DNA of 64,000 bases from Cyclobacteriaceae bacterium (GTDB lineage Bacteria > Bacteroidota > Bacteroidia > Cytophagales > Cyclobacteriaceae). The position numbers were made by a program, and so were the translations under genes. Below are positions 1-64,000 of this stretch, piece by piece. Each line of letters begins with the position of its first letter. Positions within the stretch are counted from its first letter, which is position 1. The stretch is from NCBI GenBank assembly GCA_026129485.1, contig JAHCHY010000016.1:48982-112981 (forward strand), given 5' to 3'. The notes below the pieces were generated by a model, which saw nothing but the letters and a program-made list of their open reading frames with translations, did not search any database and was not told where the DNA came from.

Positions 1-2
1 TG

Positions 3-1442
3 AACAACCAGGAATGGGATACATTAGGAGGTTTTGCGGGCGACTTCCTTTCACCCCGCTATTTCTCGTCTGTGGGCTATTCCGGAAAAGCAAGCTCGGT
101 TTACATTTTTGGCGGAATGGGCAATGAATCGGGTGAACAAACCGTAGGCAGACAATATTATTACGACCTGTATAAAATCGATTTAGGCACCAGGCACATC
201 TCAAAGCTTTGGGAAATCAAATGGGAAAGGGATAACATGGTGCCGGTAAGGGGAATGATTATAGCAGACGACACAACCTTTTATACATTGTGCTATCCGG
301 AGCACTTCTCTGAATCTTACCTCAGGCTGTACCGGTTCTCCCTGAAAGATGGCCATTACGAAATCCTGGGAGATTCCATCCCGATACAATCGGATAAAAT
401 CACCACTAACGCCAACCTGTATTACGACAGCGCATTAAATAGCCTGTACACCATTGTCCAGGAATTTGACGATGATATTTCTTCCGACCTGAAAGTTTAC
501 AGCTTATCGTTTCCGCCTGTTACCGCGCATGGGCTGGAAAGCTATTCCAAAAACAAAAGCAATAATAGCTTAATCGTGATCATTCTCTCATCCGTTGTGG
601 CTATAGGGATACTTTACGCTTTGTACCGGAAGTTAAAATCTCAAGGCAACCCGGTTGAGGCTGACTCATCCGGAATGCTTACTGAAGATAGCAACGCAGA
701 AATTGCACCCGGGGCTGACACCAGCACCCGGAAAAGACCTAACTCCATAACGCTATTTGGAGATTTTACTGTGCGCAACAGGAAGAACCGCGATATCACG
801 TATATGTTCAGCGCACAGTTAAAGCAGATCCTTTGTCTTACCTTACAATACAGCACAACCGAAGGTGGCATTGCATCGCAACGGCTCAGCAACATCTTGT
901 GGCCCGACAAGCCGGCCGATAAAGTAAAAAATTCCAGGGGAGTTACCATCAACCACCTGCGCAAAGCATTAAGCGAGCTTGATGGCATTGAGCTGATTTA
1001 CGACAAAGGCAATTTCAAAATAGAGCACACCGAAGCTTTTTATTGCGATTATACCCGGTGCATGCACATTATCTCTTCGCATGACATTGAAGCCCACCGC
1101 GATGAGCTGGTGGAGATCGTATCGCGCGGCAAGTTCCTGCAGCTCTTCGATCACCCTTTGTACGATTCTTTTAAAGAAGAAATGGAGAAGAAGCTGGAGC
1201 CGGTGCTGTTGCTTGAGATGGAAAAGACTTTTGAAGCCGAACAATACCAGACAGCGATTGCGTTTGCAGAGGCTCTTGCCAACATCGATCCGCTAAACGA
1301 TACGGCCCTAACGTTTCAGGTCAGGGCCATGCAACGGTTAAAGCTGAATGATGAGGCAAAGCTGCGGTACCGCACGTTTGTAATTGAATATAAAAAAGTA
1401 ATGGGGACTGATTATCCCCATCCTTATAACGAATTGAATTAA
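3..1442 (+). CDS. Membrane-anchored kelch-like/SARP-type transcriptional regulator (5' end outside window)
   Basis: The frame is open to the left edge, so the gene starts before the window; the first possible internal start is a GTG at 72. Residue numbers below count from that GTG. The N-terminal part, with phrases such as WDTLGGF and VYIFGGMG, looks like the end of a kelch/galactose-oxidase-type beta-propeller. One hydrophobic segment (about 166-186) is followed by basic residues, so the propeller is probably periplasmic. Residues about 225-300 resemble the winged helix of OmpR/SARP regulators, and 300-456 resemble a helical bacterial-activator (TPR-like) domain. This suggests a one-component sensor that binds DNA from the membrane. 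It converges on the mannan locus and is a candidate regulator of it, but that link is inferred from position only. Confidence 0.72.
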   Translation, partial: NNQEWDTLGGFAGDFLSPRYFSSVGYSGKASSVYIFGGMGNESGEQTVGRQYYYDLYKIDLGTRHISKLWEIKWERDNMVPVRGMIIADDTTFYTLCYPEHFSESYLRLYRFSLKDGHYEILGDSIPIQSDKITTNANLYYDSALNSLYTIVQEFDDDISSDLKVYSLSFPPVTAHGLESYSKNKSNNSLIVIILSSVVAIGILYALYRKLKSQGNPVEADSSGMLTEDSNAEIAPGADTSTRKRPNSITLFGDFTVRNRKNRDITYMFSAQLKQILCLTLQYSTTEGGIASQRLSNILWPDKPADKVKNSRGVTINHLRKALSELDGIELIYDKGNFKIEHTEAFYCDYTRCMHIISSHDIEAHRDELVEIVSRGKFLQLFDHPLYDSFKEEMEKKLEPVLLLEMEKTFEAEQYQTAIAFAEALANIDPLNDTALTFQVRAMQRLKLNDEAKLRYRTFVIEYKKVMGTDYPHPYNELN

Positions 1443-1454
1443 CCTGATCCGACA

Positions 1455-1530
1455 AAAAGCAGGCGTAGGCTGTTCAGCGATAACCAAACCCCAAAGGTAT
1501 CTCGACTGGTTATGCCTACTGCCTGCTTTT
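1455..1530. terminator. Long bidirectional terminator hairpin between converging genes
   Basis: AAAAGCAGGC-TAGGC at the left arm pairs with GCCTA-GCCTGCTTTT at the right arm with one or two bulges. Inside it, ATAACCA pairs with TGGTTAT. The arms begin with an A run and end with a T run, so it could terminate transcription from both sides. It sits between the plus-strand regulator and the minus-strand mannan locus. Confidence 0.75.
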
Positions 1531-1534
1531 CATC

Positions 1535-1666
1535 TTATCCTGCAAGAAGATGACCCTTTCCTTCATTCACCAGCTTCAGCACCAGTTCGCCAAACAAGGT
1601 GTTTGCCCACGCAAACCATGAGCGGGTGAAGTTTGCAGGATCATCTTTATGAACACTCTCGTGCAT
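1535..1666 (-). pseudogene. Orphan C-terminal fragment of a GH125 exo-alpha-1,6-mannosidase
   Basis: Translation gives 43 residues starting MHESVHKDDPANFTRSW and continuing FAWANTLFGELVLKL. This matches my memory of the C-terminus of glycoside hydrolase family 125, where a His-Glu-Ser/Lys-Asp-Asp-Pro stretch is followed by the Trp-Phe-Ala-Trp-Ala-Asn block. A full GH125 enzyme is over 400 residues and nothing else of it is present. The fragment follows the stop codon of the glutaminase-like gene in the same frame, with one codon (AAT) between. It is best read as the scar of a deletion that removed a GH125 gene from this locus. It is too short to be an enzyme. Confidence 0.75.
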
Positions 1667-1669
1667 ATT

Positions 1670-4171
1670 TTATTTTTCAAGCATCTTAATGTAATAACCG
1701 CCTACAACCGAGCGCGCCTGGAACCCGACCTGGGCGGCATCGGGTGTTTCATACCAATCACTCATGGGTACGCGATCCGGTGTTTCGGTAACAAAACCGT
1801 ATAACGGATCGATAAGCTTCCGGAACGTTATCGTATCATCGGCTAACGTGGCAGTCCACACAATCCAGTCCGCTTTGGTATAGGTTCTGCGATTATCCAA
1901 CGGCAAACCGTACGTGTTTTGCTTCGTGAGGTAGTAGGCCGTTTCTTTCTGCAATACTTCTTTCGGGAAGATGCCAAGATCAAGCAGCTTGTCCCACACC
2001 AGGTTATACTTCTGGCTCCACGTTCCGGGCTGATCGAACGTTAAGCGGAAGTGATCGCCATCGTCAGCCATTTTGATCCACTCCTGCGCCATGCTTTTTG
2101 CCTGCGTGGTATATTTTTCGGCTACATCTTTTTTGCCCAGCATACCAGCCAGCTTTCCGTAACCGGCAATGCCCATAATGGCTTTTGCCGACAGGTTTAC
2201 GTTATGCGCAAAATGTCCGGCAAAGTCATCGGTGCAAAGCTGGTTCTCCGGGTCAAGGCCGTGCTCCAGCAAATAGTTGGCCCACATTGTGAGCGCCTCC
2301 CAATGTTGTTCCGCATACCCGGCATTGCCTTCTGCATCGGCAATGGCCGTTGCCAGGATCAACATATTACCGCATTCTTCCACCGGCATATCGCCACCAT
2401 AGGTTTGCCCGTTAGCCAACGGATAGGTGCCCACATCATGTGCAGCAAAAGGCTTGGTCCACTTTCCGCTTTCGGTATAATAGAAAATCGGGTTCAGCAT
2501 GCCTTTTAAAAGCTCCGGATTGTACCTGAGGTACAACGGTGCAGACGGATATGTAACATCTACGGTACCGATGGAACCATTACTGAAATTCTCTTTCGAC
2601 AAAAAGAGCGTATTGCCTTGCGTATCTTTTACCAGCTTGTGTGCTGCAATGGACTGGCGGTAGGCGAGCAAGCAAAGGCGCGCATAGTTTTCACCGCCTG
2701 CCGCCAAAGCTTCTTTATAAATTTTGCTATCCGTATCATCGCAGCGTTCCATGATCTTGTTGTAGCCGGCTGCTGCGGCTGTCAGGGCCTGGTCGAAGCT
2801 AACGGTTCCGCCTTTAGTCCACCACGCTTTCAGGTTATCGCCAAAGTATTGAATGGATTCAACATCATCGTAGGCCAGCATCACATACCCCTTGACCGGC
2901 TTTGATGAAACTTTCTCTAACTTATCGGCATACGCCAGCACCGGCATTTTGTTCGCACGCACGCGCATGATTTTATCGCTTGCTGAAGCTATCGCACCAC
3001 TTTCCAGGAATGATTTTTTCATAGCTGCAAAATCACCGGTTGCCAGTGCGGCATCTGGTTTCGCGGAAGCGAGGTAAAAATAACCCCAATCGATACGCAC
3101 ATTATCCCCTTTCTTTTTCAGCACAGGCTGCTCAATCGTTCCGGTTTTCGCAAAGCTGATATTGCCGGTTTTCCCGGTGGTTACTTCTACTTCCTGGTGG
3201 GGCTCGTTCACGGCCCATTCAGGCGTGGCATCAATGTAAACTTCTACCTCGTGCGGCTGGCCATCGTTGGAAACAACCCGGTAGTTCATATAGTTTACCG
3301 GCCGCGACAACACATCCAGGTCATCCATCAGCAATGGCGCAACAAATTCAACATCCAGGTCTACCGGGCCAGCCGTGAAGCTGTATTTCGTTTGTGTGGC
3401 AGAAATTTTTACACTGTTCTGAACCGCAGCTTCGGCAAACACCGGCTTAACATCACTTTCCCGGAAGATGCCAAAATCAACATAGGCCAACCCCACACGA
3501 TCAAGACAATGGGCAGCAATAACGTTTTTACCATCGGCACTCAATAAGCTCTTGTCAAGCTTTAACGTAACGTTGCTCCGGGCACGATTACCCGTATTTA
3601 CAATTTGCGTTCCGTTCAGGTACAATTCGAAATCATCATCGTGCGAGTAGATGAGGTAAAGGTCATCGTTTGGATTTACCGGTGGCAGGCTGAATTCCCT
3701 GCGTACCCAGATTTCTTTGGTTTGCCACGGAGTATTGGTTTCACCGGTATTGGGCGTACCAAAAGCGCCTTTGCCTTTCTTCCACGCAGCATCGTTAAAG
3801 CCGGGTTGCTCCCAGCCTTTTGCAGGTTCCCGGTTTACATACTGGCCATCCCATGCTTCTGATTTTGCATTGTTCAAAACCGGTTGCAGTGGAATTTCTT
3901 CTTTGCCAAGAAACCGGTAAGTCTTTCCGTCAACACGCACCGCGCCAATCAACGAATGATTCCTGCCTGTCCAGTGCTTTACCGGGCTGTCAAACAACTG
4001 GTCGGATGTAGACCAGGCGCTGGTGTAAGGATCAATAGTGATCAGCGGGTAAGCCGGTGCACGAAATGCAATGCCTGCTTCTTCTTTGGGTGCTTGCTGC
4101 TGACTGCATGATGCGAGCATTGCGCCCGCGGCAAAAGCAGTCAGCATGCGATTCAGAGATATTTTCAACAT
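1670..4171 (-). CDS. DUF4965/DUF1793 glutaminase-like lipoprotein of the mannan locus
   Basis: The 833-residue protein starts with a lipoprotein signal (lipobox LASC, Cys22). A short DUF4964-like block (FRAPAYPLITIDPYTSAW) follows. A jelly-roll segment (about 100-240, with the pattern DDDFELYLNG) appears inserted next. After it come DUF5127-like, DUF4965-like and DUF1793-like helical regions, ending in the family-typical ARSVVGGYYIKML. Proteins with this architecture are often annotated as glutaminase A, but in Bacteroidota they commonly sit in glycan loci and probably act as surface hydrolases of unproven substrate. It is 55 bp downstream of the GH92 gene and is the last intact gene of the locus. 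Confidence 0.82.
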   Translation of the reverse strand: MLKISLNRMLTAFAAGAMLASCSQQQAPKEEAGIAFRAPAYPLITIDPYTSAWSTSDQLFDSPVKHWTGRNHSLIGAVRVDGKTYRFLGKEEIPLQPVLNNAKSEAWDGQYVNREPAKGWEQPGFNDAAWKKGKGAFGTPNTGETNTPWQTKEIWVRREFSLPPVNPNDDLYLIYSHDDDFELYLNGTQIVNTGNRARSNVTLKLDKSLLSADGKNVIAAHCLDRVGLAYVDFGIFRESDVKPVFAEAAVQNSVKISATQTKYSFTAGPVDLDVEFVAPLLMDDLDVLSRPVNYMNYRVVSNDGQPHEVEVYIDATPEWAVNEPHQEVEVTTGKTGNISFAKTGTIEQPVLKKKGDNVRIDWGYFYLASAKPDAALATGDFAAMKKSFLESGAIASASDKIMRVRANKMPVLAYADKLEKVSSKPVKGYVMLAYDDVESIQYFGDNLKAWWTKGGTVSFDQALTAAAAGYNKIMERCDDTDSKIYKEALAAGGENYARLCLLAYRQSIAAHKLVKDTQGNTLFLSKENFSNGSIGTVDVTYPSAPLYLRYNPELLKGMLNPIFYYTESGKWTKPFAAHDVGTYPLANGQTYGGDMPVEECGNMLILATAIADAEGNAGYAEQHWEALTMWANYLLEHGLDPENQLCTDDFAGHFAHNVNLSAKAIMGIAGYGKLAGMLGKKDVAEKYTTQAKSMAQEWIKMADDGDHFRLTFDQPGTWSQKYNLVWDKLLDLGIFPKEVLQKETAYYLTKQNTYGLPLDNRRTYTKADWIVWTATLADDTITFRKLIDPLYGFVTETPDRVPMSDWYETPDAAQVGFQARSVVGGYYIKMLEK

Positions 4172-4226
4172 AAGGTTTATTTAGCTGCTTAAACTTTATT
4201 ACATAACCGGCTACCCGGACGCAAAA

Positions 4227-6512
4227 CTACTTCTCATCCGAGAACGAATATGGGAAATCATTTTTATCCGTGCCGCGGTTTTTGACAGGCGTTGCACTCA
4301 TTTTAAAATGAATTTTCCCACCGTTCATCAGCTCATCGTGTACGAGGTAATTTTTGGTGTGCACCTTATCATTCACTTTCATTTCCGACACGTACCGGTT
4401 CGCTTTCGAATTATTCTCTGATGTGATCAAAAGCTCTTTCCCGTTATCCAGCCTGATCTTTACGGAACGGAACAAAGGCGATCCCAATATGTATTCGTTG
4501 CTGCCCGGGCACAACGGGTAAAAACCTAATGCCGAGAATACATACCAAGCAGAAGTTTGTCCGTTATCTTCATCGCCACAATATCCATCGGGGGCAGCGG
4601 TATAAAGCTTGTCCATAATTTCGCGCGCCCAGTATTGCGCTTTCCACGGTTCACCGGCATAGTTATACAGGTAAATCATGTGCTGAATCGGCTGGTTGCC
4701 GTGCGCATACTGGCCCATATTCATTACCTGCATCTCGCGCATTTCGTGAATCATCGAACGGCTTTCCATTCCCTTCGCGCCCGGGATGATAAACACCGAG
4801 TCGAGCATGTTTACAAATTCTTTCGGCCCGCCCACGAGGTTGATCAACCCTTGCGGATCGTGGAAAACAGACCATGAATAATGCCAGCTGTTACCTTCTG
4901 TAAAATCACGGCCCCAGTCAGTCGGGTTAAATGCATCCGGGAAAACGCCTTTTATGGTGCGGCCTGCCATTAGCTTACGCTTCGGGTTATACAGGTTTTT
5001 GTAATTCGTGGCGCGCTTCGCATAAATATCAATTTCTTTTTTCGGCTTGTTCAGCGCTTTGCCCAACCGATAGATTGTCCAGTCGTTATAGGCATACTCT
5101 AATGAACGCGCCACGTTCTGATCAACTTCCACATCGTTCGGGATGTAGCCGTATTTATTATAGTAGTCGTAGCCTTTTCTCCCGGTAGCCGAAACTTTCG
5201 GGTGCACGTTGTTGGCCCCGTGCTTTAATGCTTCCCACAATGTTTCAATGTCATATCCGCGCAAACCTTTCAGGTATGCATCGGCTACAACCGATGCCGA
5301 GTTGTTTCCCACCATAATATCGCGGTGGCCGGGACTTGCCCATTCCGGAAGAAAGCCGCTTTCTTTATACGCATTTACCAAACCTTCCTGCATCTTCACA
5401 TTCTCGGCAGGGTATAAAAAATTCAGGAACGGAAACAAGCTGCGGAATGTATCCCAGAAGCCGGTATCGGTAAACATATAGCCGGGCAGCACGTTGCCGT
5501 TGTACGGACTGTAGTGAACAATTTTACCGGATGCATCAACCTCAGAAAAATTCCTGGGGAACAATACCGAACGGTAAAAGCAGGAGTAGAAAGTTCGCAG
5601 GTTATCGATGTTATCATCTTCAACGTGAATTTTACCCAACACATCGTTCCAGCGTTTTCTTCCTTTGCTTACAAGCTGATCGAAGCTATCGTTACCCAGC
5701 TCTTTTAAATTAAGAGCAGCCTGCTCTTCGCTGATGAACGATGACGCTACCCGTGCGTGCACCTGCTCGCCATGGGTTGTGGCAAAGCCAACGATGGCCC
5801 CGGCATGGTTGCCGTTAAATTCTTTTTCGCCTTCGGTGATCTTACCCTCTTTAACCGCTGCGAAGTACGAGAACGGTTTATCAAACACAATAACAAAGTA
5901 GTTCCTGAAATTACCGGGAACACCACCGGTGTTTTTCGTAGTGTAGCCCACGATTTTTTTCTCTTCCGGAATAATTTTTACAAAAGAGCCTTTATCAAAC
6001 GCATCGGTAATGATATAGGCGTTCTTACTGGCCGGAAACGTAAAGCGGAAAATGGCTGCCCGTTCGGTAGGTGTAATCTCGGTGGTTACATCATGATCGG
6101 CCAGGTAGACACTATAATAATGCGGCTGTGCAATTTCCGCCTTATGCGAAAACCAGCTTGCACGTTCATCTTCATCAAACACCGGCTTGCCGGTTAGCGG
6201 CATTAACGAAAATTGTCCGTAGTCATTCATCCACGGGCTGGGCTGGTGAGTTTGCTTGAAACCCCTGATCTTATCGGCTGTGTAGGTGTACATCCAGCCA
6301 TCGCCCATTTTGCCGGTTTGTGGCGACCAGAAATTCATACCCCACGGCAGTGCAATAGCCGGGTAAGTGTTACCGGTTGAAAGCTCGTACTTGGAATCTG
6401 TTCCTACCAGTGTGCTTACATAGCTCACCGGGTCGGGAAACTGCGCGTGCGCATCCGGGATAATACCGCATAAAAGGAATGTCAGGGCCAGCAATTTAAT
6501 CTTACTTGTCAT
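4227..6512 (-). CDS. GH92 family exo-alpha-mannosidase
   Basis: Family 92 features are visible throughout: the N-terminal GTDSKYELSTGNTYPA and ALPWGMNFWSPQTG blocks, the central DTGFWDTFR, the GNNSASVVADAY block, and the C-terminal CGDEDNGQTSAWYVFSALGF, which carries the acidic residues of the calcium-dependent inverting site. The ATG at 6512 is preferred over the upstream in-frame TTG at 6542 because it starts a clean Sec signal (MTSKIKLLALTFLLCG, cleavage after AHA). No lipobox is seen, so the enzyme is probably periplasmic. The expected role is to trim alpha-linked mannose from oligosaccharides imported by SusCD. The exact linkage cannot be read from sequence. Confidence 0.93.
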   Translation of the reverse strand: MTSKIKLLALTFLLCGIIPDAHAQFPDPVSYVSTLVGTDSKYELSTGNTYPAIALPWGMNFWSPQTGKMGDGWMYTYTADKIRGFKQTHQPSPWMNDYGQFSLMPLTGKPVFDEDERASWFSHKAEIAQPHYYSVYLADHDVTTEITPTERAAIFRFTFPASKNAYIITDAFDKGSFVKIIPEEKKIVGYTTKNTGGVPGNFRNYFVIVFDKPFSYFAAVKEGKITEGEKEFNGNHAGAIVGFATTHGEQVHARVASSFISEEQAALNLKELGNDSFDQLVSKGRKRWNDVLGKIHVEDDNIDNLRTFYSCFYRSVLFPRNFSEVDASGKIVHYSPYNGNVLPGYMFTDTGFWDTFRSLFPFLNFLYPAENVKMQEGLVNAYKESGFLPEWASPGHRDIMVGNNSASVVADAYLKGLRGYDIETLWEALKHGANNVHPKVSATGRKGYDYYNKYGYIPNDVEVDQNVARSLEYAYNDWTIYRLGKALNKPKKEIDIYAKRATNYKNLYNPKRKLMAGRTIKGVFPDAFNPTDWGRDFTEGNSWHYSWSVFHDPQGLINLVGGPKEFVNMLDSVFIIPGAKGMESRSMIHEMREMQVMNMGQYAHGNQPIQHMIYLYNYAGEPWKAQYWAREIMDKLYTAAPDGYCGDEDNGQTSAWYVFSALGFYPLCPGSNEYILGSPLFRSVKIRLDNGKELLITSENNSKANRYVSEMKVNDKVHTKNYLVHDELMNGGKIHFKMSATPVKNRGTDKNDFPYSFSDEK

Positions 6513-6556
6513 TTTACGTTCTAATCTATTCTTCAAATTCAATTCTTTATTAAAAA

Positions 6557-8755
6557 CTACCAGCTCAGCTTTACATGAACTCCATCGGGATTGTTTTCAA
6601 AGCCGAGGAAATGCGTTTTGCTTGTTTCGTCCCACGATGTTTTTGCCTCAACAACATGGCCTGCGGCATCGGTTACTTCTATCTTCAATGCCTTTCCCGG
6701 TAACAAAACCCGCATTACATTATTTGTGTTCAATGGGCTTTTCGCTACGAACGAATATGAGCTTTTGGTAACCTTCTCATCATAAACCCTGGATGCCGCT
6801 GCCAGCACCTGCGGTGTTTTCGGATTTTTAACCTTACCTATATTAAACAAAAATGCCTGCTCACCGGGCTTCACCTGCTTTTCAGCAAGCACCGGAATTT
6901 CCGGGTCAAACAAATCAATTAGCCTGCCTTTGATGGTGTACGGAGCCTGGTCGGCATTTTCATCCACCACCGAGATAATTTCATAAGGCCCGCGCGTAAG
7001 CGCAAAGTGGTTTTTGAATTCCAGCTTCCCGGATTTTGATTCGTACAGCTTCCTGATCGTGCTTACAAATTCAATATCGTTATTTTCGGTTAGCACAAAC
7101 TCTTTCGGATCGTTGCGAACGATCACCACCTTTCCTTTACCGTATGTGTATTCGCCCGCGCTGAAAGGCACTTTCAGGCCAAGCTGCTTAAACAGATGTT
7201 CCGATGGTGCGTTAAAAGAATTTCCATTGGTGTTCCACCACTCCTGCACAGTTTGAAAAGGATCATCATCGCGGCCGGCATATACCAGCGTTCCCCCGTT
7301 CTTCACCCATTCCGCCATGTAGCCGTGCGAAGCCTCTTCCATCGGCTTCATGTTCGAGTACGACATTACGAGAATCTTCACATCCTTCCAGGTCTGCGGA
7401 AAAGAAACATTTTCGATGTGAATGGTTTTTACCGGCACCCCGCGTTTCAACAACGGGAGCGCCTGGCCGTAGAAGTTTGCTAACTGCGGATCTTCATAGC
7501 CATTGTGCGTAGGGAATCGCTGAAACATCAATGAGTTTGACATAAGCACGCCAATGCCCTGCGAGCCGCTTACTTTGTTTTCGGAAAGCGGCATGTGGTT
7601 GAGCGTATTGATCATCACCTGCATTTGCGTGGAATAAAAACGCGGAATCTGTTCCTTCTTATCGCTGTTGGCGCTGGTGCGGTAATATCCTTCGTAAATA
7701 CGATCGGGCCACGGCATCACTTCATAGTCGGCAATCATCGGGTACAGCAACTGCGCGGTGAAGGTGGCCTGGTAATTCCTTTTGTAATCGGCCCAATCGC
7801 GCGGCCAGTCTTCAATCGGGTCGGTCAGGAAAAACATTTTTCTTCCTGTTGGCGCAGTCATCGACTCCATCGAACCGTATTCGAGGAAGGCCGTTTCAAA
7901 TACACGTTCTTTTCTTTTGCCGTTAAAGAAGTTCGGCTCGCGAGAAGTGCCCGTCCACACCTGCGCAATGTACCCATCCACACAAGGTAATGAGGCCAGG
8001 CTTGCTTCCGGGCTCACGATCATCCACTGCGAATAATTCACCAGCGAGTGCGTGGGCACATAACACCGCACATCCATGCCTTTGCTTTTACCGTACTCTT
8101 TCGCGAAAGTGAAGCACTCGTTCAGCGCACGGTAATATAAATGATATTTCAGCTTGTTGGAGAGGTATGTGTTTTCCGGTGATTCATGCTGCGGCCTCCA
8201 GTCGAACCCGTAATACGCTTTCCATTCTTTCTTAAATGCTTCGCTATAGCCTGCGCGCGCCCAGAATTCGGGCTCTTCCAGGTAGATCGCATCAATGCCG
8301 GCATCGATCACGCGCTTGATGATTTTTTCCTTCATATACGCAATGAAGTTTTCAGAAGGAACCAAATAGGGCACCAGCCGGCCGTGCCACAACGTGTCGC
8401 CTTTTTGCGTTACCTGCCCTTCATCAAGGTGCCATTTGCCATCCCAGCCACCGGTGAAATAATCCTGGTATTCGCCCCAGGCAATGCCTGTCATAAAATG
8501 TGCTTTGTAGCCTTTGTCGCGCCAGGACTGCACACGCTCCTCAAACGTCATGCTGCTCCTGCGGTGATGATCTTTTACACTATACACAATGGCCACATCT
8601 GCACGCACATCGGTTACGGGTTTCCACGGATTGGAGGTCTGGAACACGGTCTTCTCTCCCTTGGGCTCTTGTCCTGCTGTTTTCTTTGCAGGCTGTGAAA
8701 AAGCCCGGAAGGTTAAAGTTGCCAGGAGAAAAAATAGTATAGTCGGTTTTTGCAT
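6557..8755 (-). CDS. Unassigned TIM-barrel-like secreted hydrolase of the mannan locus
   Basis: The ATG at 8755 is chosen over an upstream one at 8854 because it begins a signal peptide (MQKPTILFFLLATLTFRAFS). The following 300 residues alternate in a beta/alpha manner and include an acidic strand end, IDAIYLEEPEF, as in clan GH-A glycosidases. Further on, IGVLMSNSLMF to VKNGGTLVYAGRDDD resembles the glutamine-amidotransferase-like domain of GH42 beta-galactosidases. The C-terminus looks like a small beta domain. I do not recognise a named family. It lies between the SusCD unit and GH92 and has two terminator-like hairpins upstream. A role as a glycosidase on mannan side chains is inferred. 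Confidence 0.7.
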   Translation of the reverse strand: MQKPTILFFLLATLTFRAFSQPAKKTAGQEPKGEKTVFQTSNPWKPVTDVRADVAIVYSVKDHHRRSSMTFEERVQSWRDKGYKAHFMTGIAWGEYQDYFTGGWDGKWHLDEGQVTQKGDTLWHGRLVPYLVPSENFIAYMKEKIIKRVIDAGIDAIYLEEPEFWARAGYSEAFKKEWKAYYGFDWRPQHESPENTYLSNKLKYHLYYRALNECFTFAKEYGKSKGMDVRCYVPTHSLVNYSQWMIVSPEASLASLPCVDGYIAQVWTGTSREPNFFNGKRKERVFETAFLEYGSMESMTAPTGRKMFFLTDPIEDWPRDWADYKRNYQATFTAQLLYPMIADYEVMPWPDRIYEGYYRTSANSDKKEQIPRFYSTQMQVMINTLNHMPLSENKVSGSQGIGVLMSNSLMFQRFPTHNGYEDPQLANFYGQALPLLKRGVPVKTIHIENVSFPQTWKDVKILVMSYSNMKPMEEASHGYMAEWVKNGGTLVYAGRDDDPFQTVQEWWNTNGNSFNAPSEHLFKQLGLKVPFSAGEYTYGKGKVVIVRNDPKEFVLTENNDIEFVSTIRKLYESKSGKLEFKNHFALTRGPYEIISVVDENADQAPYTIKGRLIDLFDPEIPVLAEKQVKPGEQAFLFNIGKVKNPKTPQVLAAASRVYDEKVTKSSYSFVAKSPLNTNNVMRVLLPGKALKIEVTDAAGHVVEAKTSWDETSKTHFLGFENNPDGVHVKLSW

Positions 8756-8781
8756 TATTATCGATACTGTTTTAATAAATG

Positions 8782-8803
8782 AAAAAAGGGAATCATACTT
8801 CCC
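8782..8803 (-). terminator. Second terminator-like hairpin before the unassigned hydrolase gene
   Basis: On the minus strand GGGAA, a 6-nt loop and TTCCC are followed by TTTTTT, 27 nt before the ATG at 8755. The stem is short (5 bp). It may act as an attenuator together with the stronger hairpin upstream. Confidence 0.45.
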
Positions 8804-8860
8804 GTTCGTTATGATGACTGATTGTGTGGACAACAGCTTTCCAGCATGCGCCACAAAAAA

Positions 8861-8902
8861 AAATTAAAAGAGGCTGTATCAAAAGTGTGCCTCTTTTAAT
8901 TT
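8861..8902 (-). terminator. Strong intrinsic terminator after the SusCD-DUF3823 unit
   Basis: AAATTAAAAGAGGC and GCCTCTTTTAATTT form a perfect 14-bp stem around a 14-nt loop. On the minus strand a long T run follows. It begins 6 nt beyond the stop of the DUF3823 gene, so most transcripts of the upstream locus probably end here. Confidence 0.85.
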
Positions 8903-8908
8903 TCACGA

Positions 8909-9724
8909 TCAGGGAATCAGCACCTGCAAGGGCTCATTGTAATTCCACCTTCTTGTTCCGCTGCCTCTTGGCGTATCGTAATTGATACGGGCAGCCGCAC
9001 GAATGAAAACTGCTCTTCCGGAAGGAATGGTTCCGTTAGATTCAATCGTAACGGTTTGTCCCAACTGGGAGTTAAATGCCGAACCGGAATATTCAACCTG
9101 GTTTGACCAGCGTGTATCCCGTGCACGATACCCCACCGAAGAAGAATAGCTCACAAACAACTGGACATCGGTAACATTCAGAAAGCTGCTGCTGTAACCA
9201 CCCATAGGCTGGATCTTATCCTGGAAATCTGCCGGGGAAACGCCACGCGTAACACGCACCTTCGCCCGGACTTTACCATTGATTACTTCGGGCTCTTCCA
9301 CCCACTCCACTTTCAGGAATGGCTGTACTTCAAACTTTACTTTCGTAACACCGCTGATATCTACCGTTTGTGTTTCATCCGCAAGCGGAACGCCACGATC
9401 GTCCTCCCGTATCAACGGAATAAACGGGCCATCGATACGGACATTATAAGTTCCCTTAAAAAGCTTCGTATTCTGAAACGTTCCATCCGGCATACAAAAT
9501 AAGTCGGGGTTAGGCGTAACATTATCGCCCCAGCTAAGCTCAGTTAACCGTACGCGTATGCCTTCGCTTCCCTGGTCAGTAAATACAGGCTCGCCTGTGG
9601 CGATGTCCACTACCTCGCCCTGTAATGTTTCGGCAGGCGCATCGTAGTTATCGATTTCAAACAGGCCGCATGAAGCGAGCGAAAACATCGCGATCAATAA
9701 CGTATAAATGGATATCTTTTTCAT
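8909..9724 (-). CDS. DUF3823 lipoprotein, accessory to SusC/SusD
   Basis: The 271-residue protein has a lipoprotein signal (MKKISIYTLLIAMFSLASC, Cys19). An N-terminal carboxypeptidase-regulatory-like beta-sandwich follows (LQGEVVDIATGEPV to GTYNVRIDGPFIPL). The second half is also beta-rich, with a phrase near GRAVFIRAAARIN. This matches DUF3823, a family found just after SusD in many Bacteroidota glycan loci and thought to be a surface glycan-binding accessory. It is 36 bp downstream of SusD and is followed at once by a strong terminator, so it ends the first transcription unit. Confidence 0.85.
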   Translation of the reverse strand: MKKISIYTLLIAMFSLASCGLFEIDNYDAPAETLQGEVVDIATGEPVFTDQGSEGIRVRLTELSWGDNVTPNPDLFCMPDGTFQNTKLFKGTYNVRIDGPFIPLIREDDRGVPLADETQTVDISGVTKVKFEVQPFLKVEWVEEPEVINGKVRAKVRVTRGVSPADFQDKIQPMGGYSSSFLNVTDVQLFVSYSSSVGYRARDTRWSNQVEYSGSAFNSQLGQTVTIESNGTIPSGRAVFIRAAARINYDTPRGSGTRRWNYNEPLQVLIP

Positions 9725-9760
9725 CTCTGTAACTCTTGATTATTAATTATTAATTATTCT

Positions 9761-11827
9761 TTATCGGTTCGGTTGCTGATCAATTACAGGGCTCTTCGAC
9801 ACCTCGCCCCCCGGAATAGCAAAGTAGTAATCAACCGCATTGTACTCGAAAGTCTTCAGACTTATCCACTGGAAACGCGCATCGAAGAAATACTGGCCGG
9901 TTTGCGTTGAAAAGAACGGGTACAAGCCGCGGAAACGGTACCGTGAATTGTTGCTGTAAGCATCTTTATCTCTTTCTTCGCCCCAGAAACCATCGCGTCC
10001 TTCGTAGTGCTGCACTCTCCACCTGCGCAAATCCCATTTTGTTTTATGCTCCAGCGCAAGCTCTTTCCTGCGTTCTTTCCGCACTATGTTACGCCCGGTT
10101 ATATCGGATGTAACACTTCCGGCAAGCAGGGTTGCACCGGCTCTTTCGCGGATTTCATTTACGGATGAAGTAGCCACCTGCAGCAGGTCGGCTCCATCGG
10201 GAGATGGCTCACCGGCCAGCGAAAGCTCTACGGCCGCTTCGGCTGCATTCAACAATACTTCGGCATAGCGCATCAGCACAAAGTGTTGTGCCGACCGGCC
10301 TTCACCGGCTTCGAATGAAGGATCAGGATTTAACCACTTGCGGCCATACAATCCCGTTAAGCAGCTTTCTCCGTTATCGAAGAACGGGCCATTGGCGCCT
10401 GCGGCTGTTATGTTGCTGCCTTCATACGAAACAATCTCCTGGCCGTTCCCTTCACGCGGACTGAGGAAAAGTGTTTTCGGTGATTGCGTATAAGCCGGCA
10501 GGGTTTGATAGCGGGTTTCGGCAGTGGCAAATGAATAATTGTTAAACAACGGGCTAACGGGCACCGACCCGGTAAACACTCCCGCGCGGATTTCAATTTC
10601 CCTGCCTTTGAATACACTGCCCGGGAAAATCACGTAAGCGCGAAGGCGGGGCTCTGCGTTCTGGAAAAAAGCGGCAGGTGAATTATACATCAGGTAGTTC
10701 CCTTGTGTATTTGACGAGCCTGTTGTAACCCTTATTGAACCATCGGGGTAACGATCGAAGCCTTCAAACAGCTCCAGGAAATCCAGTGTGGGGCAGGTTC
10801 CGGATGCGAGAGGCGCCTTGAAAATAAACGGGGCGCTGTATGCATCGTATCCATGCGTGGCAATGGGAAAAACATATTCCTTCGCATAAATATTTTCAGG
10901 GCTTGTCAGATCGCTGAACATGTCTACCATGTTCTGGTATTGCGCCTGCGGATCGCCAGCAGCCCATCTTCTTTTGTAAAGCGAATAGCGACCGCTGTTG
11001 ATCACTTCGCGAGCTGCGAGATAAGATTCCCTGAAATATTTTCTTGATGCCGCCTGTGCCGCTTCTTCTGCAAAGCCAATCACACGCACTCCTGTCTTTT
11101 GACCGAATCCTGTAAGGCGGCCGGGAACGGTTTCGTTGTACCTGGCTACGCTACCGGCATACAGCATGGCTTCTGACTTGAAAGCCAATGCCACATACCT
11201 GTTTGAATATCCGCTTTTGGGGCTGATGGGCTGCAGCAAAGCAACGGCCTGGTTATAATCGGCCAGCACCTGGTCCCAGGTTTCTTCTTCTGAAGCGCGG
11301 GGCACTTCAAGATCGCCCTCGCCCGGATAACGGATTACACTGGTTACCAGCGGCACTCCGCCAAAACGCCTGGCCATGGCAGAGAATACCACCGCACGCA
11401 CAAAGTACGCTTCGCCCAGGTAGTGGTTGTACGTAACTTCGGGGAAAGAGCTCTGGAACTCCGGCAGCTTTTCGATCAGGTAGTTGGCATCACGCAACAA
11501 AACAAAAGCGTTTGTCCAGTACGGTGTTCGTTCGCTCCTGAACGCTGTGCATATTCCATCGCGGTTAAGCGCTTCACCGGTTCCTTCTATGCCCATAGCG
11601 CCCAGCCATGAGTTAAACTCAACTCCCCATTGCGCCATGTATTTGAAATCTTCAAACGGCATACGGCTATACATCCGGGCCATATAAACATCCATACCGG
11701 ATTCGCTGGTCATGAGTGTTTCATCTCCAATCACGTTTGGAGGCGGTATATCCAGATCCGCACAGGCGGAGAAGCAGAACAAGCCAACCAGAAATAATAG
11801 GTATCTCCTTTTCATCGTATTATTCAT
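9761..11827 (-). CDS. SusD/RagB family glycan-binding outer-membrane lipoprotein
   Basis: The protein has a lipoprotein signal (MKRRYLLFLVGLFCFSAC) and typical SusD features: an N-terminal DETLMTSESGMDVYMARMYS helix, YLGEAYFVRAVVFSAMARRFG, and the C-terminal IRKERRKELALEHKTKWDLRRW. The extreme C-terminus (YFAIPGGEVSKSPVIDQ) is also family-typical. A GTG at 11839 is an alternative start, but the ATG at 11827 or the one at 11815 is preferred. It is encoded 22 bp after SusC. SusD caps the SusC barrel on the cell surface and helps bind the oligosaccharide for import. Confidence 0.94.
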   Translation of the reverse strand: MNNTMKRRYLLFLVGLFCFSACADLDIPPPNVIGDETLMTSESGMDVYMARMYSRMPFEDFKYMAQWGVEFNSWLGAMGIEGTGEALNRDGICTAFRSERTPYWTNAFVLLRDANYLIEKLPEFQSSFPEVTYNHYLGEAYFVRAVVFSAMARRFGGVPLVTSVIRYPGEGDLEVPRASEEETWDQVLADYNQAVALLQPISPKSGYSNRYVALAFKSEAMLYAGSVARYNETVPGRLTGFGQKTGVRVIGFAEEAAQAASRKYFRESYLAAREVINSGRYSLYKRRWAAGDPQAQYQNMVDMFSDLTSPENIYAKEYVFPIATHGYDAYSAPFIFKAPLASGTCPTLDFLELFEGFDRYPDGSIRVTTGSSNTQGNYLMYNSPAAFFQNAEPRLRAYVIFPGSVFKGREIEIRAGVFTGSVPVSPLFNNYSFATAETRYQTLPAYTQSPKTLFLSPREGNGQEIVSYEGSNITAAGANGPFFDNGESCLTGLYGRKWLNPDPSFEAGEGRSAQHFVLMRYAEVLLNAAEAAVELSLAGEPSPDGADLLQVATSSVNEIRERAGATLLAGSVTSDITGRNIVRKERRKELALEHKTKWDLRRWRVQHYEGRDGFWGEERDKDAYSNNSRYRFRGLYPFFSTQTGQYFFDARFQWISLKTFEYNAVDYYFAIPGGEVSKSPVIDQQPNR

Positions 11828-11849
11828 TTTATTACTCACTTATCAATTA

Positions 11850-14800
11850 TTAAAAGCGGGCCGAAACACCAACCGTGTACGTCTTGTTAAGCGGATACAT
11901 CCGCCCCAGGTCGTCATCCGGATGTTCCGGATCGACAAATCTTACTCCTGTAATGGTGAACATGTTGTAGGCATTGGCAAACACCCGCACATGCATGGAA
12001 GAAGCAGGTCTGCGCTTAGGCAGCGTATAACCCAGCTCAATGCTCTTCAAACGGAGGTAAGCTGTGCTTACGCGGTTGAAAGTCGAATTCTCGCGCGGGT
12101 ATCTCCCGGTAAAGCCATAATAGCCGCTTACCCATTGTGTTTCCGGGTTGTAAGGATCGGCCAATGGATCGGTTGGATGCCAGCGATCGAGATATTGCGT
12201 AAGGGTACCACCGCCATTGGTTCCCCAGATGGCATACAACGGCTCGCGGTATTGCATAGAGCCTAATGTTGTTCCCTGGAAGAGGAAGTTCAGATCGAAG
12301 TTCTTATACGAGGCATCGTACGCCAGGCTGAAGTTGAACCACGGTGTCTGATCGTATGCAAACGGGCGCTCGTCCAAACCGTTGATCTCACCATCGCCAT
12401 TCCAGTCTTCGTACTTGTAATCACCCGGTAAAATATCCCGTTCCTTATAAATCGGGAAAGACCAGATGTCTTCCCAGCTTGTATAACGACCGGCACCTAC
12501 ATATCCGAACTGCACACCCTGGTAGCGGTTGTTCAGGTTATCCCTGCGCCAACGTTCATACGAGTTTCCGTACGGGCCGTTCTGTACCGCTCTTAAATAT
12601 TTGTTACGGGTAATTGTACCGATGGCCCTTACGCGATAGGAAAGTCCGCCAATGCGGTTACGGTGCGAGAGCTCGAGGTCAAGACCAAACTGACGATCGC
12701 TGTTCAGGTTCTCCCTTGGCGCGCCTGTACCCACTACGGTAGGCACTTCGCCCGTGCGATTGGCAAAAAGCCCATCACGGTAACGGTTAAAGTAATCCAA
12801 TGAAAAGCCAAACAGGCCGTTCCATCCCTGGAAGTCAATACCGGCATTGAATGTTTCAGCCGTCCACCAGGTAATTCTTTCGTTCGGGACGATCAGCGAT
12901 ACGCCATTTACAAATGAACCTCCGAACATATAGCCGGGAGCATATTGATTATAGTACCCGTTTTCTGCGTTGCCGCTTGTTGCCGGATAGAGATAGCCCG
13001 GGTACCACTCGTATGCCAGCGAGCCATCATCGGCCGTTACTCCATAGCTGGCCCGCAGCTTCAGCTGGTCAACAAAAGACAGGAAAGAAGCAGACTTGAA
13101 GAATGATTCTTCCGATAAACGCCAGCCGATTGAACCTGAAGGGAAGAAGCCCCACTGGTTATTTCCAACAAACTTCGAGGAGCCGTCATACCGAAACTGA
13201 AACTCGGCAATGTAGCGATCGGCATACGTGTAATTCGCTCTTCCGAATACTGCGGAGTTGGCGATCTCGTAGAGATCATCCGTACCGCCCAGCATACCGC
13301 TTACCATGTTATCGTTCACACCGCCCAGCAGGTGTTCCATAGCAAAAGCCAAATCGCGTTGCGCAAAGAAATTATCGCCCCTGCGTTTCTGGCTTTCCCA
13401 GCCCAGCAGCCCGGTTACATTGTGGTTGTCAAACGCGCGGTTATAATTCAACAGGAACTGGCCCAATACCTGTTGCCTGTTGAACATCTCGCGCCTGAGC
13501 CGGTTTGGTGCGCTCAGGTTGTATAGCTTTGAAAGATAAGTATCGGAATTCCCGTCATACACATATTGATAATACTCTTTGCGATAGGCGGTGTTATCGT
13601 CCTGCCGGAAATCGTAGCTGAGCATACCTTTTGCCGATAAGCCTTTTAAAGCGGCAGATACTGTTCCGAAATCAAAATTAAGAGAGGCTGAAGACTGAAA
13701 GTTTTTCTGATTGAATTTGCGATAGCCCGATACATCGGCTGTCATCATAGCTACGGTGTTTTGCTCAAGGTCTAAGCCTTCATAGCTCAGCATCGTATTT
13801 CCGGGATCGGCATAAGCCGGGAACAACACTCCCTGCCGCCAGTAGTTCCGGATAATGTCTACCGCGCTGGAGTATGGTGTGTTTCGCTGGTCAGTCATAC
13901 CGGCCAGGTTGATGTTGAACGTTAACCCTTCGGCAAGCTCGGTGGTAATGTTTGAGCGCAGGTTGATCTTGTTGTAATTCAAATCACCCGATTTGAAAAA
14001 GCCTTCCTGGTAAAGGAATCCTCCACCGATGAAGTACTGTGTTTTCTCGTTTCCACCGGTAATGCTGATATCGTGCTGGGCCTGTGGTGAAAAGTCTGCA
14101 ATCACCAACGCATTCCAGTCTGCCGAGCGAAGCTGGCCTGTACGATAGGCTTCGAATTTATCGGAGCCGTAAATAATGGTCGGATTATCGATGTTATTCA
14201 TGGATCGCTCGTTATAGAGCGTCATGGTTTGAAACGGATCGGCAAGCTTCGGCATGTTGGAAGGTTGCTGCAGCGTAAAAGAACCGTTATACGATATGGA
14301 GGTTTTTCCCACGCTGCCTTTTTTAGTCGTTACCAGCACAACCCCGTTGGCGGCCCGCACACCATAAATAGCAGCCGAAGCATCTTTCAATACCGATATA
14401 TCATCAATATCGTTTGAGTTTAACCGTTGAAAATCGGCCATGGTACGCTGAACTCCGTCAATCACAATCAGGGGCGCGCCCAACCCGCGTATGTCAAAGT
14501 TATTATTAAATGTACCGGGCTCTGCGCTCCGTTGCCATACCCGTACACCGGCAATTCTACCGGTAAGCATGTTCTGCGGATTTTCATTTTTGGTTTGCCG
14601 CATTTCATCACCTTTCACATTGGCCACCGCACCGGTTAGGGTAACTTTCTGCTGTATACCATAACCCACTACCACGACTTCATTCAGCTGCTGAACATCG
14701 GTAGCCAAAACCACATCAATCACCGATCGTGAATCAACGGCAATCTCCTGGGTTGTGTAGCCTATGAAGGAGAAAACCAGCGCGACATTCGTACCCGATA

Positions 14801-15038
14801 CCTGCAAGGTATACCTGCCATCGGCATCGGTAGTCGTTCCGCGGCTTGTGCCTTTTACCAAAATGCTTACACCGGGTAAGCCTGTACCATCTTCGGCGGA
14901 CGTAACGCGGCCGGTTACCGTAACCTCCTGCTGCGCTGCACGCGCAAAGACGGAAGTAAAAAGAACACACTGGATGATCACTCCATACATGGAATACATC
15001 ACCAGGCTTTTTAATAGTTGCTTGTACTTATTCTGCAT
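11850..15038 (-). CDS. SusC/RagA family TonB-dependent oligosaccharide transporter
   Basis: The 1062-residue protein starts with a hydrophobic signal. A carboxypeptidase-D-like domain follows (VTGRVTSAEDGTGLPGVSI, about 38-115), then the TonB-box/plug region (LNEVVVVGYGIQQKVTLTGAV) and a plug domain with the family signature DISVLKDASAAIYGVRAANG. A 22-strand-barrel-like remainder ends in an aromatic-terminated strand (YTVGVSARF). It imports oligosaccharides across the outer membrane with energy from TonB. Together with GH76 and SusD it defines the locus; the mannan specificity comes from the neighbouring enzymes, not from this protein. Confidence 0.96.
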   Translation of the reverse strand: MQNKYKQLLKSLVMYSMYGVIIQCVLFTSVFARAAQQEVTVTGRVTSAEDGTGLPGVSILVKGTSRGTTTDADGRYTLQVSGTNVALVFSFIGYTTQEIAVDSRSVIDVVLATDVQQLNEVVVVGYGIQQKVTLTGAVANVKGDEMRQTKNENPQNMLTGRIAGVRVWQRSAEPGTFNNNFDIRGLGAPLIVIDGVQRTMADFQRLNSNDIDDISVLKDASAAIYGVRAANGVVLVTTKKGSVGKTSISYNGSFTLQQPSNMPKLADPFQTMTLYNERSMNNIDNPTIIYGSDKFEAYRTGQLRSADWNALVIADFSPQAQHDISITGGNEKTQYFIGGGFLYQEGFFKSGDLNYNKINLRSNITTELAEGLTFNINLAGMTDQRNTPYSSAVDIIRNYWRQGVLFPAYADPGNTMLSYEGLDLEQNTVAMMTADVSGYRKFNQKNFQSSASLNFDFGTVSAALKGLSAKGMLSYDFRQDDNTAYRKEYYQYVYDGNSDTYLSKLYNLSAPNRLRREMFNRQQVLGQFLLNYNRAFDNHNVTGLLGWESQKRRGDNFFAQRDLAFAMEHLLGGVNDNMVSGMLGGTDDLYEIANSAVFGRANYTYADRYIAEFQFRYDGSSKFVGNNQWGFFPSGSIGWRLSEESFFKSASFLSFVDQLKLRASYGVTADDGSLAYEWYPGYLYPATSGNAENGYYNQYAPGYMFGGSFVNGVSLIVPNERITWWTAETFNAGIDFQGWNGLFGFSLDYFNRYRDGLFANRTGEVPTVVGTGAPRENLNSDRQFGLDLELSHRNRIGGLSYRVRAIGTITRNKYLRAVQNGPYGNSYERWRRDNLNNRYQGVQFGYVGAGRYTSWEDIWSFPIYKERDILPGDYKYEDWNGDGEINGLDERPFAYDQTPWFNFSLAYDASYKNFDLNFLFQGTTLGSMQYREPLYAIWGTNGGGTLTQYLDRWHPTDPLADPYNPETQWVSGYYGFTGRYPRENSTFNRVSTAYLRLKSIELGYTLPKRRPASSMHVRVFANAYNMFTITGVRFVDPEHPDDDLGRMYPLNKTYTVGVSARF

Positions 15039-15053
15039 ATGCTAATGATTTAT

Positions 15054-16517
15054 TCATTTTTTCACTTCATATCGCGACAACACGGCATACTCAGCAGCGA
15101 AAGCAAAGCTGAACATTCCTTCTGTCCGGTTGTTGGCATTATTAAGACTCCAGCCCACTAATAAATTTGTTGGAAGAAAACCCTGGTACAGGAAGTTATC
15201 GTACCCGTAATCGAGGTTTCGCTGAAATGAATTGATATAACCGGAAACGGTGCCGTATGCCGGGTATGCATCTACGTATCCACGCATTAGCACACCGTTA
15301 AACCAGTTTCTGAAGCCGCTGATATCGTAGGTGTAATAGTCGGGCTTGTTCTGGCCAAGCTTGGCGAAATACTGAAAGCTGGCATCCGACAGGTTTTTTA
15401 CATCAGTGAGGTATGCGCTTTCTCCTGTTGCGCGATACAGGTCAGCGCCACCCGAAAGCATGGTACCGCTGTTGTAGGTAATGGCAGGCCCTACCCGATC
15501 CGGACAGGTTGTTCCTCTACGATAAACTGTTCCGTTTACATTATCGGTTTGCGGGCTACCCGGTGAGCAGCCTCCGCGCATATCGTCATACACGCCATCG
15601 GCACGCAGCAACTGGCTCTTCTGCCAGGCATAAATTTTCTTTGCAAAATCCAGGTAGTAATCTGCTTTCTTAACCTGTTCTGTTTTGCGGGTTTGCCGGT
15701 CTGCAGCATCAATGTAACGGTATGTTACCTCATCACTTTTGTCTTTGTAGAGCTCATGCAGCCATACCAGCGGGCTTACCATGGGCCCGTTGCTGCACGC
15801 ATGCTTGGTTACATAGCCGGGCCCCCACGGAATGCCACCACGCTCTGTTCCGTTGGTGTTGCGTGTGCAATCCCAGCCGTCCAGCACATACTCGGTCAAA
15901 TACTCCGCTTTTTCCAGGTACGCGGCTTTACCGGTTACCTTATATGCTTCGAACAATTCCCGCACGAGCCACATCTGGTCGTCATACACATTCATAATAC
16001 CGGCCACCTGCGCAGAGCCCTTGGAGCCACCGCGGTTTACTCCGTACACCGTCCATTGCCTGGTTTGTGTGTACGAAACCAGCTCGAACGTGCCTAAGTA
16101 ATAATCTGCATTGTCAACCAGCCGGTCGAGCAATTCAGCGTACTTATTGAAGTGCGTATTGTAAAGCGCAGCGTTACCATGCTCTTTCTGCACATCCAGC
16201 GCATGAAGAATTGCATTCACCGCTTCAATAGCCGCTGTATACATCCATATACTGCCCTTCTCATCGGAAAGCGCATTGGTGTATGGATTGTAATAACGGG
16301 CCATAGCCATTCCTTCACCGGTAAAGTGTACAGCCACGGCATGGTCGGTAAGCTCCATCGCACGAAGCAGGTTTTGCTCGGAAAGGCTTACCTCTGCAGG
16401 CGGATCTTCAGGGGCCGGCCCGCTGTCGTTACAAGCTGTTATTGTTAACAGGAGAGCAAGGCCGCAAGTAGTGATCATAAAAAGAGCTGTTCGATACGTT
16501 ATCATTATACCATTCAT
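15054..16517 (-). CDS. GH76 endo-alpha-1,6-mannanase (surface lipoprotein)
   Basis: The 487-residue protein has a lipoprotein signal ending LLLTITAC (Cys29), placing it on the outer membrane or surface. Family 76 marks include the (alpha/alpha)6 barrel pattern and the adjacent aspartates D179-D180 in NVYDDQMW, the catalytic pair of the family. Others are the YLTEYVLDGWDC block, GGIPWGPGYVTKHACSNGPM, and YNSGTMLSGGADLY near the C-terminal third. GH76 enzymes cut the alpha-1,6-mannan backbone found in yeast mannan and in mycobacterial glycans. It lies 15 bp before SusC and 5 bp after the preceding lipoprotein gene, so all are co-transcribed. Confidence 0.93.
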   Translation of the reverse strand: MNGIMITYRTALFMITTCGLALLLTITACNDSGPAPEDPPAEVSLSEQNLLRAMELTDHAVAVHFTGEGMAMARYYNPYTNALSDEKGSIWMYTAAIEAVNAILHALDVQKEHGNAALYNTHFNKYAELLDRLVDNADYYLGTFELVSYTQTRQWTVYGVNRGGSKGSAQVAGIMNVYDDQMWLVRELFEAYKVTGKAAYLEKAEYLTEYVLDGWDCTRNTNGTERGGIPWGPGYVTKHACSNGPMVSPLVWLHELYKDKSDEVTYRYIDAADRQTRKTEQVKKADYYLDFAKKIYAWQKSQLLRADGVYDDMRGGCSPGSPQTDNVNGTVYRRGTTCPDRVGPAITYNSGTMLSGGADLYRATGESAYLTDVKNLSDASFQYFAKLGQNKPDYYTYDISGFRNWFNGVLMRGYVDAYPAYGTVSGYINSFQRNLDYGYDNFLYQGFLPTNLLVGWSLNNANNRTEGMFSFAFAAEYAVLSRYEVKK

Positions 16518-16522
16518 TGCTT

Positions 16523-18376
16523 TTAGTTCAAATCAATAGCGTAAAAGGTCAGTTTGTTTTCGCTTGTATTCGCTGCGCCATTATACACACCAAAAGCGAG
16601 CAGAACATTGCTGCCATTGAATTGCGACAGGTCATATACAAACGAAGCATAGTTTTCGGGCTCATCTTTCGTACCATGATAGTGCCTGAACTTCCAGCAG
16701 CCGTCAGCTTCAGCGTTAGCATTTTCGGCTGTATTTGATGCAGGTTCTATATGCGTAACGGTACCGTCATCCTTAATTGCTGTTAGCTTAAAATAAGTAT
16801 AGTGATCAGGGGCGCTTCCACTCTGGAAATTGCGCGTCTTCAATGTTAATTGATTGCTTCCCGAAGCAATGGCAAATTTAGCGTAGATGTATGCCTCCGG
16901 TACTGTGGTGCTCACCTCTGAGGTGCTGCGTGTTTTAATGAGGTATCCTTCTGCCGGGAATACTTCAGGGTCTTTTTTCAACGGAACAAAATGCCATTCC
17001 GCAGCAACGTGGTTGTTATCGCGCCACGAGCGGTAAGCATCTACATAGTTATCGCGGTTACCGCTTATCGTGCTGATACCGGTAAATGATTTTTTAGTAT
17101 GCGGCATGGTAGAGCGTGCCGTTTCCTGCGATAGCTTCCATCCCGCAACAACCTCGGTACCCGGCAGCCAATCCCAGTTTTCCACTTTTCTGTCTGCAAA
17201 GCGAATTGCGCGCAGCACAAGTTGTTTCCAATAATCGCCAGTAGCCTGGCGGTAAATACCGATCGCAACAATCACTTCCTTACCCACATAGTCGCTCAAA
17301 TCAAACTCAAAGTCAGCGTAATCGCCAGAACCATAGGTTTTATTGTCACCAATTTTTACAGCAGCGGGTTGTGCGGCTGACAGATCAATTACCTGCACAC
17401 CGAAGTATGCGGGATTTGCCGCATCGGCATTGTGTGTGCGCAGCCTTATTGACATGATCTTGTTATCGGCAGTAATGATCTTGCTTCCAAAAACAAACGA
17501 GTCAAATACATTCAGGTCGGCAGGATTGGTGCGGTCTTCAACATTGTTACGAATCTGCAGCGTAGTGCCTTCATTTTGCTCCTGCCATGCGCCCCGGAAG
17601 TCAAGCGCGGACATATAATCGCACGCCCAGTCCCAATGCGGATAAGCATCGGCATTACGTCCGCCCCGGTATTCGTTGTAATACCACTTGTCGGCATTTA
17701 CCAGGTCGGCTGCAGTTAAGCCGCGCAGCAGCTCCTGGCCGCCCATCGTAATGTTTATGGTTGCCACTCCTCCTGTAAAATCAGCTGCGGTTATTTGCCT
17801 GGTAACGGTTATATAATTTGCTTTTGTAAATGTTACGGTGTAGTTGCCGGCCACCAGGTTCTCTATAGCATACGTACCATCGCTACCGCTTTGAACCGTG
17901 CCTGCAGTGCCTACACTAACAGTAGCATCGGCAAGCGGAGCACCACCGTTTTTAGCATCAGACAGCGTACCGGTAATTTTCGCTGAAGCGTTTACCAGCG
18001 TAACATTTACGGTGGCTATGTTGCTGCCATCAAAATCTTTAGCCTCAACACTTTTGCTTACCGTTAACCACCCGGTTTTGGAAAAGGTAACGGCATGCAG
18101 CTTCAGCGAAACATTCTGAAACGTGTACTTGCCATCGCTACCGGTAGTTACCGATACATCCTGCTCATTCACACCGGAAACTGTAACTGTAACATCGGGA
18201 ACGGGTTGTCCTTCTGCATCCGTAACATTACCGGTAATCGTACCTAAACTACCACCGGCCGGATCATCGTCTTTCGTACAGGAGCTTACTGTTACAAGGA
18301 ATCCTGCCAGCAAAATGACGAATGTTGAGATTCGTAGAAATGTGCTCATTGGTTTTAAAAGTTGTTTGTTAAACAT
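16523..18376 (-). CDS. Lipoprotein with two carboxypeptidase-regulatory-like domains; possible surface glycan-binding protein
   Basis: The ATG at 18376 has an AGGAAAAG stretch upstream; the ATG at 18349 would give a more usual lipoprotein signal (ISTFVILLAGFLVTVSSC). Earlier in-frame codons (GTG at 18427) look too far out. After the lipid-site Cys come two similar domains of about 80 residues, ITGNVTDAEGQPVPDVTVTV and ITGTLSDAKNGGAPLADATV. Two larger jelly-roll-like modules follow, each ending with strands such as FDLSDYVGKEVIVAIGIY and YDLSQFNGSNVLLAFGVY, so the C-terminal part also looks duplicated. I do not recognise a named family. Being first in the operon before GH76 and SusCD, it is probably a surface glycan-binding protein of SusE/F type. 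Confidence 0.75.
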   Translation of the reverse strand: MFNKQLLKPMSTFLRISTFVILLAGFLVTVSSCTKDDDPAGGSLGTITGNVTDAEGQPVPDVTVTVSGVNEQDVSVTTGSDGKYTFQNVSLKLHAVTFSKTGWLTVSKSVEAKDFDGSNIATVNVTLVNASAKITGTLSDAKNGGAPLADATVSVGTAGTVQSGSDGTYAIENLVAGNYTVTFTKANYITVTRQITAADFTGGVATINITMGGQELLRGLTAADLVNADKWYYNEYRGGRNADAYPHWDWACDYMSALDFRGAWQEQNEGTTLQIRNNVEDRTNPADLNVFDSFVFGSKIITADNKIMSIRLRTHNADAANPAYFGVQVIDLSAAQPAAVKIGDNKTYGSGDYADFEFDLSDYVGKEVIVAIGIYRQATGDYWKQLVLRAIRFADRKVENWDWLPGTEVVAGWKLSQETARSTMPHTKKSFTGISTISGNRDNYVDAYRSWRDNNHVAAEWHFVPLKKDPEVFPAEGYLIKTRSTSEVSTTVPEAYIYAKFAIASGSNQLTLKTRNFQSGSAPDHYTYFKLTAIKDDGTVTHIEPASNTAENANAEADGCWKFRHYHGTKDEPENYASFVYDLSQFNGSNVLLAFGVYNGAANTSENKLTFYAIDLN

Positions 18377-18433
18377 GTGTGTGTTTTGCTTTTCCTCGCC
18401 TTGAAGGTGACAGAATGTCCGCACCATCTATCG

Positions 18434-18497
18434 ATTGCAAAATCATTGCAAACGTTAGCACCAACTGGTTAAATCCTGGGTTAAAACAGGGTTAGCA
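18434..18497. promoter_or_regulatory. Direct-repeat operator candidate upstream of the mannan locus
   Basis: ATTGCAAA occurs at 18434 and 18445, exactly 11 bp apart. It is followed by GTTA(A/G) repeats at 18454, 18468, 18480 and 18491, spaced 14, 12 and 11 bp. Spacing of about one helical turn on one face of the DNA is typical of binding sites for tandem winged-helix regulators. It lies 58 bp upstream of the first gene's start at 18376. Confidence 0.5.
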
Positions 18498-18737
18498 GGA
18501 AGAAAAAAATCATTAATCTGGCCTGAATTATTTAGATAGCCGGGCCGGCATTTCGGTCAATATGAGCCAGAAACGCAGAATTAACGACCAGATTGCCGGG
18601 TTATGGAACGAAGAAAAATTTGCCCGGAATACCTGCATCGAAATCCAGGTTTGCATCCGGAAACCTGCGGATAGCAAGGTTTACCGGCTTGTCTTGTGCC
18701 GGTAACCTGCATCACATATAAACCTTGTGTTGTTTAT

Positions 18738-18745
18738 TAGCTTTG
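18738..18745 (+). promoter_or_regulatory. Promoter -7 box for the LysE-type gene
   Basis: TAGCTTTG matches the Bacteroidota TAnnTTTG element. A clear -33 element at the usual distance is not seen. Transcription would start only a few bases before the TTG at 18758. Confidence 0.45.
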
Positions 18746-18757
18746 CCGATTCAAAAT

Positions 18758-19378
18758 TTGCAGCGCTTGATTCTACAGGTCTTTCTTATTGGTCTTATTG
18801 CCAGCTTTATCGGCTCAATTCCACCCGGCACACTTAATATACTCGTGTTGCAAATGGGGTTGGAAAATAAAATCCGCACCGCCATGCGCTTTACGCTGGC
18901 CGTAACATTGGTAGAATATCCCTATGCCTGGATTGCGGTTGAGTTTGAACACCTCATCACGTCATCGCCCATAGTGCAACAAAATTTTAAGCTGCTTGCC
19001 GCGATTGTCATGACAGGCCTGGGCATTCTAAGCCTCTGGTCTGCGCGCAAACCTTCGCCTTTAACGGTTAAGCTACAGGAGAGCGGATTCAGAAAGGGAC
19101 TGATCCTGAGCATTCTTAACCCGCAAGCTATACCGTGGTGGATTGGTATGACGGCTTACCTGAAAGTACAAGGCTGGATTGTGCTGGACACCCCGTGGCG
19201 CCTGCACAGCTATGTGCTGGGCACTTCGGTCGGGGTGTTCATCTTATTGGTTCTGCTGGCTTTCCTGGCGCAGAAGCTGGCCAGCATCATCAAGCATAAT
19301 CGCGTGGTGGCGGTTTTGCCCGGCATTATTCTCACCGCATTAGGGTTGTTTGCCTTTTACTCGTATTTCACTGCGTGA
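18758..19378 (+). CDS. LysE/RhtB family amino-acid exporter-like membrane protein
   Basis: The protein of about 206 residues has five to six hydrophobic segments and an opening IGSIPPGTLNILVLQ that matches the LysE superfamily start (normally PGP near the first helix). No ATG exists near the N-terminus; in-frame TTG codons lie at 18725, 18758 and 18767. The TTG at 18758 fits the first membrane helix and follows the -7 box by 12 nt, which would give a nearly leaderless message. The family exports amino acids or related small molecules; the substrate here is unknown. It is not part of the divergent mannan locus. Confidence 0.75.
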   Translation: MQRLILQVFLIGLIASFIGSIPPGTLNILVLQMGLENKIRTAMRFTLAVTLVEYPYAWIAVEFEHLITSSPIVQQNFKLLAAIVMTGLGILSLWSARKPSPLTVKLQESGFRKGLILSILNPQAIPWWIGMTAYLKVQGWIVLDTPWRLHSYVLGTSVGVFILLVLLAFLAQKLASIIKHNRVVAVLPGIILTALGLFAFYSYFTA

Positions 19379-19441
19379 TTGCAGAACCTGTCCGGCCTTG
19401 CTTTACCGGTATCATACCAAAGAAACAAGATTTTTAAAGCA

Positions 19442-20425
19442 CTACCGCGCTGCTTTTTCCGTGCGGCTTACTTTTGCTTTAACTCCCTCCAGCTTCTGCC
19501 CGTAATGCAGACTGGCATTTACTTCGTAGCCGAACAACAAAATCATAGTAATCAGCTGTATCCATATCATAAGTGCAATTAATGCGCCTATAGACCCATA
19601 CACTTTATTATAGCTGCCGAAGTTGGTGATGTAAAAAGAAAAGCCATACGAGATGGCCAGTATGATCAGCGTAGCGAGGAATGAGCCCACCGAAAAAAAG
19701 CGCCAGTTGTAATGAACAGCCGGGCCAAAATAGTAGATGAAAGAAATGGAAATAAAGAACACCAGGAAGATTACGATAAAGCGTAATATGAAAAGCAGGT
19801 GAATGCTGCTCAGATCAAAGCTACTGAACTCATAAAGGTGGCTGGTAATGTAATTCAGCGCAAGCTGACCGCCAATCAACAACACTACTGCCAATAAAAT
19901 AGCAAGCGCAAGCATAAATGTTAAAGCCGTTGCCGTTAGTCGCATACGCAAAATATTTCTTCGCTCCACGGTTCTGTAGCAGGCATTGAAAGCCCGCATA
20001 AGCGCCATCATACCGTTGGTGGCTAAGTATAGCGCAAAGAAAAACCCGAACGTTAAGAGTCCGCCCCGCTGATTGCTCACAATGTCCAGCACGGTAGAGG
20101 ATATTACTTCATTCATGCTGGCCGGCAGGTAATCGCCCATGAACTGAATAATGGCATCGCGGTTTATGGCCGGGAAAAATTCCGTGATGTAAGGAATGAG
20201 CGTGAACAAAAAGATGATAGCCGGAAAGGTAGCCAGTATAAAATTGTACGCCACCCCGTTGCTGCGATCCATAATTTCATCTTCTGTAATATTATGGGCG
20301 AAAATCTTCAGGAATTTATAGAGCGACAGGTTGCCGAACCGCTTAAAGCGGATGCGCTTTAACCAGTTACGACCGCTGCGGGCCGATGAAAATTGCAGGA
20401 TACGTTTACGGGTAACATACTTCAT
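19442..20425 (-). CDS. YihY/virulence factor BrkB family membrane protein
   Basis: The protein of about 327 residues has six hydrophobic segments and the family pattern NGVAYNFILATFPAIIFLFTLIP near the first helix. A YGSIGALIALMIWIQL helix lies near the end. The ATG at 20425 is chosen because it overlaps the thioesterase stop by 4 bp (ATGA), a coupling arrangement; an upstream GTG-like extension would run into that gene. The family was once called ribonuclease BN, but it has no nuclease signature and its role is unknown. It is the last gene of the mltG-thioesterase-BrkB run. Confidence 0.88.
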   Translation of the reverse strand: MKYVTRKRILQFSSARSGRNWLKRIRFKRFGNLSLYKFLKIFAHNITEDEIMDRSNGVAYNFILATFPAIIFLFTLIPYITEFFPAINRDAIIQFMGDYLPASMNEVISSTVLDIVSNQRGGLLTFGFFFALYLATNGMMALMRAFNACYRTVERRNILRMRLTATALTFMLALAILLAVVLLIGGQLALNYITSHLYEFSSFDLSSIHLLFILRFIVIFLVFFISISFIYYFGPAVHYNWRFFSVGSFLATLIILAISYGFSFYITNFGSYNKVYGSIGALIALMIWIQLITMILLFGYEVNASLHYGQKLEGVKAKVSRTEKAAR

Positions 20426-20829
20426 CCAAAATAAGGCTTTAGCAGTTCTGTAAAAACCTGTGGCGGCCGGCACGGTTTGCCTGAAACCTTATCGGCAAAT
20501 ACCAGCAGGGTTTGCCCCTGGTTAATCAGCTTGCCGGCCTCGTTAAATATATCGTATTCAAACGTAATGCGTACACCGGGCTTCTGGCGAATAGTTGTTA
20601 CAATCTTCAGGTTGTCGTCATACAGGGCAGCCGAAATAAACTTGGAGTGATTTTCGAGCACGGGCATCATCACACCCATCGCCTCCAGCTCTTTGTAGGT
20701 AAGTCCCAGCTTGCGCAGGCTTTCCACGCGGGCCACTTCATAATACATGGCGTAGTTTCCATAATACACATAGCCCATCTGGTCTGTTTCGCCATAGCGT
20801 ACCCGTATATAAGTTTCCGATACGTACAT
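20422..20829 (-). CDS. YbgC/4-hydroxybenzoyl-CoA-type acyl-CoA thioesterase
   Basis: The 135-residue protein has the single hotdog-fold length and the signature YGETDQMGYVYYGNYAMYYE with Asp16, the expected catalytic residue of this thioesterase group. It hydrolyses short to medium acyl-CoA thioesters; the true substrate cannot be told. Its ATG overlaps the mltG stop codon (TAATG) and its stop overlaps the BrkB start, so the three genes are translationally coupled. Confidence 0.88.
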   Translation of the reverse strand: MYVSETYIRVRYGETDQMGYVYYGNYAMYYEVARVESLRKLGLTYKELEAMGVMMPVLENHSKFISAALYDDNLKIVTTIRQKPGVRITFEYDIFNEAGKLINQGQTLLVFADKVSGKPCRPPQVFTELLKPYFG

Positions 20830-21890
20830 TATTTTTTTTCTCCTCTTTGCGCCCTTCCTTTTGCTATTTCAATGCTCAGCGCTCTTTGATACTTGGCGGC
20901 ATTGCGATTGTGCTCTTCCAATGTGCCGGCAAAGTTATGAAAGCCTGAAAAATCTTCGCGGGCACACATGTAGAGGTAGCTATGCTGCTGGTAATCCAGC
21001 ACGGCATCAAGTGTGGTTAATTGCGGCATGTTGATGGGGCCGGGCGGCAAGCCGGCATATTTATATGTATTGTATGGCGAATCGATTTCCTTGTGTACGT
21101 TCAGCACGCGCTTCAGGGTAAAATCGCCTGAAGCAAACACCAGTGTAGGGTCTGCCTGCAAAGGCATATTTTTTTTAAGCCGGTTTATATAAAGCCCGGC
21201 AATGATGGGAGCCTCTTCCGGCTTAATGCTCTCGGCCTGCACAATGGAAGCCAGGGTTGAGATTTCCAACGGTGTTAACCCCAGGTTGGCGGCTTTTGCT
21301 TTCCGTTCATCATTCCAGAATTTTTTGTATTCGCTGTGCATGCGTTCAATTAGCTCTTCGGGCAATACATTATAGTATACTTCATACGTATTCGGCAAAA
21401 ACATGCTCAGTACGTTCTGCTGGGTAAACCCTTCGGTATTAGCCGCCACAAACCTGTCGAGCGCTTCATTAAACTCGGCTATCGTAACACCGGTGTTTTT
21501 GGTCAGCTTTTCGGCCAGCTCGCTTTTCAGCCTGATGTTGTTAAACGTTATGCGCACCGCTTCGCGACCTTCAGTCTGCAATACGGAAAGCGCCTGCGCG
21601 TTGGTCATGTTGCGGGTTAGCAAATACCGGCCCGGCCTTATGTTCTTGTGGTAGTCTTTAAACCGCGCAAGGAAGCTGAACGATACCATGTCGTTAACAA
21701 AATTTCCTTTAGCCAGCTCTTCCTGCACATTGCGGAACGTGTAGCCGCTGCGGATAATAAAAATCCTGCTCTCGCGATCAACCAGGATATTGGGCGTGAA
21801 ATAAACCTGGTAGCCGTAAAAAACAAATGTGATCAGCAGCGTAGAAACAACTAAGAAAAACGCCAGCTTCTTTTTTGATATATCAGCCAT
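20829..21890 (-). CDS. mltG: Endolytic murein transglycosylase MltG
   Basis: The 353-residue protein has one N-terminal membrane helix (about 10-26), a LysM-like region and a YceG catalytic domain. The motif LASIVQAESIKPEEAP places the catalytic glutamate at residue 220, close to its position in E. coli MltG. The NRLKKNMPLQADPTLVFA and SPYNTYKYAGLPPGPI blocks are also present. The enzyme cuts nascent peptidoglycan strands and sets their length, at the inner membrane facing the periplasm. It starts a three-gene run on the minus strand. Confidence 0.96.
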   Translation of the reverse strand: MADISKKKLAFFLVVSTLLITFVFYGYQVYFTPNILVDRESRIFIIRSGYTFRNVQEELAKGNFVNDMVSFSFLARFKDYHKNIRPGRYLLTRNMTNAQALSVLQTEGREAVRITFNNIRLKSELAEKLTKNTGVTIAEFNEALDRFVAANTEGFTQQNVLSMFLPNTYEVYYNVLPEELIERMHSEYKKFWNDERKAKAANLGLTPLEISTLASIVQAESIKPEEAPIIAGLYINRLKKNMPLQADPTLVFASGDFTLKRVLNVHKEIDSPYNTYKYAGLPPGPINMPQLTTLDAVLDYQQHSYLYMCAREDFSGFHNFAGTLEEHNRNAAKYQRALSIEIAKGRAQRGEKK

Positions 21891-21912
21891 AAAATCATTT
21901 CAAAAAGAGGAA

Positions 21913-21920
21913 CAAAGTTA
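21913..21920 (-). promoter_or_regulatory. Promoter -7 box for mltG
   Basis: On the minus strand TAACTTTG matches TAnnTTTG, 23 nt before the mltG ATG. A matching -33 element is not obvious, so this is a partial match. Confidence 0.4.
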
Positions 21921-21976
21921 CTAAAATGCCGGTTCACACTTAACTGATCTGACTTTGGTTTTTAACTTGCCGGTAA

Positions 21977-22600
21977 ATGGCCGCTGAATTTTTGTCCATC
22001 CATCCGTTAAACCCCGAACCCCGCAAAATAAACCGCGCAGTTGAAATACTTCATAAAGGCGGTGTGATCGTTTATCCTACCGATACGATTTATGGTATAG
22101 GATGCGATTTACTAAACCGCAGGGCTGTGGAACGGTTGTGCCACATTACCGGTGTTAAGCCCCAGAAGCTTAACCTTTCATTTATCTGCAACGATCTGAG
22201 TCATATCTCGCAATACGTAAAACGAATTGATACCCCGCAATTCAAAGTTCTGAAAAAGCTGCTGCCGGGCCCGTTCACGTTCATCTTTGAATCGAGTAAC
22301 AATGTGCCTAAAATTCTGGATGTGAATAAAAAAACGGTGGGCATCCGGATCCCCGATCATGCCATTCCGCTGGCCATTGTACAGCAGCTTGCCAACCCGC
22401 TTATTACATCGTCTATCAAAGACGATGACACCATAAAAGAATACACCACCGACCCGGAAGAGATTTTTGAAGACTTTAAACACCTGGTTGACCTGGTGAT
22501 TGATGGCGGAGCCGGTGGCAATGTGCCTTCCACTATTGTGGACTTTACCTCTGGCGAACCTGAGATTATACGACAGGGGCTGGGGGAGTTTAGTTATTGA
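21977..22600 (+). CDS. Sua5/YciO/YrdC family protein, probable L-threonylcarbamoyladenylate synthase
   Basis: The 207-residue single-domain protein has the YrdC fold marks [17 protein letters not shown], RPxKL-type variant [31 protein letters not shown] and the C-terminal [18 protein letters not shown]. YrdC/TsaC joins threonine, bicarbonate and ATP to make the precursor of tRNA t6A37. The sequence is of the YciO-like subgroup, in which activity is less certain. It is divergent from mltG and has the WbqC gene downstream. Confidence 0.85.
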
Positions 22601-22687
22601 TTGGTGATGCGTAACTTGTGATTAGTGATTTCAGGGATTCAAATCTAAAATCAATACTCACTGATCGTTATCGCAAATCAAAATTTT

Positions 22688-22695
22688 TACATTTG
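22688..22695 (+). promoter_or_regulatory. Promoter -7 box for the WbqC gene
   Basis: TACATTTG is an exact TAnnTTTG match. Transcription would start near 22702, leaving only about 16 nt before the TTG start codon at 22718. No good -33 element is seen. Confidence 0.5.
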
Positions 22696-22717
22696 AGTAC
22701 CTTTTGAACTTCAACTC

Positions 22718-23344
22718 TTGGATCTCCTCATTGATCTGCACTACCTGCCCTGCCTGGAATACTTTACCGTGCTGAAGCAATTTAACTCCGTGGAGCTTGA
22801 GCAGCACGAACATTACATAAAGCAGAGTTATCGTAACCGGTGCCTGATCAATACCGCGCAAGGCGCGCAAATGCTGGTGGTTCCTGTAACACACAAATCG
22901 GGCAAGACCATTTTAAAAGATGTGCGCCTCGAAGATTCCGTCCGCTGGAAAAACAATCACTGGCGCACCATTGAATCCGCTTACCGCAAGGCACCCTATT
23001 ACGAACATTACGCAGAAGATCTGAACAAGATTCTTTACAAACCTCATGTATTTTTGGTCGATTTGAATTTTGAACTGCTGTCATTCTGTCTGAAAAGCAT
23101 CCGGCACCAGCCGGAAGTAACGGTAAGCATGTCGTACCGGCAAACGGTAGCACCCGGCTGCCATGATCTGCGATCGGCCATTCAGGCTAAAATTCCCTAC
23201 TCTGCGCGAAAGTATTACAGCCCCATACCTTACTACCAGGTTTTTGGCAATCAATTTGTACCCGGCCTCAGCATTGTTGATTTGCTATTTTGTGCCGGTC
23301 CCCTGGCAGGTTCCATCCTGGCCGCCTCACAGTATAAAGAATGA
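22718..23344 (+). CDS. WbqC family protein
   Basis: The 208-residue protein opens LLIDLHYLPCLEYFTVL and has RNRCLINTAQGAQMLVVPVTH and NNHWRTIESAYRKAPYYEHY, matching the WbqC family. A stop codon lies in frame at 22694 and no ATG is available, so TTG at 22718 is the only sensible start. WbqC-like proteins are found in O-antigen and other glycan clusters, but the biochemical role is not established. No partner genes of a sugar pathway are next to it here. Confidence 0.85.
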   Translation: MDLLIDLHYLPCLEYFTVLKQFNSVELEQHEHYIKQSYRNRCLINTAQGAQMLVVPVTHKSGKTILKDVRLEDSVRWKNNHWRTIESAYRKAPYYEHYAEDLNKILYKPHVFLVDLNFELLSFCLKSIRHQPEVTVSMSYRQTVAPGCHDLRSAIQAKIPYSARKYYSPIPYYQVFGNQFVPGLSIVDLLFCAGPLAGSILAASQYKE

Positions 23345-23406
23345 ACAAATAATAACCGCCCCGCGTTTCTGAGTTGTTAAGGGATGCTGCGAGGCCGTTC
23401 AGATTT

Positions 23407-23437
23407 TTTGAATAATCACCCTTAAACTATACATTTA
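23407..23437 (+). promoter_or_regulatory. Promoter for clpC
   Basis: TTTG at 23407 and TACATTTA at 23430 are separated by 19 nt. This fits the Bacteroidota -33/-7 layout with one mismatch in the last base of the -7 box. The predicted transcript would begin about 8 nt before the ATG. Confidence 0.6.
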
Positions 23438-23451
23438 CATAATTCATTATT

Positions 23452-26001
23452 ATGCCAAATATGGAAGCCAAATTTTCTAACCGGGTTAAAGAAGTAATAT
23501 CATTAAGCCGGGAAGAAGCGCTGCGATTAGGACACGATTATATTGGAACCGAGCACCTGCTGCTGGGGATGATCCGGGAGGGAGAAGGCGTGGCCGTAGC
23601 AGTATTAAAAAAGTTAGGAGTACCGTTAGATGACCTGCGAGGTGAAATTGAAAAAGTATCGAAGGGTACTGCCACACACGAAATCAAAAACCTGGCAAAT
23701 ATTCCGCTCACCCGCGCATCCGAAAAAGTGCTGAAGATCACTTACCTCGAAGCCAAGATATTTAAAGCGCAATTAATTGGAACGGAGCATTTGTTGCTTT
23801 CTATCCTGCGCGACCCGGATAACCTGGGCACACAAATCCTCAACAAGTTTGATGTGGCCTACGATGTAGTGAAGGAAATGCTGGAGTACCAGCACGATCA
23901 GCCTACCGCTGCATCTGATACAGACGATCCGGATGACGACTCCTCTAAAATGTTTGGAGGCGGAGCCAACCCAGGCAGCAAGGAGAAAAAAGGAACTGAA
24001 AAATCGCGCACACCGGTGCTTGATAATTTCGGTCGCGACCTTACCAAGCTGGCCGAAGAAAACAAGCTTGACCCGATTGTAGGTCGTGAAAAAGAAATTG
24101 AGCGCGTGGCACAAATCCTGAGCCGCAGAAAAAAGAACAACCCGATATTGATTGGCGAGCCCGGTGTAGGTAAAACCGCTATTGCCGAAGGTCTTGCCCT
24201 GCGCATCATTCAAAAGAAAGTATCGCGCGTGCTGTTTGGCAAGCGTGTGGTAACGCTTGATCTTGCCTCGCTCGTGGCCGGCACCAAGTACCGCGGCCAG
24301 TTTGAAGAGCGGATGAAGGCTGTAATGAACGAGCTGGAAAAATCGCAGGATGTGATTTTATTTATTGATGAGCTGCACACCATTGTAGGCGCGGGTGGCG
24401 CATCCGGCTCGCTGGATGCTTCCAATATGTTTAAGCCTGCCCTGGCCCGCGGAGAAATTCAATGCATTGGTGCTACCACGTTAGATGAGTACCGCCAGTA
24501 CATCGAAAAAGACGGGGCGTTGGCCCGCAGGTTTCAAATGGTAATGGTTGACTCTACTTCCGTAGATGAAACCATCCAGATCCTGGAAAACATCAAAGAG
24601 AAATACGAAGACCATCACCATGTAAACTATACGCGCGAAGCCATTGAAGCTTGCGTGAAGCTTTCAGACCGTTACATCAGCGATCGTTTCCTTCCGGATA
24701 AAGCGATTGATGTAATGGACGAAGCCGGGGCGCGTGTACACATCAACAACATTCATGTGCCTGAAGAAATTGTAAAATTTGAAGAGGCGATTGAAGATGT
24801 GAAGAAAGAGAAGAACCGCGTGGTGAAAAGCCAGAAGTATGAAGAGGCTGCACAACTGCGCGATAAAGAGAAGAAGCTGATCGAGCAGCTTGACCAGGCC
24901 AAAGCCCGCTGGGAAGAAAAGACCCGTACTGAAAAATACACGGTTACAGAAGATAACGTGGCTGATGTAATCGGTATGATGACGGGCATACCCGCCAACC
25001 GCATTGCCCAGAAAGAAAGCAACAAGCTGCTGGGCATGGGCGACCAGCTCAAAGGCAAGGTGATCGGGCAGGATGAGGCCATTAAGAAGCTTACCAAAGC
25101 CATACAGCGTACCCGTGTGGGATTAAAAGATCCCCGGAAACCGATCGGCTCATTTATCTTCCTCGGCCCTACCGGTGTAGGTAAAACCGAGCTGGCAAAA
25201 GTGCTGGCTACTTATCTTTTTGATAAAGAAGATGCATTGGTGCGCATTGATATGAGCGAGTACATGGAGAAATTCTCGGTATCGCGCCTGGTGGGTGCGC
25301 CTCCCGGGTATGTTGGGTATGAAGAAGGCGGCCAGCTTACTGAGAAAGTAAGACGCAAGCCTTACTCGGTTGTGTTGTTAGACGAAATTGAAAAAGCGCA
25401 CCCGGATGTGTTTAATATTCTGCTTCAGGTTTTAGATGACGGTATTCTTACCGATGGCCTGGGTCGCAGGGTGGATTTCCGCAACACCATTATTATTATG
25501 ACCTCGAACATTGGCGTGCGCGACCTGAAAGATTTTGGTGCCGGCATAGGCTTTACCACTGCTGCCAAGCGTGAGAATGAAGAAGAGCACATGAAGAGTA
25601 CCATACAAAGCGCCTTAAAGCGTGCCTTCAGCCCCGAGTTTTTGAATCGCTTAGATGATGTGATTGTATTCAACTCGCTGCAGCGCGAGCATATTCACCA
25701 GATCATTGACATTACACTGGGTAAGCTGTTTGCCCGCATCATTACATTAGGTTACCATGTGGAGCTGACAGAAAAGGCAAAAGACTTTTTAGCGGAGAAA
25801 GGATACGATCCGCAGTTTGGCGCCCGTCCGCTTAACCGCGCCATCCAGAAATATTTAGAAGATCCCGTTGCCGAAGAAATTCTGAAAGGCGAAGTGCCGG
25901 AAGGCGGAACGATTATGGCCGACTATGAAGGCACAGGCGAAGCGCTTACTATAAAAGCGAAAAAGCCGAAGGCTCCTTCCAAAGAGAAGAAAAGTGAATA
26001 A
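23452..26001 (+). CDS. clpC: ATP-dependent Clp protease ATP-binding subunit ClpC
   Basis: The 849-residue protein has a double Clp N-domain (1-145), a linker, and a first AAA+ module with Walker A GEPGVGKT at 235-242 and [12 protein letters not shown]-like middle coiled region ([20 protein letters not shown]) and a second AAA+ module with GPTGVGKTE follow. This is the ClpC/MecB type, not ClpA or ClpB. It unfolds substrates for the ClpP peptidase in the cytoplasm. A second ATG at 23461 is possible. It is monocistronic, with its own promoter and a terminator after it. Confidence 0.96.
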
Positions 26002-26002
26002 C

Positions 26003-26032
26003 AAGAAGGCGGGAATCCCGCCTTTCTTTTTT
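26003..26032 (+). terminator. Intrinsic terminator after clpC
   Basis: AAGGCGGG, loop AAT and CCCGCCTT are followed by TCTTTTTT. It is placed 2 nt after the clpC stop. The opposing VWA gene ends at its edge, so it may serve both. Confidence 0.9.
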
Positions 26033-28109
26033 AATACCCTCCCAAATACTTCCTTAAAAACCACTCTGCCGAGATCAGCGCAAGCAGCAGGAAGAAAACC
26101 CACTTCAGGTTAATAAGCTGGTTAAAGGTTTCTTCGGTGTGAATCAAGCTGGCTGCTTTTACCTGCTGCAGCCCGGTTGTAAGCTGGTTGATCTGCGCGG
26201 CCTGGTAAAATTTTCCACCCGATTGTTGTGCCAGCCTTCGCAGCAATCCAAAATCAGCGGTAAGGTTTTGCGCTTCCAGGTTTTGCGCGCGTACCAAAAA
26301 CTGCCCGCTAACTGTTTCTGTTTTATCGTTCAAAACTGCAGATGCCGTAAACCGGTAAACGCCTTCTTTCAATCCGCCTATGCGATACCGTGCACTTCCG
26401 GGACTGATCACATAGCTGTAATTTGAAACCGCCCCGCTTTCGTTACGGACTTCCAGCTTAACGGTGTTGCCGTACACCAGCTCAAACAAATCATTATACA
26501 CCTGACTTTCAATCACCACCGGCTCGGCATCCGAAAATTCATTTTGCAACGGGAAGCTGCGGAACTTGCGTTTGTCCTCCAGTGTGCTCAGGTACTGAAC
26601 CAGCTTGGAAAACAATTCATCAAACGCAACCGTGTTCCCGGTATTGGCAAATTCATTCAATCGCCAGCGCCACAAACCTTCACCAATCAACACAGCAATT
26701 TTACGGTTATTATCCGGCCAGGCCATCAGTAAAGGGCGGTCAGTGGTGATACTACCAATACGCTGATACAACAGCACATTGGCGGATACCGGCCAGGTAA
26801 ATTTTCCGAATGGCACATCAGCCGGTGGATAACGCGCAAATATGCCGTTCGTGTTTTCCGAAAAGCTAAAGTCGCGGAAGCTACTATTCACCACGGGCGT
26901 TACATCATCCCACTGGCCGCCAAACGATTCGAACTGAACCGGCACCTGGTAAGCCGCTAACTGCCGCAGGTTGGTGTTGCTGCCAATCATCAGCAACACC
27001 GATGAATTGCTTTTATATAAGCTCTGAAACAATGCCGTTGTCTTACCTGCATGATCTATTACCTGGTGAAAAATAAACAGCTCGGCTGCACCGGGTCTTA
27101 ATAATGCGGCATCGGCTTCGGCCACACCGGGTATGTGCACAATAAACTCATAATTGGAATTTTTCTCCACTAAGGTTTTCAGCGCCTTTATATCGGGATG
27201 CGGGGCCGGGGCAATCATCACGATTTTCTTTTTGCCTTCCACCACTTCAATAAAAATGCTGGTGGTATTGTTGCGCAGGTTGGTTTCTCCCGGAACGGAT
27301 CCTGCCGACACATCAAACCGCTGAATTCCTTTCTCCTTTGCATCTAATTGAAAATCAAATTCGAGAAACGATTTGTTTAGCGATTCCTTATTCAGTGTGC
27401 TGATTACTTTCCCATCCTTCGATATGGAAACGGACACATGCTGATTGGCAATGCCTTGCAGCAATACCTGCGCCCGCACCGGGAACTTGTTCCCCTGGTA
27501 GGCTACCTTGTTGAACGCAACATTTTTCAACACTACATCCACGCGGGCAGTAGTGTCGCCCACACCAAGCGCATAAACCGGAACCCGAACGGGAGTATAC
27601 ACGGGTGAAGCGCCTGAATTGTAAATGCCATCCGAAACCAGGATGATCCCTGCCAGGTTACGTCCTTCAAACTGGTTTACCACATGCTGAATACCACGGT
27701 TAAGATCGGATGCGGGCGCATTGAAAACAGCCGGACTGATTTCATTTCCGGTAAGATCAAATACCCGGCTTTCATAGCCCATATCATTAATCGCTTGCTG
27801 CGATTCGTTCAAATCGCGGATCAGCTTATCGCGGTTAACTGAGTCCAGCGCTTCCGCAACAGAAGCAGACGTATCCACCAGGTAAACCCACGCGGGCTTT
27901 TCATATTGATTGGTAATAAGCTTTAATACCGGCCCTAATAGCAGCACGGCCAGAAAAAAAACCAGCACAGCCCGCAGGGCAAACAATATGCGATTGGTTT
28001 GCTTGCTCCACGTGTAGCGCGAACGATATAATATATAGGCATAGCCCAAGCCTGCTCCTGCACACAGGAAAATGAATAGAGGTGATGATTCGAACAACAG
28101 ACGTTGCAT
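26031..28109 (-). CDS. VWA-domain membrane protein (BatA/DUF4159-like)
   Basis: The 692-residue protein has two membrane helices at the N-terminus, then a von Willebrand A-like domain with a degenerate MIDAS (YLVDTSASV, LVSDGIYNSGAS). A long beta-rich periplasmic part follows, with a final helix near the C-terminus (LKWVFFLLLALISAEWFLRKYLGGY). This layout is common in Bacteroidota next to aerotolerance (Bat) or DUF58 genes, but its function is unknown. Here it stands alone downstream of rarA, with a short tandem repeat directly before its ATG. Confidence 0.8.
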   Translation of the reverse strand: MQRLLFESSPLFIFLCAGAGLGYAYILYRSRYTWSKQTNRILFALRAVLVFFLAVLLLGPVLKLITNQYEKPAWVYLVDTSASVAEALDSVNRDKLIRDLNESQQAINDMGYESRVFDLTGNEISPAVFNAPASDLNRGIQHVVNQFEGRNLAGIILVSDGIYNSGASPVYTPVRVPVYALGVGDTTARVDVVLKNVAFNKVAYQGNKFPVRAQVLLQGIANQHVSVSISKDGKVISTLNKESLNKSFLEFDFQLDAKEKGIQRFDVSAGSVPGETNLRNNTTSIFIEVVEGKKKIVMIAPAPHPDIKALKTLVEKNSNYEFIVHIPGVAEADAALLRPGAAELFIFHQVIDHAGKTTALFQSLYKSNSSVLLMIGSNTNLRQLAAYQVPVQFESFGGQWDDVTPVVNSSFRDFSFSENTNGIFARYPPADVPFGKFTWPVSANVLLYQRIGSITTDRPLLMAWPDNNRKIAVLIGEGLWRWRLNEFANTGNTVAFDELFSKLVQYLSTLEDKRKFRSFPLQNEFSDAEPVVIESQVYNDLFELVYGNTVKLEVRNESGAVSNYSYVISPGSARYRIGGLKEGVYRFTASAVLNDKTETVSGQFLVRAQNLEAQNLTADFGLLRRLAQQSGGKFYQAAQINQLTTGLQQVKAASLIHTEETFNQLINLKWVFFLLLALISAEWFLRKYLGGY

Positions 28110-28110
28110 A

Positions 28111-28146
28111 ACTGGCTACTGGTAACTGGCTACTGGTAACTGGTAC
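28111..28146. repeat. 14-bp tandem repeat directly upstream of the VWA gene
   Basis: ACTGGCTACTGGTA occurs twice head to tail (28111-28124, 28125-28138) and is followed by a partial third copy. It fills the leader just before the ATG at 28109. No known function. Confidence 0.7.
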
Positions 28147-28170
28147 CTTAGCCATTAAACTAACTTTACG

Positions 28171-29436
28171 TCAATAATTATACTTCTTATCCCACAATTT
28201 CTTTAAATAATTACGCAGCTCTTCCTCACGGGCATTTTTTCCCGGCTCGTAGAACTTTGTTCCTTTAATGGCATCGGGTAAAAACTCCATTGCCACAAAG
28301 TTATTACGAAAGTCATGCGCATATTGGTACCCTTTTCCGTAATCGAGGTCTTTCATCAGTTTGGTTGGCGCATTTCGGATGGTCAACGGCACGGGCAAAT
28401 CGCCTGTTTTTTGCACCGTGCTGATCGCATCATTTATGGCTACATAGCTTGCATTGCTTTTGGGCGATGTAGCTAAGTAAACGGCACACTGCGAAAGGAT
28501 GATCCGCGCCTCCGGGTAACCGATTACATTTACAGCCTGAAAGGTGGAATTAGCCAGCACCAATGCAGTCGGGTTAGCATTACCAATATCTTCCGATGCG
28601 AGGATCAGCATTCTGCGTGCAATAAACTTTACATCCTCTCCGCCTTCCATCATGCGGGCGAGGTAATACACGGCCGCGTTAGGGTCGCTGCCGCGGATGG
28701 ATTTAATGAATGCCGAAATAATATCGTAGTGCTGCTCCCCGCTTTTATCGTAAATGGCAATGTGCTTTTGCGCCACCTGCATCACCAGCTCATCGGTAAT
28801 CTCTACATCACCAGCCACTGATTCGCTGATCAGCTCTACGAGGTTCAGCAGCTTGCGGGCATCGCCTCCGCTAATATTAATCAACGCCTGGTATTCCTTA
28901 ACGGTGATTTTCCTGCTCCTGAGTTCTGTATCTTTTGCAAGCGCCTGCTCAACCAGCCTAACTAAATAACCTTCATCCAATGCCTTGAGCGTATATACCT
29001 GGCATCGCGAAAGCAGGGCTGAGTTTACCTCGAACGATGGATTTTCGGTAGTGGCTCCTATTAAGGTAATCGTTCCTTTTTCAACCGCACCGAGCAAGGC
29101 ATCCTGCTGCGATTTATTAAAGCGATGAATCTCATCAATAAATAAAATCATGCGGCTGGTACGCCTGGCCTGGTCGATTACTTCGCGCACATCTTTTACC
29201 CCGGCACTAATGGCGCTCAGCATCTGGAACGGCCGCTTTACTTCATTGGCGATGATGTTAGCGATAGTGGTTTTGCCCACACCGGGCGGCCCCCATAAGA
29301 TCATGGAAGGTACATTACCGCTTTGAATGGCCTTGCGGATAATTCCGTTCGGGCCAACCAAATGCTCCTGCCCAATCAGGTCTTCGAGCTTTGAAGGCCG
29401 CATACGTTCTGCCAATGGAGTTTTGGATTGCAACAT
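28171..29436 (-). CDS. rarA: Replication-associated recombination protein A (RarA/MgsA AAA+ ATPase)
   Basis: The 421-residue protein starts [20 protein letters not shown]. It carries Walker [10 protein letters not shown], Walker [20 protein letters not shown], the sensor [19 protein letters not shown] and the C-terminal [25 protein letters not shown], all diagnostic of RarA/MgsA/WRNIP1. The protein acts at stalled replication forks in the cytoplasm. It is 5 bp after the DUF3667 gene and forms a run with ltaE and DUF3667, although no functional link is known. Confidence 0.96.
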
Positions 29437-29441
29437 CAGCC

Positions 29442-30584
29442 TCAGAGTTTAAACAAAATAGTCATTGCACTAATACCCATGCCAATAGCCAGGCAAAACA
29501 TAAACAGGAAAGAAAACAATGCGAACTTAAAAATGGTTTTGCGCCAGCTCTGCTTATACATTCGCTTCATCGCTATCGGCAGGTAAGCGATCATCCATAA
29601 AAAAATTGCAAAATTGATTAGCCCGCCTATCCAGGGAATAAACGCAATAAGCATATAGGCTGATGCCGTGAGGTAAAAGAAATTGTAATAGCAGATGGCA
29701 AACACCAAGTGTTCGGAGTAATAAAAATCCCTGCGTATATAAAGCAACTTGAAAAGCAGGGCAAAAACCGGAAGCAGGTAAAAGAGCACGGTTGAAAACT
29801 GGCTTGAGAACGCTTTTCGAAAATCTTCAGAAAAACGCCTGCCTGAATCATCACCCTTGTAACGATTGTTCAATTCAATTGTCCTGCGGTTCAGCAGGCG
29901 CATAAGCCATCCGTCCCGCTTATCCTTTGCTAAGGTGTGCTGAACAGAATCGTATTCCGTAAAAGATTTATACTCAATGTCTTCCAGGTTTATACCATTC
30001 CTGTTTTTCTTTTTTACAATTGGCTTATCAGCCCCGGGTTTATAAATCAGATCCAGGTCAACATCCGTTGAATCCGCCATCGCAGCCGTGTAAATAGAAT
30101 CAACCATAACGGAATCGAGCCCGGCTTTGTATAATCCTTTCCGCATTTCCTCCATTCCCTTGTTAAATTCTTCCCTGTCTTTTTTTGTCGCGGGCCTGTT
30201 GTCTTCCTCTTCGCCATCCGGCAGGGAGAAAAACAGGAGAAAGAAAACAAAGCTGATGAATACATAAGCCCGTGCGGGATGGTAGTAAGCTTCGCGCTTG
30301 CCTGCCGTGTATGCTACCGGAAGGAAACCCGGCTTAAGCAACAAATGCCTGACCGTGCGAAAAAATTTGGACTCAAAGCTGTAAAACGAACCGATGAAAT
30401 TTTCGATTAGCTCGCGCAGGGTGCGCCTGCGCGGAATATCTTTTTGTCCGCAATGATGGCAATACAAATCCTGCAGCTTAGTGCCACAGTTCAGGCAAAA
30501 TTCATTTACATGCTTTGGGCCGGAACCTTGCTCGGCATCTACCATACCTTCGGCAGCGGGAAACGATTTGCCTAATTCATCCAT
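29442..30584 (-). CDS. DUF3667 domain membrane protein with N-terminal zinc ribbon
   Basis: The 380-residue protein has an N-terminal zinc-ribbon-like CLNCGTKLQDLYCHHCGQ (about 31-48). The DUF3667 core RTLRELIENFIGSFYSFESKFFRT and LLKPGFLPVAYTAGKREAYYHPARAYVF come next. A hydrophobic helix follows, then a charged soluble stretch and four C-terminal membrane helices. The family is almost restricted to Bacteroidota and its role is unknown. It is 3 bp after ltaE and 5 bp before rarA, so the three are co-transcribed. Confidence 0.88.
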   Translation of the reverse strand: MDELGKSFPAAEGMVDAEQGSGPKHVNEFCLNCGTKLQDLYCHHCGQKDIPRRRTLRELIENFIGSFYSFESKFFRTVRHLLLKPGFLPVAYTAGKREAYYHPARAYVFISFVFFLLFFSLPDGEEEDNRPATKKDREEFNKGMEEMRKGLYKAGLDSVMVDSIYTAAMADSTDVDLDLIYKPGADKPIVKKKNRNGINLEDIEYKSFTEYDSVQHTLAKDKRDGWLMRLLNRRTIELNNRYKGDDSGRRFSEDFRKAFSSQFSTVLFYLLPVFALLFKLLYIRRDFYYSEHLVFAICYYNFFYLTASAYMLIAFIPWIGGLINFAIFLWMIAYLPIAMKRMYKQSWRKTIFKFALFSFLFMFCLAIGMGISAMTILFKL

Positions 30585-30587
30585 CGG

Positions 30588-31613
30588 TCAGGCTGATATT
30601 CTTTTAAATACCTGGATTGCTTTATCCAGCATGCGATCATCAAAATCAAGATGCGTTACCAGCCGGATTTCCTGCGGTCCGAACCTGATCGCTTTTACCT
30701 GGCGCCCGTCCAATTGCGCCAGCACTTTTTCCGGTGTAGTAGAATCCGCTACTGAAAAAATCACAATGTTGGTATCAACCGGCATCACCGATTTTACCCA
30801 CGGCAGCTTACTTAATTCCTTACCCAACGTTTTAGCCCGCGCATGATCTTCTTTCAATCGCGTTATGTGATTATCCAGCGCATAAATTCCGGCAGCAGCC
30901 AGGAAGCCGGCCTGCCGCATACCTCCGCCAAATGCCTTGCGCATTCTGCGGGCTTTCGGCTCAAGCTCTTTCTTACAAACCAGCACCGAACCCACCGGTG
31001 CGCCTAATCCTTTCGATAAGCAAATGGAAATGCTGTCAAAATATTTTCCGTACTCAACGGCCTGATCCCCGGTTTCTGCCAATGCATTGAACAAGCGCGC
31101 ACCATCGAGGTGCATTTTCAATCCGTGTGCCCGGGCAAATGCGCTGATAGCTTTGACCTGATCGAGCGTATAATAGCTGCCCGCTTCGCGCACCACCGTA
31201 TTTTCGAGCGCTACCACCGATGTTACGGGCAGGTGAGCATCGTTTGTATTATTGATGTTCGGTTCTATTTCCTTTACAGAGATACGACCCCGGTCGCCTT
31301 CCAGCAAACGCACGCTTACTAAGCTGTTGCCGGCCAGTCCGCCACCTTCGTATTTATAAATGTGTGCGCCTTTGTAGCAGATCACTTCATTATAAGGTTG
31401 GGTAAGAATTTTTATCCCGATCTGGTTGGTCATCGTTCCCGAAGGGCAATACACGGCAGCATCCATACCTAACAGGGCCGCGCATTTTGCTTCGAGGTTG
31501 TTTACCGTGGGGTCTTCGCCAAACACATCATCACCCACTTCAGCCTGCATCATAGCCTGGAGCATGGCCGGTGTGGGCTTGGTTACTGTATCGCTTCGTA
31601 AGTCAACAATCAT
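30588..31613 (-). CDS. ltaE: Low-specificity L-threonine aldolase
   Basis: The 341-residue PLP enzyme starts MIVDLRSDTVTKPTPAM and has DAAVYCPSGTMTNQIGI, MHLDGARLFNA and the PLP-lysine motif SICLSKGLGAPVGS with Lys201. These are standard for the beta-eliminating lyase/threonine aldolase family. It splits threonine or allo-threonine to glycine and acetaldehyde in the cytoplasm. It is the first gene of the ltaE-DUF3667-rarA run. Confidence 0.94.
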   Translation of the reverse strand: MIVDLRSDTVTKPTPAMLQAMMQAEVGDDVFGEDPTVNNLEAKCAALLGMDAAVYCPSGTMTNQIGIKILTQPYNEVICYKGAHIYKYEGGGLAGNSLVSVRLLEGDRGRISVKEIEPNINNTNDAHLPVTSVVALENTVVREAGSYYTLDQVKAISAFARAHGLKMHLDGARLFNALAETGDQAVEYGKYFDSISICLSKGLGAPVGSVLVCKKELEPKARRMRKAFGGGMRQAGFLAAAGIYALDNHITRLKEDHARAKTLGKELSKLPWVKSVMPVDTNIVIFSVADSTTPEKVLAQLDGRQVKAIRFGPQEIRLVTHLDFDDRMLDKAIQVFKRISA

Positions 31614-31673
31614 GGATTTTTGGAAACTTCCAAGTTACAAAAACGCAATTAGTTCAGATTAACCGAAGTGGTA

Positions 31674-31705
31674 TTTGGTTTTTATAGGGTGTAGGTGTAC
31701 ATTTG
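31674..31705 (+). promoter_or_regulatory. Promoter for the initiator tRNA
   Basis: TTTG at 31674-31677, 20 nt spacer, TACATTTG at 31698-31705. Both boxes match the Bacteroidota consensus exactly. The tRNA begins 11 nt after the -7 box. Confidence 0.8.
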
Positions 31706-31716
31706 CACTCCCAAAT

Positions 31717-31789
<73 letters not shown>

Positions 31790-31797
31790 CTAAAAAG

Positions 31798-31828
31798 AAA
31801 GCGACTGTAACAGGTCGCTTTTTTTTAT
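31798..31828 (+). terminator. Intrinsic terminator after tRNA-fMet
   Basis: AAGCGAC, a loop of about 8 nt and GTCGCTT are followed by seven T. It starts 9 nt after the tRNA. Confidence 0.85.
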
Positions 31829-31875
31829 TCGCTCAACAATAGACCGTTTATATAAAATGGTGTATGAATTTATAA

Positions 31876-32106
31876 TTACCAGTCAAAATCTAATAGCTTC
31901 TTAGGCTCCACTTCAAGCCCTTTGGACAGGGCATAAATTGTGCTAAGCGTTGGGCTACGTTCGCCCTGTTCAAACCTGATAATTTGACTCCTGGCTAATT
32001 CGGACTTGAAAGCAAGGGCTTCCTGCGTAAGCTTCTTTGATTCCCTTAGTTTTCTGAGATTCCGACCAAAAGCCTTAATGTATTTTATATCCCTCGTATT
32101 GCCCAC
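31876..32106 (-). CDS. XRE-family helix-turn-helix regulator
   Basis: The 76-residue protein is a single Cro/C1-type HTH: FGRNLRKLRESKKLTQEALAF (helices 1-2), ARSQIIRFEQGERSPTLSTI (recognition helix and following) and LEVEPKKLLDF at the end. There is no other domain. A perfect 16-bp palindrome lies 37 bp upstream of its ATG, in the gap to the divergent small exported-protein gene, so it probably controls both. It could be the antitoxin-type partner of a lost system, but nothing shows that. Confidence 0.88.
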   Translation of the reverse strand: MGNTRDIKYIKAFGRNLRKLRESKKLTQEALAFKSELARSQIIRFEQGERSPTLSTIYALSKGLEVEPKKLLDFDW

Positions 32107-32142
32107 TACGGGCTAAAGTCGAATATGATATGGTTGGGTAGT

Positions 32143-32158
32143 GTAGCCAATTGGCTAC
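32143..32158. promoter_or_regulatory. Perfect palindrome, probable operator of the XRE regulator
   Basis: GTAGCCAATTGGCTAC is a perfect 16-bp inverted repeat in the 96-bp divergent gap. It is close to 45 bp from one start and 37 bp from the other. XRE dimers commonly bind such dyads. Confidence 0.65.
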
Positions 32159-32202
32159 TTTGTATTATATTTACCAATCGAAACCATTAAACATTACTTA
32201 TC

Positions 32203-32528
32203 ATGAATAAACTATTATTTCTCAGCTTGATGGCCATAGGAATCGCCACAAGTACTTTGGCCCAGGATGCAAAAAGCCTTGCACGCGTGCAGAAAATTAT
32301 GGGGAAGAAGTGTATGTATTGTGCGAACCACAACGTGAGTACGAAGTAGTCGAACGCCTTACAACTTCTTTAACCACCATGGTTGCAGGCCGAAGTACCA
32401 TTCAGAAACAAATGCAGGAAGTAATTGACCGCGCCATTAAACGTATAGATAAAGGGAAAACCAAAGATTTTGATGCAGCACTTACCGATGATGGTGATGT
32501 GATCGTATTAATTAAATTTAAGGAGTAA
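32203..32528 (+). pseudogene. Small exported protein gene interrupted by a -1 frameshift
   Basis: From ATG 32203 the reading frame gives a Sec signal (MNKLLFLSLMAIGIATSTLA, then Q) but stops at 32349 after 48 residues. Another frame continues without a break from GEEVYVLCEPQREYEVVERL to the stop at 32528. Adding one base near 32297-32300 (in AAAATTATGG) joins both into one protein of about 107 residues. The second part contains a predicted helix and a final beta strand DGDVIVLIKFKE. I do not recognise a family. It is either a recent pseudogene or a sequencing error in a short homopolymer. Confidence 0.7.
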
Positions 32529-32540
32529 ACACCCCCATTG

Positions 32541-32568
32541 CTGTCAGGTCTTCCGACCTGACAGTTTT
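32541..32568 (+). terminator. Intrinsic terminator before era
   Basis: CTGTCAGGTC, loop TTCC and GACCTGACAG form a perfect 10-bp stem followed by TTTT. It ends the small exported-protein transcript. Confidence 0.88.
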
Positions 32569-32629
32569 ACTCTCCATTCCAATTTGTAAGTGTGTCCAAT
32601 AGAAATACTGACACCAAAAAGAAAAATCA

Positions 32630-32659
32630 AAGTGTATTTTAACAATACACTTAACTTTG
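32630..32659 (+). promoter_or_regulatory. era promoter overlapped by a 9-bp inverted repeat
   Basis: AAGTGTATT (32630) and AATACACTT (32644) are perfect inverted repeats around TTAAC. The right arm runs into TAACTTTG (32652-32659), an exact -7 box. The dyad would cover the -33 region, so a bound protein could block the promoter. The target gene starts at 32684. Confidence 0.55.
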
Positions 32660-32683
32660 TCTCTTAAATAAAAGAGATACACG

Positions 32684-33556
32684 GTGCACCAATCCGGCTT
32701 CGTAAGCATAGTAGGTAAGCCCAACGTGGGCAAGAGCAGCCTCATGAATAAATTAGTGGGCGAAAATCTCTCCATCATTACGGCCAAAGCGCAAACTACC
32801 CGCCACCGTATTATGGGCATTCTGAATGGCGATGATTTCCAGATCGTGTATTCCGATACACCCGGCCTGCTGGAGCCTAAATACGAGCTGCAGCAAACCA
32901 TGATGGGCTATGTAAAGGTTTCGCTGGATGATGCCGATGTGATTTTGCTGATTGTAGAGCTGGAAGAAAAGCACGATGAAAATCTTTTTGCCTTCCTGAA
33001 AAAGATACAAACACCTGTTGTGCTTGTTATTAACAAAACCGATCTGGCCAAAGGCTCGCAGGTAGAAGACAAGATCGAATACTGGAAAAAATTAGTGCCC
33101 GCAAAAGAGATTGTACCCGTATCGGCCAAAGCCGGAACAAACTTAGACGCCCTGCTGCAAGCCATTAAAAAATATTTACCCGAACACCCCGGCTATTACC
33201 CGAAAGACGACCTGACCGACAGGAGCGAACGGTTCTTTGCCTCCGAGATCATCCGCGAAAAAATCTTTCAGAACTACGAGCAAGAGATTCCCTACAGCAG
33301 CGAAGTAGGCATCGAAAGCTTTAAAGAGGAAGAAAGCATCATTCGCATACGCGCCACTATTTATGTAGAGCGCGATTCACAAAAGGGTATCATTATCGGC
33401 AAAGGCGGCAGCTCGCTAAAAAAAACAGGCACCGAAGCGCGTAAATCGCTGGAAGCCTTCTTTGGTAAAAAGATATTTCTGGAAACCCACGTAAAGGTGG
33501 CCGATAACTGGCGCAAACAAAAGCTCAAGCTGAAGCAGTTCGGGTACCTCGAATAA
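32684..33556 (+). CDS. era: GTPase Era
   Basis: The 290-residue protein has G1 GKPNVGKSSLMN, switch region AKAQTTRHRIMGI, G3 DTPG, G4 NKTD and a C-terminal KH domain with GIIIGKGGSSLKK. Era binds the 3' end of 16S rRNA and helps 30S assembly. The start is a GTG at 32684: it gives the usual HxSGFVSIVGKPNVGKS opening, and no ATG is nearby. It is followed by der after 92 bp, so two ribosome-assembly GTPases are adjacent. Confidence 0.97.
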   Translation: MHQSGFVSIVGKPNVGKSSLMNKLVGENLSIITAKAQTTRHRIMGILNGDDFQIVYSDTPGLLEPKYELQQTMMGYVKVSLDDADVILLIVELEEKHDENLFAFLKKIQTPVVLVINKTDLAKGSQVEDKIEYWKKLVPAKEIVPVSAKAGTNLDALLQAIKKYLPEHPGYYPKDDLTDRSERFFASEIIREKIFQNYEQEIPYSSEVGIESFKEEESIIRIRATIYVERDSQKGIIIGKGGSSLKKTGTEARKSLEAFFGKKIFLETHVKVADNWRKQKLKLKQFGYLE

Positions 33557-33648
33557 TCGGCCCATGATGCGATTAGCCGGTTTGCAGATGTTATTTTTGC
33601 GGCTGTCAATGGGCAAATTGAGCACCAATCCCATTTACGAATGAACGC

Positions 33649-34956
33649 ATGGCAAATATTGTAGCGATAGTAGGCAGACCCAACGTAGGCAAATCCACAT
33701 TTTTTAACCGGCTGGTGGAGCAGCGGCAGGCTATTATGGACGATATGCCGGGCGTTACGCGCGACCGCCATTACGGTTATGCCGAGTGGACGGGAAAATA
33801 CTTTACCGTGATTGACACAGGCGGGTATGTTACCGGCTCTGGCGATAAGTTTGAATCACAGATCAGGCGGCAGGTAGAGCTGGCATTAAATGAATGCACG
33901 GCCGTAATCTTTATGGTGGATTGCAAGGATGGCCTTACGGGATACGATAAGGAGTTTGCCAAAATTATCCGCATGTCTAAAAAGCCCGTGTTCATTGCCG
34001 CCAACAAAGCCGATACGCCTAACAAGACAGCCGAAGCCAGCGAATTTTACGAGCTGGGTATGGGCGAAGTGTTTCCCATCTCAGCCGAAAACGGATCGGG
34101 CACAGGCGAGCTGCTTGACGAGCTGATTAAAGTTTTCCCCAGCGAAGGCGTGGAAGACCCCGATGCGGGCATTCCCAAAATAGCCATATTAGGGCGCCCC
34201 AACGTAGGAAAATCTTCTTTCATAAATGTGCTGCTGGGCACCGAGCGCAGCATTGTTACCAACGAAGCCGGCACCACGCGCGATGCCATTAACAGCCGGT
34301 ATAAAATGTATGGCAAAGATTTTATTCTTACCGATACGGCAGGTATTCGCAAAAAAAGTAAAGTACACGAAGATGTAGAGTTCTATTCCGTGCTGCGTTC
34401 GCTGCGCGCGTTAGAAGAAAGCGATGTGTGCATTGTGCTGGTTGATGCCGAACGCGGCCTGGAATCGCAGGACGTAAACATCATTGTGCTGGCTCACAAG
34501 CAGAACAAGGGTATTGTGATCATGGTGAATAAGTGGGACCTGGTGGAGAAAGACAGCAAAACAGCCGATAAGTTTAAGAAAGAGGTTCTGGAGAAGCTTG
34601 CACCAATCGATTATATCCCGATGGTATTTGCCTCGGTGCTTACCAAGCAACGCATATTCCAGGTAATTGAAAAGGCGGTAACGGTTTATAACAACAAAAC
34701 CAAGAAGGTGGCGACTTCAGCCATCAACGATGCACTGCTCCCGGAAATAGCTCACTATCCGCCACCGGCTGTTAAAGGCAAGCTTATCCAGATCAAATAC
34801 ATTACCCAGATAGCGGCCAAATCGCCCGCGTTTGCGTTCTTCTGCAACCTGCCGCAGTACATCCAGCCCTCATACACCCGCTTTTTAGAGAATCGCTTAC
34901 GCGAAAAGTTCGACTTTGAAGGTGTGCCGATCCGGTTGTTCTTCCGAAAGAAGTAA
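33649..34956 (+). CDS. der: Ribosome biogenesis GTPase Der (EngA)
   Basis: The 435-residue protein has two consecutive GTPase domains, each with GRPNVGKS (starting near residues 9 and 180), DTGGY/DTAGI G3 motifs and NKAD/NKWD G4 motifs. A C-terminal KH-like domain ends in VPIRLFFRKK. This tandem arrangement is unique to Der. It assists 50S subunit maturation in the cytoplasm. Confidence 0.98.
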   Translation: MANIVAIVGRPNVGKSTFFNRLVEQRQAIMDDMPGVTRDRHYGYAEWTGKYFTVIDTGGYVTGSGDKFESQIRRQVELALNECTAVIFMVDCKDGLTGYDKEFAKIIRMSKKPVFIAANKADTPNKTAEASEFYELGMGEVFPISAENGSGTGELLDELIKVFPSEGVEDPDAGIPKIAILGRPNVGKSSFINVLLGTERSIVTNEAGTTRDAINSRYKMYGKDFILTDTAGIRKKSKVHEDVEFYSVLRSLRALEESDVCIVLVDAERGLESQDVNIIVLAHKQNKGIVIMVNKWDLVEKDSKTADKFKKEVLEKLAPIDYIPMVFASVLTKQRIFQVIEKAVTVYNNKTKKVATSAINDALLPEIAHYPPPAVKGKLIQIKYITQIAAKSPAFAFFCNLPQYIQPSYTRFLENRLREKFDFEGVPIRLFFRKK

Positions 34957-35059
34957 AAGCAAACGTTTGCTGTAGGATTGATGTAGTATTACCTGCAAAA
35001 AGCTCTAATTATTTTCTAATATTTTCGGTTAGGGTACCCGAAAAAACATGAATGACACG

Positions 35060-35067
35060 TATCTTTG
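35060..35067 (+). promoter_or_regulatory. Promoter -7 box for the small lipoprotein gene
   Basis: TATCTTTG matches TAnnTTTG, 31 nt before the ATG at 35098. No convincing -33 box is seen at 19-20 nt. Confidence 0.55.
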
Positions 35068-35097
35068 CGCCCAAATTCAAATTTAACCTGGAAAACT

Positions 35098-35271
35098 ATG
35101 AAAAAAATTGTTGCATCTCTTATCGTTTGCGGCTTTGCGGTAGCAATGGTCGCATGCGGTGCTAAAAAAGAAGAAGCTGCTGCCGCTGTGGATACAGTAG
35201 CTACTGACATTCAAGCTACTATTGATTCTGTAGCTGATTCAGTAAACGCTGTAGTTGATTCTTTACAGTAA
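35098..35271 (+). CDS. Small alanine/valine/aspartate-rich lipoprotein
   Basis: The ATG at 35098 starts a 57-residue protein with a lipoprotein signal (MKKIVASLIVCGFAVAMVAC). The mature part of about 38 residues is low in complexity, with repeated DTVATDI, ATIDSVADSV and AVVDSLQ elements that predict an amphipathic helix. An in-frame ATG at 35065 is rejected because it spoils the signal peptide. It resembles small Lpp-like or hypothetical lipoproteins of Bacteroidota in style only. A strong promoter box and terminator suggest a highly expressed single gene. Confidence 0.8.
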   Translation: MKKIVASLIVCGFAVAMVACGAKKEEAAAAVDTVATDIQATIDSVADSVNAVVDSLQ

Positions 35272-35292
35272 TCCAATCGAAAGATTGACCCG

Positions 35293-35325
35293 AAAGGCTT
35301 TAGAAAGTTTCTAAAGCCTTTTTTA
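35293..35325 (+). terminator. Intrinsic terminator after the small lipoprotein gene
   Basis: AAAGGCTTTAGA and TCTAAAGCCTTT form a perfect 12-bp stem with a 5-nt loop, followed by a T run. Confidence 0.9.
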
Positions 35326-35343
35326 TTTGCCATTTTTCAGCCC

Positions 35344-35961
35344 GTGTCTATCCAGGAACAACTTTATCCCCATATTCCCTCCGTAACACTGGCCTATTGC
35401 GTGGAGCTGTGGCAACGGAGTCCGTTCCAGTTTCGGCTAAGTAAAAAGCGGGCATCCAAGGCAGGCGATTTTACCTGCCGGCATGGACATGCTCCCCGCA
35501 TTACCATTAACCGCGATCTTACCCCGCTGGAGTTTTTAATCACCTACATTCACGAGGTAGCGCACCTGCACGTACACAAAGCTTACGGCTTTAAGGCCGA
35601 GGCGCACGGTGAAGAGTGGAAAAGCCGGTTCAGGGAATTGTTAGAGCCGGTGCTAAGCGAAGCTGTTTTCCCGGAGCCGATTTTCTCCTGCCTGAAACAG
35701 CACATGCAAAACCCCAAGGCATCCACCTATTCCGATGCCGGGCTTACGCGGTTGCTGCACCGGGGCCATCCGCGCACAGCACAATTAGTTTACCTGGCTG
35801 ATCTGCCGGAAGGCAGCACATTTGATCTGAACGGACGCTGGTTTAAAAAAGGCAAGCTGAAACGTACCCGTGTGCTGTGTACTGAAATTAAATCGAGGCG
35901 GCAGTTCCTCGTTCCGGCCGATGCCCCGGTTGGACATGCTCAGCTTACCATTTGGAGCTGA
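35344..35961 (+). CDS. SprT-like zinc metallopeptidase family protein
   Basis: The 205-residue protein has the SprT-like core: HEVAH at 70-74 (HExxH) and a second histidine at 88 (AEAHGEEWKSRF), the expected third zinc ligand. The C-terminal part lacks the CxxC zinc ribbon of longer family members and instead has a beta-rich end. The start is a GTG at 35344, just after the previous terminator. SprT/Spartan-type proteins are linked to DNA-protein crosslink repair, but the bacterial short forms are uncharacterised. Confidence 0.85.
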   Translation: MSIQEQLYPHIPSVTLAYCVELWQRSPFQFRLSKKRASKAGDFTCRHGHAPRITINRDLTPLEFLITYIHEVAHLHVHKAYGFKAEAHGEEWKSRFRELLEPVLSEAVFPEPIFSCLKQHMQNPKASTYSDAGLTRLLHRGHPRTAQLVYLADLPEGSTFDLNGRWFKKGKLKRTRVLCTEIKSRRQFLVPADAPVGHAQLTIWS

Positions 35962-35984
35962 CAAACGAGGCGTCAGACGGCTTA

Positions 35985-36827
35985 TTACAAATCTTTCTGA
36001 TGGTACAACGTTAGCCCGGCAATAGGGCCTTCCTGAATATTCTTTACGGTAATGCCTTTATCGTTTGCCACCTGCCGCAGAATATCGCTGTAGTAAAAGG
36101 CAATGGAGCCGGTAAAGTGAACCTTAATATTTTGATAGTCTTCGTACTTCATCACATTGTTCACGTAAAAATCAGAAAGGCTGTTGTAAATAAGCTTATA
36201 GCAGTATGGCTCCTTTAAATGCTGAAAGATAAATTTTGAAAAGCTTGCCAGGAAAGCCCCGGGCTTTTCGCCCTGGTAAACTTTCTCCAGCACTTCTTCG
36301 CGCGTAAAGGGAAACCTGGCTTTAAACTGCTCAGCCAGCTTAGCCGGCATTTCATTACGGAAGTAATCGAAAATAAATTTTTTGCCGATGTACGTACCCG
36401 AACCTTCATCGGCCAGTATCCAGCCGAGGTTAGCTACGTTGTCCACTATTTTTTCACCATCGTACAAGCAGGAGTTCGACCCGGTTCCCAAAATGCAGGC
36501 AATGCCAGGCTCACGACCGCAAAGCGCACGCGCAGCAGCCAGCAGGTCCCAACCAATTTCAATGTGCGCACCGGGCCAGTACCGGGCAAATGCATCGCGA
36601 ATAACCTGTTGATTTTTTTCGGATGAAACACCTGTGCCATAATAAAAGATTTTAGCAACCGGTTCCTTTACCTGTGGCACCAGGCTTTCCTGTATAATGT
36701 TGTGCAGGTGCTCCAGCGGTTGATAGTAAGGATTAAAGCCGGGGCTGTGCGCCTGCCCGATGGCGCCATCCTGATGCAGAAACCGCCAATCAATTTTTGA
36801 ACCCCCGCTATCCGCTACCAGTATCAT
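35985..36827 (-). CDS. BadF/N-acetylglucosamine kinase-like ASKHA protein
   Basis: The 280-residue protein has the ASKHA phosphate-1 motif LVADSGGSKIDWRF at the start, GIACILGTGSNSCLYDG (phosphate-2) and LGWILADEGSGTYIGKK in the middle. These fit the BadF/BadG/BcrA family as found in N-acetylglucosamine kinases. It probably phosphorylates an amino sugar, possibly from peptidoglycan turnover. It ends the RDD-cytochrome b5-kinase run on the minus strand. Confidence 0.85.
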   Translation of the reverse strand: MILVADSGGSKIDWRFLHQDGAIGQAHSPGFNPYYQPLEHLHNIIQESLVPQVKEPVAKIFYYGTGVSSEKNQQVIRDAFARYWPGAHIEIGWDLLAAARALCGREPGIACILGTGSNSCLYDGEKIVDNVANLGWILADEGSGTYIGKKFIFDYFRNEMPAKLAEQFKARFPFTREEVLEKVYQGEKPGAFLASFSKFIFQHLKEPYCYKLIYNSLSDFYVNNVMKYEDYQNIKVHFTGSIAFYYSDILRQVANDKGITVKNIQEGPIAGLTLYHQKDL

Positions 36828-36867
36828 GAAAGTTTACATTGAGGTACGCAAATTAGCAGAAATACAA

Positions 36868-37113
36868 TTACGGTAATGCCGGTAATATGCCAACCGGCAC
36901 AAGCTTGTCAAAAACATGATCGGTATGCGGGGCATCTTCCAGCTCTTTTGTAAGGTCCTGCCCGGCCCAATGTTCGTAGTGCTTGCCATTTCGCCACAGG
37001 CGTGAGTGTGTTACATCGTATACTTTGCCTTTGTAGGCAATCCAGATTTCGGGCTTATCCTGTCCGTTACGCAGCGCAAGCTGGGCCCGGGTTATAACGG
37101 GCAGCTCGCTCAT
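36868..37113 (-). CDS. Cytochrome b5-like heme/steroid-binding domain protein
   Basis: The 81-residue protein is a single cytochrome b5-like fold: KPEIWIAYKGKVYDVTHSRLW, then GKHYEHWAGQDLT and DAPHTDHVFDKL, with histidines in the two expected loop regions. The usual HPGG axial-ligand loop is not preserved, so heme binding is uncertain. Its ATG overlaps the RDD gene stop by 4 bp, so it is translationally coupled to that membrane protein. Confidence 0.85.
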   Translation of the reverse strand: MSELPVITRAQLALRNGQDKPEIWIAYKGKVYDVTHSRLWRNGKHYEHWAGQDLTKELEDAPHTDHVFDKLVPVGILPALP

Positions 37114-37820
37114 TGCGAAGTGATGTGATTGAAGTCTTTGATAAGCGTGTACAGGAATTTTACCGGTGGCAGGTCGGTTTGAATACCCAATTGGGTTTTT
37201 AGCTTTTCCGTAACAGCCAGCACAGGCGTTGCATTCCCGGTATCGCGGTTTACTTCCAGCGCCCGTTGTATTAATTCAACATCGCGTTCATTCAATTGAA
37301 TGGCCTGTGTAAAAACCGGCTGATATTCCGTTTCGGCTGTTACAAAAACCTGGTCGGCCGTTATTTCCTGTTGCTCCACCAGCTTAATTACCGTAGTTCC
37401 GGCCACCATATCGCCCAGGCGCTGCCCTTTGCCACCGGCTGCCACCAGTATCAGGGCAATGGCGCCTCCTAAAACGCCAAAGTCGATTATGGCAAACACC
37501 CATCGCATAACAAAATCGCCAACTGATGCCGGTGTTCCGTTAAGACGTATAACCCGGATTTTAAGTATATGCTTTCCGAGTGTCTGGCCGTTCATGAATA
37601 TTTCGAACATCACCGAATAGAACAAATACGGAAAGCCCAACAACAGAATCCAGACCCACTGATTCTTCACATCAAGGTTATAAAGCAACGTGCCAATGGC
37701 AATCACAAATGCAATTACGACTACCCGGTCGAACAAATAGGCCAGGATCCGGTCGCCCACGCTGGCTAACGGATAATGGATAAAAACATTCTGTGTGGTG
37801 CGAACCTGGATCGTTTGCAT
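37110..37820 (-). CDS. RDD family membrane protein
   Basis: The 236-residue protein has ASVGDRILAYLFDRVVVI (Arg and Asp of the RDD signature), three to four hydrophobic helices and a soluble C-terminal tail after residue 150. RDD proteins of unknown role often neighbour SpoIIM, MoxR and DUF58 genes. Here that cluster follows close by on the plus strand, which supports the assignment. It is the first gene of the minus-strand run with the b5-like protein and kinase. Confidence 0.9.
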   Translation of the reverse strand: MQTIQVRTTQNVFIHYPLASVGDRILAYLFDRVVVIAFVIAIGTLLYNLDVKNQWVWILLLGFPYLFYSVMFEIFMNGQTLGKHILKIRVIRLNGTPASVGDFVMRWVFAIIDFGVLGGAIALILVAAGGKGQRLGDMVAGTTVIKLVEQQEITADQVFVTAETEYQPVFTQAIQLNERDVELIQRALEVNRDTGNATPVLAVTEKLKTQLGIQTDLPPVKFLYTLIKDFNHITSQ

Positions 37821-37920
37821 ACCGCTGCTCCTTAACTATTACCTGTACCAAAAAAACAAAAGTAAATGAATCTGCCTAATGCTATCTTTATGCATCCTGG
37901 TAATTTAAACCTGATTGATT

Positions 37921-39165
37921 ATGAAGATTCGCGCTTCCCTGCTGCTATGCTCGGCTTTAGCTGTATTCAGTTGTACTGAGAAAAAACCGGTTGACCGGAT
38001 GACGGATGAGCAGCTACAGGCTTATGCCGATGAGCTGGCTCACAAATACATCATCACAGACGGACACGTGGATTTACCTTATCGCCTCAGAATGAAAAAC
38101 TTTCGCGTGGAGCGCGAATACATGGGCATCCCGGTATCGACAACCGAAGGCGATTTTGACTACGAGCGTGCGCGCAAAGGCGGCCTGGATGCTCCCTTCA
38201 TGTCTATCTACATTCCTTCCTCTTACCAGCTTCAGCCTGATAAAGGGAAAGCATTGGCCGACTCGTTAATTAATATGATTACCGGTATTGCCGAACAGGT
38301 TCCGGACAAGTTTGCGCTGGCCAATACACCACAGGAAGCAGATGCCAATTTTAAAGCCGGAAAAATATCGCTGCCTATGGGCATGGAAAACGGTGCCCCA
38401 ATTGGCGATGACATCAGCAACGTAAAGTATTTCTACGATCGCGGCATACGCTACATTACGCTTACGCATGGAAAAGATAACCAGATCTGCGATTCATCCT
38501 ATGATACCACCGCTACCTGGAATGGCCTGAGCCCGTTTGGCGAACAGGTGGTAAAAGAAATGAACAAAGTAGGCATCATGGTTGATATCTCGCACGTTTC
38601 AGACAGTACGTTTTACGATGTTATCCGGCTTACCCGGGTTCCGGTAATTGCCTCGCACTCCAGCTGCCGCAAGTTTACACCCGGCTTTGATCGCAACATG
38701 AGCGATGATATGATTAAAGCGCTGGGTAAAAACGGAGGTGTGATACAGATTAACTTCGGCTCTGCCTTCCTGGATTCAGCCGTTCGGGCAGGTAACGAAG
38801 CAAATCGCAAAAAGCTCCAGGCGCTGCTGAACGAAAAAGGCTTAAAGGCAGGCGACTCCTCGGCCAGGCCTGTTATTGACGAATTCCAAAAAAGCAATCC
38901 CTCGCTTTACGCTGATGTGAAAATTGTTGCCGATCATGTGGATCATGTTGTCAAGCTGGCAGGCATTGATCATGTGGGGCTTGGATCGGACTATGATGGT
39001 GTGGGCGATAGCCTGCCAACCGGTCTAAAGGATGTATCGCAGTATCCAAACCTGATTTACGAGCTGCTGAAACGCGGCTATACCGAAGAAGATATTGCCA
39101 AAATCTGCTACCGGAATGTGTGGCGGGTTTGGAATGCGGTTGAAAAAGCAGCCGGCCGCGGCTAA
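37921..39165 (+). CDS. Membrane dipeptidase (peptidase family M19) lipoprotein
   Basis: The protein has a lipoprotein signal (LLLCSALAVFSC, Cys18). Zinc-site motifs follow: TDGHVDLPYRL (HxD), PMGMENGAPIG (the bridging Glu), IRYITLTHGKDN, MVDISHVSD, VIASHSSCR and GLGSDYDG. These are the standard M19 renal-dipeptidase marks. It cleaves dipeptides, probably in the periplasm. The ATG at 37921 is used; a TTG two codons upstream is in frame but unneeded. Confidence 0.93.
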   Translation: MKIRASLLLCSALAVFSCTEKKPVDRMTDEQLQAYADELAHKYIITDGHVDLPYRLRMKNFRVEREYMGIPVSTTEGDFDYERARKGGLDAPFMSIYIPSSYQLQPDKGKALADSLINMITGIAEQVPDKFALANTPQEADANFKAGKISLPMGMENGAPIGDDISNVKYFYDRGIRYITLTHGKDNQICDSSYDTTATWNGLSPFGEQVVKEMNKVGIMVDISHVSDSTFYDVIRLTRVPVIASHSSCRKFTPGFDRNMSDDMIKALGKNGGVIQINFGSAFLDSAVRAGNEANRKKLQALLNEKGLKAGDSSARPVIDEFQKSNPSLYADVKIVADHVDHVVKLAGIDHVGLGSDYDGVGDSLPTGLKDVSQYPNLIYELLKRGYTEEDIAKICYRNVWRVWNAVEKAAGRG

Positions 39166-39188
39166 ACTTCTTCATTAAATCTTGTTAC

Positions 39189-39237
39189 TCAAGTTGGACG
39201 AATTGGGCCTATGCCTTATCTTCCAACTTGATTTTTT
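39189..39237 (+). terminator. Terminator hairpin whose T run touches the SpoIIM start codon
   Basis: TCAAGTTGGA (39189) pairs perfectly with TCCAACTTGA (39222), followed by TTTTTT and then the ATG at 39238. It would end the dipeptidase transcript. A TTGG-19 nt-TATCTTCC pair inside it weakly resembles a promoter, which would give the next operon an almost leaderless message. Confidence 0.7.
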
Positions 39238-40197
39238 ATGCGCGAGTCTTCTTTTGTTAGCCGTAATAAAGCCCGTTGGCAGGAGTTTGAAAAAGCTCTT
39301 CAAAACCCACAGCAAACCCCACCGGATAAACTGGCCGAATTGTTTATCCAGGTAACAGACGATCTTTCTTTTTCGCGCACAAAATATCCGCAAAGCCGTA
39401 CCACGCAATACCTCAACTCGCTCGCCAGCAAAATTCATGGCGAGATCTATAAGAATAAAAAGGAAGAAAAAAACCGGTTTGTACTTTTCTGGAAGGAAGA
39501 GCTGCCGGCCGTAATGGTTACCGTGCACAAACAGTTGCTATACGCCTTCCTTATTTTTGTAGTGGCCGGTATGCTGGGCGCTGTTTCGGTAGCACATGAC
39601 GAAACATTTGTTCGCCTGATCCTCGGTGACGGTTATGTGAACATGACCCTCGAAAACATCAAAAAAGGAAACCCGACCGATGTATATGCTACTGCGGGCG
39701 AAATGGATATGTTCTTTTTGATCACGCTAAACAACATTATGGTTTCGATCAGGGTATTTGTTTACGGAGTATTCTTTTCGCTTGGCACCGGGCTCTATCT
39801 CTTTTACAATGCTATTATGGTAGGAACCTTCATCATGTTCTTCTACCAGGAAAATCAGCTCAGCCAGGCTTTGCCGGTAATCATGCTGCACGGCACGATT
39901 GAGCTTACCTCTATCGTAATCGCTGCTGCTGCCGGGTTTGTGATGGGTAACAGCATTTTATTTCCGGGTACCTATTCCAGGGTGGCTTCCTTTAAAATGG
40001 GAGCGATAAAAGGATTAAAAATTACAATGGGCCTGGTGCCTTTCTTTATACTGGCCGGCTTTATCGAATCGTTCGTAACCCGCTATGCCTTTATGCACTG
40101 GAGCATTAAAGCCCTGGTCATTGGCTTATCGGCTATGCTGATGATTTACTATTTTATTTTATACCCAATTCAGTTAAAACGCAATGGAAGAATTTAA
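39238..40197 (+). CDS. SpoIIM/DUF95 family membrane protein
   Basis: The 319-residue protein opens MRESSFVSRNKARWQEFE, the usual start of this family, and has about six hydrophobic segments, including NNIMVSIRVFVYGVFFSLGTG and the MLHGTIELTSIVIAAAAGF helix. SpoIIM is needed for engulfment in sporulating Firmicutes; in Bacteroidota the homologue sits in a MoxR/DUF58 cluster with unknown role. It overlaps the following gene by 14 bp and begins the six-gene run to 45469. Confidence 0.9.
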   Translation: MRESSFVSRNKARWQEFEKALQNPQQTPPDKLAELFIQVTDDLSFSRTKYPQSRTTQYLNSLASKIHGEIYKNKKEEKNRFVLFWKEELPAVMVTVHKQLLYAFLIFVVAGMLGAVSVAHDETFVRLILGDGYVNMTLENIKKGNPTDVYATAGEMDMFFLITLNNIMVSIRVFVYGVFFSLGTGLYLFYNAIMVGTFIMFFYQENQLSQALPVIMLHGTIELTSIVIAAAAGFVMGNSILFPGTYSRVASFKMGAIKGLKITMGLVPFFILAGFIESFVTRYAFMHWSIKALVIGLSAMLMIYYFILYPIQLKRNGRI

Positions 40198-41176
40198 AGC
40201 CATAGAGCTGCAACAAGCCCGCGACTTCAGCAAAAAAATGAATGTTACGTTTGAGTTTCTGCGGCAAAACTTTAAAGCATTGATAAGAGCCATTTTATAC
40301 ATAGCCGGGCCGCCTGTGCTGGTTGGCAGCTTGCTGATCGGCTCATTCATGAGTGATTTCTTCTCACTCACCCTGGCCAGTCAAACCTCCGGCAACCCGG
40401 AAGCCGCAGCTAACTATTTTCTTTCTGTCAATTTCTGGCTGCAGCTTATCCTGATGATCATTCTTTTGTTTGCAAGCTACATCATCACCTTAGCCTGCAT
40501 CAATTCATACATTATCCTGTACAAGGAGAAGCTAACCAATAAAATCGAAGTTAAAGAAGTATGGAACAGGGTACGCCAGCTGTTCGGCCCTTATTTGGGT
40601 ACCACCATATTATTCTTTCTTGCCTTTATTCTTGTTTACATCTTTTTACTGATCCCGGTATTTATATTCGGCAGCTTATCCAGTGTTCTTGTGGCTTTTG
40701 TGGGGATCCCTGTTGTTATTTGCGGGCTGGCTTACCTGGCTATCAGCTCCTCGCTTACTTTTTTTATCCAGGCCTATGAACGAAAAAATTTCTTTGATTC
40801 GCTGGCCCGGTCATTTCGCCTGGTGAATAATGGCAAGTGGTGGAGCACGTTCGGGCTGATCCTCATCTTACAGTTGATCACCGGAACCGTATCTTACATA
40901 TTCCTTATTCCCTATTACGTAATTGTATTTACCGCGTCCCTGCACACGGCACAAACCGGATCGCCATTTGAATTTTCTGAAACCATGAGCATCATTATAT
41001 TAGTGTGCTTTACGCTGTATTACATGGCACAAATGCTTTTGTATTCGTTGCCCAACACAGGCATTGCATTTCAATACTTTAACCTGGTTGAACTGAAAGA
41101 AGCGCGCGGGTTAATGAGCCAGATCGAAACTTTGGGTCAGAACGATTCTGCCCCGCGACCGGAAGAACATTTCTAA
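40184..41176 (+). CDS. Polytopic membrane protein of the SpoIIM-MoxR cluster
   Basis: The 330-residue protein has six to seven strongly hydrophobic helices and an N-terminal amphipathic stretch. The pattern FFIQAYERKNFFDSLARSFRLVNNGKWWSTFG is like that of DUF4013/glycerophosphodiesterase membrane-domain proteins found in this cluster in other Bacteroidota. I cannot give a firm family. It overlaps SpoIIM by 14 bp and is followed by the DUF4129 gene. Confidence 0.8.
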   Translation: MEEFKAIELQQARDFSKKMNVTFEFLRQNFKALIRAILYIAGPPVLVGSLLIGSFMSDFFSLTLASQTSGNPEAAANYFLSVNFWLQLILMIILLFASYIITLACINSYIILYKEKLTNKIEVKEVWNRVRQLFGPYLGTTILFFLAFILVYIFLLIPVFIFGSLSSVLVAFVGIPVVICGLAYLAISSSLTFFIQAYERKNFFDSLARSFRLVNNGKWWSTFGLILILQLITGTVSYIFLIPYYVIVFTASLHTAQTGSPFEFSETMSIIILVCFTLYYMAQMLLYSLPNTGIAFQYFNLVELKEARGLMSQIETLGQNDSAPRPEEHF

Positions 41177-41187
41177 CACGCATTACG

Positions 41188-41976
41188 TTGAGGCTGCTCC
41201 TTGTTTTATGCTGTATGGCGCTGGTTACACCGGGCATGGCCCAATTCCCGGTGTCGCCCGATGCGGTAACGGCAACCGACAGCACCGCTACTGACTCGCT
41301 GAACATAGAATATTATGACGATGAAGAAGTGCCCGATTATGCCGGGCCTGCCGACACGGTAACCGTGGCTTACAAAAAATTCTCAACTGCGCGATTGGAT
41401 AGCTTAAAGGCAGATGATGAATTGCAGTACACACAACCGCCTACCGTAGCCGAATCGGTCTGGCAACGGATCAAGCGCTGGATCGGCTGGTTTTTCAGAA
41501 CCCTGTTCGAGAAAACCACCACGACCGATATCGGCAGGTTTATCCTGTACACGGTCATCCTCATCGCCATTATCATCATCGTCATGACGTTGTTACGGGT
41601 AAATGCATTCCGGGTTTTTTACTCCGGTGCCGATACGTCCAAACAGGCTTATGCAGTGTTCCATGAGAACATTCACGAAATGAATTTCGAGCAGCTTATC
41701 CAGGAGGCCACCGGCAAAAAGGAATTTCGCTTAGCTACACGCCTGGTTTTCCTGTATGCGCTCAAGCTATTGTCCGATAAGCACCTGATTGAATTTGCGC
41801 CCGGCAAAACCAATCATGATTATGTAGAAGAGCTTAATACCGGTGAGATCAAAACCGGGTTAAATGAGCTGAGCTTTTATTTTGAATATGCCTGGTATGG
41901 TAATTTTGTGATTACCGAATTGCAGTTTCAGCGGGTTAAGCAAACATTCACCTTCTGGAAAGAAAAAGTGCAATGA
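41188..41976 (+). CDS. DUF4129 domain membrane protein
   Basis: The 262-residue protein has a signal-like N-terminus (LLLVLCCMALVTPGMA) and an acidic, low-complexity stretch. A membrane helix lies near 128-148, and the C-terminal DUF4129 domain has YEEL-type features (QEATGKKEFRLATRLVFLYALKLLSDKHLI and the final ELSFYFEYAWYGNF). The start is a TTG at 41188; the internal ATG would cut the signal. DUF4129 proteins occur with transglutaminase, MoxR and DUF58 partners. It overlaps the DUF4350 gene by 4 bp. Confidence 0.82.
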   Translation: MRLLLVLCCMALVTPGMAQFPVSPDAVTATDSTATDSLNIEYYDDEEVPDYAGPADTVTVAYKKFSTARLDSLKADDELQYTQPPTVAESVWQRIKRWIGWFFRTLFEKTTTTDIGRFILYTVILIAIIIIVMTLLRVNAFRVFYSGADTSKQAYAVFHENIHEMNFEQLIQEATGKKEFRLATRLVFLYALKLLSDKHLIEFAPGKTNHDYVEELNTGEIKTGLNELSFYFEYAWYGNFVITELQFQRVKQTFTFWKEKVQ

Positions 41977-43157
41977 AGGACTGGAAGTACATAGCGTACC
42001 TTGTTGTGCTGGGCGTGCTGCTGGCCGCCTTGCTGCTTACTAAAAACAAGCAATACGATTGGACTGTAACCTTCTCGCACGAAGATAAAAATCCATACGG
42101 GGCCTATGCCCTTAACGAGCTGCTGCCAACCCTGCATCATAAACCCGTAAAAAACTCGTACAAAACTTTATATGAGCTGCAGGATTCACTATCTCCCCAT
42201 CAGAACTTAGTTATTATCAGCAGCATGTTCGGCCCGGGAAAGGAAGACACAGAGGCATTGCTGAAGTACGTAAGCAATGGCGGCACAGCCCTTATCGCTG
42301 CCAATTACCTGTATGGAAGCTTTGCCGATACACTGGGCCTTGAAGTGAGCGATGTTTTGTTCAATAAAATCGGGAATGCGTTTAACCAGAACGATACCGC
42401 ATCGTTGCATTTTGTAAGCGCTGTAATGGATTCGGCACGTGAGTATCGCTACAAAAGCGGGAACATCCATAATTACATCAGCCGGGCAGATTCCGTGCCT
42501 GCAACAACGTTGGCCAAGAACAACCATTACCAACCCGTTGCCATAAAAACAAGCTGGGGCAACGGAACCCTGCTGATCAACTGTACCCCCATGGTGTTTA
42601 CCAACATTCATTTGCTGGACTCCGACAATCATAAATTTGCCGAAGGGCTGCTTTCCTATTTACCGGAACGCGAAACCATCTGGACAGAGTATTACCACCT
42701 GGGCCGGTTTGAATCCGCTACACCTCTGCGTTATGTTTTGATTACCGAGCCTTTACGCTGGGCTTATTTTCTAACCATAATATCCATTTTGCTGTTCATG
42801 ATCTTTGAAGCCAAACGGAAACAACGCATCATCCCAGTTATAAAACCGCTTACCAATACTTCGCTTGAGTTTGTGGGAACCATTGGCAACCTGTACTATC
42901 AGAATGGCGATCATAAAAACATTGCCGAAAAGAAAATCCAGTTTTTTTATGAGCATGTGCGCACCCACCAGGGCATTAGCCTGCAGCACCTCAATGAAAA
43001 CGGGGTGCAGTTCTTAATCCGCAAATCGGGTGTGCCGGAAAAAACCGTACGGGCATTGGTGAATCGTATTCAATCCATTCGGACGAAAGAAAGCATAACA
43101 GCCGGTGAGCTGACTGACCTTAATCTGCAAATCGAAAATTTTCACAATAAGAAATAA
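41973..43157 (+). CDS. DUF4350 domain membrane protein
   Basis: The 394-residue protein has an N-terminal helix (YIAYLVVLGVLLAALLL). A DUF4350 domain follows, with NPYGAYALNELL, LVIISSMFGPGKEDTEALLKYVSNGGTALIAANY and NGTLLINCTPMVFTN. A second helix near residue 260 and a cytoplasmic C-terminus of about 120 residues complete it. The domain has a glutamine-amidotransferase-like fold with no known activity. The 4-bp overlap with DUF4129 and 1-bp gap to moxR make it part of the cluster. Confidence 0.85.
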   Translation: MKDWKYIAYLVVLGVLLAALLLTKNKQYDWTVTFSHEDKNPYGAYALNELLPTLHHKPVKNSYKTLYELQDSLSPHQNLVIISSMFGPGKEDTEALLKYVSNGGTALIAANYLYGSFADTLGLEVSDVLFNKIGNAFNQNDTASLHFVSAVMDSAREYRYKSGNIHNYISRADSVPATTLAKNNHYQPVAIKTSWGNGTLLINCTPMVFTNIHLLDSDNHKFAEGLLSYLPERETIWTEYYHLGRFESATPLRYVLITEPLRWAYFLTIISILLFMIFEAKRKQRIIPVIKPLTNTSLEFVGTIGNLYYQNGDHKNIAEKKIQFFYEHVRTHQGISLQHLNENGVQFLIRKSGVPEKTVRALVNRIQSIRTKESITAGELTDLNLQIENFHNKK

Positions 43158-43158
43158 T

Positions 43159-44136
43159 ATGGAAGAAAATCCTTTTCAAAGCCGGGTTGATCTTACTGCG
43201 CTGAATGCGCGGGTTAACGAAATTAAAAGTGAGATCGGTAAAGTAATTGTCGGGCAGGAGCAGATGATCGACCTGCTGCTAACCGCCATTCTTGCCGATG
43301 GTCATGTGCTGATTGAAGGCGTGCCCGGTGTGGCCAAAACACTCACCGCCAAGCTGCTTTCAAAAATCATCTCGGTAGATTTCGCACGGGTTCAGTTTAC
43401 ACCCGACCTGATGCCTTCCGATATCCTGGGCACATCGGTTTATAACCTGAAAACATCCGAATTTGAATTTAAAGCCGGGCCCATTTTCAGCAACATTATT
43501 TTGATTGACGAGATTAACCGGGCCCCGGCCAAAACACAATCGGCCCTGTTTGAGGTAATGGAAGAACGCCAGGTTACCATTGACGGCCGCACCCATAAAA
43601 TGCGTTTGCCTTACGTGGTTCTGGCTACTCAAAACCCGATTGAGCAGGAAGGAACCTATCGCCTGCCGGAAGCCCAATTAGATCGTTTCCTGTTCAAGAT
43701 CCTGGTTGATTATCCCAGGCACGAAGAAGAAATTGAAATCCTTTCGCGCCACCATGAGCGTAAAGGCGCACTTCCCATCGAGGAGATTACTCCTTTGCTG
43801 AAAGCGGAAGAAATAGAAGCCTTCCGGAAATTTGCGCACCAGGTTCACATTGAAAAAAACCTGCTCACCTACATCGCCCAGGTTATACAGGAAACCCGTA
43901 ATAACCCGATGATTTTCCTTGGGGCCTCACCGCGCGCTTCACTTTCGATATTAACCGGCTCCAAAGCATTTGCCATGATTAGCGGGCGGGATTTTGTAAA
44001 CCCGGAAGACATCAAGTTTATGGCCGCCCCCGTGCTCCGGCATCGCATTGTTTTGAGCCCCGAAAAAGAAATGGAGGGCATTAATGCCGATGAAGTGATC
44101 AGCCAGATCGTAAATAAAATAGAAGTTCCCCGTTAA
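43159..44136 (+). CDS. MoxR family AAA+ ATPase
   Basis: The 325-residue protein has Walker A GVPGVAKT, Walker B ILIDEINRAPAKTQSALFEVMEE, sensor 1 VLATQNPIEQEGTYRLPEAQLDRF and the C-terminal helical lid with GASPRASLSI. This is the MoxR/RavA subgroup of AAA+ chaperones, thought to help activate metal-binding or VWA/DUF58 partner proteins. It is 1 bp from DUF58, its usual partner. Confidence 0.95.
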   Translation: MEENPFQSRVDLTALNARVNEIKSEIGKVIVGQEQMIDLLLTAILADGHVLIEGVPGVAKTLTAKLLSKIISVDFARVQFTPDLMPSDILGTSVYNLKTSEFEFKAGPIFSNIILIDEINRAPAKTQSALFEVMEERQVTIDGRTHKMRLPYVVLATQNPIEQEGTYRLPEAQLDRFLFKILVDYPRHEEEIEILSRHHERKGALPIEEITPLLKAEEIEAFRKFAHQVHIEKNLLTYIAQVIQETRNNPMIFLGASPRASLSILTGSKAFAMISGRDFVNPEDIKFMAAPVLRHRIVLSPEKEMEGINADEVISQIVNKIEVPR

Positions 44137-44137
44137 G

Positions 44138-45469
44138 GTGAAGCTGATTCGCGCATTATACCTTGGCAATCGCCTCTTCATTTTAACGGGCGCCATCGTG
44201 GGTGTTTTCATACTCACGTTCGTGCTGGGTGGCGGCTACATAGTTCCAAAAATTCTTTTCCTGCTATTGGTGGGGGCCGTATTCACCGATTTGCTTTTAC
44301 TCTTCCGGGTAAACAAGGGGCTGCGGGGCGAACGGATGGTTGCAGAAAAGCTCTCCAATGGAGATGAGAACGAAATTGCCATCTACCTCGAAAGCTTTTA
44401 TTCCTTCCCGGTTTCGTTACGGGTATTCGATGAAATCCCACACCAGTTTCAACGCAGGGATCTGGAGTTTAACCTCGTGATGGATGCCGGGACTAACAAA
44501 GTCATAAAATATTTTTTAAGACCTGTAAAGCGCGGTGTGTACGCTTTCGGAGCGGTTAATGTACTGGTTCAATCTAAGCTTAAGCTGGTTGCACGCAGGT
44601 TTAAGTTTTCGTATGATAAAGAAGTGCCGGTGTATCCTTCTTATATTCAAATGCGCAGGTATGAGCTGCTGGCCATACACAACCGCCTCACCTTGTCGGG
44701 TATTAAAAAGATCAGGCGCATCGGGCACAACCAGGAGTTTGAGCTGATAAAAGAATATGTAAGCGGTGATGATTTTCGTACCATCAACTGGAAGGCCACG
44801 GCCCGCAAATCGCGGCTCATGGTAAACCAGTACCAGGATGAACGTTCGCAGCAGGTGTATTCCTTAATTGACAAAGGGCGCGTGATGCAAATGCCTTTTG
44901 CGGAAATGAGCTTGCTTGACTATGCGATCAATGCATCGCTGGTGATTTCAAATATCGCTGTCAAGAAATCGGACAAAGCCGGGTTAATTACCTTTCAGGA
45001 TAAGATTGGAAATGTTTTGAAGGCGGCACGGTTCAACAACCAGGTGGCTACCATACAGGAAGTACTGTATAATCAGAAAACAGCTTTCCTGGAAACCGAT
45101 TATTCGGTTTTATACACTACCGTCCGGAGAACGATCTCCCAGCGCAGCTTGCTCCTGTTGTTTACGAACTTCGAAAGCATACACGGCTTGCACCGGCAGC
45201 TTCCGTACCTGATCAGCATGAGCAAAATGCACCTGCTGATCGTGATCTTTTTTGAAAACACAGAGCTAAAAACACTTATCGACAACCCCGCAGAAAATCT
45301 GAAAGAGATTTATTATAAAGCCGTTGCCGAGCGTTTCAGCTTTGAAAAGAAGCTGATCGTAAAAGAGCTTCAGAAGCACGGTATTCAATCGATACTTACC
45401 CCGCCTGAAAAGCTTACTATCAACACCATTAACAAATACCTGGAGCTGAAGGCCCGGAACCTGATTTAG
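44138..45469 (+). CDS. DUF58 domain-containing protein
   Basis: The 443-residue protein has two N-terminal membrane helices (about 11-30 and 36-55) and a beta-rich part. The DUF58 core has EFELIKEYVSGDDFRTINWKATARKS, the strongest mark of the family. The region after it may be a VWA-like fold (VYSLIDKGRVM as a degenerate MIDAS). Start is a GTG at 44138, 1 bp after the moxR stop. The partner chaperone and cluster suggest a cell-envelope role that is not known in detail. Confidence 0.92.
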   Translation: MKLIRALYLGNRLFILTGAIVGVFILTFVLGGGYIVPKILFLLLVGAVFTDLLLLFRVNKGLRGERMVAEKLSNGDENEIAIYLESFYSFPVSLRVFDEIPHQFQRRDLEFNLVMDAGTNKVIKYFLRPVKRGVYAFGAVNVLVQSKLKLVARRFKFSYDKEVPVYPSYIQMRRYELLAIHNRLTLSGIKKIRRIGHNQEFELIKEYVSGDDFRTINWKATARKSRLMVNQYQDERSQQVYSLIDKGRVMQMPFAEMSLLDYAINASLVISNIAVKKSDKAGLITFQDKIGNVLKAARFNNQVATIQEVLYNQKTAFLETDYSVLYTTVRRTISQRSLLLLFTNFESIHGLHRQLPYLISMSKMHLLIVIFFENTELKTLIDNPAENLKEIYYKAVAERFSFEKKLIVKELQKHGIQSILTPPEKLTINTINKYLELKARNLI

Positions 45470-45568
45470 TTGAATTTCAGGCATTTCACCCTTACTTAAA
45501 AGGCATTCACCCCCGGGCAATAATTGAGTTGATTTGTTTGGTATCTTTCGTCATTAAAATCTAAATCT

Positions 45569-48500
45569 ATGCGCTCCGGATTTGTGCTGATGATTATGTT
45601 AATAACACATAGTGTAACCTATGCCCAGTGGAAAACCGAGCTGCCCCCCATGCAAATCAAAAAGGTACAGGATGGCACAATCTGCTACCACAAACCCGAA
45701 GATTCGAACCTGGTCATTCCGCCACCGGCAGCCTATGAAGCGTGGAGAAGAAACCCTGCTGCCAAAACCACAGCTACAACATTTGAAGTAACCTACGTGA
45801 ATTTTTCCACGGAGGCGCAACAAGCGTTTCAAAAAGCTGTGGACATCTGGTCTAACCTGATTGAAAGCCCGGTACCCATCAGGATTCTGGCCGTATGGCA
45901 GCCTATTAGCGGAAGCGCTTTGGGAGGCGCCTCACCCGGAACATACATCCGGGACTTCGATGGCGCCCAAAAGGTACTTACCTGGTACCCGGTTGCGCTC
46001 GCAGAAAAAATGACCGGTCGCGAATTTAATGATGCTGATGACCCGGACATTTTTGCCCAGTTTAACAGTTCGTTTGCCGATTGGTCTTTCCGAACAGATG
46101 GAACTCCCGTTAGCGGGAAAACCGACCTTGTTTCCGTGGTATTACATGAGATCGGGCATGGATTAGGGATAACAAAAGCTTATGATATAAATGGCACAAA
46201 TGGAGTAATCGCTGATTTCTTTTCAGGCCTGCACGTACCTTACGATCACTTTCTGGAAAACAATAGTGATGTAAACCTGGTACAGGGATTTGATCCGCCA
46301 TCTGCAGCGTTACGGACAGAGCTTACCAGTGGCGCATTATTCTTCCGGTCTCCCTTACTTCCTAAAAATTCAATTGACAACAGGGCAAGAATTTATGCTC
46401 CTGCTACGTTTGCAGGCGGCTCCAGCATTGCGCACCTGGACGAAGCTACCTACAATGGAACTTCCCATGCATTAATGACCCCTTTTATCGGCAATGCGGA
46501 AGTGATGCATAACCCCGGCACTCTTGTAATGCGCATGCTGGCCGATATGGGATGGGTTAACATTCGCATCGAACACACAAAATTGCCATACACAGAAAAT
46601 GTATCATCGCCTTACCAGGTTATCGCTACGCTGCAAGCAGATCCGAAAAACCAGGATGGAGGTGTGTATAATTATAATGCAGGCGAAGTTAAACTGAACT
46701 ATACAGCCAATGGCACTGCTTTTACTTCGGTAAGCATGAATCCAACGGGGCAACCCAATCAATTTTCAGCAACCATTCCTGCAACAGGAAGCGCCATAAC
46801 GTATGGTTATTACATTTCGGTTAAAGATAACCAGGAGCGCACATTGGTTAAGCCGGGCGTTTTTACAGATGATGGCGCCTCGCCCGTACAAAGGCTTTTT
46901 ATCTTTGAAGCCGGGCCTGACACAGAGGCGCCTGAAATCATTCATACGCCAAAGGCTTTTCTTTCAAGCCTGGAAACACAGTTAGCGTTACAGGCAATTG
47001 TAACTGACGACCTGGGCATCAAAGAAGTTACCCTCGAATACGCGATCAATAATGTTGTGCAAACACCTATCGTACTGCCTGCAAACTCCAGCGCTGATGA
47101 GTACCTGTTTACTGTACCCCTGCCTGCACTTCAGTCCGATGATGAAATAAAATACCGCATCACTGCACGCGACCTGGCCGAAGTGGGTACACCCGGTGGT
47201 AATGTAGGCTATAGTCCTTCCGTAACGGAATATCATGTTGTACCTGTAGTGGGCCTGGAGCCGACACAGGATTCCTATATTAATAATTTCGATTCGCCTA
47301 CGGACGACTTTTTCGGAACGGGCTTTTCAATTACAACTCCCGGTGGATTTGCAAACGGAGCCATTCACACCACACATCCCTACCCGGAAGGGAACGGCAT
47401 GGTTAATAACGAAATCGAGCTCATTTACCAGCTAAAGATTCCGGTACGGGTAAAAGAGCAGGATGCCACCCTTGTATTCGATGAAATTGTGCTGGTTGAA
47501 CCTGGCGAAACCGGCTCTGTTTTTGGCAGCAGCGATTTCTATGATTATGTAGTAGTGGAAGGATCGAAAGACGGTGGTCTTACCTGGACAGCCGTGGCCG
47601 ATGGCTATGATTCCAGGAGCAATTCGGCCTGGCTTACGCTTTATAACAGCGCTATTACTGGGAATAATTCAACCGCTGTGGGTGCGCCATCTTTATTTAA
47701 ACCAAGATCGCTTAACCTGCTGAACAAATTCGAAGCTGGTGATGAAGTAGTAATTCGTTTCAGGCTTTACAGCGATCCGTTCGCGGCAGGCTGGGGCTGG
47801 GCTATTGATAACCTGCGTATCCAGGTTGATGAAACCGCTCCCGCAATCTTACATAACCACGTTGACTATCTCCTTACAGGCGCTTCCATTATATCGGTGG
47901 CTTTTCAAACCACAGATGCTTCGGGGTTGGAAGAAATCAGTGTGGATATTCGCGTAAACGCAGGTGAAATTGAAACTGAAAATATCCCGGTGGAAGAGGG
48001 CAGAAGCCAATACGGAATAGACCTTGATGCGAGCAACATACCCGTGGGAAACAGAATTGAATATCGCATCCGGGTAAAAGATACAGCCGGCAATGAAGCT
48101 GTGCTTCCGGCAAGCGGTTTTTTCCAGGTTCCTGTAATTGAATTTGGTGATCCGCTAACACAATATGTTGCCGATTTCAATTCAACCAATACCGATTTTG
48201 TCGGGAACTTCTTTTCTATCATGCAGCCATCAGGATTTACTAACGGGGCCATGCACACGTTACATCCGTACCCGAACGGGTTTGGATTAACCAACAATAC
48301 ATCCAATTACATACTTACATTAACCAAGCCCATTACCATAGGCACCGACAACACCTATATTTTCTTTAACGAGATTGCTGCTATTGAATACAGCGGCACC
48401 GGCAATAAAGATTACGTTGTGGTAGAAGGCTCTAAAGATGGCGGAGAAACCTGGCATGAATTAACAGGGCCTTATTCGGCTTTATCGCAAGCAGTTTGGA

Positions 48501-48967
48501 AAAATGTTTTTGATACCGGGAGTGCAGCAACATCCAACGCCTTCAGGAGCAGGCTCATCAACATTACCGCAGGAAGTTTTCAGGCAGGAGATGCCGTGCT
48601 GTTCCGTTTCAGATTGCTTGCCGATGGCACCGGAAACGGCTGGGGCTGGGCTATGGATAACCTGAGTATTCAGGGGCCGGTTACCAGGACCAAAGAATCC
48701 GCAGACTTGTTTGTTTCGGTTTATCCTAATCCCGCCAATAGCGATGTGTTTACATTAGAAATTAAAGGATTACCCGCGCAAAGCGCACAAGTACAGGTTA
48801 CCAACCTGCAAGGTCAAAAGCTGGTTAGCGAGTCGCTAAGCCTGACAGGCAGCACTACGCACAAAGAGTATTCAACCGCTACCTGGGCTGACGGTGTTTA
48901 TGTTGTCAGGCTTAACCTGGAAGACGGGAGCACGATAACCAAAAAGCTGATCAAGACCTCGCGATAG
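45569..48967 (+). CDS. Secreted zinc metalloprotease-like protein with repeated adhesion modules and a T9SS sorting domain
   Basis: The 1132-residue protein has a Sec signal (about 1-19). A metalloprotease-like region carries HEIGHGLG at 193-200 (HExxHxxG). Two Ig-like stretches, each starting with a DTEAPEI- or DETAPAI-type strand, are linked to two similar jelly-roll modules. The modules share VVEGSKDGG, FEAGDEVVIRFRL / FQAGDAVLFRFRL and GWGWAIDNL / GWGWAMDNL. The last 85 residues match the type A C-terminal sorting signal (VYPNPANSDVFTLEI to WADGVYVVRL and KKLIKTS), so it should leave through the type IX system. At the metzincin third-ligand position (203) there is Lys instead of His or Asp, so activity needs checking. 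Confidence 0.87.
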   Translation: MRSGFVLMIMLITHSVTYAQWKTELPPMQIKKVQDGTICYHKPEDSNLVIPPPAAYEAWRRNPAAKTTATTFEVTYVNFSTEAQQAFQKAVDIWSNLIESPVPIRILAVWQPISGSALGGASPGTYIRDFDGAQKVLTWYPVALAEKMTGREFNDADDPDIFAQFNSSFADWSFRTDGTPVSGKTDLVSVVLHEIGHGLGITKAYDINGTNGVIADFFSGLHVPYDHFLENNSDVNLVQGFDPPSAALRTELTSGALFFRSPLLPKNSIDNRARIYAPATFAGGSSIAHLDEATYNGTSHALMTPFIGNAEVMHNPGTLVMRMLADMGWVNIRIEHTKLPYTENVSSPYQVIATLQADPKNQDGGVYNYNAGEVKLNYTANGTAFTSVSMNPTGQPNQFSATIPATGSAITYGYYISVKDNQERTLVKPGVFTDDGASPVQRLFIFEAGPDTEAPEIIHTPKAFLSSLETQLALQAIVTDDLGIKEVTLEYAINNVVQTPIVLPANSSADEYLFTVPLPALQSDDEIKYRITARDLAEVGTPGGNVGYSPSVTEYHVVPVVGLEPTQDSYINNFDSPTDDFFGTGFSITTPGGFANGAIHTTHPYPEGNGMVNNEIELIYQLKIPVRVKEQDATLVFDEIVLVEPGETGSVFGSSDFYDYVVVEGSKDGGLTWTAVADGYDSRSNSAWLTLYNSAITGNNSTAVGAPSLFKPRSLNLLNKFEAGDEVVIRFRLYSDPFAAGWGWAIDNLRIQVDETAPAILHNHVDYLLTGASIISVAFQTTDASGLEEISVDIRVNAGEIETENIPVEEGRSQYGIDLDASNIPVGNRIEYRIRVKDTAGNEAVLPASGFFQVPVIEFGDPLTQYVADFNSTNTDFVGNFFSIMQPSGFTNGAMHTLHPYPNGFGLTNNTSNYILTLTKPITIGTDNTYIFFNEIAAIEYSGTGNKDYVVVEGSKDGGETWHELTGPYSALSQAVWKNVFDTGSAATSNAFRSRLINITAGSFQAGDAVLFRFRLLADGTGNGWGWAMDNLSIQGPVTRTKESADLFVSVYPNPANSDVFTLEIKGLPAQSAQVQVTNLQGQKLVSESLSLTGSTTHKEYSTATWADGVYVVRLNLEDGSTITKKLIKTSR

Positions 48968-49011
48968 GCTCAAAGCAAAAGGCGTCTGACCCCGAACCTT
49001 CGGTGTTCATC

Positions 49012-50148
49012 TTAACGAAGCAGCTCACGCGAAATAACCATCTTTTGTATTTCGGTAGTGCCTTCGTATATCTGGGTAATTTTCGCATCACGCATCAGCC
49101 GCTCTACATGGTATTCTTTTACGTAGCCATAACCGCCATGAATTTGCACTGCCTCGGTAGTTACTTCCTGTGCAATTTGCGAAGCATACAGCTTGGCCAT
49201 AGCAGCAGCCTTAACAAAATCTTTCTTCTGATCTTTTAGGCTGGCCGCCTGCCAAACTAATAAGCGCGCTGCATCAATTTTAGTAGCCATATCGGCCAGC
49301 TTAAACTGAATGGCCTGGTGCTCGGCTAAATGCTTGCCAAATGCTTTTCTTTCTTTCGCATATTTAACCGCCAGCTCATACGCCCCTGCTGCAATACCTA
49401 ATGCCTGCGAAGCAATTCCGATACGACCCCCGTTAAGCGTTGTCATGGCAAACGTAAAGCCAAAGCCTTCATCTCCAATGCGGTTTGCCTTCGGCACTTT
49501 TACATCCGTAAACATAAGCGAGTGTGTATCCGATCCGCGAATGCCCATTTTGTCTTCTTTCTTTCCTACTACAAAACCCGGCATACCTTTCTCTACGATC
49601 AATGCATTAATGCCTTTGTGTCTTTTGGATGCATCGGTTTGGGCAATTACAAGGTAGGTGCTGGCGCTATTACCGTTCGTGATCCAGTTTTTGGTTCCGT
49701 TCAGCAAATAATAGTCGCCCTTATCTTCTGCAGTTGTGCGCTGGCTGGTGGCATCAGAGCCTGCTTCCGGTTCTGACAAGCAGAATGCCCCGATACCCTG
49801 CGCGGCCAATGGCTTTAAATATTTTTCTTTTTGCTCTTCCGTACCAAAACGCTCAAGCCCCCAGCACACCAACGAGTTGTTTACGGACATGCACACCGCA
49901 GCAGATGCATCCACTTTGGAGATTTCTTCTATAGCGAGCGTATAAGAAACCGTATCCATACCTCCGCCATTGTATTTCGGATCTACCATCATTCCCAAAA
50001 AACCAAGCTCGCCCATCTTTTTGATTTGCTCGGCAGGAAACTTCTGATGGGTATCGCGTTCGATTACACCCGGCAAAAGTTCGGCTTGGGCAAAATCCCT
50101 GGCTGCTGCTTGTACGGCTAATTGTTCTTCAGTCAACTCGAAATTCAT
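49012..50148 (-). CDS. Acyl-CoA dehydrogenase
   Basis: The 378-residue flavoprotein has the standard order: LTEEQLAVQAAARDFAQ, CLSEPEAGSDATSQRTTA (FAD-contact), MGIRGSDTHSLMFTDVKVP, and RDAKITQIYEGTTEIQKM near the end, with the catalytic base at Glu362. This position fits short/medium-chain acyl-CoA dehydrogenases such as the butyryl type. It catalyses the first oxidation step of beta-oxidation. It is separated from the upstream peptidase gene by a terminator. Confidence 0.94.
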   Translation of the reverse strand: MNFELTEEQLAVQAAARDFAQAELLPGVIERDTHQKFPAEQIKKMGELGFLGMMVDPKYNGGGMDTVSYTLAIEEISKVDASAAVCMSVNNSLVCWGLERFGTEEQKEKYLKPLAAQGIGAFCLSEPEAGSDATSQRTTAEDKGDYYLLNGTKNWITNGNSASTYLVIAQTDASKRHKGINALIVEKGMPGFVVGKKEDKMGIRGSDTHSLMFTDVKVPKANRIGDEGFGFTFAMTTLNGGRIGIASQALGIAAGAYELAVKYAKERKAFGKHLAEHQAIQFKLADMATKIDAARLLVWQAASLKDQKKDFVKAAAMAKLYASQIAQEVTTEAVQIHGGYGYVKEYHVERLMRDAKITQIYEGTTEIQKMVISRELLR

Positions 50149-50182
50149 AGATAGTGTATTTTCCGTTTCAAAGTAATAAAAA

Positions 50183-50213
50183 AAGAAGCCCGGGGGTTAA
50201 GCCCGGGCTTCTT
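50183..50213 (-). terminator. Intrinsic terminator after the zinc metallopeptidase gene
   Basis: AAGAAGCCCGGG pairs with CCCGGGCTTCTT (12 bp). On the minus strand a run of T follows. It ends the panC-panD-flippase-rfaE2-peptidase transcript. Confidence 0.9.
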
Positions 50214-50240
50214 AAATTTATTTAATGAAGCTCTTACCGC

Positions 50241-50942
50241 TTAATCTCTTCTTCCCAAGAAGATCATTACATAATACAGCAGCATGGTAATGGCACCGAT
50301 GGCGGCCACTACATAAGTCATAGCGGCAGAATTCAATGCATCCTTGGCCATGTCATACTCCTGGCGGTTTACGATGCCACGATTTTGTACCCAAACCAAT
50401 GCCCGTTTGCTGGCATCAAACTCAACCGGTAAGGTTACAAGCGCAAACAAAGCAAACACACCATAACAGGCAATGATTATCATTAATGCCAGGTCATAGG
50501 TAAAAACTCCGCCTAACGCATAAGCGCCAAACATCATACCGATAAAGATAAAGTTGATCACCTTGGCGCTGATGTTTTGAATAGGCACCATAGCCGAACG
50601 GAATTGCAGCATGCTGTAAGCGGTTGCGTGTTGCACCGCGTGGCCACATTCGTGCGCTGCTACTGCGGTAGCCGCTGCATTACGACCGTGGTACACATCA
50701 TGGCTCAGGTTTACCGTTTTGTTTGCCGGGTTGTAATGGTCAGTCAGCTGGCCTCCAACCGAAATTACCTGCACATCACTTATGCCATTATCGGCCAGCA
50801 TGAGCCTTGCTACTTCAGCGCCAGTCAAATCGCGTGTCAGGTGGATTTGCGAATACTTCTGAAACTTGGATTTCAGTCTTGAGCTCACAATCCAACCGAT
50901 CAGCATAAAAACACCTGTAATAATCAATGGTCCAAATCCCAT
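50241..50942 (-). CDS. YugP-type zinc-dependent membrane peptidase
   Basis: The 233-residue protein has a first membrane helix (5-20) and the DNGISDVQVISVGGQLTDHYNP block. HECGH at 97-101 (HExxH) lies in AVAAHECGHAVQHATAY, and three further hydrophobic helices follow. This is the neutral zinc metallopeptidase (PF04298) family of unknown substrate. It is 12 bp after rfaE2. Confidence 0.9.
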   Translation of the reverse strand: MGFGPLIITGVFMLIGWIVSSRLKSKFQKYSQIHLTRDLTGAEVARLMLADNGISDVQVISVGGQLTDHYNPANKTVNLSHDVYHGRNAAATAVAAHECGHAVQHATAYSMLQFRSAMVPIQNISAKVINFIFIGMMFGAYALGGVFTYDLALMIIIACYGVFALFALVTLPVEFDASKRALVWVQNRGIVNRQEYDMAKDALNSAAMTYVVAAIGAITMLLYYVMIFLGRRD

Positions 50943-50954
50943 AGCTTTCAGATT

Positions 50955-51443
50955 TTAATTTATAGTTCGTTTTATTTTTTCAACAATTCGGGTAGTGGAA
51001 TAACCATCTACAAAGTCAATGGTTTTTACCTCTCCTCCTGCTTTTTCAACAACATCTGCGCCAACTATATTTTCTGTCAAATAGTCACTTCCCTTCACCA
51101 AGATATCAGGAACAAGCTCCGAAATCAAGGCCAAAGGGGTGTCTTCATTAAAAAGCACCACCAGGTCAATAAATTGCATGGCGGCCAGCACACGTGCCCG
51201 TGAGTTTTCGTCCTGCAGGGGTCTTTCAGGGCCTTTGAATCGCGAAACAGAGCTATCCGAATTAAGTCCAAGAACCAGCTTATCGCCCAGGTTGCGGGCC
51301 TTTTCTAAGTAATCCACATGCCCCAGGTGCACCAGGTCGAAACAGCCATTGGTAAATACTACCCTGACCCCGGCCTGCTTCCAGGCATTAACCTGCTTTT
51401 TAGCCTGCGCCCATGAAACTATTTTTCCTGCGGTTTCTTCCAT
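50955..51443 (-). CDS. rfaE2: D-glycero-beta-D-manno-heptose 1-phosphate adenylyltransferase (RfaE2/HldE-C type)
   Basis: The 162-residue nucleotidyltransferase has [19 protein letters not shown] with the HxGH motif at 39-42, plus [22 protein letters not shown] and [12 protein letters not shown]. This is the stand-alone C-terminal domain of HldE, as usual in Bacteroidota. It makes ADP-heptose for lipopolysaccharide core. Its start lies inside the end of the upstream flippase-like gene by 25 bp. Confidence 0.92.
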
Positions 51444-52417
51444 CGTATTAACAGGTAGCTGATGATTAGCGATATTACTCCGCCTACAATCATAATGAAA
51501 GTCTGCCAGCCGTGAAAAATAAAAACAAAGGCAATGGCATCTGCCTGGGGCAGGTTATACAGCGTAACCAGGCCCAACGGCACCAGCGTATGGTATGAAC
51601 CCGTTCCCCCGGGCAGCGGGGCGGCCATCGCTATCGTACCGATCGCAAACATGGTTAGCACGGCACTTATCCCGAGCTCACTTGTTTCAGGAAAAGCCAG
51701 TACCACCAGGTAGCTCATTACAAAATACAGGCTCCAAATACCAACTGTATAGGAAACAAACAGCAGCTTGTTTTTTAATCGAAATACAGCCAGCAATCCA
51801 TCCTTAAAGCCCAGGAAAATTTTTCGCAGCTTTTCATTCCTGCGAATAAAGTAAACGGCTGCCGCAAGCAACCCGATGCCCGCTATGCCGATCACAACCC
51901 ACAACGTGTATGATTTTTGGCCCGAAGCAAACGGAAGGCTTTCGATAAATCCCTTCAGCTTGTTCCACTCCACAAAAAAAGAAAGCGCAATGATAGACAA
52001 GAGGCACATCACATCAATAAGGCGTTCCACCACCACGGTGCCAAACGAAACCTCGATAGGCGTTTTCTCCAGCTTGTAAAGATTATAGCATCTTGAAACT
52101 TCACCTCCGCGCGGCACCACCAGGTTTACCAGGTAGCCGATCATCAGGGAAAGAAAACTACTGCCCAGGGTTACTGCATTACCCGTAGGCACAAGCAGCA
52201 TACGCCAGCGTTCTGCCCGCAGCACATGACTTACCATAGCCACTAAGGCCATTAAAAGCAGGTAACCGGTATCCGATTTTTTCCAGGCGTTCCAGAGAAA
52301 TTCAGATTTGTTCTCTCCATCCGCTACGACCAATCCCCTGAGGGAAAGCCAAAGTAACACACCTGTAATGGCAAAAATAACAACGTATTGAAGGGTCGCT
52401 TTTAGTTTGGGATGCAA
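51419..52417 (-). CDS. Flippase-like/UPF0104 family membrane protein
   Basis: The 332-residue protein has eight or more hydrophobic helices and [45 protein letters not shown], a hallmark of the lysylphosphatidylglycerol synthase transmembrane (UPF0104) family. [21 protein letters not shown] is also typical. The soluble synthetase part is absent, so it is not a full MprF. A role in moving lipid-linked substrates is only presumed. It lies between panD and rfaE2, with short gaps or overlap. Confidence 0.9.
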
Positions 52418-52423
52418 GCTTGT

Positions 52424-52771
52424 TCAGTTAAGTAGGTTATCCGGCCCCGGGAAAACCAAAGCCGGCTTAAAGTTACGGGCTTCTTCCATTTCCATAGATG
52501 CATACGAGATAATTATTACCATATCGCCCACCTGGGCCTTGCGTGCAGCCGGGCCATTGAGGCAAACTGTGCCTGTATTACGTTCGCCTTTAATCACGTA
52601 CGTTTCCAGTCGCTCACCGTTATTAATGTTCACCACCTGTACTTTCTCACCTTCCACCAGGCTGGCAGCATCCATCAGGTTTTCATCTATGGTAATGCTG
52701 CCCACATAGTGTAATTCTGCCTGTGTAATTTTTACACGGTGAATTTTAGACTTCAGCATTTCAATTCTCAT
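52424..52771 (-). CDS. panD: Aspartate 1-decarboxylase (pyruvoyl-dependent)
   Basis: The 115-residue protein aligns along its whole length with Pan[17 protein letters not shown], then YVGS with the self-cleavage site between Gly24 and Ser25, and [21 protein letters not shown]. Cleavage at Ser25 makes the pyruvoyl cofactor. It supplies beta-alanine for pantothenate. It overlaps panC by 11 bp and belongs to the same transcript, so the two pantothenate genes are coupled. Confidence 0.96.
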
Positions 52772-53609
52772 CCCCTACAACCAGGTTATCAATCAAACGA
52801 ATCTCTCCCACATATCCTGCAATCAGCAATATGCTTTGACCTGTAACACTTTCTGCCAGCTTTAAGTTTTCCTTGTCTGCCAACGCGAAGTATTCCAATC
52901 TCACACCAGGTTTACGCTCGCACATTAACTGTATTTCGTTCTGCACAGCTTTCAAATCCTTTCCGGAGAGCAACATTTTTTTTGCGTGCTGCAAAGCCTG
53001 GTAAAATACCGGTGCATCTTTCCGCTGTTGCGTGCTAAGCCGCATATTGCGCGATGACATAGCCAAGCCGTCAGCCTCGCGCACAATAGGCACACGTTTT
53101 AATTCCAGGTCGAAGTTCAAATCTTCCACCAGCTTTTTTACGAGCAGAAATTGCTGAAAGTCCTTTTGACCAAAATATGCCTTGTTGGGCAATACGATGT
53201 TAAACAATTTAGACACTACAAGGGCCACCCCACTAAAATGGCCGGGGCGATACTCACCTTCCAGGATTTTATCCAAAGCGCCAAAATCAAACCGGATGTG
53301 ATCCTGGTTTTTATACATTTCGTGGTGTGATGGACAGAACAGCACATCGCACCCCGAAGCCTTAAGCAAGGCTGTATCGCGTTCCAGCGTTTGGGGATAT
53401 TTTTCTAAATCCTGCAGGTTATTGAATTGAGCCGGGTTTACATAAATGCTGCAAACCGTAAGGGTATTTTCCTTGCGCGAAGCTTCTATCAGCGCAAGGT
53501 GCCCGGCATGCAGGGCGCCCATCGTGGGCACTAAACCAATGGAGCTTTTGAGCTGACGAAATTGCTTTAAATAGGCCCTGAGAGGCTCAATTTCCTTAAA
53601 AATCTCCAT
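52761..53609 (-). CDS. panC: Pantothenate synthetase
   Basis: The 282-residue protein has [14 protein letters not shown] (HIGH-type motif), [28 protein letters not shown] and AMSSRN (KMSKS equivalent), matching PanC. It joins pantoate and beta-alanine with ATP. It heads the minus-strand run (panC, panD, flippase, rfaE2, peptidase). It is divergent from the GT5-like gene across a 119-bp gap. Confidence 0.96.
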
Positions 53610-53630
53610 TCAGCCGTTTTTGAAGGGTGG

Positions 53631-53638
53631 CAAATATA
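53631..53638 (-). promoter_or_regulatory. Promoter -7 box for panC
   Basis: On the minus strand TATATTTG matches TAnnTTTG, 21 nt before the panC ATG. The -33 element is not clear. Confidence 0.5.
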
Positions 53639-53659
53639 GGCCTAACAGATGAAGTTTAG

Positions 53660-53690
53660 TTGAAGAAGGGGTGAAAATTCCGTACTTTTG
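53660..53690 (+). promoter_or_regulatory. Promoter for the GT5-like/DUF4270/glmS run
   Basis: TTG at 53660-53662, a 20-nt spacer and TACTTTTG at 53683-53690. The -7 box matches TAnnTTTG. Confidence 0.6.
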
Positions 53691-53728
53691 TAGTCCAATT
53701 TTCCATTCTGAACTAAAAAATCAAGATT

Positions 53729-54532
53729 ATGTCTAAAATCCGTATTCTTTATGTGGCCAGTGAGATCAATCCCTTTCTACAAACTACGGAAGTTTCCGAG
53801 TTTGTTAGAAAACTTCCGCAAGCCATGCAGGAAAGAGGGATGGAGATCCGAATCCTGGTGCCGCGGTTTGGGTTGATTAATGAGCGAAAGAATCGGTTAC
53901 ACGAGGTAGTACGACTTTCAGGAATTAACATTGCCGTGGGCGATGAGGAGAAGCCTTTAATTATCAAAGTTGCTTCCATCCCTAATGCTAAGCTGCAGGT
54001 TTACTTTATTGACAACGAAGATTATTTCCACCGCAAGCATGTTTTCCACGATAAGGAAAACAAGTTTTATGAAGACAACGATGAGCGGGCGATCTTCTTC
54101 TGCAAGGGAGTGATTGAAACGGTACGCAAATTAGGCTGGGCGCCTGATATTGTGCACTGCAACGACTGGATTACCAGCTTCATTCCTTTGTATCTGAAAA
54201 CCACGTACAAGAATGACCCGCTCTTTAAAAACACGAAAACGGTTTTCACTATATACAACAACAGCTTTACCCACAAATTTAAAGGTGATTTAATGGGCAA
54301 AGTACGTATGATGGATATTGAAGATAATATGCTGGGCCATTTGAAAACTGCCGATTACGAAGGGTTTATTAAATTGGGCGCCCAGTTCTCGGATGTGGTT
54401 TCTACTGCCGGGGACAATAAAAAGTTAGAAGGATTAGTTAAGAAGCTAAAAGAGACAAAAGTTGAAACCATTGAAAAAGGCGATAACTACACCGAATCGT
54501 TTTACAACCTTTATACCGAGCTGGTGGGCTAA
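53729..54532 (+). CDS. Half-length glycogen/starch synthase-like (GT5 N-domain) protein
   Basis: The 267-residue protein aligns with the N-terminal Rossmann half of GT5 synthases: ILYVASEINPF, GMEIRILVPRFGLINER and WAPDIVHCNDWITSFIPLYLK. The ADP-glucose-binding KTGGL loop near residue 20 is replaced by QTTEV, and the whole C-terminal GT-B half is missing. It is therefore unlikely to be a working synthase alone. The short form next to panC and DUF4270 recurs in Bacteroidota as far as I recall. Its stop codon lies in the loop of a hairpin at 54523. Confidence 0.8.
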   Translation: MSKIRILYVASEINPFLQTTEVSEFVRKLPQAMQERGMEIRILVPRFGLINERKNRLHEVVRLSGINIAVGDEEKPLIIKVASIPNAKLQVYFIDNEDYFHRKHVFHDKENKFYEDNDERAIFFCKGVIETVRKLGWAPDIVHCNDWITSFIPLYLKTTYKNDPLFKNTKTVFTIYNNSFTHKFKGDLMGKVRMMDIEDNMLGHLKTADYEGFIKLGAQFSDVVSTAGDNKKLEGLVKKLKETKVETIEKGDNYTESFYNLYTELVG

Positions 54533-55898
54533 AGCCCACCTGTTTTTACTAACAGCCTTTTTATTTTCCTGCGAAGAAGACCTGAACCTGTTAGGGTTCC
54601 GGGGCGATGATCAGCGTTTTAAAGTTTATTACGCTGAGATTCCTGTTCCCAGTAGTGTCCTGCTGCTGGACTCCGTGCGTAGCATGAACTACACTTCTGT
54701 AGAAACCAACCGCCTTTTGGTTGGATCTTACACCGACCCGCTTATGGGTGAGGTTCAGGCCAGGGCATTTACCCAATTAAGAGCCGCTGACATCACCACC
54801 TTTGTACCCGTAGGTTCTGTGTTTGACTCCGCTATTCTGCAGCTGCGTTTTGATTTTTACAACTACGGAGCCCCGAGCATTACGCCATTAGAGCTATCGG
54901 TTCATGAAATCACAGAACCCCTGCCATTAGAGAATTTGTATTTTTCCAAATCCGAAGCAACCTACAACCCAACCCCGATTGGCACATTTGCCACCACAAT
55001 TGACCAGGAGCTGTTCGACAAGCAGTTAACAACTACGGACACCTTGATTGTTGCTAAAATAAAGCTTGATCAAAGCTTCGGGCAGCGTTTATACGATTAC
55101 ATCAACCCAGAAGATGAAAATTTTTCGAACTTCAATTTGTTCAAGAACCGGTTTAAAGGACTGGCTATCGTACCAACGGTATCCGAAAAAGTAGTTGGCA
55201 TCAGCAATAACTCTAACACCTTTCTTACACTTTATTATCATACAGGCGAAACAACAGGATCGCGCACTTTTTTACTTACCGGGATTTCCTTTTCCAACAT
55301 TACATCTGACCGGTCATCAACCGACCTGGGCGGCCTAACCAATTATAACGAAGAGTTTTTTCCGCCTGTTAACCGATATGTGCAATCCGGGGTTGGTATT
55401 GCAACCAAGCTTGACTTTAGCGGATTTTATGAATTAATCGATCAGTATCCCAACGTTATCATCAACTCAGCCGAACTTGCCATCGAAAACGTTGCTGAGC
55501 CTGGCGATTTCAAGTATCCCTCGCTCGCGCTTGTAATGCTTGACGAAAACAACCGGTTTAAGAAGCTTAAGACTGAACAGGACACTACGGATTACCTTGC
55601 CTTTCAGAACAAACTGCTGATTGGTACCTTGATCAGCAATGATGCATTGTCTGCGCCATACATGATTTCTGATGCCACAAACTTATTGGGACTTTCCTAC
55701 TCTTCTGACAACAATAAGTTTTCTGCTTTCCCCACGCTTTTTTTTCAGCAGCTTTATGCGCTTCGGGAAAAACGTTATGCAAATTGGGCGTTAACAGCTC
55801 TTACACCAACGTCTACCAAAACAGTTAACCGGGCTGTCTTCTCCAAGGATAACATTAAGCTCAAAGTTTATTACACCAGGCCCAACACTGAAAATTAG
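54462..55898 (+). CDS. DUF4270 lipoprotein
   Basis: The protein of about 475 residues has a lipoprotein-type signal (HLFLLTAFLFSC) and then DUF4270 features: LGFRGDDQRF, the beta-rich body with LLVGSYTDPLMGEV, FDSAILQLRFDFYNYG, FKGLAIVP and the final SKDNIKLKVYYTRP. DUF4270 is a Bacteroidota outer-membrane family of unknown role. No ATG precedes the signal; the only starts are TTG codons at 54462 and 54471 inside the upstream gene, so it overlaps that gene by 62 to 71 bp. A terminator-like hairpin lies between start and signal. It is 6 bp before glmS. Confidence 0.82.
   Translation: MKPLKKAITTPNRFTTFIPSWWAKAHLFLLTAFLFSCEEDLNLLGFRGDDQRFKVYYAEIPVPSSVLLLDSVRSMNYTSVETNRLLVGSYTDPLMGEVQARAFTQLRAADITTFVPVGSVFDSAILQLRFDFYNYGAPSITPLELSVHEITEPLPLENLYFSKSEATYNPTPIGTFATTIDQELFDKQLTTTDTLIVAKIKLDQSFGQRLYDYINPEDENFSNFNLFKNRFKGLAIVPTVSEKVVGISNNSNTFLTLYYHTGETTGSRTFLLTGISFSNITSDRSSTDLGGLTNYNEEFFPPVNRYVQSGVGIATKLDFSGFYELIDQYPNVIINSAELAIENVAEPGDFKYPSLALVMLDENNRFKKLKTEQDTTDYLAFQNKLLIGTLISNDALSAPYMISDATNLLGLSYSSDNNKFSAFPTLFFQQLYALREKRYANWALTALTPTSTKTVNRAVFSKDNIKLKVYYTRPNTEN
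54523..54547 (+). terminator. Terminator-like hairpin around the GT5 stop codon
   Basis: GGTGGGCT and AGCCCACC are perfect inverted repeats (effective stem 6-8 bp) followed by TGTTTTT. The GT5 stop TAA lies in the loop. It also lies inside the DUF4270 coding region, so it may lower downstream expression rather than end transcription fully. Confidence 0.55.
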
Positions 55899-55904
55899 CA
55901 AACT

Positions 55905-57740
55905 ATGTGTGGTATTGTAGCGTATGTAGGCCATCGCCAGGCGCATGAAGTAATCATAAAAGGGTTGAAGCGCCTGGAATATCGCGGATACGACAGTACC
56001 GGAGTAGCCCTGATTAACGGGGGCCTTAACGTTTACAAAAAGAAAGGAAAAGTATCGGAGCTGGAGTCTTTTGTTAAAGGACTGAACCTGAACAGCAATA
56101 TTGGTATGGGCCATACGCGCTGGGCTACGCATGGCGAGCCCAACGATGAAAACGCTCACCCGCATTATTCAGCCACAAAAAACTTAGCCATCATCCATAA
56201 CGGTATTATTGAAAACTACGCAGCCATTAAGCAGGATTTGCTGCGTAAAGGCCATACATTCTTAAGCGAAACCGATACGGAAGTTTTTATTCATTTTATT
56301 GAGGACATTCAGCGCAATGAAAGCTGCACGCTGGATGAAGCTGTAAGGCTTGCGCTTACCAAAGTAGTGGGCGCTTACGCGATTGTGGTGATGTCCGTAC
56401 ATCAACCTGACCTGCTGATCGCAGCCCGGAAAGGCAGCCCTTTGGTTTTAGGTGTCGGTCGGGGAGAATTCTTTATGGCTTCTGATGCAACACCCATTAT
56501 TGAATATACCAATGAAGTGGTGTACCTGAACGACCAGGAGATCGCTATTGTTAACAATGGTAAGCTAACCATTAAAGATACTTCCAACCTCCCTTTAACA
56601 CCTTATGTTCAGACTATCGATCTTGAGCTGGAAGCTATCGAAAAGGGGGGCTTTGAGCACTTCATGCTTAAGGAAATATTCGAGCAGCCCAAATCAATCA
56701 GGGATTGCATGCGCGGCCGGCTGGATTCCGTTTCGGGTCGCTTGGTTTTAGGTGGATTAAGAGAATACCTGAACAAATTAGTGCAGGCCGATCGCATTAT
56801 TATTGTGGCTTGCGGCACTTCCTGGCATGCCGGTTTGGTTGCCGAGTATTTCTTTGAAGAGTTTTGCCGCATTCCGGTTGAGGTGGAATATGCATCTGAA
56901 TTCCGCTATCGTAACCCGATCATCCGCGAAGGCGATGTGGTAATTGCTATCTCGCAGTCCGGTGAAACTGCCGATACGCTGGCCGCCATTGAATTAGCTA
57001 AGTCCAAAGGCGCTATTATTTTTGGTGTTTGCAATGTGGTGGGCTCGTCTATTCCCCGCGCTACACATGCCGGTGCCTATACCCATGCTGGGCCTGAGAT
57101 TGGCGTAGCCAGCACAAAAGCATTTACGGCACAGCTCACGGTATTGAATATGATTGCGCTTATCGTAGCGCAAAAGAAAGGCACGATTACCGAACAGAAG
57201 TTCAACGAGCTTTTGGTTGAGATGGAGAACCTGCCCGCCAAAGTTGAAAAGGTTCTGACACTCAATAACCAGATTAAAAAAATTGCCGAAGAGTTTAAAG
57301 ACTCGCGTAACTTCCTGTACTTAGGCCGGGGCTACAATTTCCCGGTGGCATTGGAGGGCGCATTGAAGCTGAAAGAGATTTCTTACATCCATGCAGAAGG
57401 GTACCCGGCTGCGGAAATGAAGCACGGCCCTATTGCTTTGATCGATGCCGAAATGCCGGTCGCTTTCATTGCCACCAAAGACAGCTCGTACGAAAAGGTG
57501 GTTTCCAACATCCAGGAAGTAAAGGCGCGCAAAGGCCGTGTGATTTCTATTGTTACCGAAGGGGACACGCTTATTCCGAAAATGTCGGAATTTGTAATTG
57601 AAGTGCCTCCCGTGGCAGAAGCATTAATGCCGCTGATTTCAGTGGTACCTTTACAATTACTCTCCTATCACATTGCCGTTATGCGCGGCTGCAACGTAGA
57701 TCAGCCTCGTAATCTTGCCAAGTCTGTTACGGTAGAGTAA
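55905..57740 (+). CDS. glmS: Glutamine-fructose-6-phosphate aminotransferase (isomerizing)
   Basis: The 611-residue enzyme has an N-terminal glutaminase domain starting MCGIVAYVGHRQA (nucleophile Cys2) with LEYRGYDSTGVAL and MGHTRWATHGEPN. Two SIS domains follow, with CGTSWHAG and ISQSGETADTLAA, and it ends AKSVTVE. It makes glucosamine-6-phosphate for peptidoglycan and LPS. It is 6 bp after DUF4270 and ends that run. Confidence 0.98.
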   Translation: MCGIVAYVGHRQAHEVIIKGLKRLEYRGYDSTGVALINGGLNVYKKKGKVSELESFVKGLNLNSNIGMGHTRWATHGEPNDENAHPHYSATKNLAIIHNGIIENYAAIKQDLLRKGHTFLSETDTEVFIHFIEDIQRNESCTLDEAVRLALTKVVGAYAIVVMSVHQPDLLIAARKGSPLVLGVGRGEFFMASDATPIIEYTNEVVYLNDQEIAIVNNGKLTIKDTSNLPLTPYVQTIDLELEAIEKGGFEHFMLKEIFEQPKSIRDCMRGRLDSVSGRLVLGGLREYLNKLVQADRIIIVACGTSWHAGLVAEYFFEEFCRIPVEVEYASEFRYRNPIIREGDVVIAISQSGETADTLAAIELAKSKGAIIFGVCNVVGSSIPRATHAGAYTHAGPEIGVASTKAFTAQLTVLNMIALIVAQKKGTITEQKFNELLVEMENLPAKVEKVLTLNNQIKKIAEEFKDSRNFLYLGRGYNFPVALEGALKLKEISYIHAEGYPAAEMKHGPIALIDAEMPVAFIATKDSSYEKVVSNIQEVKARKGRVISIVTEGDTLIPKMSEFVIEVPPVAEALMPLISVVPLQLLSYHIAVMRGCNVDQPRNLAKSVTVE

Positions 57741-57867
57741 GCTCTTCTGGTTTAGTCCTCTTTCGGTATCCTGATTAATATTGATTGGTTAACCCTTGAT
57801 TCGCTTCTTTCAGCTCTTCGGAATACTTTAGCCTGAAACTTTTAGTTTTTTACTGTTATTTTTAAAA

Positions 57868-58334
57868 ATGAAACAACGCTTTTACCTTGATACATCCGTA
57901 TTTGGTGGTGCTTTTGACGAAGAGTTTGAAGAAATTCTGTTCAGCTCTTTGAAAAGATAAAACTGGGACAAGTTATATGCATTTACTCTGACTTGACTGA
58001 AGGGGAATTGCACGGGAGGCCTGAACAGGTTAGGTCTTTTTTCAAGGAACTGCCTAAAGAATGTTTAGAGCAAGTGATCATTACAGATGAAGCTCTGGCA
58101 CTGGCAAAGCGGTACATTGATGAAAATGTGGTGGGCAAAACCAGCTTTGACGATTGCATTCATATTGCACTGGCTACAATTCACAAGGCAGATATTCTTG
58201 TAAGCTGGAATTTTAAGCACATTGTGAATGTTTATCGGATAAGAGGGTATAATTCTATAAATTTACGATCAGGCTACCAGACACTTGAAATTCGTTCACC
58301 AAAAGATATTATAGGATATGAAAGCGAGGACTGA
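57868..58334 (+). pseudogene. PIN-domain toxin-like gene broken by a -1 frameshift
   Basis: ATG 57868 starts MKQRFYLDTSVFGGAFDEEF, the first PIN motif with the acidic Asp, but stops at 57960. A second frame reads on from VQLFEKIKLGQVICIYSDLTEGELH through TSFDDCIHIALATIHKADILVSWNFKHIVN to 58334, with the later PIN acidic residues. One missing base near 57933-57936 (in GAAATTCTG) accounts for it. The joined protein of about 155 residues resembles PIN/VapC-type nucleases. It overlaps a 50-residue gene that could be its antitoxin. A sequencing error cannot be excluded. Confidence 0.82.
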
Positions 58335-58470
58335 AAAAACTAAAAAAGAAAAAAACTTTGATGCGGTGAAAACATTCAGGGCCATCAAAGAGAAAATATC
58401 CAAAGATATTGCCGATATGAACCTGGAGCAGATAAAAGAATACCTGAAAACAAAAAAAGTGCGTACATAA
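58318..58470 (+). CDS. Small antitoxin-like protein overlapping the PIN gene
   Basis: The 50-residue protein is very rich in lysine and helix-forming residues (KTFRAIKEKISKDIADMNLEQIKEYL by parts). It starts 17 bp inside the end of the PIN gene. Its place and size suggest the antitoxin partner, which in this arrangement follows the toxin. I see no named DNA-binding motif. Confidence 0.6.
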   Translation: MKARTEKTKKEKNFDAVKTFRAIKEKISKDIADMNLEQIKEYLKTKKVRT

Positions 58471-58532
58471 GTTTATTAACAAAGTAAGCCAGCTTTACGG
58501 CTGTTGCTCCATATCGCTAAAGCACTTCCCCT

Positions 58533-58782
58533 CCAAATACCTGCTCACCCACCTTACATCTTTTCGCCAGCGCAGATAGACCTCCATGCATCGGCCAGCG
58601 ATTCAATGTCTGCTCGGTTCAGCTCTCTCAGCATAGTAAGCTCAGCCAGCTTCTGCACATACCAGAATTTATCGATATGCCGGCTGACTGTAAAATCAGG
58701 CAATGCCTTATCCAGCACCTTTACAAGCCGGTGAACTCTTTCAATAAGCTTGTCGAGTTTCTGGTTGCGTGATGTCATTGCT
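58533..58782. repeat. Direct repeat, copy 1 of the duplicated small gene
   Basis: About 250 bp, nearly identical to 59732-59988. Copy 1 lacks 7 bp (CCGGCTA) found in copy 2 after ATGCA (copy 1 near 58592). Homology ends at the bases just upstream of the small gene's start. Confidence 0.9.
58554..58778 (-). CDS. Small protein of unknown function, truncated paralogue of the gene at 59709
   Basis: The 74-residue protein shares its first 62 residues (starting MTSRNQKLDKLIERVHRLVK, including RHIDKFWYVQKLAEL) with the 91-residue gene at 59709-59984, with four to five substitutions. A 7-bp deletion then changes the frame, so the C-terminus (AWRSICAGEKM) differs and the protein is shorter. I do not recognise the family; it is charged and predicted helical. 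Its upstream region is the 230-bp repeat element. Confidence 0.7.
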   Translation of the reverse strand: MTSRNQKLDKLIERVHRLVKVLDKALPDFTVSRHIDKFWYVQKLAELTMLRELNRADIESLADAWRSICAGEKM

Positions 58783-58784
58783 CC

Positions 58785-59016
58785 GAAAAAGTAAAGCCCT
58801 ACGATGACATATCATTTTCGGGCTGTTTCCTTCTATTAACTAAACCTAAACTTTATTTTTTCTTCCTTGTGGTTGCGCTCTGAACTGCTGAGTTCACTTT
58901 ACCTAAACTAAACCCAAACGTTAATCATTAATCACATTTCTTTTCCTGTTCGCTCAACACCCGGCCACAGGTGATGCAACGGCCGCAGGGTGCCGGGGCG
59001 GACACCCCGCGGAGAA
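58785..59016. repeat. About 230-bp non-coding repeat element, copy A
   Basis: More than 90 percent identical by eye to 60825-61044, same orientation. It begins with a hairpin (AGCCC/GGGCT and ATGA/TCAT, 58795-58824) and ends with another (CCGC-A-GGGTG with CACCC-C-GCGG, 58983-59012). Inside are two TAAACC(T/C)AAAC-type repeats. No sustained coding frame. Its function is unknown. It fills most of the gap between 58779 and 59117; the last 100 bases hold only a promoter box. Confidence 0.85.
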
Positions 59017-59095
59017 ATGAAGAAGTCACGGAACCGAGTTTCGCGTTATTGGGGATCTGTGTAGTAAAAAACCATCAAAATCACTACTATTTTTG

Positions 59096-59103
59096 TACCT
59101 TTG
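59096..59103 (+). promoter_or_regulatory. Promoter -7 box for the DUF433/DUF5615 pair
   Basis: TACCTTTG matches TAnnTTTG, 14 nt before the ATG at 59118. The -33 element is not clear. Confidence 0.5.
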
Positions 59104-59117
59104 AAGAAAATGAAAAA

Positions 59118-59345
59118 ATGAACTGGAAAGAACACATAGCTTCTGATCCTGCCATCATGTTCGGAAAAATGGTAATCAAAGGAACAAGGATTCCGGTAGA
59201 GCTTATATTGGAAAAACTGGCAGCAGGGAATTCTTTTGAAACGTTAAAACAAGCATATCCACGTATTACAACAGCAGATATACAGGCTTGCCTGTTATTT
59301 GCGGCAGATAACGCAAAACACGAAAAAACATTAGTCGTAGCGTAA
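59118..59345 (+). CDS. DUF433 family antitoxin-like protein
   Basis: The 75-residue protein has the DUF433 pattern: ASDPAIMFGKMVIKGTRIPVELILEKLAAG, then LKQAYPRITTADIQACLLFAADN. The ATG at 59118 is the correct start; an open frame reaching back to 58971 runs into the repeat element and is not coding. DUF433 proteins pair with DUF5615 PIN-like toxins, which is the next gene (1-4 bp away). Confidence 0.92.
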   Translation: MNWKEHIASDPAIMFGKMVIKGTRIPVELILEKLAAGNSFETLKQAYPRITTADIQACLLFAADNAKHEKTLVVA

Positions 59346-59349
59346 TGTG

Positions 59350-59700
59350 ATGGCAGCGTATCAATTGGTAGCTGATGAAAGCGTTGACTATAGAATCGTT
59401 ATCAGCCTAAGAGCGCTTGGAATGACCGTTTATTCTATTTCGGAGCAACAGCCCTCCATAAAAGACGATACCGTTTTATCTATTGCCAGGGAAAATGAAG
59501 CATTGCTGTTAACTGAAGATAAAGACTTTGGCGAGTTAGTCTTTCGCTTGCAATTGCCACATTGTGGAATACTCCTGATCCGGGTGGATGAAGCAGAACA
59601 AAAAATAGCGACAACAACGGAAGCTATTAAAAAACATTACCCCGAAATGAAAAATAAATTTTCAGTGATCAATAACAGAAAGTTGAGGATCAAAGAATAA
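59350..59700 (+). CDS. DUF5615 PIN-like toxin
   Basis: The 116-residue protein has LVADESVDYRIVISLRALGM, IARENEALLLTEDKDFGELVF and CGILLIRV, matching the DUF5615 PIN-like fold, with the conserved acids Asp and TEDKDF. A GTG at 59347 is the other start. It is probably the ribonuclease toxin of the pair with DUF433 and is intact, unlike the other two PIN genes nearby. Confidence 0.92.
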   Translation: MAAYQLVADESVDYRIVISLRALGMTVYSISEQQPSIKDDTVLSIARENEALLLTEDKDFGELVFRLQLPHCGILLIRVDEAEQKIATTTEAIKKHYPEMKNKFSVINNRKLRIKE

Positions 59701-59708
59701 AAACGTCC

Positions 59709-59984
59709 TTACACCACATTCCTCTCCTTCCCCAAATACCTGCTCACCCACCTCACATCTTTTCTCCACCGCAGATAGACCTCTATGCACCGGCTATCGG
59801 CCAGCGATTCAATGTCTGCTCGGTTCAGCTCTCTCAGCATGGTAAGCTCGGCCAGCTTCTGCACATACCAGAATTTATCAATATGCCGGCTGATTGTAAA
59901 ATCAGGCCATGCCTTATCCAGCACCTTTACAAGCCGGTGAACTCTTTCAATAAGCTTGTCGAGTTTATCATTGCGTGATGTCAT
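59709..59984 (-). CDS. Small protein of unknown function, full-length paralogue
   Basis: The 91-residue protein starts MTSRNDKLDKLIERVHRLVK and ends GKERNVV. It is charged, mostly helical, with RHIDKFWYVQKLAELTMLRE in the middle. It is nearly identical in its first 62 residues to the gene at 58554. The C-terminal extra part (VYLRWRKDVRWVSRYLGKER) is lost in the other copy. No family is recognised. It is convergent with the DUF5615 gene. Confidence 0.72.
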   Translation of the reverse strand: MTSRNDKLDKLIERVHRLVKVLDKAWPDFTISRHIDKFWYVQKLAELTMLRELNRADIESLADSRCIEVYLRWRKDVRWVSRYLGKERNVV

Positions 59985-59988
59985 TGCT
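59732..59988. repeat. Direct repeat, copy 2 of the duplicated small gene
   Basis: Partner of 58533-58782. The sequence upstream of the gene is unrelated in the two copies, so only the gene itself was duplicated. Confidence 0.9.
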
Positions 59989-60104
59989 TGTAATTTTTTC
60001 TATATAGAACTCAAAATTGATCTTCAGCTCATCCTTAAAAACAAAAAAGCAGGGATTTATCTTCATGTAATTTCGTTAGAGGGGAAACGTTGCCGGGAAT
60101 TAAT

Positions 60105-60138
60105 GTTTTTAGCCTTCATAAACTATTTAGTAGCTTTG
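60105..60138 (+). promoter_or_regulatory. Promoter for the third toxin-antitoxin-like pair
   Basis: A TTTTT -33-like stretch (ending 60110), a 20-nt spacer and TAGCTTTG at 60131-60138. The -7 box is an exact TAnnTTTG match. Confidence 0.55.
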
Positions 60139-60159
60139 TATTTATAAAATGCGGCACCT

Positions 60160-60390
60160 ATGGAATTAATCTTAAAATCAAACAATGAGCAAAGCCTTGC
60201 CAAGATCATTGCATTGGCTAAGAAGCTGAATGTTGTGATCGAAAAACAAGGCGTTGATTTGGATAAAAGCGCAAAAGACAGCTTGAAAAAACGCATTTTA
60301 AAATTCAAAGCTGACACACCCTCTTCGTTCGGGGATGCTGCCAAATGGGAGCGGGAACAACGCGCTGAACGAGAGCTTCCTTTTTCCTGA
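60160..60390 (+). CDS. Antitoxin-like protein of the third PIN locus
   Basis: The 76-residue protein starts MELILKSNNEQSLAKIIALAKKLNVV and has a lysine-rich helix (DSLKKRILKFKAD). The size, charge and 3-bp gap to a PIN gene are those of a VapB/Phd-like antitoxin. I see no clear AbrB or RHH motif. Confidence 0.75.
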   Translation: MELILKSNNEQSLAKIIALAKKLNVVIEKQGVDLDKSAKDSLKKRILKFKADTPSSFGDAAKWEREQRAERELPFS

Positions 60391-60393
60391 TCT

Positions 60394-60762
60394 ATGGCTT
60401 TTCTTGTCGATAGCAACATTATTATATATTCTTATTCCAGTGATTACGAATACCTGAGAAAACTTATCCTTGATGAATCCTGCACCGTTTCTGAAATCTC
60501 AAGAGTTGAAGTGCTGGGATACCATACGCTAAAGCAGGAGGAAGAAAAGTATTTTAAGGATGTGTTTAACTATGTGCCTTTAATCCTTCCTTCAAAAGTT
60601 TGTTTTTGACCGTGCCATTGAACTGCGCAAAGCGTATAACCTGAAATTAGGCGACAGCCTCATAGCAGCCACGGCATTGATTCACCATTTAGAGTCTATA
60701 CCCGTAATTTAGCTGACTTTGAAAGAATCCCTGAACTAACGTGTACAAACCCTATTGTTTAA
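60394..60762 (+). pseudogene. VapC-like PIN toxin gene with two frameshifts
   Basis: ATG 60394 starts MAFLVDSNIIIYSYSSDYEY (PIN motif 1 with Asp) and stops at 60609. A second frame continues FVFDRAIELRKAYNLKLGDSLIAATALIHH (PIN motifs 2-3). The original frame then takes over again with VYTRNLADFERIPELTCTNPIV to 60762. Two compensating single-base changes (near 60598 and near 60690) restore a 120-residue VapC. The copy as given cannot make a working toxin. Confidence 0.85.
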
Positions 60763-60824
60763 AGTAATCTCGGGGAAATACCTTCATCCCTTCAATCCTC
60801 CCCCGCCTGCAAAAGAAAGTAAAG

Positions 60825-61044
60825 CCCTACGATGACATATCATTTTCGGGCTATTACCTTCTATTAACCAAACCTAAACTTTATTTTTTCTTCCTTGTGG
60901 TTGCGTTCTGACCTGCTGAGTTCACTTTACCTAAACTAAACCCAAACGTTACTCATTAATCATTTCTTTTCCTGTTTGCTCAACACCCGATCACAGGGTG
61001 ATGCAACTGCCGCAGGGTGCCGGGGCGGACACCTCGCGGGGAAA
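60825..61044. repeat. About 230-bp non-coding repeat element, copy B
   Basis: Partner of 58785-59016, with the same hairpins at both ends (second one at 61010-61039). It abuts the sigma-factor fragment at 61048. AAAAGA is found on both sides (60821 and 61042), which could be a target duplication but may be chance. Confidence 0.85.
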
Positions 61045-61047
61045 AGA

Positions 61048-61245
61048 GAATCTATCGCCCGGCTGCCCCAAAAGCAGGAAGAAGTATTTCGCCTGAGCCG
61101 CATGGAACACCTGTCGATTGAGGAGATAGCCCAACGGCTGAACATATCGAAGCGCACAGTTGAAAACTACATTACGGCTGCGCTAAAAACACTGCGGGGT
61201 AGCCTGGGGGAGTTTTTAGTGCTGGTGCTGTGGGTGGCGGGGTGA
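61048..61245 (+). pseudogene. C-terminal (region 4) fragment of an ECF-type sigma factor
   Basis: The frame reads ARLPQKQEEVFRLSRMEHLS, then IEEIAQRLNISKRTVENYIT and AALKTLRG: the sigma-70 region 4 HTH of a FecI/SusR-type ECF sigma factor. Regions 1-3 are absent and the fragment starts exactly where repeat copy B ends. An open frame running back to 60976 only reads through the repeat. It probably lost its 5' part when the element inserted or recombined. Confidence 0.8.
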
Positions 61246-61268
61246 AGCTGCCAGATGCTGACAAGGCA

Positions 61269-63896
61269 TCAGTATGATTTTATAAACCCGGATAGGCTGG
61301 CCTTGCCCGCTTTTAAAAATTCAATAAAGCTGATTCCCCTGTACTTGCAGGTCTGATGAAGGCTTAAAAGTATGAGGTATTCCTGAAGTCTTTTAGGCGT
61401 GGGCAATCCATCCACCTCCCTTCTGTATAGCGCCACCGCTTTAATAGCAGCTTCGGCATTATTATTATTCCAGGGTATTCCATCGTAATCCAGAAAAGTA
61501 AAAAGCTCACTCTGAAGTGAGCAAAAACGTTTTTGCCATTTTTCGCATAGCGCTGACTCAAACTCCCCGTCATTTAAAACGCTGAAAAAAACCGATACAT
61601 CTTTTTTGTGCTTATTCAGATTCCTTTTTCTTAACCCATGTTTATGGACGGTCAGCACGATGTCATTAAGCAGCTTTGAAAAATTCAATACGATGGTTTT
61701 GTAGTCGTGGTTAAACGGGTTTTTTACTAAGTCATCATTGAGATCCCGGATCAGGTGAATTAAGCATCGTTGCTTGGGGCACTGTACGGCATCGTATCCT
61801 CCGTAAAAATCACTTATTAAAACTCCTTTGAAGTTCGCCAGCAGCTCTTTTAAAAAATCGGATTCCCGTGTAGGTCTGAATAAATAAAATACCGTGTCAA
61901 TATTCGTGAATACCCACACGTAACCGTTCTCTTTCCCAACATGAAAGGTGGTTTCATCAATGTGAATAAGCGGACTGTTTTTGATTTGTTCAATAAGCTC
62001 GTTGTATGCCGTGCTGTAAAATTCAGAAAAATACGATTTAAGGTATTGAATGGCGTTTGACTGGTAATCTATATCAAAGGATTCCTTTAACTGGGCTGCA
62101 ACCTTATTGTAGCTCATCCTGTAATGAACAACCTGGTTAATGATCCAGCAGTTAAGAGTACGGCCATACCTGCTGTGAGCAGTACTAAAATCCTTTGGAA
62201 CGAAAACCTTTTTACACTCCTTGCATTTAAACCGGGTCAGGCGATATAATGTAATCCACCTTTTAATACCCGTTTGGGTTATTTTCAAATCAATAACCTT
62301 TCGCTCGTATTTGTCATGCTTATGGAAAACCACCCCGCTGCATGCAGGGCAGCGTATGGGTCGCTGGATTTCAATAATGCTGTTGGGCCTCAGCTTCCTT
62401 TTTGGTTTTAATCTTTGTGCGCTGATTTTCTTTTGCTGCCGGGCAATTTCAGGATAGGTTTTGATAAAAACTTTTTCCCGTTGATAATTGAAATACGCAA
62501 ACTGATTGATCTGTTCAAGCTCTTTTACCGCAAAATCCGCTTTGCCCCATTTATACAGCGATTCTTTTCTGACATGTGCAGCGTTCTCAAAATTTTTATC
62601 GCTCCCGGAGGAAATGCTTATAATCCAGTCTTTAACGGCTATCAGCGCCTTGCAATCTTCCAGGTTATACGTAATGAGCTTATGTTTTAATTCAGCATCG
62701 TTTGACAGCTCCCAGTAGTACCTCCAAAAGGTGCTTTTTAAGCCTGACGCATCTTTTTCCGACCATTCAAACTTCAGGAATCCGGCTATCTCTTTCAGGC
62801 TGTTTGAGTATGTTGGCGGATAGATATGATGGATGAAAACATCAAGTATGTTAACCGAGTTAGCCATTATCTTCCTGATAAAGTCATGGTATTCCGCAGG
62901 TAAAATTTTCAAGATATTTTTCAACGCCTGTGTTTCATACGAGCCGTAATGATAGACAATGAATTGATTTAACGGTTTGAGAATACTGATCAGGTCAATA
63001 AAGATCTTTACCTGCTCCTGCTCATTATCTGCCCAGAAGGAATAACGGTTCTCGGTATTCCCGGTTTTGATAATTGCGCCTATGAGGTAGTTGTAATTTT
63101 TATCTATAATCCCTTCAAAATCTAAGAACACTTCTGTTTCACTTGATTTTAAAACCAACATTTCGTGGATAAATGCTTTTCCTTCGCGGATGGCCAGCGC
63201 CTTCAGCTCAGGCATAAATTTCCTTTTTCGTAAAGGGCTTTTCTTAGACCGGAAGGTGTAAGACAGTTGCTTGACAGAAAATATACCCCTGTTGTTTTTC
63301 TGCTGAATCTCTTTGGGCTTTAATCCTGCTAAAAGGCTCAGGTCGTCCCGTTCAACAAGCCTTTCAAAACAGTTTTTCTGAAATTCACAAACCGGGCAAT
63401 GGCTGTTTTTAAAAAAGGCAGGAGGATTCGAATGGTGTAAGACTTTATCCAGGTCGTTCTTTAATTTCTTAACCGGTTTCGTAAATGTTGATAATCTGAA
63501 TTTCGTTTGCTGAAGTTTTCTTCCGTAAATTATCTTGCACGTATCAACCCGGAGATCAAATTGATCCTGAATGAACATAGCCTGAAGCGCAACAAACAGC
63601 TTGTTGACGGTTTTGATTTTTTCGAACGGTGAAATAAAAATGGGTAAGATGCTTTTCCCGCCCGTAAATTCAACCCCATCCAGCGTCAAATCAATGGTTG
63701 CATTGGTGAATTTATAATTCAATACAACTTCTTCTTTGCGGTTAATCGTTTTACTGAATCTTTCCTGCTGAATTTGCTTTAACCTGTCATAGAGTTGCTG
63801 GTATTCCAGGTTGTTTCCCTTCTCATGCCTGAATTTTCTGTATGCTTTGTACGGACAATGAATCAGATCGTGAATTATTCCATCAGTTATCTGCAT
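61269..63896 (-). CDS. TM0106-type RecB/Cas4-like nuclease, DEDD exonuclease and IS66-like transposase fusion
   Basis: The 875-residue protein (ATG 63896; a TTG at 63923 is possible) has four parts. Residues 1-240 resemble the Cas4/RecB-like domain of the TM0106 family: Cys14 in LIHCPYKAYRKF and Cys167/170/176 in HCPVCEFQKNCFERLV could bind 4Fe-4S, and Asp69 could be the first PD-(D/E)XK acid. The usual (D/E)xK strand is not clear. Residues 250-430 are a DEDD RNase-H-like exonuclease: FLDFEG (D259, E261), NILDVF (D352), YNLEDC (D414). Residues 510-565 are a zinc ribbon (C516/C519, C558/C561). Residues 640-860 are an IS66-like DDE core: IHIDET (D647), LISDFYGGYDA (D696), NNNAEAAIKAV (E815). 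In TM0106 proteins a helicase normally follows the nuclease; here it is a transposase. No terminal repeats or accessory ORFs were found in the window. Confidence 0.87.
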   Translation of the reverse strand: MQITDGIIHDLIHCPYKAYRKFRHEKGNNLEYQQLYDRLKQIQQERFSKTINRKEEVVLNYKFTNATIDLTLDGVEFTGGKSILPIFISPFEKIKTVNKLFVALQAMFIQDQFDLRVDTCKIIYGRKLQQTKFRLSTFTKPVKKLKNDLDKVLHHSNPPAFFKNSHCPVCEFQKNCFERLVERDDLSLLAGLKPKEIQQKNNRGIFSVKQLSYTFRSKKSPLRKRKFMPELKALAIREGKAFIHEMLVLKSSETEVFLDFEGIIDKNYNYLIGAIIKTGNTENRYSFWADNEQEQVKIFIDLISILKPLNQFIVYHYGSYETQALKNILKILPAEYHDFIRKIMANSVNILDVFIHHIYPPTYSNSLKEIAGFLKFEWSEKDASGLKSTFWRYYWELSNDAELKHKLITYNLEDCKALIAVKDWIISISSGSDKNFENAAHVRKESLYKWGKADFAVKELEQINQFAYFNYQREKVFIKTYPEIARQQKKISAQRLKPKRKLRPNSIIEIQRPIRCPACSGVVFHKHDKYERKVIDLKITQTGIKRWITLYRLTRFKCKECKKVFVPKDFSTAHSRYGRTLNCWIINQVVHYRMSYNKVAAQLKESFDIDYQSNAIQYLKSYFSEFYSTAYNELIEQIKNSPLIHIDETTFHVGKENGYVWVFTNIDTVFYLFRPTRESDFLKELLANFKGVLISDFYGGYDAVQCPKQRCLIHLIRDLNDDLVKNPFNHDYKTIVLNFSKLLNDIVLTVHKHGLRKRNLNKHKKDVSVFFSVLNDGEFESALCEKWQKRFCSLQSELFTFLDYDGIPWNNNNAEAAIKAVALYRREVDGLPTPKRLQEYLILLSLHQTCKYRGISFIEFLKAGKASLSGFIKSY

Positions 63897-63954
63897 ATAC
63901 ACCTGTTCGGGCTGTTCCTTCAAAGAAATTAAAAGAAGCCTGAAGAAACAGGAA

Positions 63955-63971
63955 GTTATTGCAGGAATAAC
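63955..63971. promoter_or_regulatory. Short inverted repeat upstream of the fusion gene
   Basis: GTTATT-GCAGG-AATAAC is a perfect 6-bp dyad about 60 bp before the start. It may be an operator. The rest of the sequence to the window end shows no gene. Confidence 0.3.
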
Positions 63972-64000
63972 AAGCCTGGAACAAAGAGAAAAAGGTATAT

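Follow-up and report, generated by a model that had tools for sequence, protein, structure and literature searches.

A Cas4-like, exonuclease and IS66-like DDE fusion protein family and its possible part in DNA integration at gene 3' ends

Proteins of the TM0106 family (TIGR03491) combine a RecB-type nuclease, an RNase-H-like domain and a superfamily I (SF1) helicase, and the fusion protein described here has a Cas4-like plus DEDD half that is clearly homologous to them, with four cysteines in common. It differs in having a DDE transposase in the place of the helicase, a degenerate PD-(D/E)XK motif, and asparagine, in most members, for the aspartate of the VDL motif. Its zinc ribbon and DDE domain are homologous to those of IS66 TnpC, and the catalytic triad is common to both, although the fusion adds the N-terminal nuclease half, has a low copy number, and is without GTAA-type ends among its best inverted matches. 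Casposons, the elements with a Cas1 integrase, resemble the fusion elements in their working and not through homology of the elements; passages of one paper (PMC4046053) describe insertions by the 3' end of aEF-2 and of tRNA genes, together with a gene for polymerase B and a single fusion of a Cas4-like domain with an SF1 helicase. In contrast, the fusion has a DDE enzyme and an exonuclease domain without a polymerase, and neither Cas1 nor terminal inverted repeats were found with it. Compared with the Cas4-Cas1-Cas2 spacer-acquisition complex, DDE replaces Cas1, there is no general array of regular repeats, and the Cas4 part is probably inactive as a nuclease. The islands that tyrosine recombinases integrate at tRNA genes share with the fusion elements both direct repeats of gene 3' ends and variable cargo, but no tyrosine recombinase is among the Pfam families listed (25 of 38) for the fusion elements with recognized boundaries. 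In some genomes the fusion gene lies in small insertions at the ends of tRNA and other genes, where no other known integration enzyme was recognised, and the fusion may thus represent a new type of enzyme for inserting DNA.

Architecture and distribution of the fusion

The window, which is the whole 64,000-nucleotide stretch analysed, ends on the last base of a 112,981 bp contig and contains an 875-aa fusion gene in a single unbroken frame (61269..63896, minus strand; ATG at 63896, stop at 61269); the plus-strand reading of the same interval is broken by 40 stops. The Cas4-like domain (residues 1-183; 63348..63896, minus strand) has four Fe-S-type cysteines (C14, C167, C170 and C176) and a degenerate PD-(D/E)XK motif, and is followed by a DEDDy 3'-5' exonuclease domain (residues 252-437; 62586..63143, minus strand) with D259, E261, E321, Y410 and D414. 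A flexible linker (residues 445-500; 62397..62564, minus strand; pLDDT below 50 in segments 445-451, 469-490 and 492-499) joins this half to a zinc ribbon (C516, C519, C558, C561) and DDE catalytic domain with triad D647, D696 and E815 (residues 505-875; 61272..62384, minus strand).

The initial annotation had proposed that, after a TM0106-type half, an IS66-like DDE half takes the place of the helicase, and the profile matches bear this out. TIGR03491 matches residues 85-425 (E 2.4e-48; 165.3 bits, cut-off 97.45), NCBIfam NF033517 for IS66 transposases matches residues 497-862 (E 7e-53; 180.1 bits, cut-off 180), and Pfam adds RNase_H_2 (3.3e-23), DDE_Tnp_IS66 (1.6e-29) and, slightly below its family cut-off, Cas_Cas4 (2.4e-4). 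Neither a C-terminal superfamily I helicase, in whose place the IS66 domain is found, nor Cas1 was matched by the Pfam and NCBIfam profiles. AlphaFold predicts three confident lobes, Cas4-like (1-183), a family-B-polymerase-type exonuclease (252-437) and a DDE transposase (519-854), in agreement with the boundaries previously suggested (1-240, 250-430 and 510-875), with a low-confidence region between 445 and 499. The VIA structure-match list consists mostly of polymerase exonuclease rows, and the absence of other folds from it carries no weight. Both halves are well beyond chance matches and the gene is real. Its start lies 104 bp from the contig end, the frame stays open up to that end, and the alignments of several relatives begin at the same ATG; the intervening 104 bp (63897..64000) have no further long match in the assembly.

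From 377 relatives we retained 80, most of them full-length and drawn from many phyla, such that the same chain occurs in several taxa, as had been anticipated for a real system. Confinement of the fusion to one genome and misassembly at the junction, the two circumstances that would have spoken against it, are both ruled out, since relatives in multiple phyla align across the junction and the distances of the N- and C-terminal halves correlate (Mantel r 0.76; best of 999 permutations 0.16). The fusion is rare; it was found in 2 of 387 genomes in the phylum of locus L096 and 2 of 386 in that of L092 (the query genome counted in each), with one to three mutually divergent copies per genome. Viral contigs contained 160 stretches that were candidates for a phage link, and none was confirmed; nor was the one candidate of a first scan. 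As had been supposed, the Cas4-like/exonuclease/DDE combination is without a description in the open-licence papers searched, and the protein family, which joins a Cas4-like domain, a trimming exonuclease and a transposase, is rare, widespread and, it appears, undescribed.

Conservation differs among the three parts. The DDE triad is invariant (69/69 fusions), which suggests a DNA-joining or DNA-cutting task, and the exonuclease residues D, E, Y and D are kept in all 83 fusions. The Cas4-like part keeps its four cysteines, and the VDL aspartate is replaced by N in 81 of 83; in the variable region of the PD-(D/E)XK motif, where the alignment is uncertain, motif II has D in 41 of 83, the motif III acid is E in 8 of 83 with D outside the eight commonest residues, and the ambiguous lysine column has K in 52 of 83. 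Canonical TM0106-type proteins have D, D and K in 13 of 13. The Cas4-like part is thus probably inactive as a nuclease, to judge from these residues, and the earlier suggestion that the protein processes DNA ends itself would probably not apply to this part; any such processing would rest on the polymerase-type exonuclease domain.

Direct repeats and gene 3' ends at fusion loci

Direct repeats scoring at least 20 bracket the fusion in 14 of 77 loci and inverted repeats in 3 of 77, compared with 0 of 200 mismatched flank pairs. Inverted matches scoring at least 18 were also present in 5 of 77 same-locus flanks and 0 of 200 mismatched pairs; because same-locus flanks slightly exceed mismatched pairs even for inverted matches, only the comparison with control genes is a fair one. 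In that test, designed after repeats had been noticed in the same loci and with the threshold of 20 set after the scores were known (16, 18, 25 and 30 were also computed), direct repeats were found at 13 of 50 fusions with at least 1 kb on both sides and at 4 of the 76 genes taken from the same loci as controls (Fisher p 0.0012), or at 12/50 versus 4/76 (p 0.0047) with the REP case L096 removed. Inverted matches did not differ (3/50 versus 2/76, p 0.38), and 37 of the 50 loci with good flanks are without direct repeats. At the protein level, direct matches across the gene occur in 11 of 80 loci, where 0.28 are expected, and inverted ones in none; the 11 include an array repeat (L039) and paired DUF433-like genes (L077). 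Ten new testable loci yielded two with repeats. One is L152 (tRNA-Glu, score 42), which comes from the same MAG as L129, the two fusions being 49% identical; the other is L205 (tRNA-Arg), where the repeat scores only 17.5 yet is positioned exactly at the tRNA 3' end. The remaining eight had none. The proposal of a new transposition system stands in altered form, with IS66-type inverted repeats not seen among the best matches and long direct repeats present in about a quarter of testable loci, many of them gene 3' ends.

Of the 15 bounded segments, 10 have as their repeat the 3' end of a tRNA gene or a protein gene. At L079 it is an exact tRNA-Gly 3' end of 30 bp, at L126 an exact tRNA-Asn 3' end of 25 bp and at L129 a 44 bp tRNA-Glu end; the ends of comM, AbiEii and an IS3-type transposase gene are repeated at L067, L040 and L120, respectively. 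Where a tRNA lies within 1.5 kb of the fusion its 3' end faces the fusion in seven of eight cases; in four tRNA-near loci a second repeat copy was not found past the fusion. The block bracketing the L054 element is present once, at a tRNA-Met 3' end, in two Flavobacterium relatives (L226 and L219); an empty site was found neither for the window copy nor for most elements. Other repeats are a REP beside a RAYT-like gene (L096), an attC-like sequence (L095) and a parA/parB junction (L070), and those of L084, L114 and L118 have no assigned identity. Several bracketing repeats are imperfect and are therefore not fresh target duplications.

The 15 bounded elements hold 56 ORFs of at least 70 aa. 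The Pfam families listed for these, 25 out of 38, include no tyrosine or serine recombinase (integrase or resolvase) and no Cas1, such that no other recombinase is recognised between the repeats. Three elements (L114, L118 and L129) contain the fusion and no further ORF of this size, and others include toxin-antitoxin-type genes. In the window, a fragment resembling the 3' end of a sigma-70-type gene (61047..61245, plus strand) stops 24 bp from the fusion gene and clusters with a sigma-like gene adjoining the fusion in L121. A second copy of this gene end was not found in the same assembly. The sigma-like gene is a possible target of the insertion. A toxin-antitoxin-like DUF433/DUF5615 pair lies nearby (58971..59700, plus strand), and both families recur among the ORFs of bounded elements. 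By inference, the window copy would likewise have been inserted at a gene end, here that of the sigma-like gene, and its other flank lies outside the assembly.

The most likely reading, to which we give about even odds, is that the fusion carries out the integration of small mobile elements, some 3 to 6 kb long, whose insertion sites are gene 3' ends, often those of tRNA genes. The fusion itself would then cause the repeats, each insertion leaving a copy of the gene end on either side of the element. The Cas4-like Fe-S lobe, its nuclease function lost, would hold either the target or a DNA end. Trimming of 3' ends would fall to the polymerase-type exonuclease lobe, and the trimmed end would be joined to the target by the zinc ribbon and DDE lobe. 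Conflict genes, of the toxin-antitoxin or another type, are often aboard and would help the element to persist.

Alternative roles for the fusion

The main rival, which we regard as unlikely but a serious contender, is that the fusion is a domesticated transposase that now serves as a nuclease in DNA-end repair or in the defence of a host or an element, and is a passenger of islands, integron cassettes and toxin-antitoxin clusters moved by other enzymes. The few, divergent copies per genome, the sporadic distribution over many phyla and the lack of IS66-type inverted repeats among the best matches are consistent with this, as are AbiE, Gp49/HTH, Abi_2, PIN, restriction and TOTE genes nearby. 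However, the neighbours are mixed and often plain host genes (190 of 216 near-neighbour ORFs scanned, in pools A2 of 98 and A3 of 93 that include one extra L106 ORF); no constant partner, toxin-antitoxin or other, was found among them, and no enrichment of conflict genes is claimed. CRISPR-like or regular tandem arrays are not a general feature next to the gene. Domestication also fits the close copies L106 and L110, which have in common a block containing nuclease- and methyltransferase-like genes, and one Bacteroidota clade (L039, L057-L061) in which the gene and AbiE genes together make up a cassette of an integron-like array and would be moved by an integron integrase. An attC-like site with complementary R''/R' boxes, recognised by sequence, adjoins the gene block in L039 and L059; the integron integrase model stayed below its cut-off in all 8 genomes that were searched and also gave weak matches in all 14 control genomes. 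Against domestication stand the three elements with no further ORF of at least 70 aa and the unbroken DDE triad.

That the fusion is instead the transposase of an IS66-family transposon with an acquired TM0106 nuclease half, its usual short inverted repeats and 8-bp duplication having been missed, we consider improbable. The NF033517 match at cut-off and the intact triad are compatible with it, and identical copies can be concealed in draft assemblies. Contig ends lie within 700 bp of the gene start in 7 of 47 contigs of at least 12 kb, compared with 1.24 expected and with 2 of 47 on the 3' side (one of ten settings tried per side), an excess that repeats would fit, and inverted matches reach the 95th percentile of mismatched pairs in 8 of 85 and 11 of 55 loci, where about 4 and 3 are expected. 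Relative to control genes, however, inverted matches show no excess, and GTAA-type inverted repeats, present at 5 of 8 ordinary IS66 control loci (with an 8-bp duplication at L028), are absent from the best 25 matches among 85 fusion loci and the best 10 among 55, such that the fusion is not an ordinary IS66 transposase; no element ends recognisable by the DDE lobe were found among these best matches. At the ends of the block shared by L106 and L110, no target duplication was visible by eye.

Least probable is that the direct repeats mark small islands or satellites whose integration is the work of a tyrosine recombinase with its gene elsewhere, the fusion only stabilising or processing the element. 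In favour of this, tRNA 3'-end repeats typically mark tyrosine-recombinase islands, and Phage_integrase is present in 2 of 98 and 2 of 93 neighbour ORFs scanned. Against it, none is recognised among the families listed (25 of 38) for the bounded elements, which come from several phyla, and 14 of 15 (the exception being L205) have a repeat no more than 0.4 kb from the fusion gene, the position close to one repeat that an element's own integrase gene usually occupies.

Implications of a possible DDE integration enzyme at gene 3' ends

Returning to the fusion as an integration enzyme, we advance more tentatively, and at somewhat less than even odds, the broader proposal that a single-chain Cas4-like/exonuclease/DDE integrase defines a new class of integrating element, one that trims ends and places small elements carrying conflict genes at gene 3' ends without inverted repeats or a tyrosine, serine or Cas1 recombinase. 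It would be the DDE analogue of casposons and, in spacer acquisition, of the trio of Cas4, exonuclease and integrase. If so, DDE enzymes would gain a route for insertion at chosen sites, the 3' ends of genes, that needs no inverted repeats, and Cas4-like and trimming-exonuclease modules would be joined to an integrase outside both CRISPR and casposons, which would bear on the origin of such trios and on the spread of toxin-antitoxin and other conflict genes. Even as a domesticated passenger, a family that stays intact across many phyla and conserves two active sites, while its function is undescribed, merits testing.

The fusion gene and its relatives

The initial annotation had placed a gene at 61269..63896 of the window, and a single open frame of 875 aa does occupy these coordinates on the minus strand. 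Its proposed order, a TM0106-type half followed by an IS66-type half in one chain, agrees with profile searches in which TIGR03491 (the TM0106 RecB-like nuclease family) matches residues 85-425 and NF033517 (IS66 transposase) residues 497-862; Pfam reports RNase_H_2, DDE_Tnp_IS66, and a Cas4 match just below the cut-off. Homologues of the whole chain, which the annotation had called for, are numerous: a contig scan of genomes yielded 377 relatives among 484 stretches, and the majority of the best 80 of these, which we analysed, span the whole query. Three relatives (L055, L099, L103) are frameshifted. The architecture is real and widespread, and no description of a TM0106 plus transposase combination was found in the open-licence literature searched, so that as far as we searched there it is undescribed. 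Passages of PMC3985635 name IS66 only as a clade member, and facts for comparison with casposons were drawn from PMC4046053.

Among 390 genomes of the window's family group, 59 match in any way and 5 further genomes match in both halves; most others match one half only, as would be expected of ordinary TM0106 or IS66 proteins. Three more genomes of the window's class carry the fusion (G490, G591, G771), and matches with E<=1e-60 occur in 6/395 genomes of the class, the window's own included. Two cyanobacterial plasmids also encode it, annotated once as a TM0106 nuclease and once as an IS66 transposase. Genomes have one to three copies with differing scores (27 genomes; identical copies could hide in draft assemblies). 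Kinship appears to follow phylum partly, with much mixing, because phylum labels (taken from record titles, many of MAGs) change 27 times on a quick 69-protein tree with SH-aLRT support only, against a minimum of 11 and a shuffled mean of 42. As an example of mixing, one Planctomycetota, one Myxococcota and one Cupriavidus protein join at a fork with support 100.

The aspartate of the VDL motif in the exonuclease domain is N in 81/83 fusions versus D in 13/13 canonical TM0106 proteins, a signature near the exonuclease site. Fusions at L034, L038 and L036 (G591 and G666, one genus) have an extra C-terminal tail of repeated units, 'FLPF.KAR.YMRKLGLR...GW..W.DWLG', which presumably resemble DNA-binding integrase repeats.

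A stretch of 104 bp separates the start of the window fusion, the one copy in its assembly, from the end of contig G000:C8. At 61047-61245 a sigma-like gene fragment has its 3' end 24 bp from the fusion stop, and the flank holds repeats of ~232 and ~250 bp with small toxin-antitoxin-like genes. Because the other border lies past the contig end and no repeat partner was found in the assembly, insertion of this copy is something we only infer. The L052 fusion, 57% identical to the window copy, lies 94 bp from a tRNA-Pro 3' end. The toxin-antitoxin-like array itself (57993-61047) is parted by the two kinds of direct repeats, ~232 bp (58788-59020 and 60816-61047) and ~250 bp (58533-58782 and 59732-59988), 90-96% identical, and includes a DUF433/DUF5615 pair (58971-59700) and a PIN-like ORF (60394-60609) recognised by eye, without a Pfam match.

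Inverted and direct repeats around the gene

The best inverted match between the two flanks of each gene was compared with mismatched pairs. With 600-bp flanks 8/85 fusion loci, and with 1500-bp flanks 11/55, score at least as high as the 95th percentile for such pairs (~4 and ~3 expected), a mild excess; only L096, and with the longer flanks L097, exceed the highest mismatched pair. GTAA-type ends are present in 5/8 ordinary IS66 loci (L009, L012, L013, L017, L028, the last with an 8-bp duplication), whereas none occurs among the best fusion matches listed from the 85 and 55 loci searched. The fusion gene is not an ordinary insertion sequence.

Direct repeats flanking the gene were first met by a 22-mer search and inspection of the sequences. 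The ungapped scoring (main threshold 20) was run on the very loci that prompted it. Scores of >=20 were obtained for direct repeats in 14/77 fusion loci, inverted repeats in 3/77 and mismatched pairs in 0/200. Since the inverted sense is also somewhat above mismatched pairs (>=18 in 5/77), a fairer control is provided by other genes at these loci. Where each flank has 1 kb or more, direct repeats are found at 13/50 fusion loci versus 4/76 control genes (p 0.0012), with fusion/control counts of 15/8, 13/5, 11/3 and 10/3 at thresholds 16, 18, 25 and 30; inverted counts at 20 are 3/2 (p 0.38). We take the L096 repeat to be a REP next to a RAYT-like gene, and leaving it out gives 12/50 (p 0.0047). 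Protein-level matches across the gene (>=35 bits) are direct in 11/80 loci and inverted in none, with 0.28 expected; two of the 11 are the L039 array repeat and paired DUF433-like genes at L077. A check set of 13 loci was reduced to 10 new ones by removing L159 (repeats L129), L128 (tested before) and L201 (flank too short). L152 scored 42. L205 scored 17.5, which is below threshold, but its repeat coincides exactly with the 3' end of a tRNA-Arg gene. The other 8 had no direct repeats.

Segments bounded by direct repeats

Fifteen bounded segments result: 13 after L096 is left out (L129 being counted despite short flanks), plus L152 and L205. Their repeats are ends of tRNA or protein genes in 10/15, and in 14/15 a repeat lies <=0.4 kb from the fusion. 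They comprise the 3' ends of tRNA-Gly (L079, 30 bp exact), tRNA-Asn (L126, 25 bp exact) and tRNA-Arg (L205, 20 columns), a tRNA-Glu end plus downstream DNA at L129 (44 bp) and L152 (47 columns), tRNA-Met-derived copies (L054), a tRNA-like end together with ~320 bp where a contig begins (L075, by eye), and the ends of comM (L067), AbiEii (L040, by Pfam) and an IS3-type transposase (L120). L070 has a parA/parB junction and L095 an attC-like site; the names at L067, L120 and L070 are from reading translations. L084, L114 and L118 make up the remaining three, with no assignment. The L129 and L152 fusions, in one MAG, are 49% identical; at L129 the tRNA 3' end points in the direction opposite to the fusion, and the contig terminates within the repeats.

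Across 88 loci 12 tRNAs were detected; 8 are no more than 1.5 kb away from the fusion, and 7 of these have the 3' end towards it. A repeat copy beyond the fusion was looked for and not found at tRNA-near L052, L071 and L072, nor at L046, where a 14-bp match stops short of the fusion. Contig ends lie <=700 bp from the gene's 5' side in 7/47 contigs >=12 kb (1.24 expected; p 0.0002 by simulation, for one of the ten settings tried on each side) and near the 3' side in 2/47; the 5' excess fits, indirectly, with nearby repeats.

The L054 region, used as query, matches at least 194 of 199 Flavobacterium-group genomes. By hand count, ~89 of 144 listed era-region matches start at query 6629-6640, at most ~11 bp from the 3' end of tRNA-Met; the remainder start <=400 bp past that end or inside the tRNA and next gene. 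At L226 and L219 one block beside tRNA-Met matches both borders of the L054 element (left 1899/1928-2063, right 6422/6424-6583/6586), a candidate empty site, although L054 carries additional tandem tRNA-end copies.

Besides the fusion, the 15 segments contain 56 ORFs >=70 aa, with none in L114, L118 and L129. Integrase, resolvase and transposase are absent among the 25 of 38 Pfam families listed for these ORFs, which include AbiEii (3), AbiEi_2, Gp49, HTH, Fic, DUF433, DUF5615, Schlafen-AlbA, TOTE primase and AAA. Within the tRNA-Arg element of L205 (6133-11756) lie an AbiEi/AbiEii pair, a TOTE primase-helicase and a fusion that is truncated at its N terminus.

Cassettes, blocks and the role of the fusion

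A serious alternative, possible at a distinctly lower probability than an integration role, is that the fusion is a domesticated protein that travels as a passenger, and in one Bacteroidota clade it does look like a cassette passenger. There a block of ~4.3-4.5 kb, in pairs 95-96% identical and with attC-like sites at its ends, consists of the fusion plus genes resembling AbiEi (DUF6088) and AbiEii. L039 sits among attC-like repeats of 124-135 bp, an integron-like cassette array in Bacteroidota; the integron integrase model matches in 8/8 genomes, all below the curated cut-off, and also weakly in 14/14 control genomes. The L039 array (G308:C1:148000-166000) lies in a genome from the genus to which the window belongs; more repeat copies occur elsewhere in that genome and in related ones. 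By eye, the attC-like R'' box has a group II intron-like end at an identical position in L061 (~4980) and L060 (~12540), which are from two different genomes; an Rfam group II match was obtained for L055 only. Elsewhere, a 93% identical 6-kb block of nuclease-like, methyltransferase-like and fusion genes occupies two different sites (L106, 1723-7709, between hsdM- and hsdR-like fragments; L110, 4984-10971), with sharp borders lacking inverted repeats or duplication by eye.

The reading that we favour, with about even confidence, is that the fusion is the integration enzyme of small elements at gene 3' ends.
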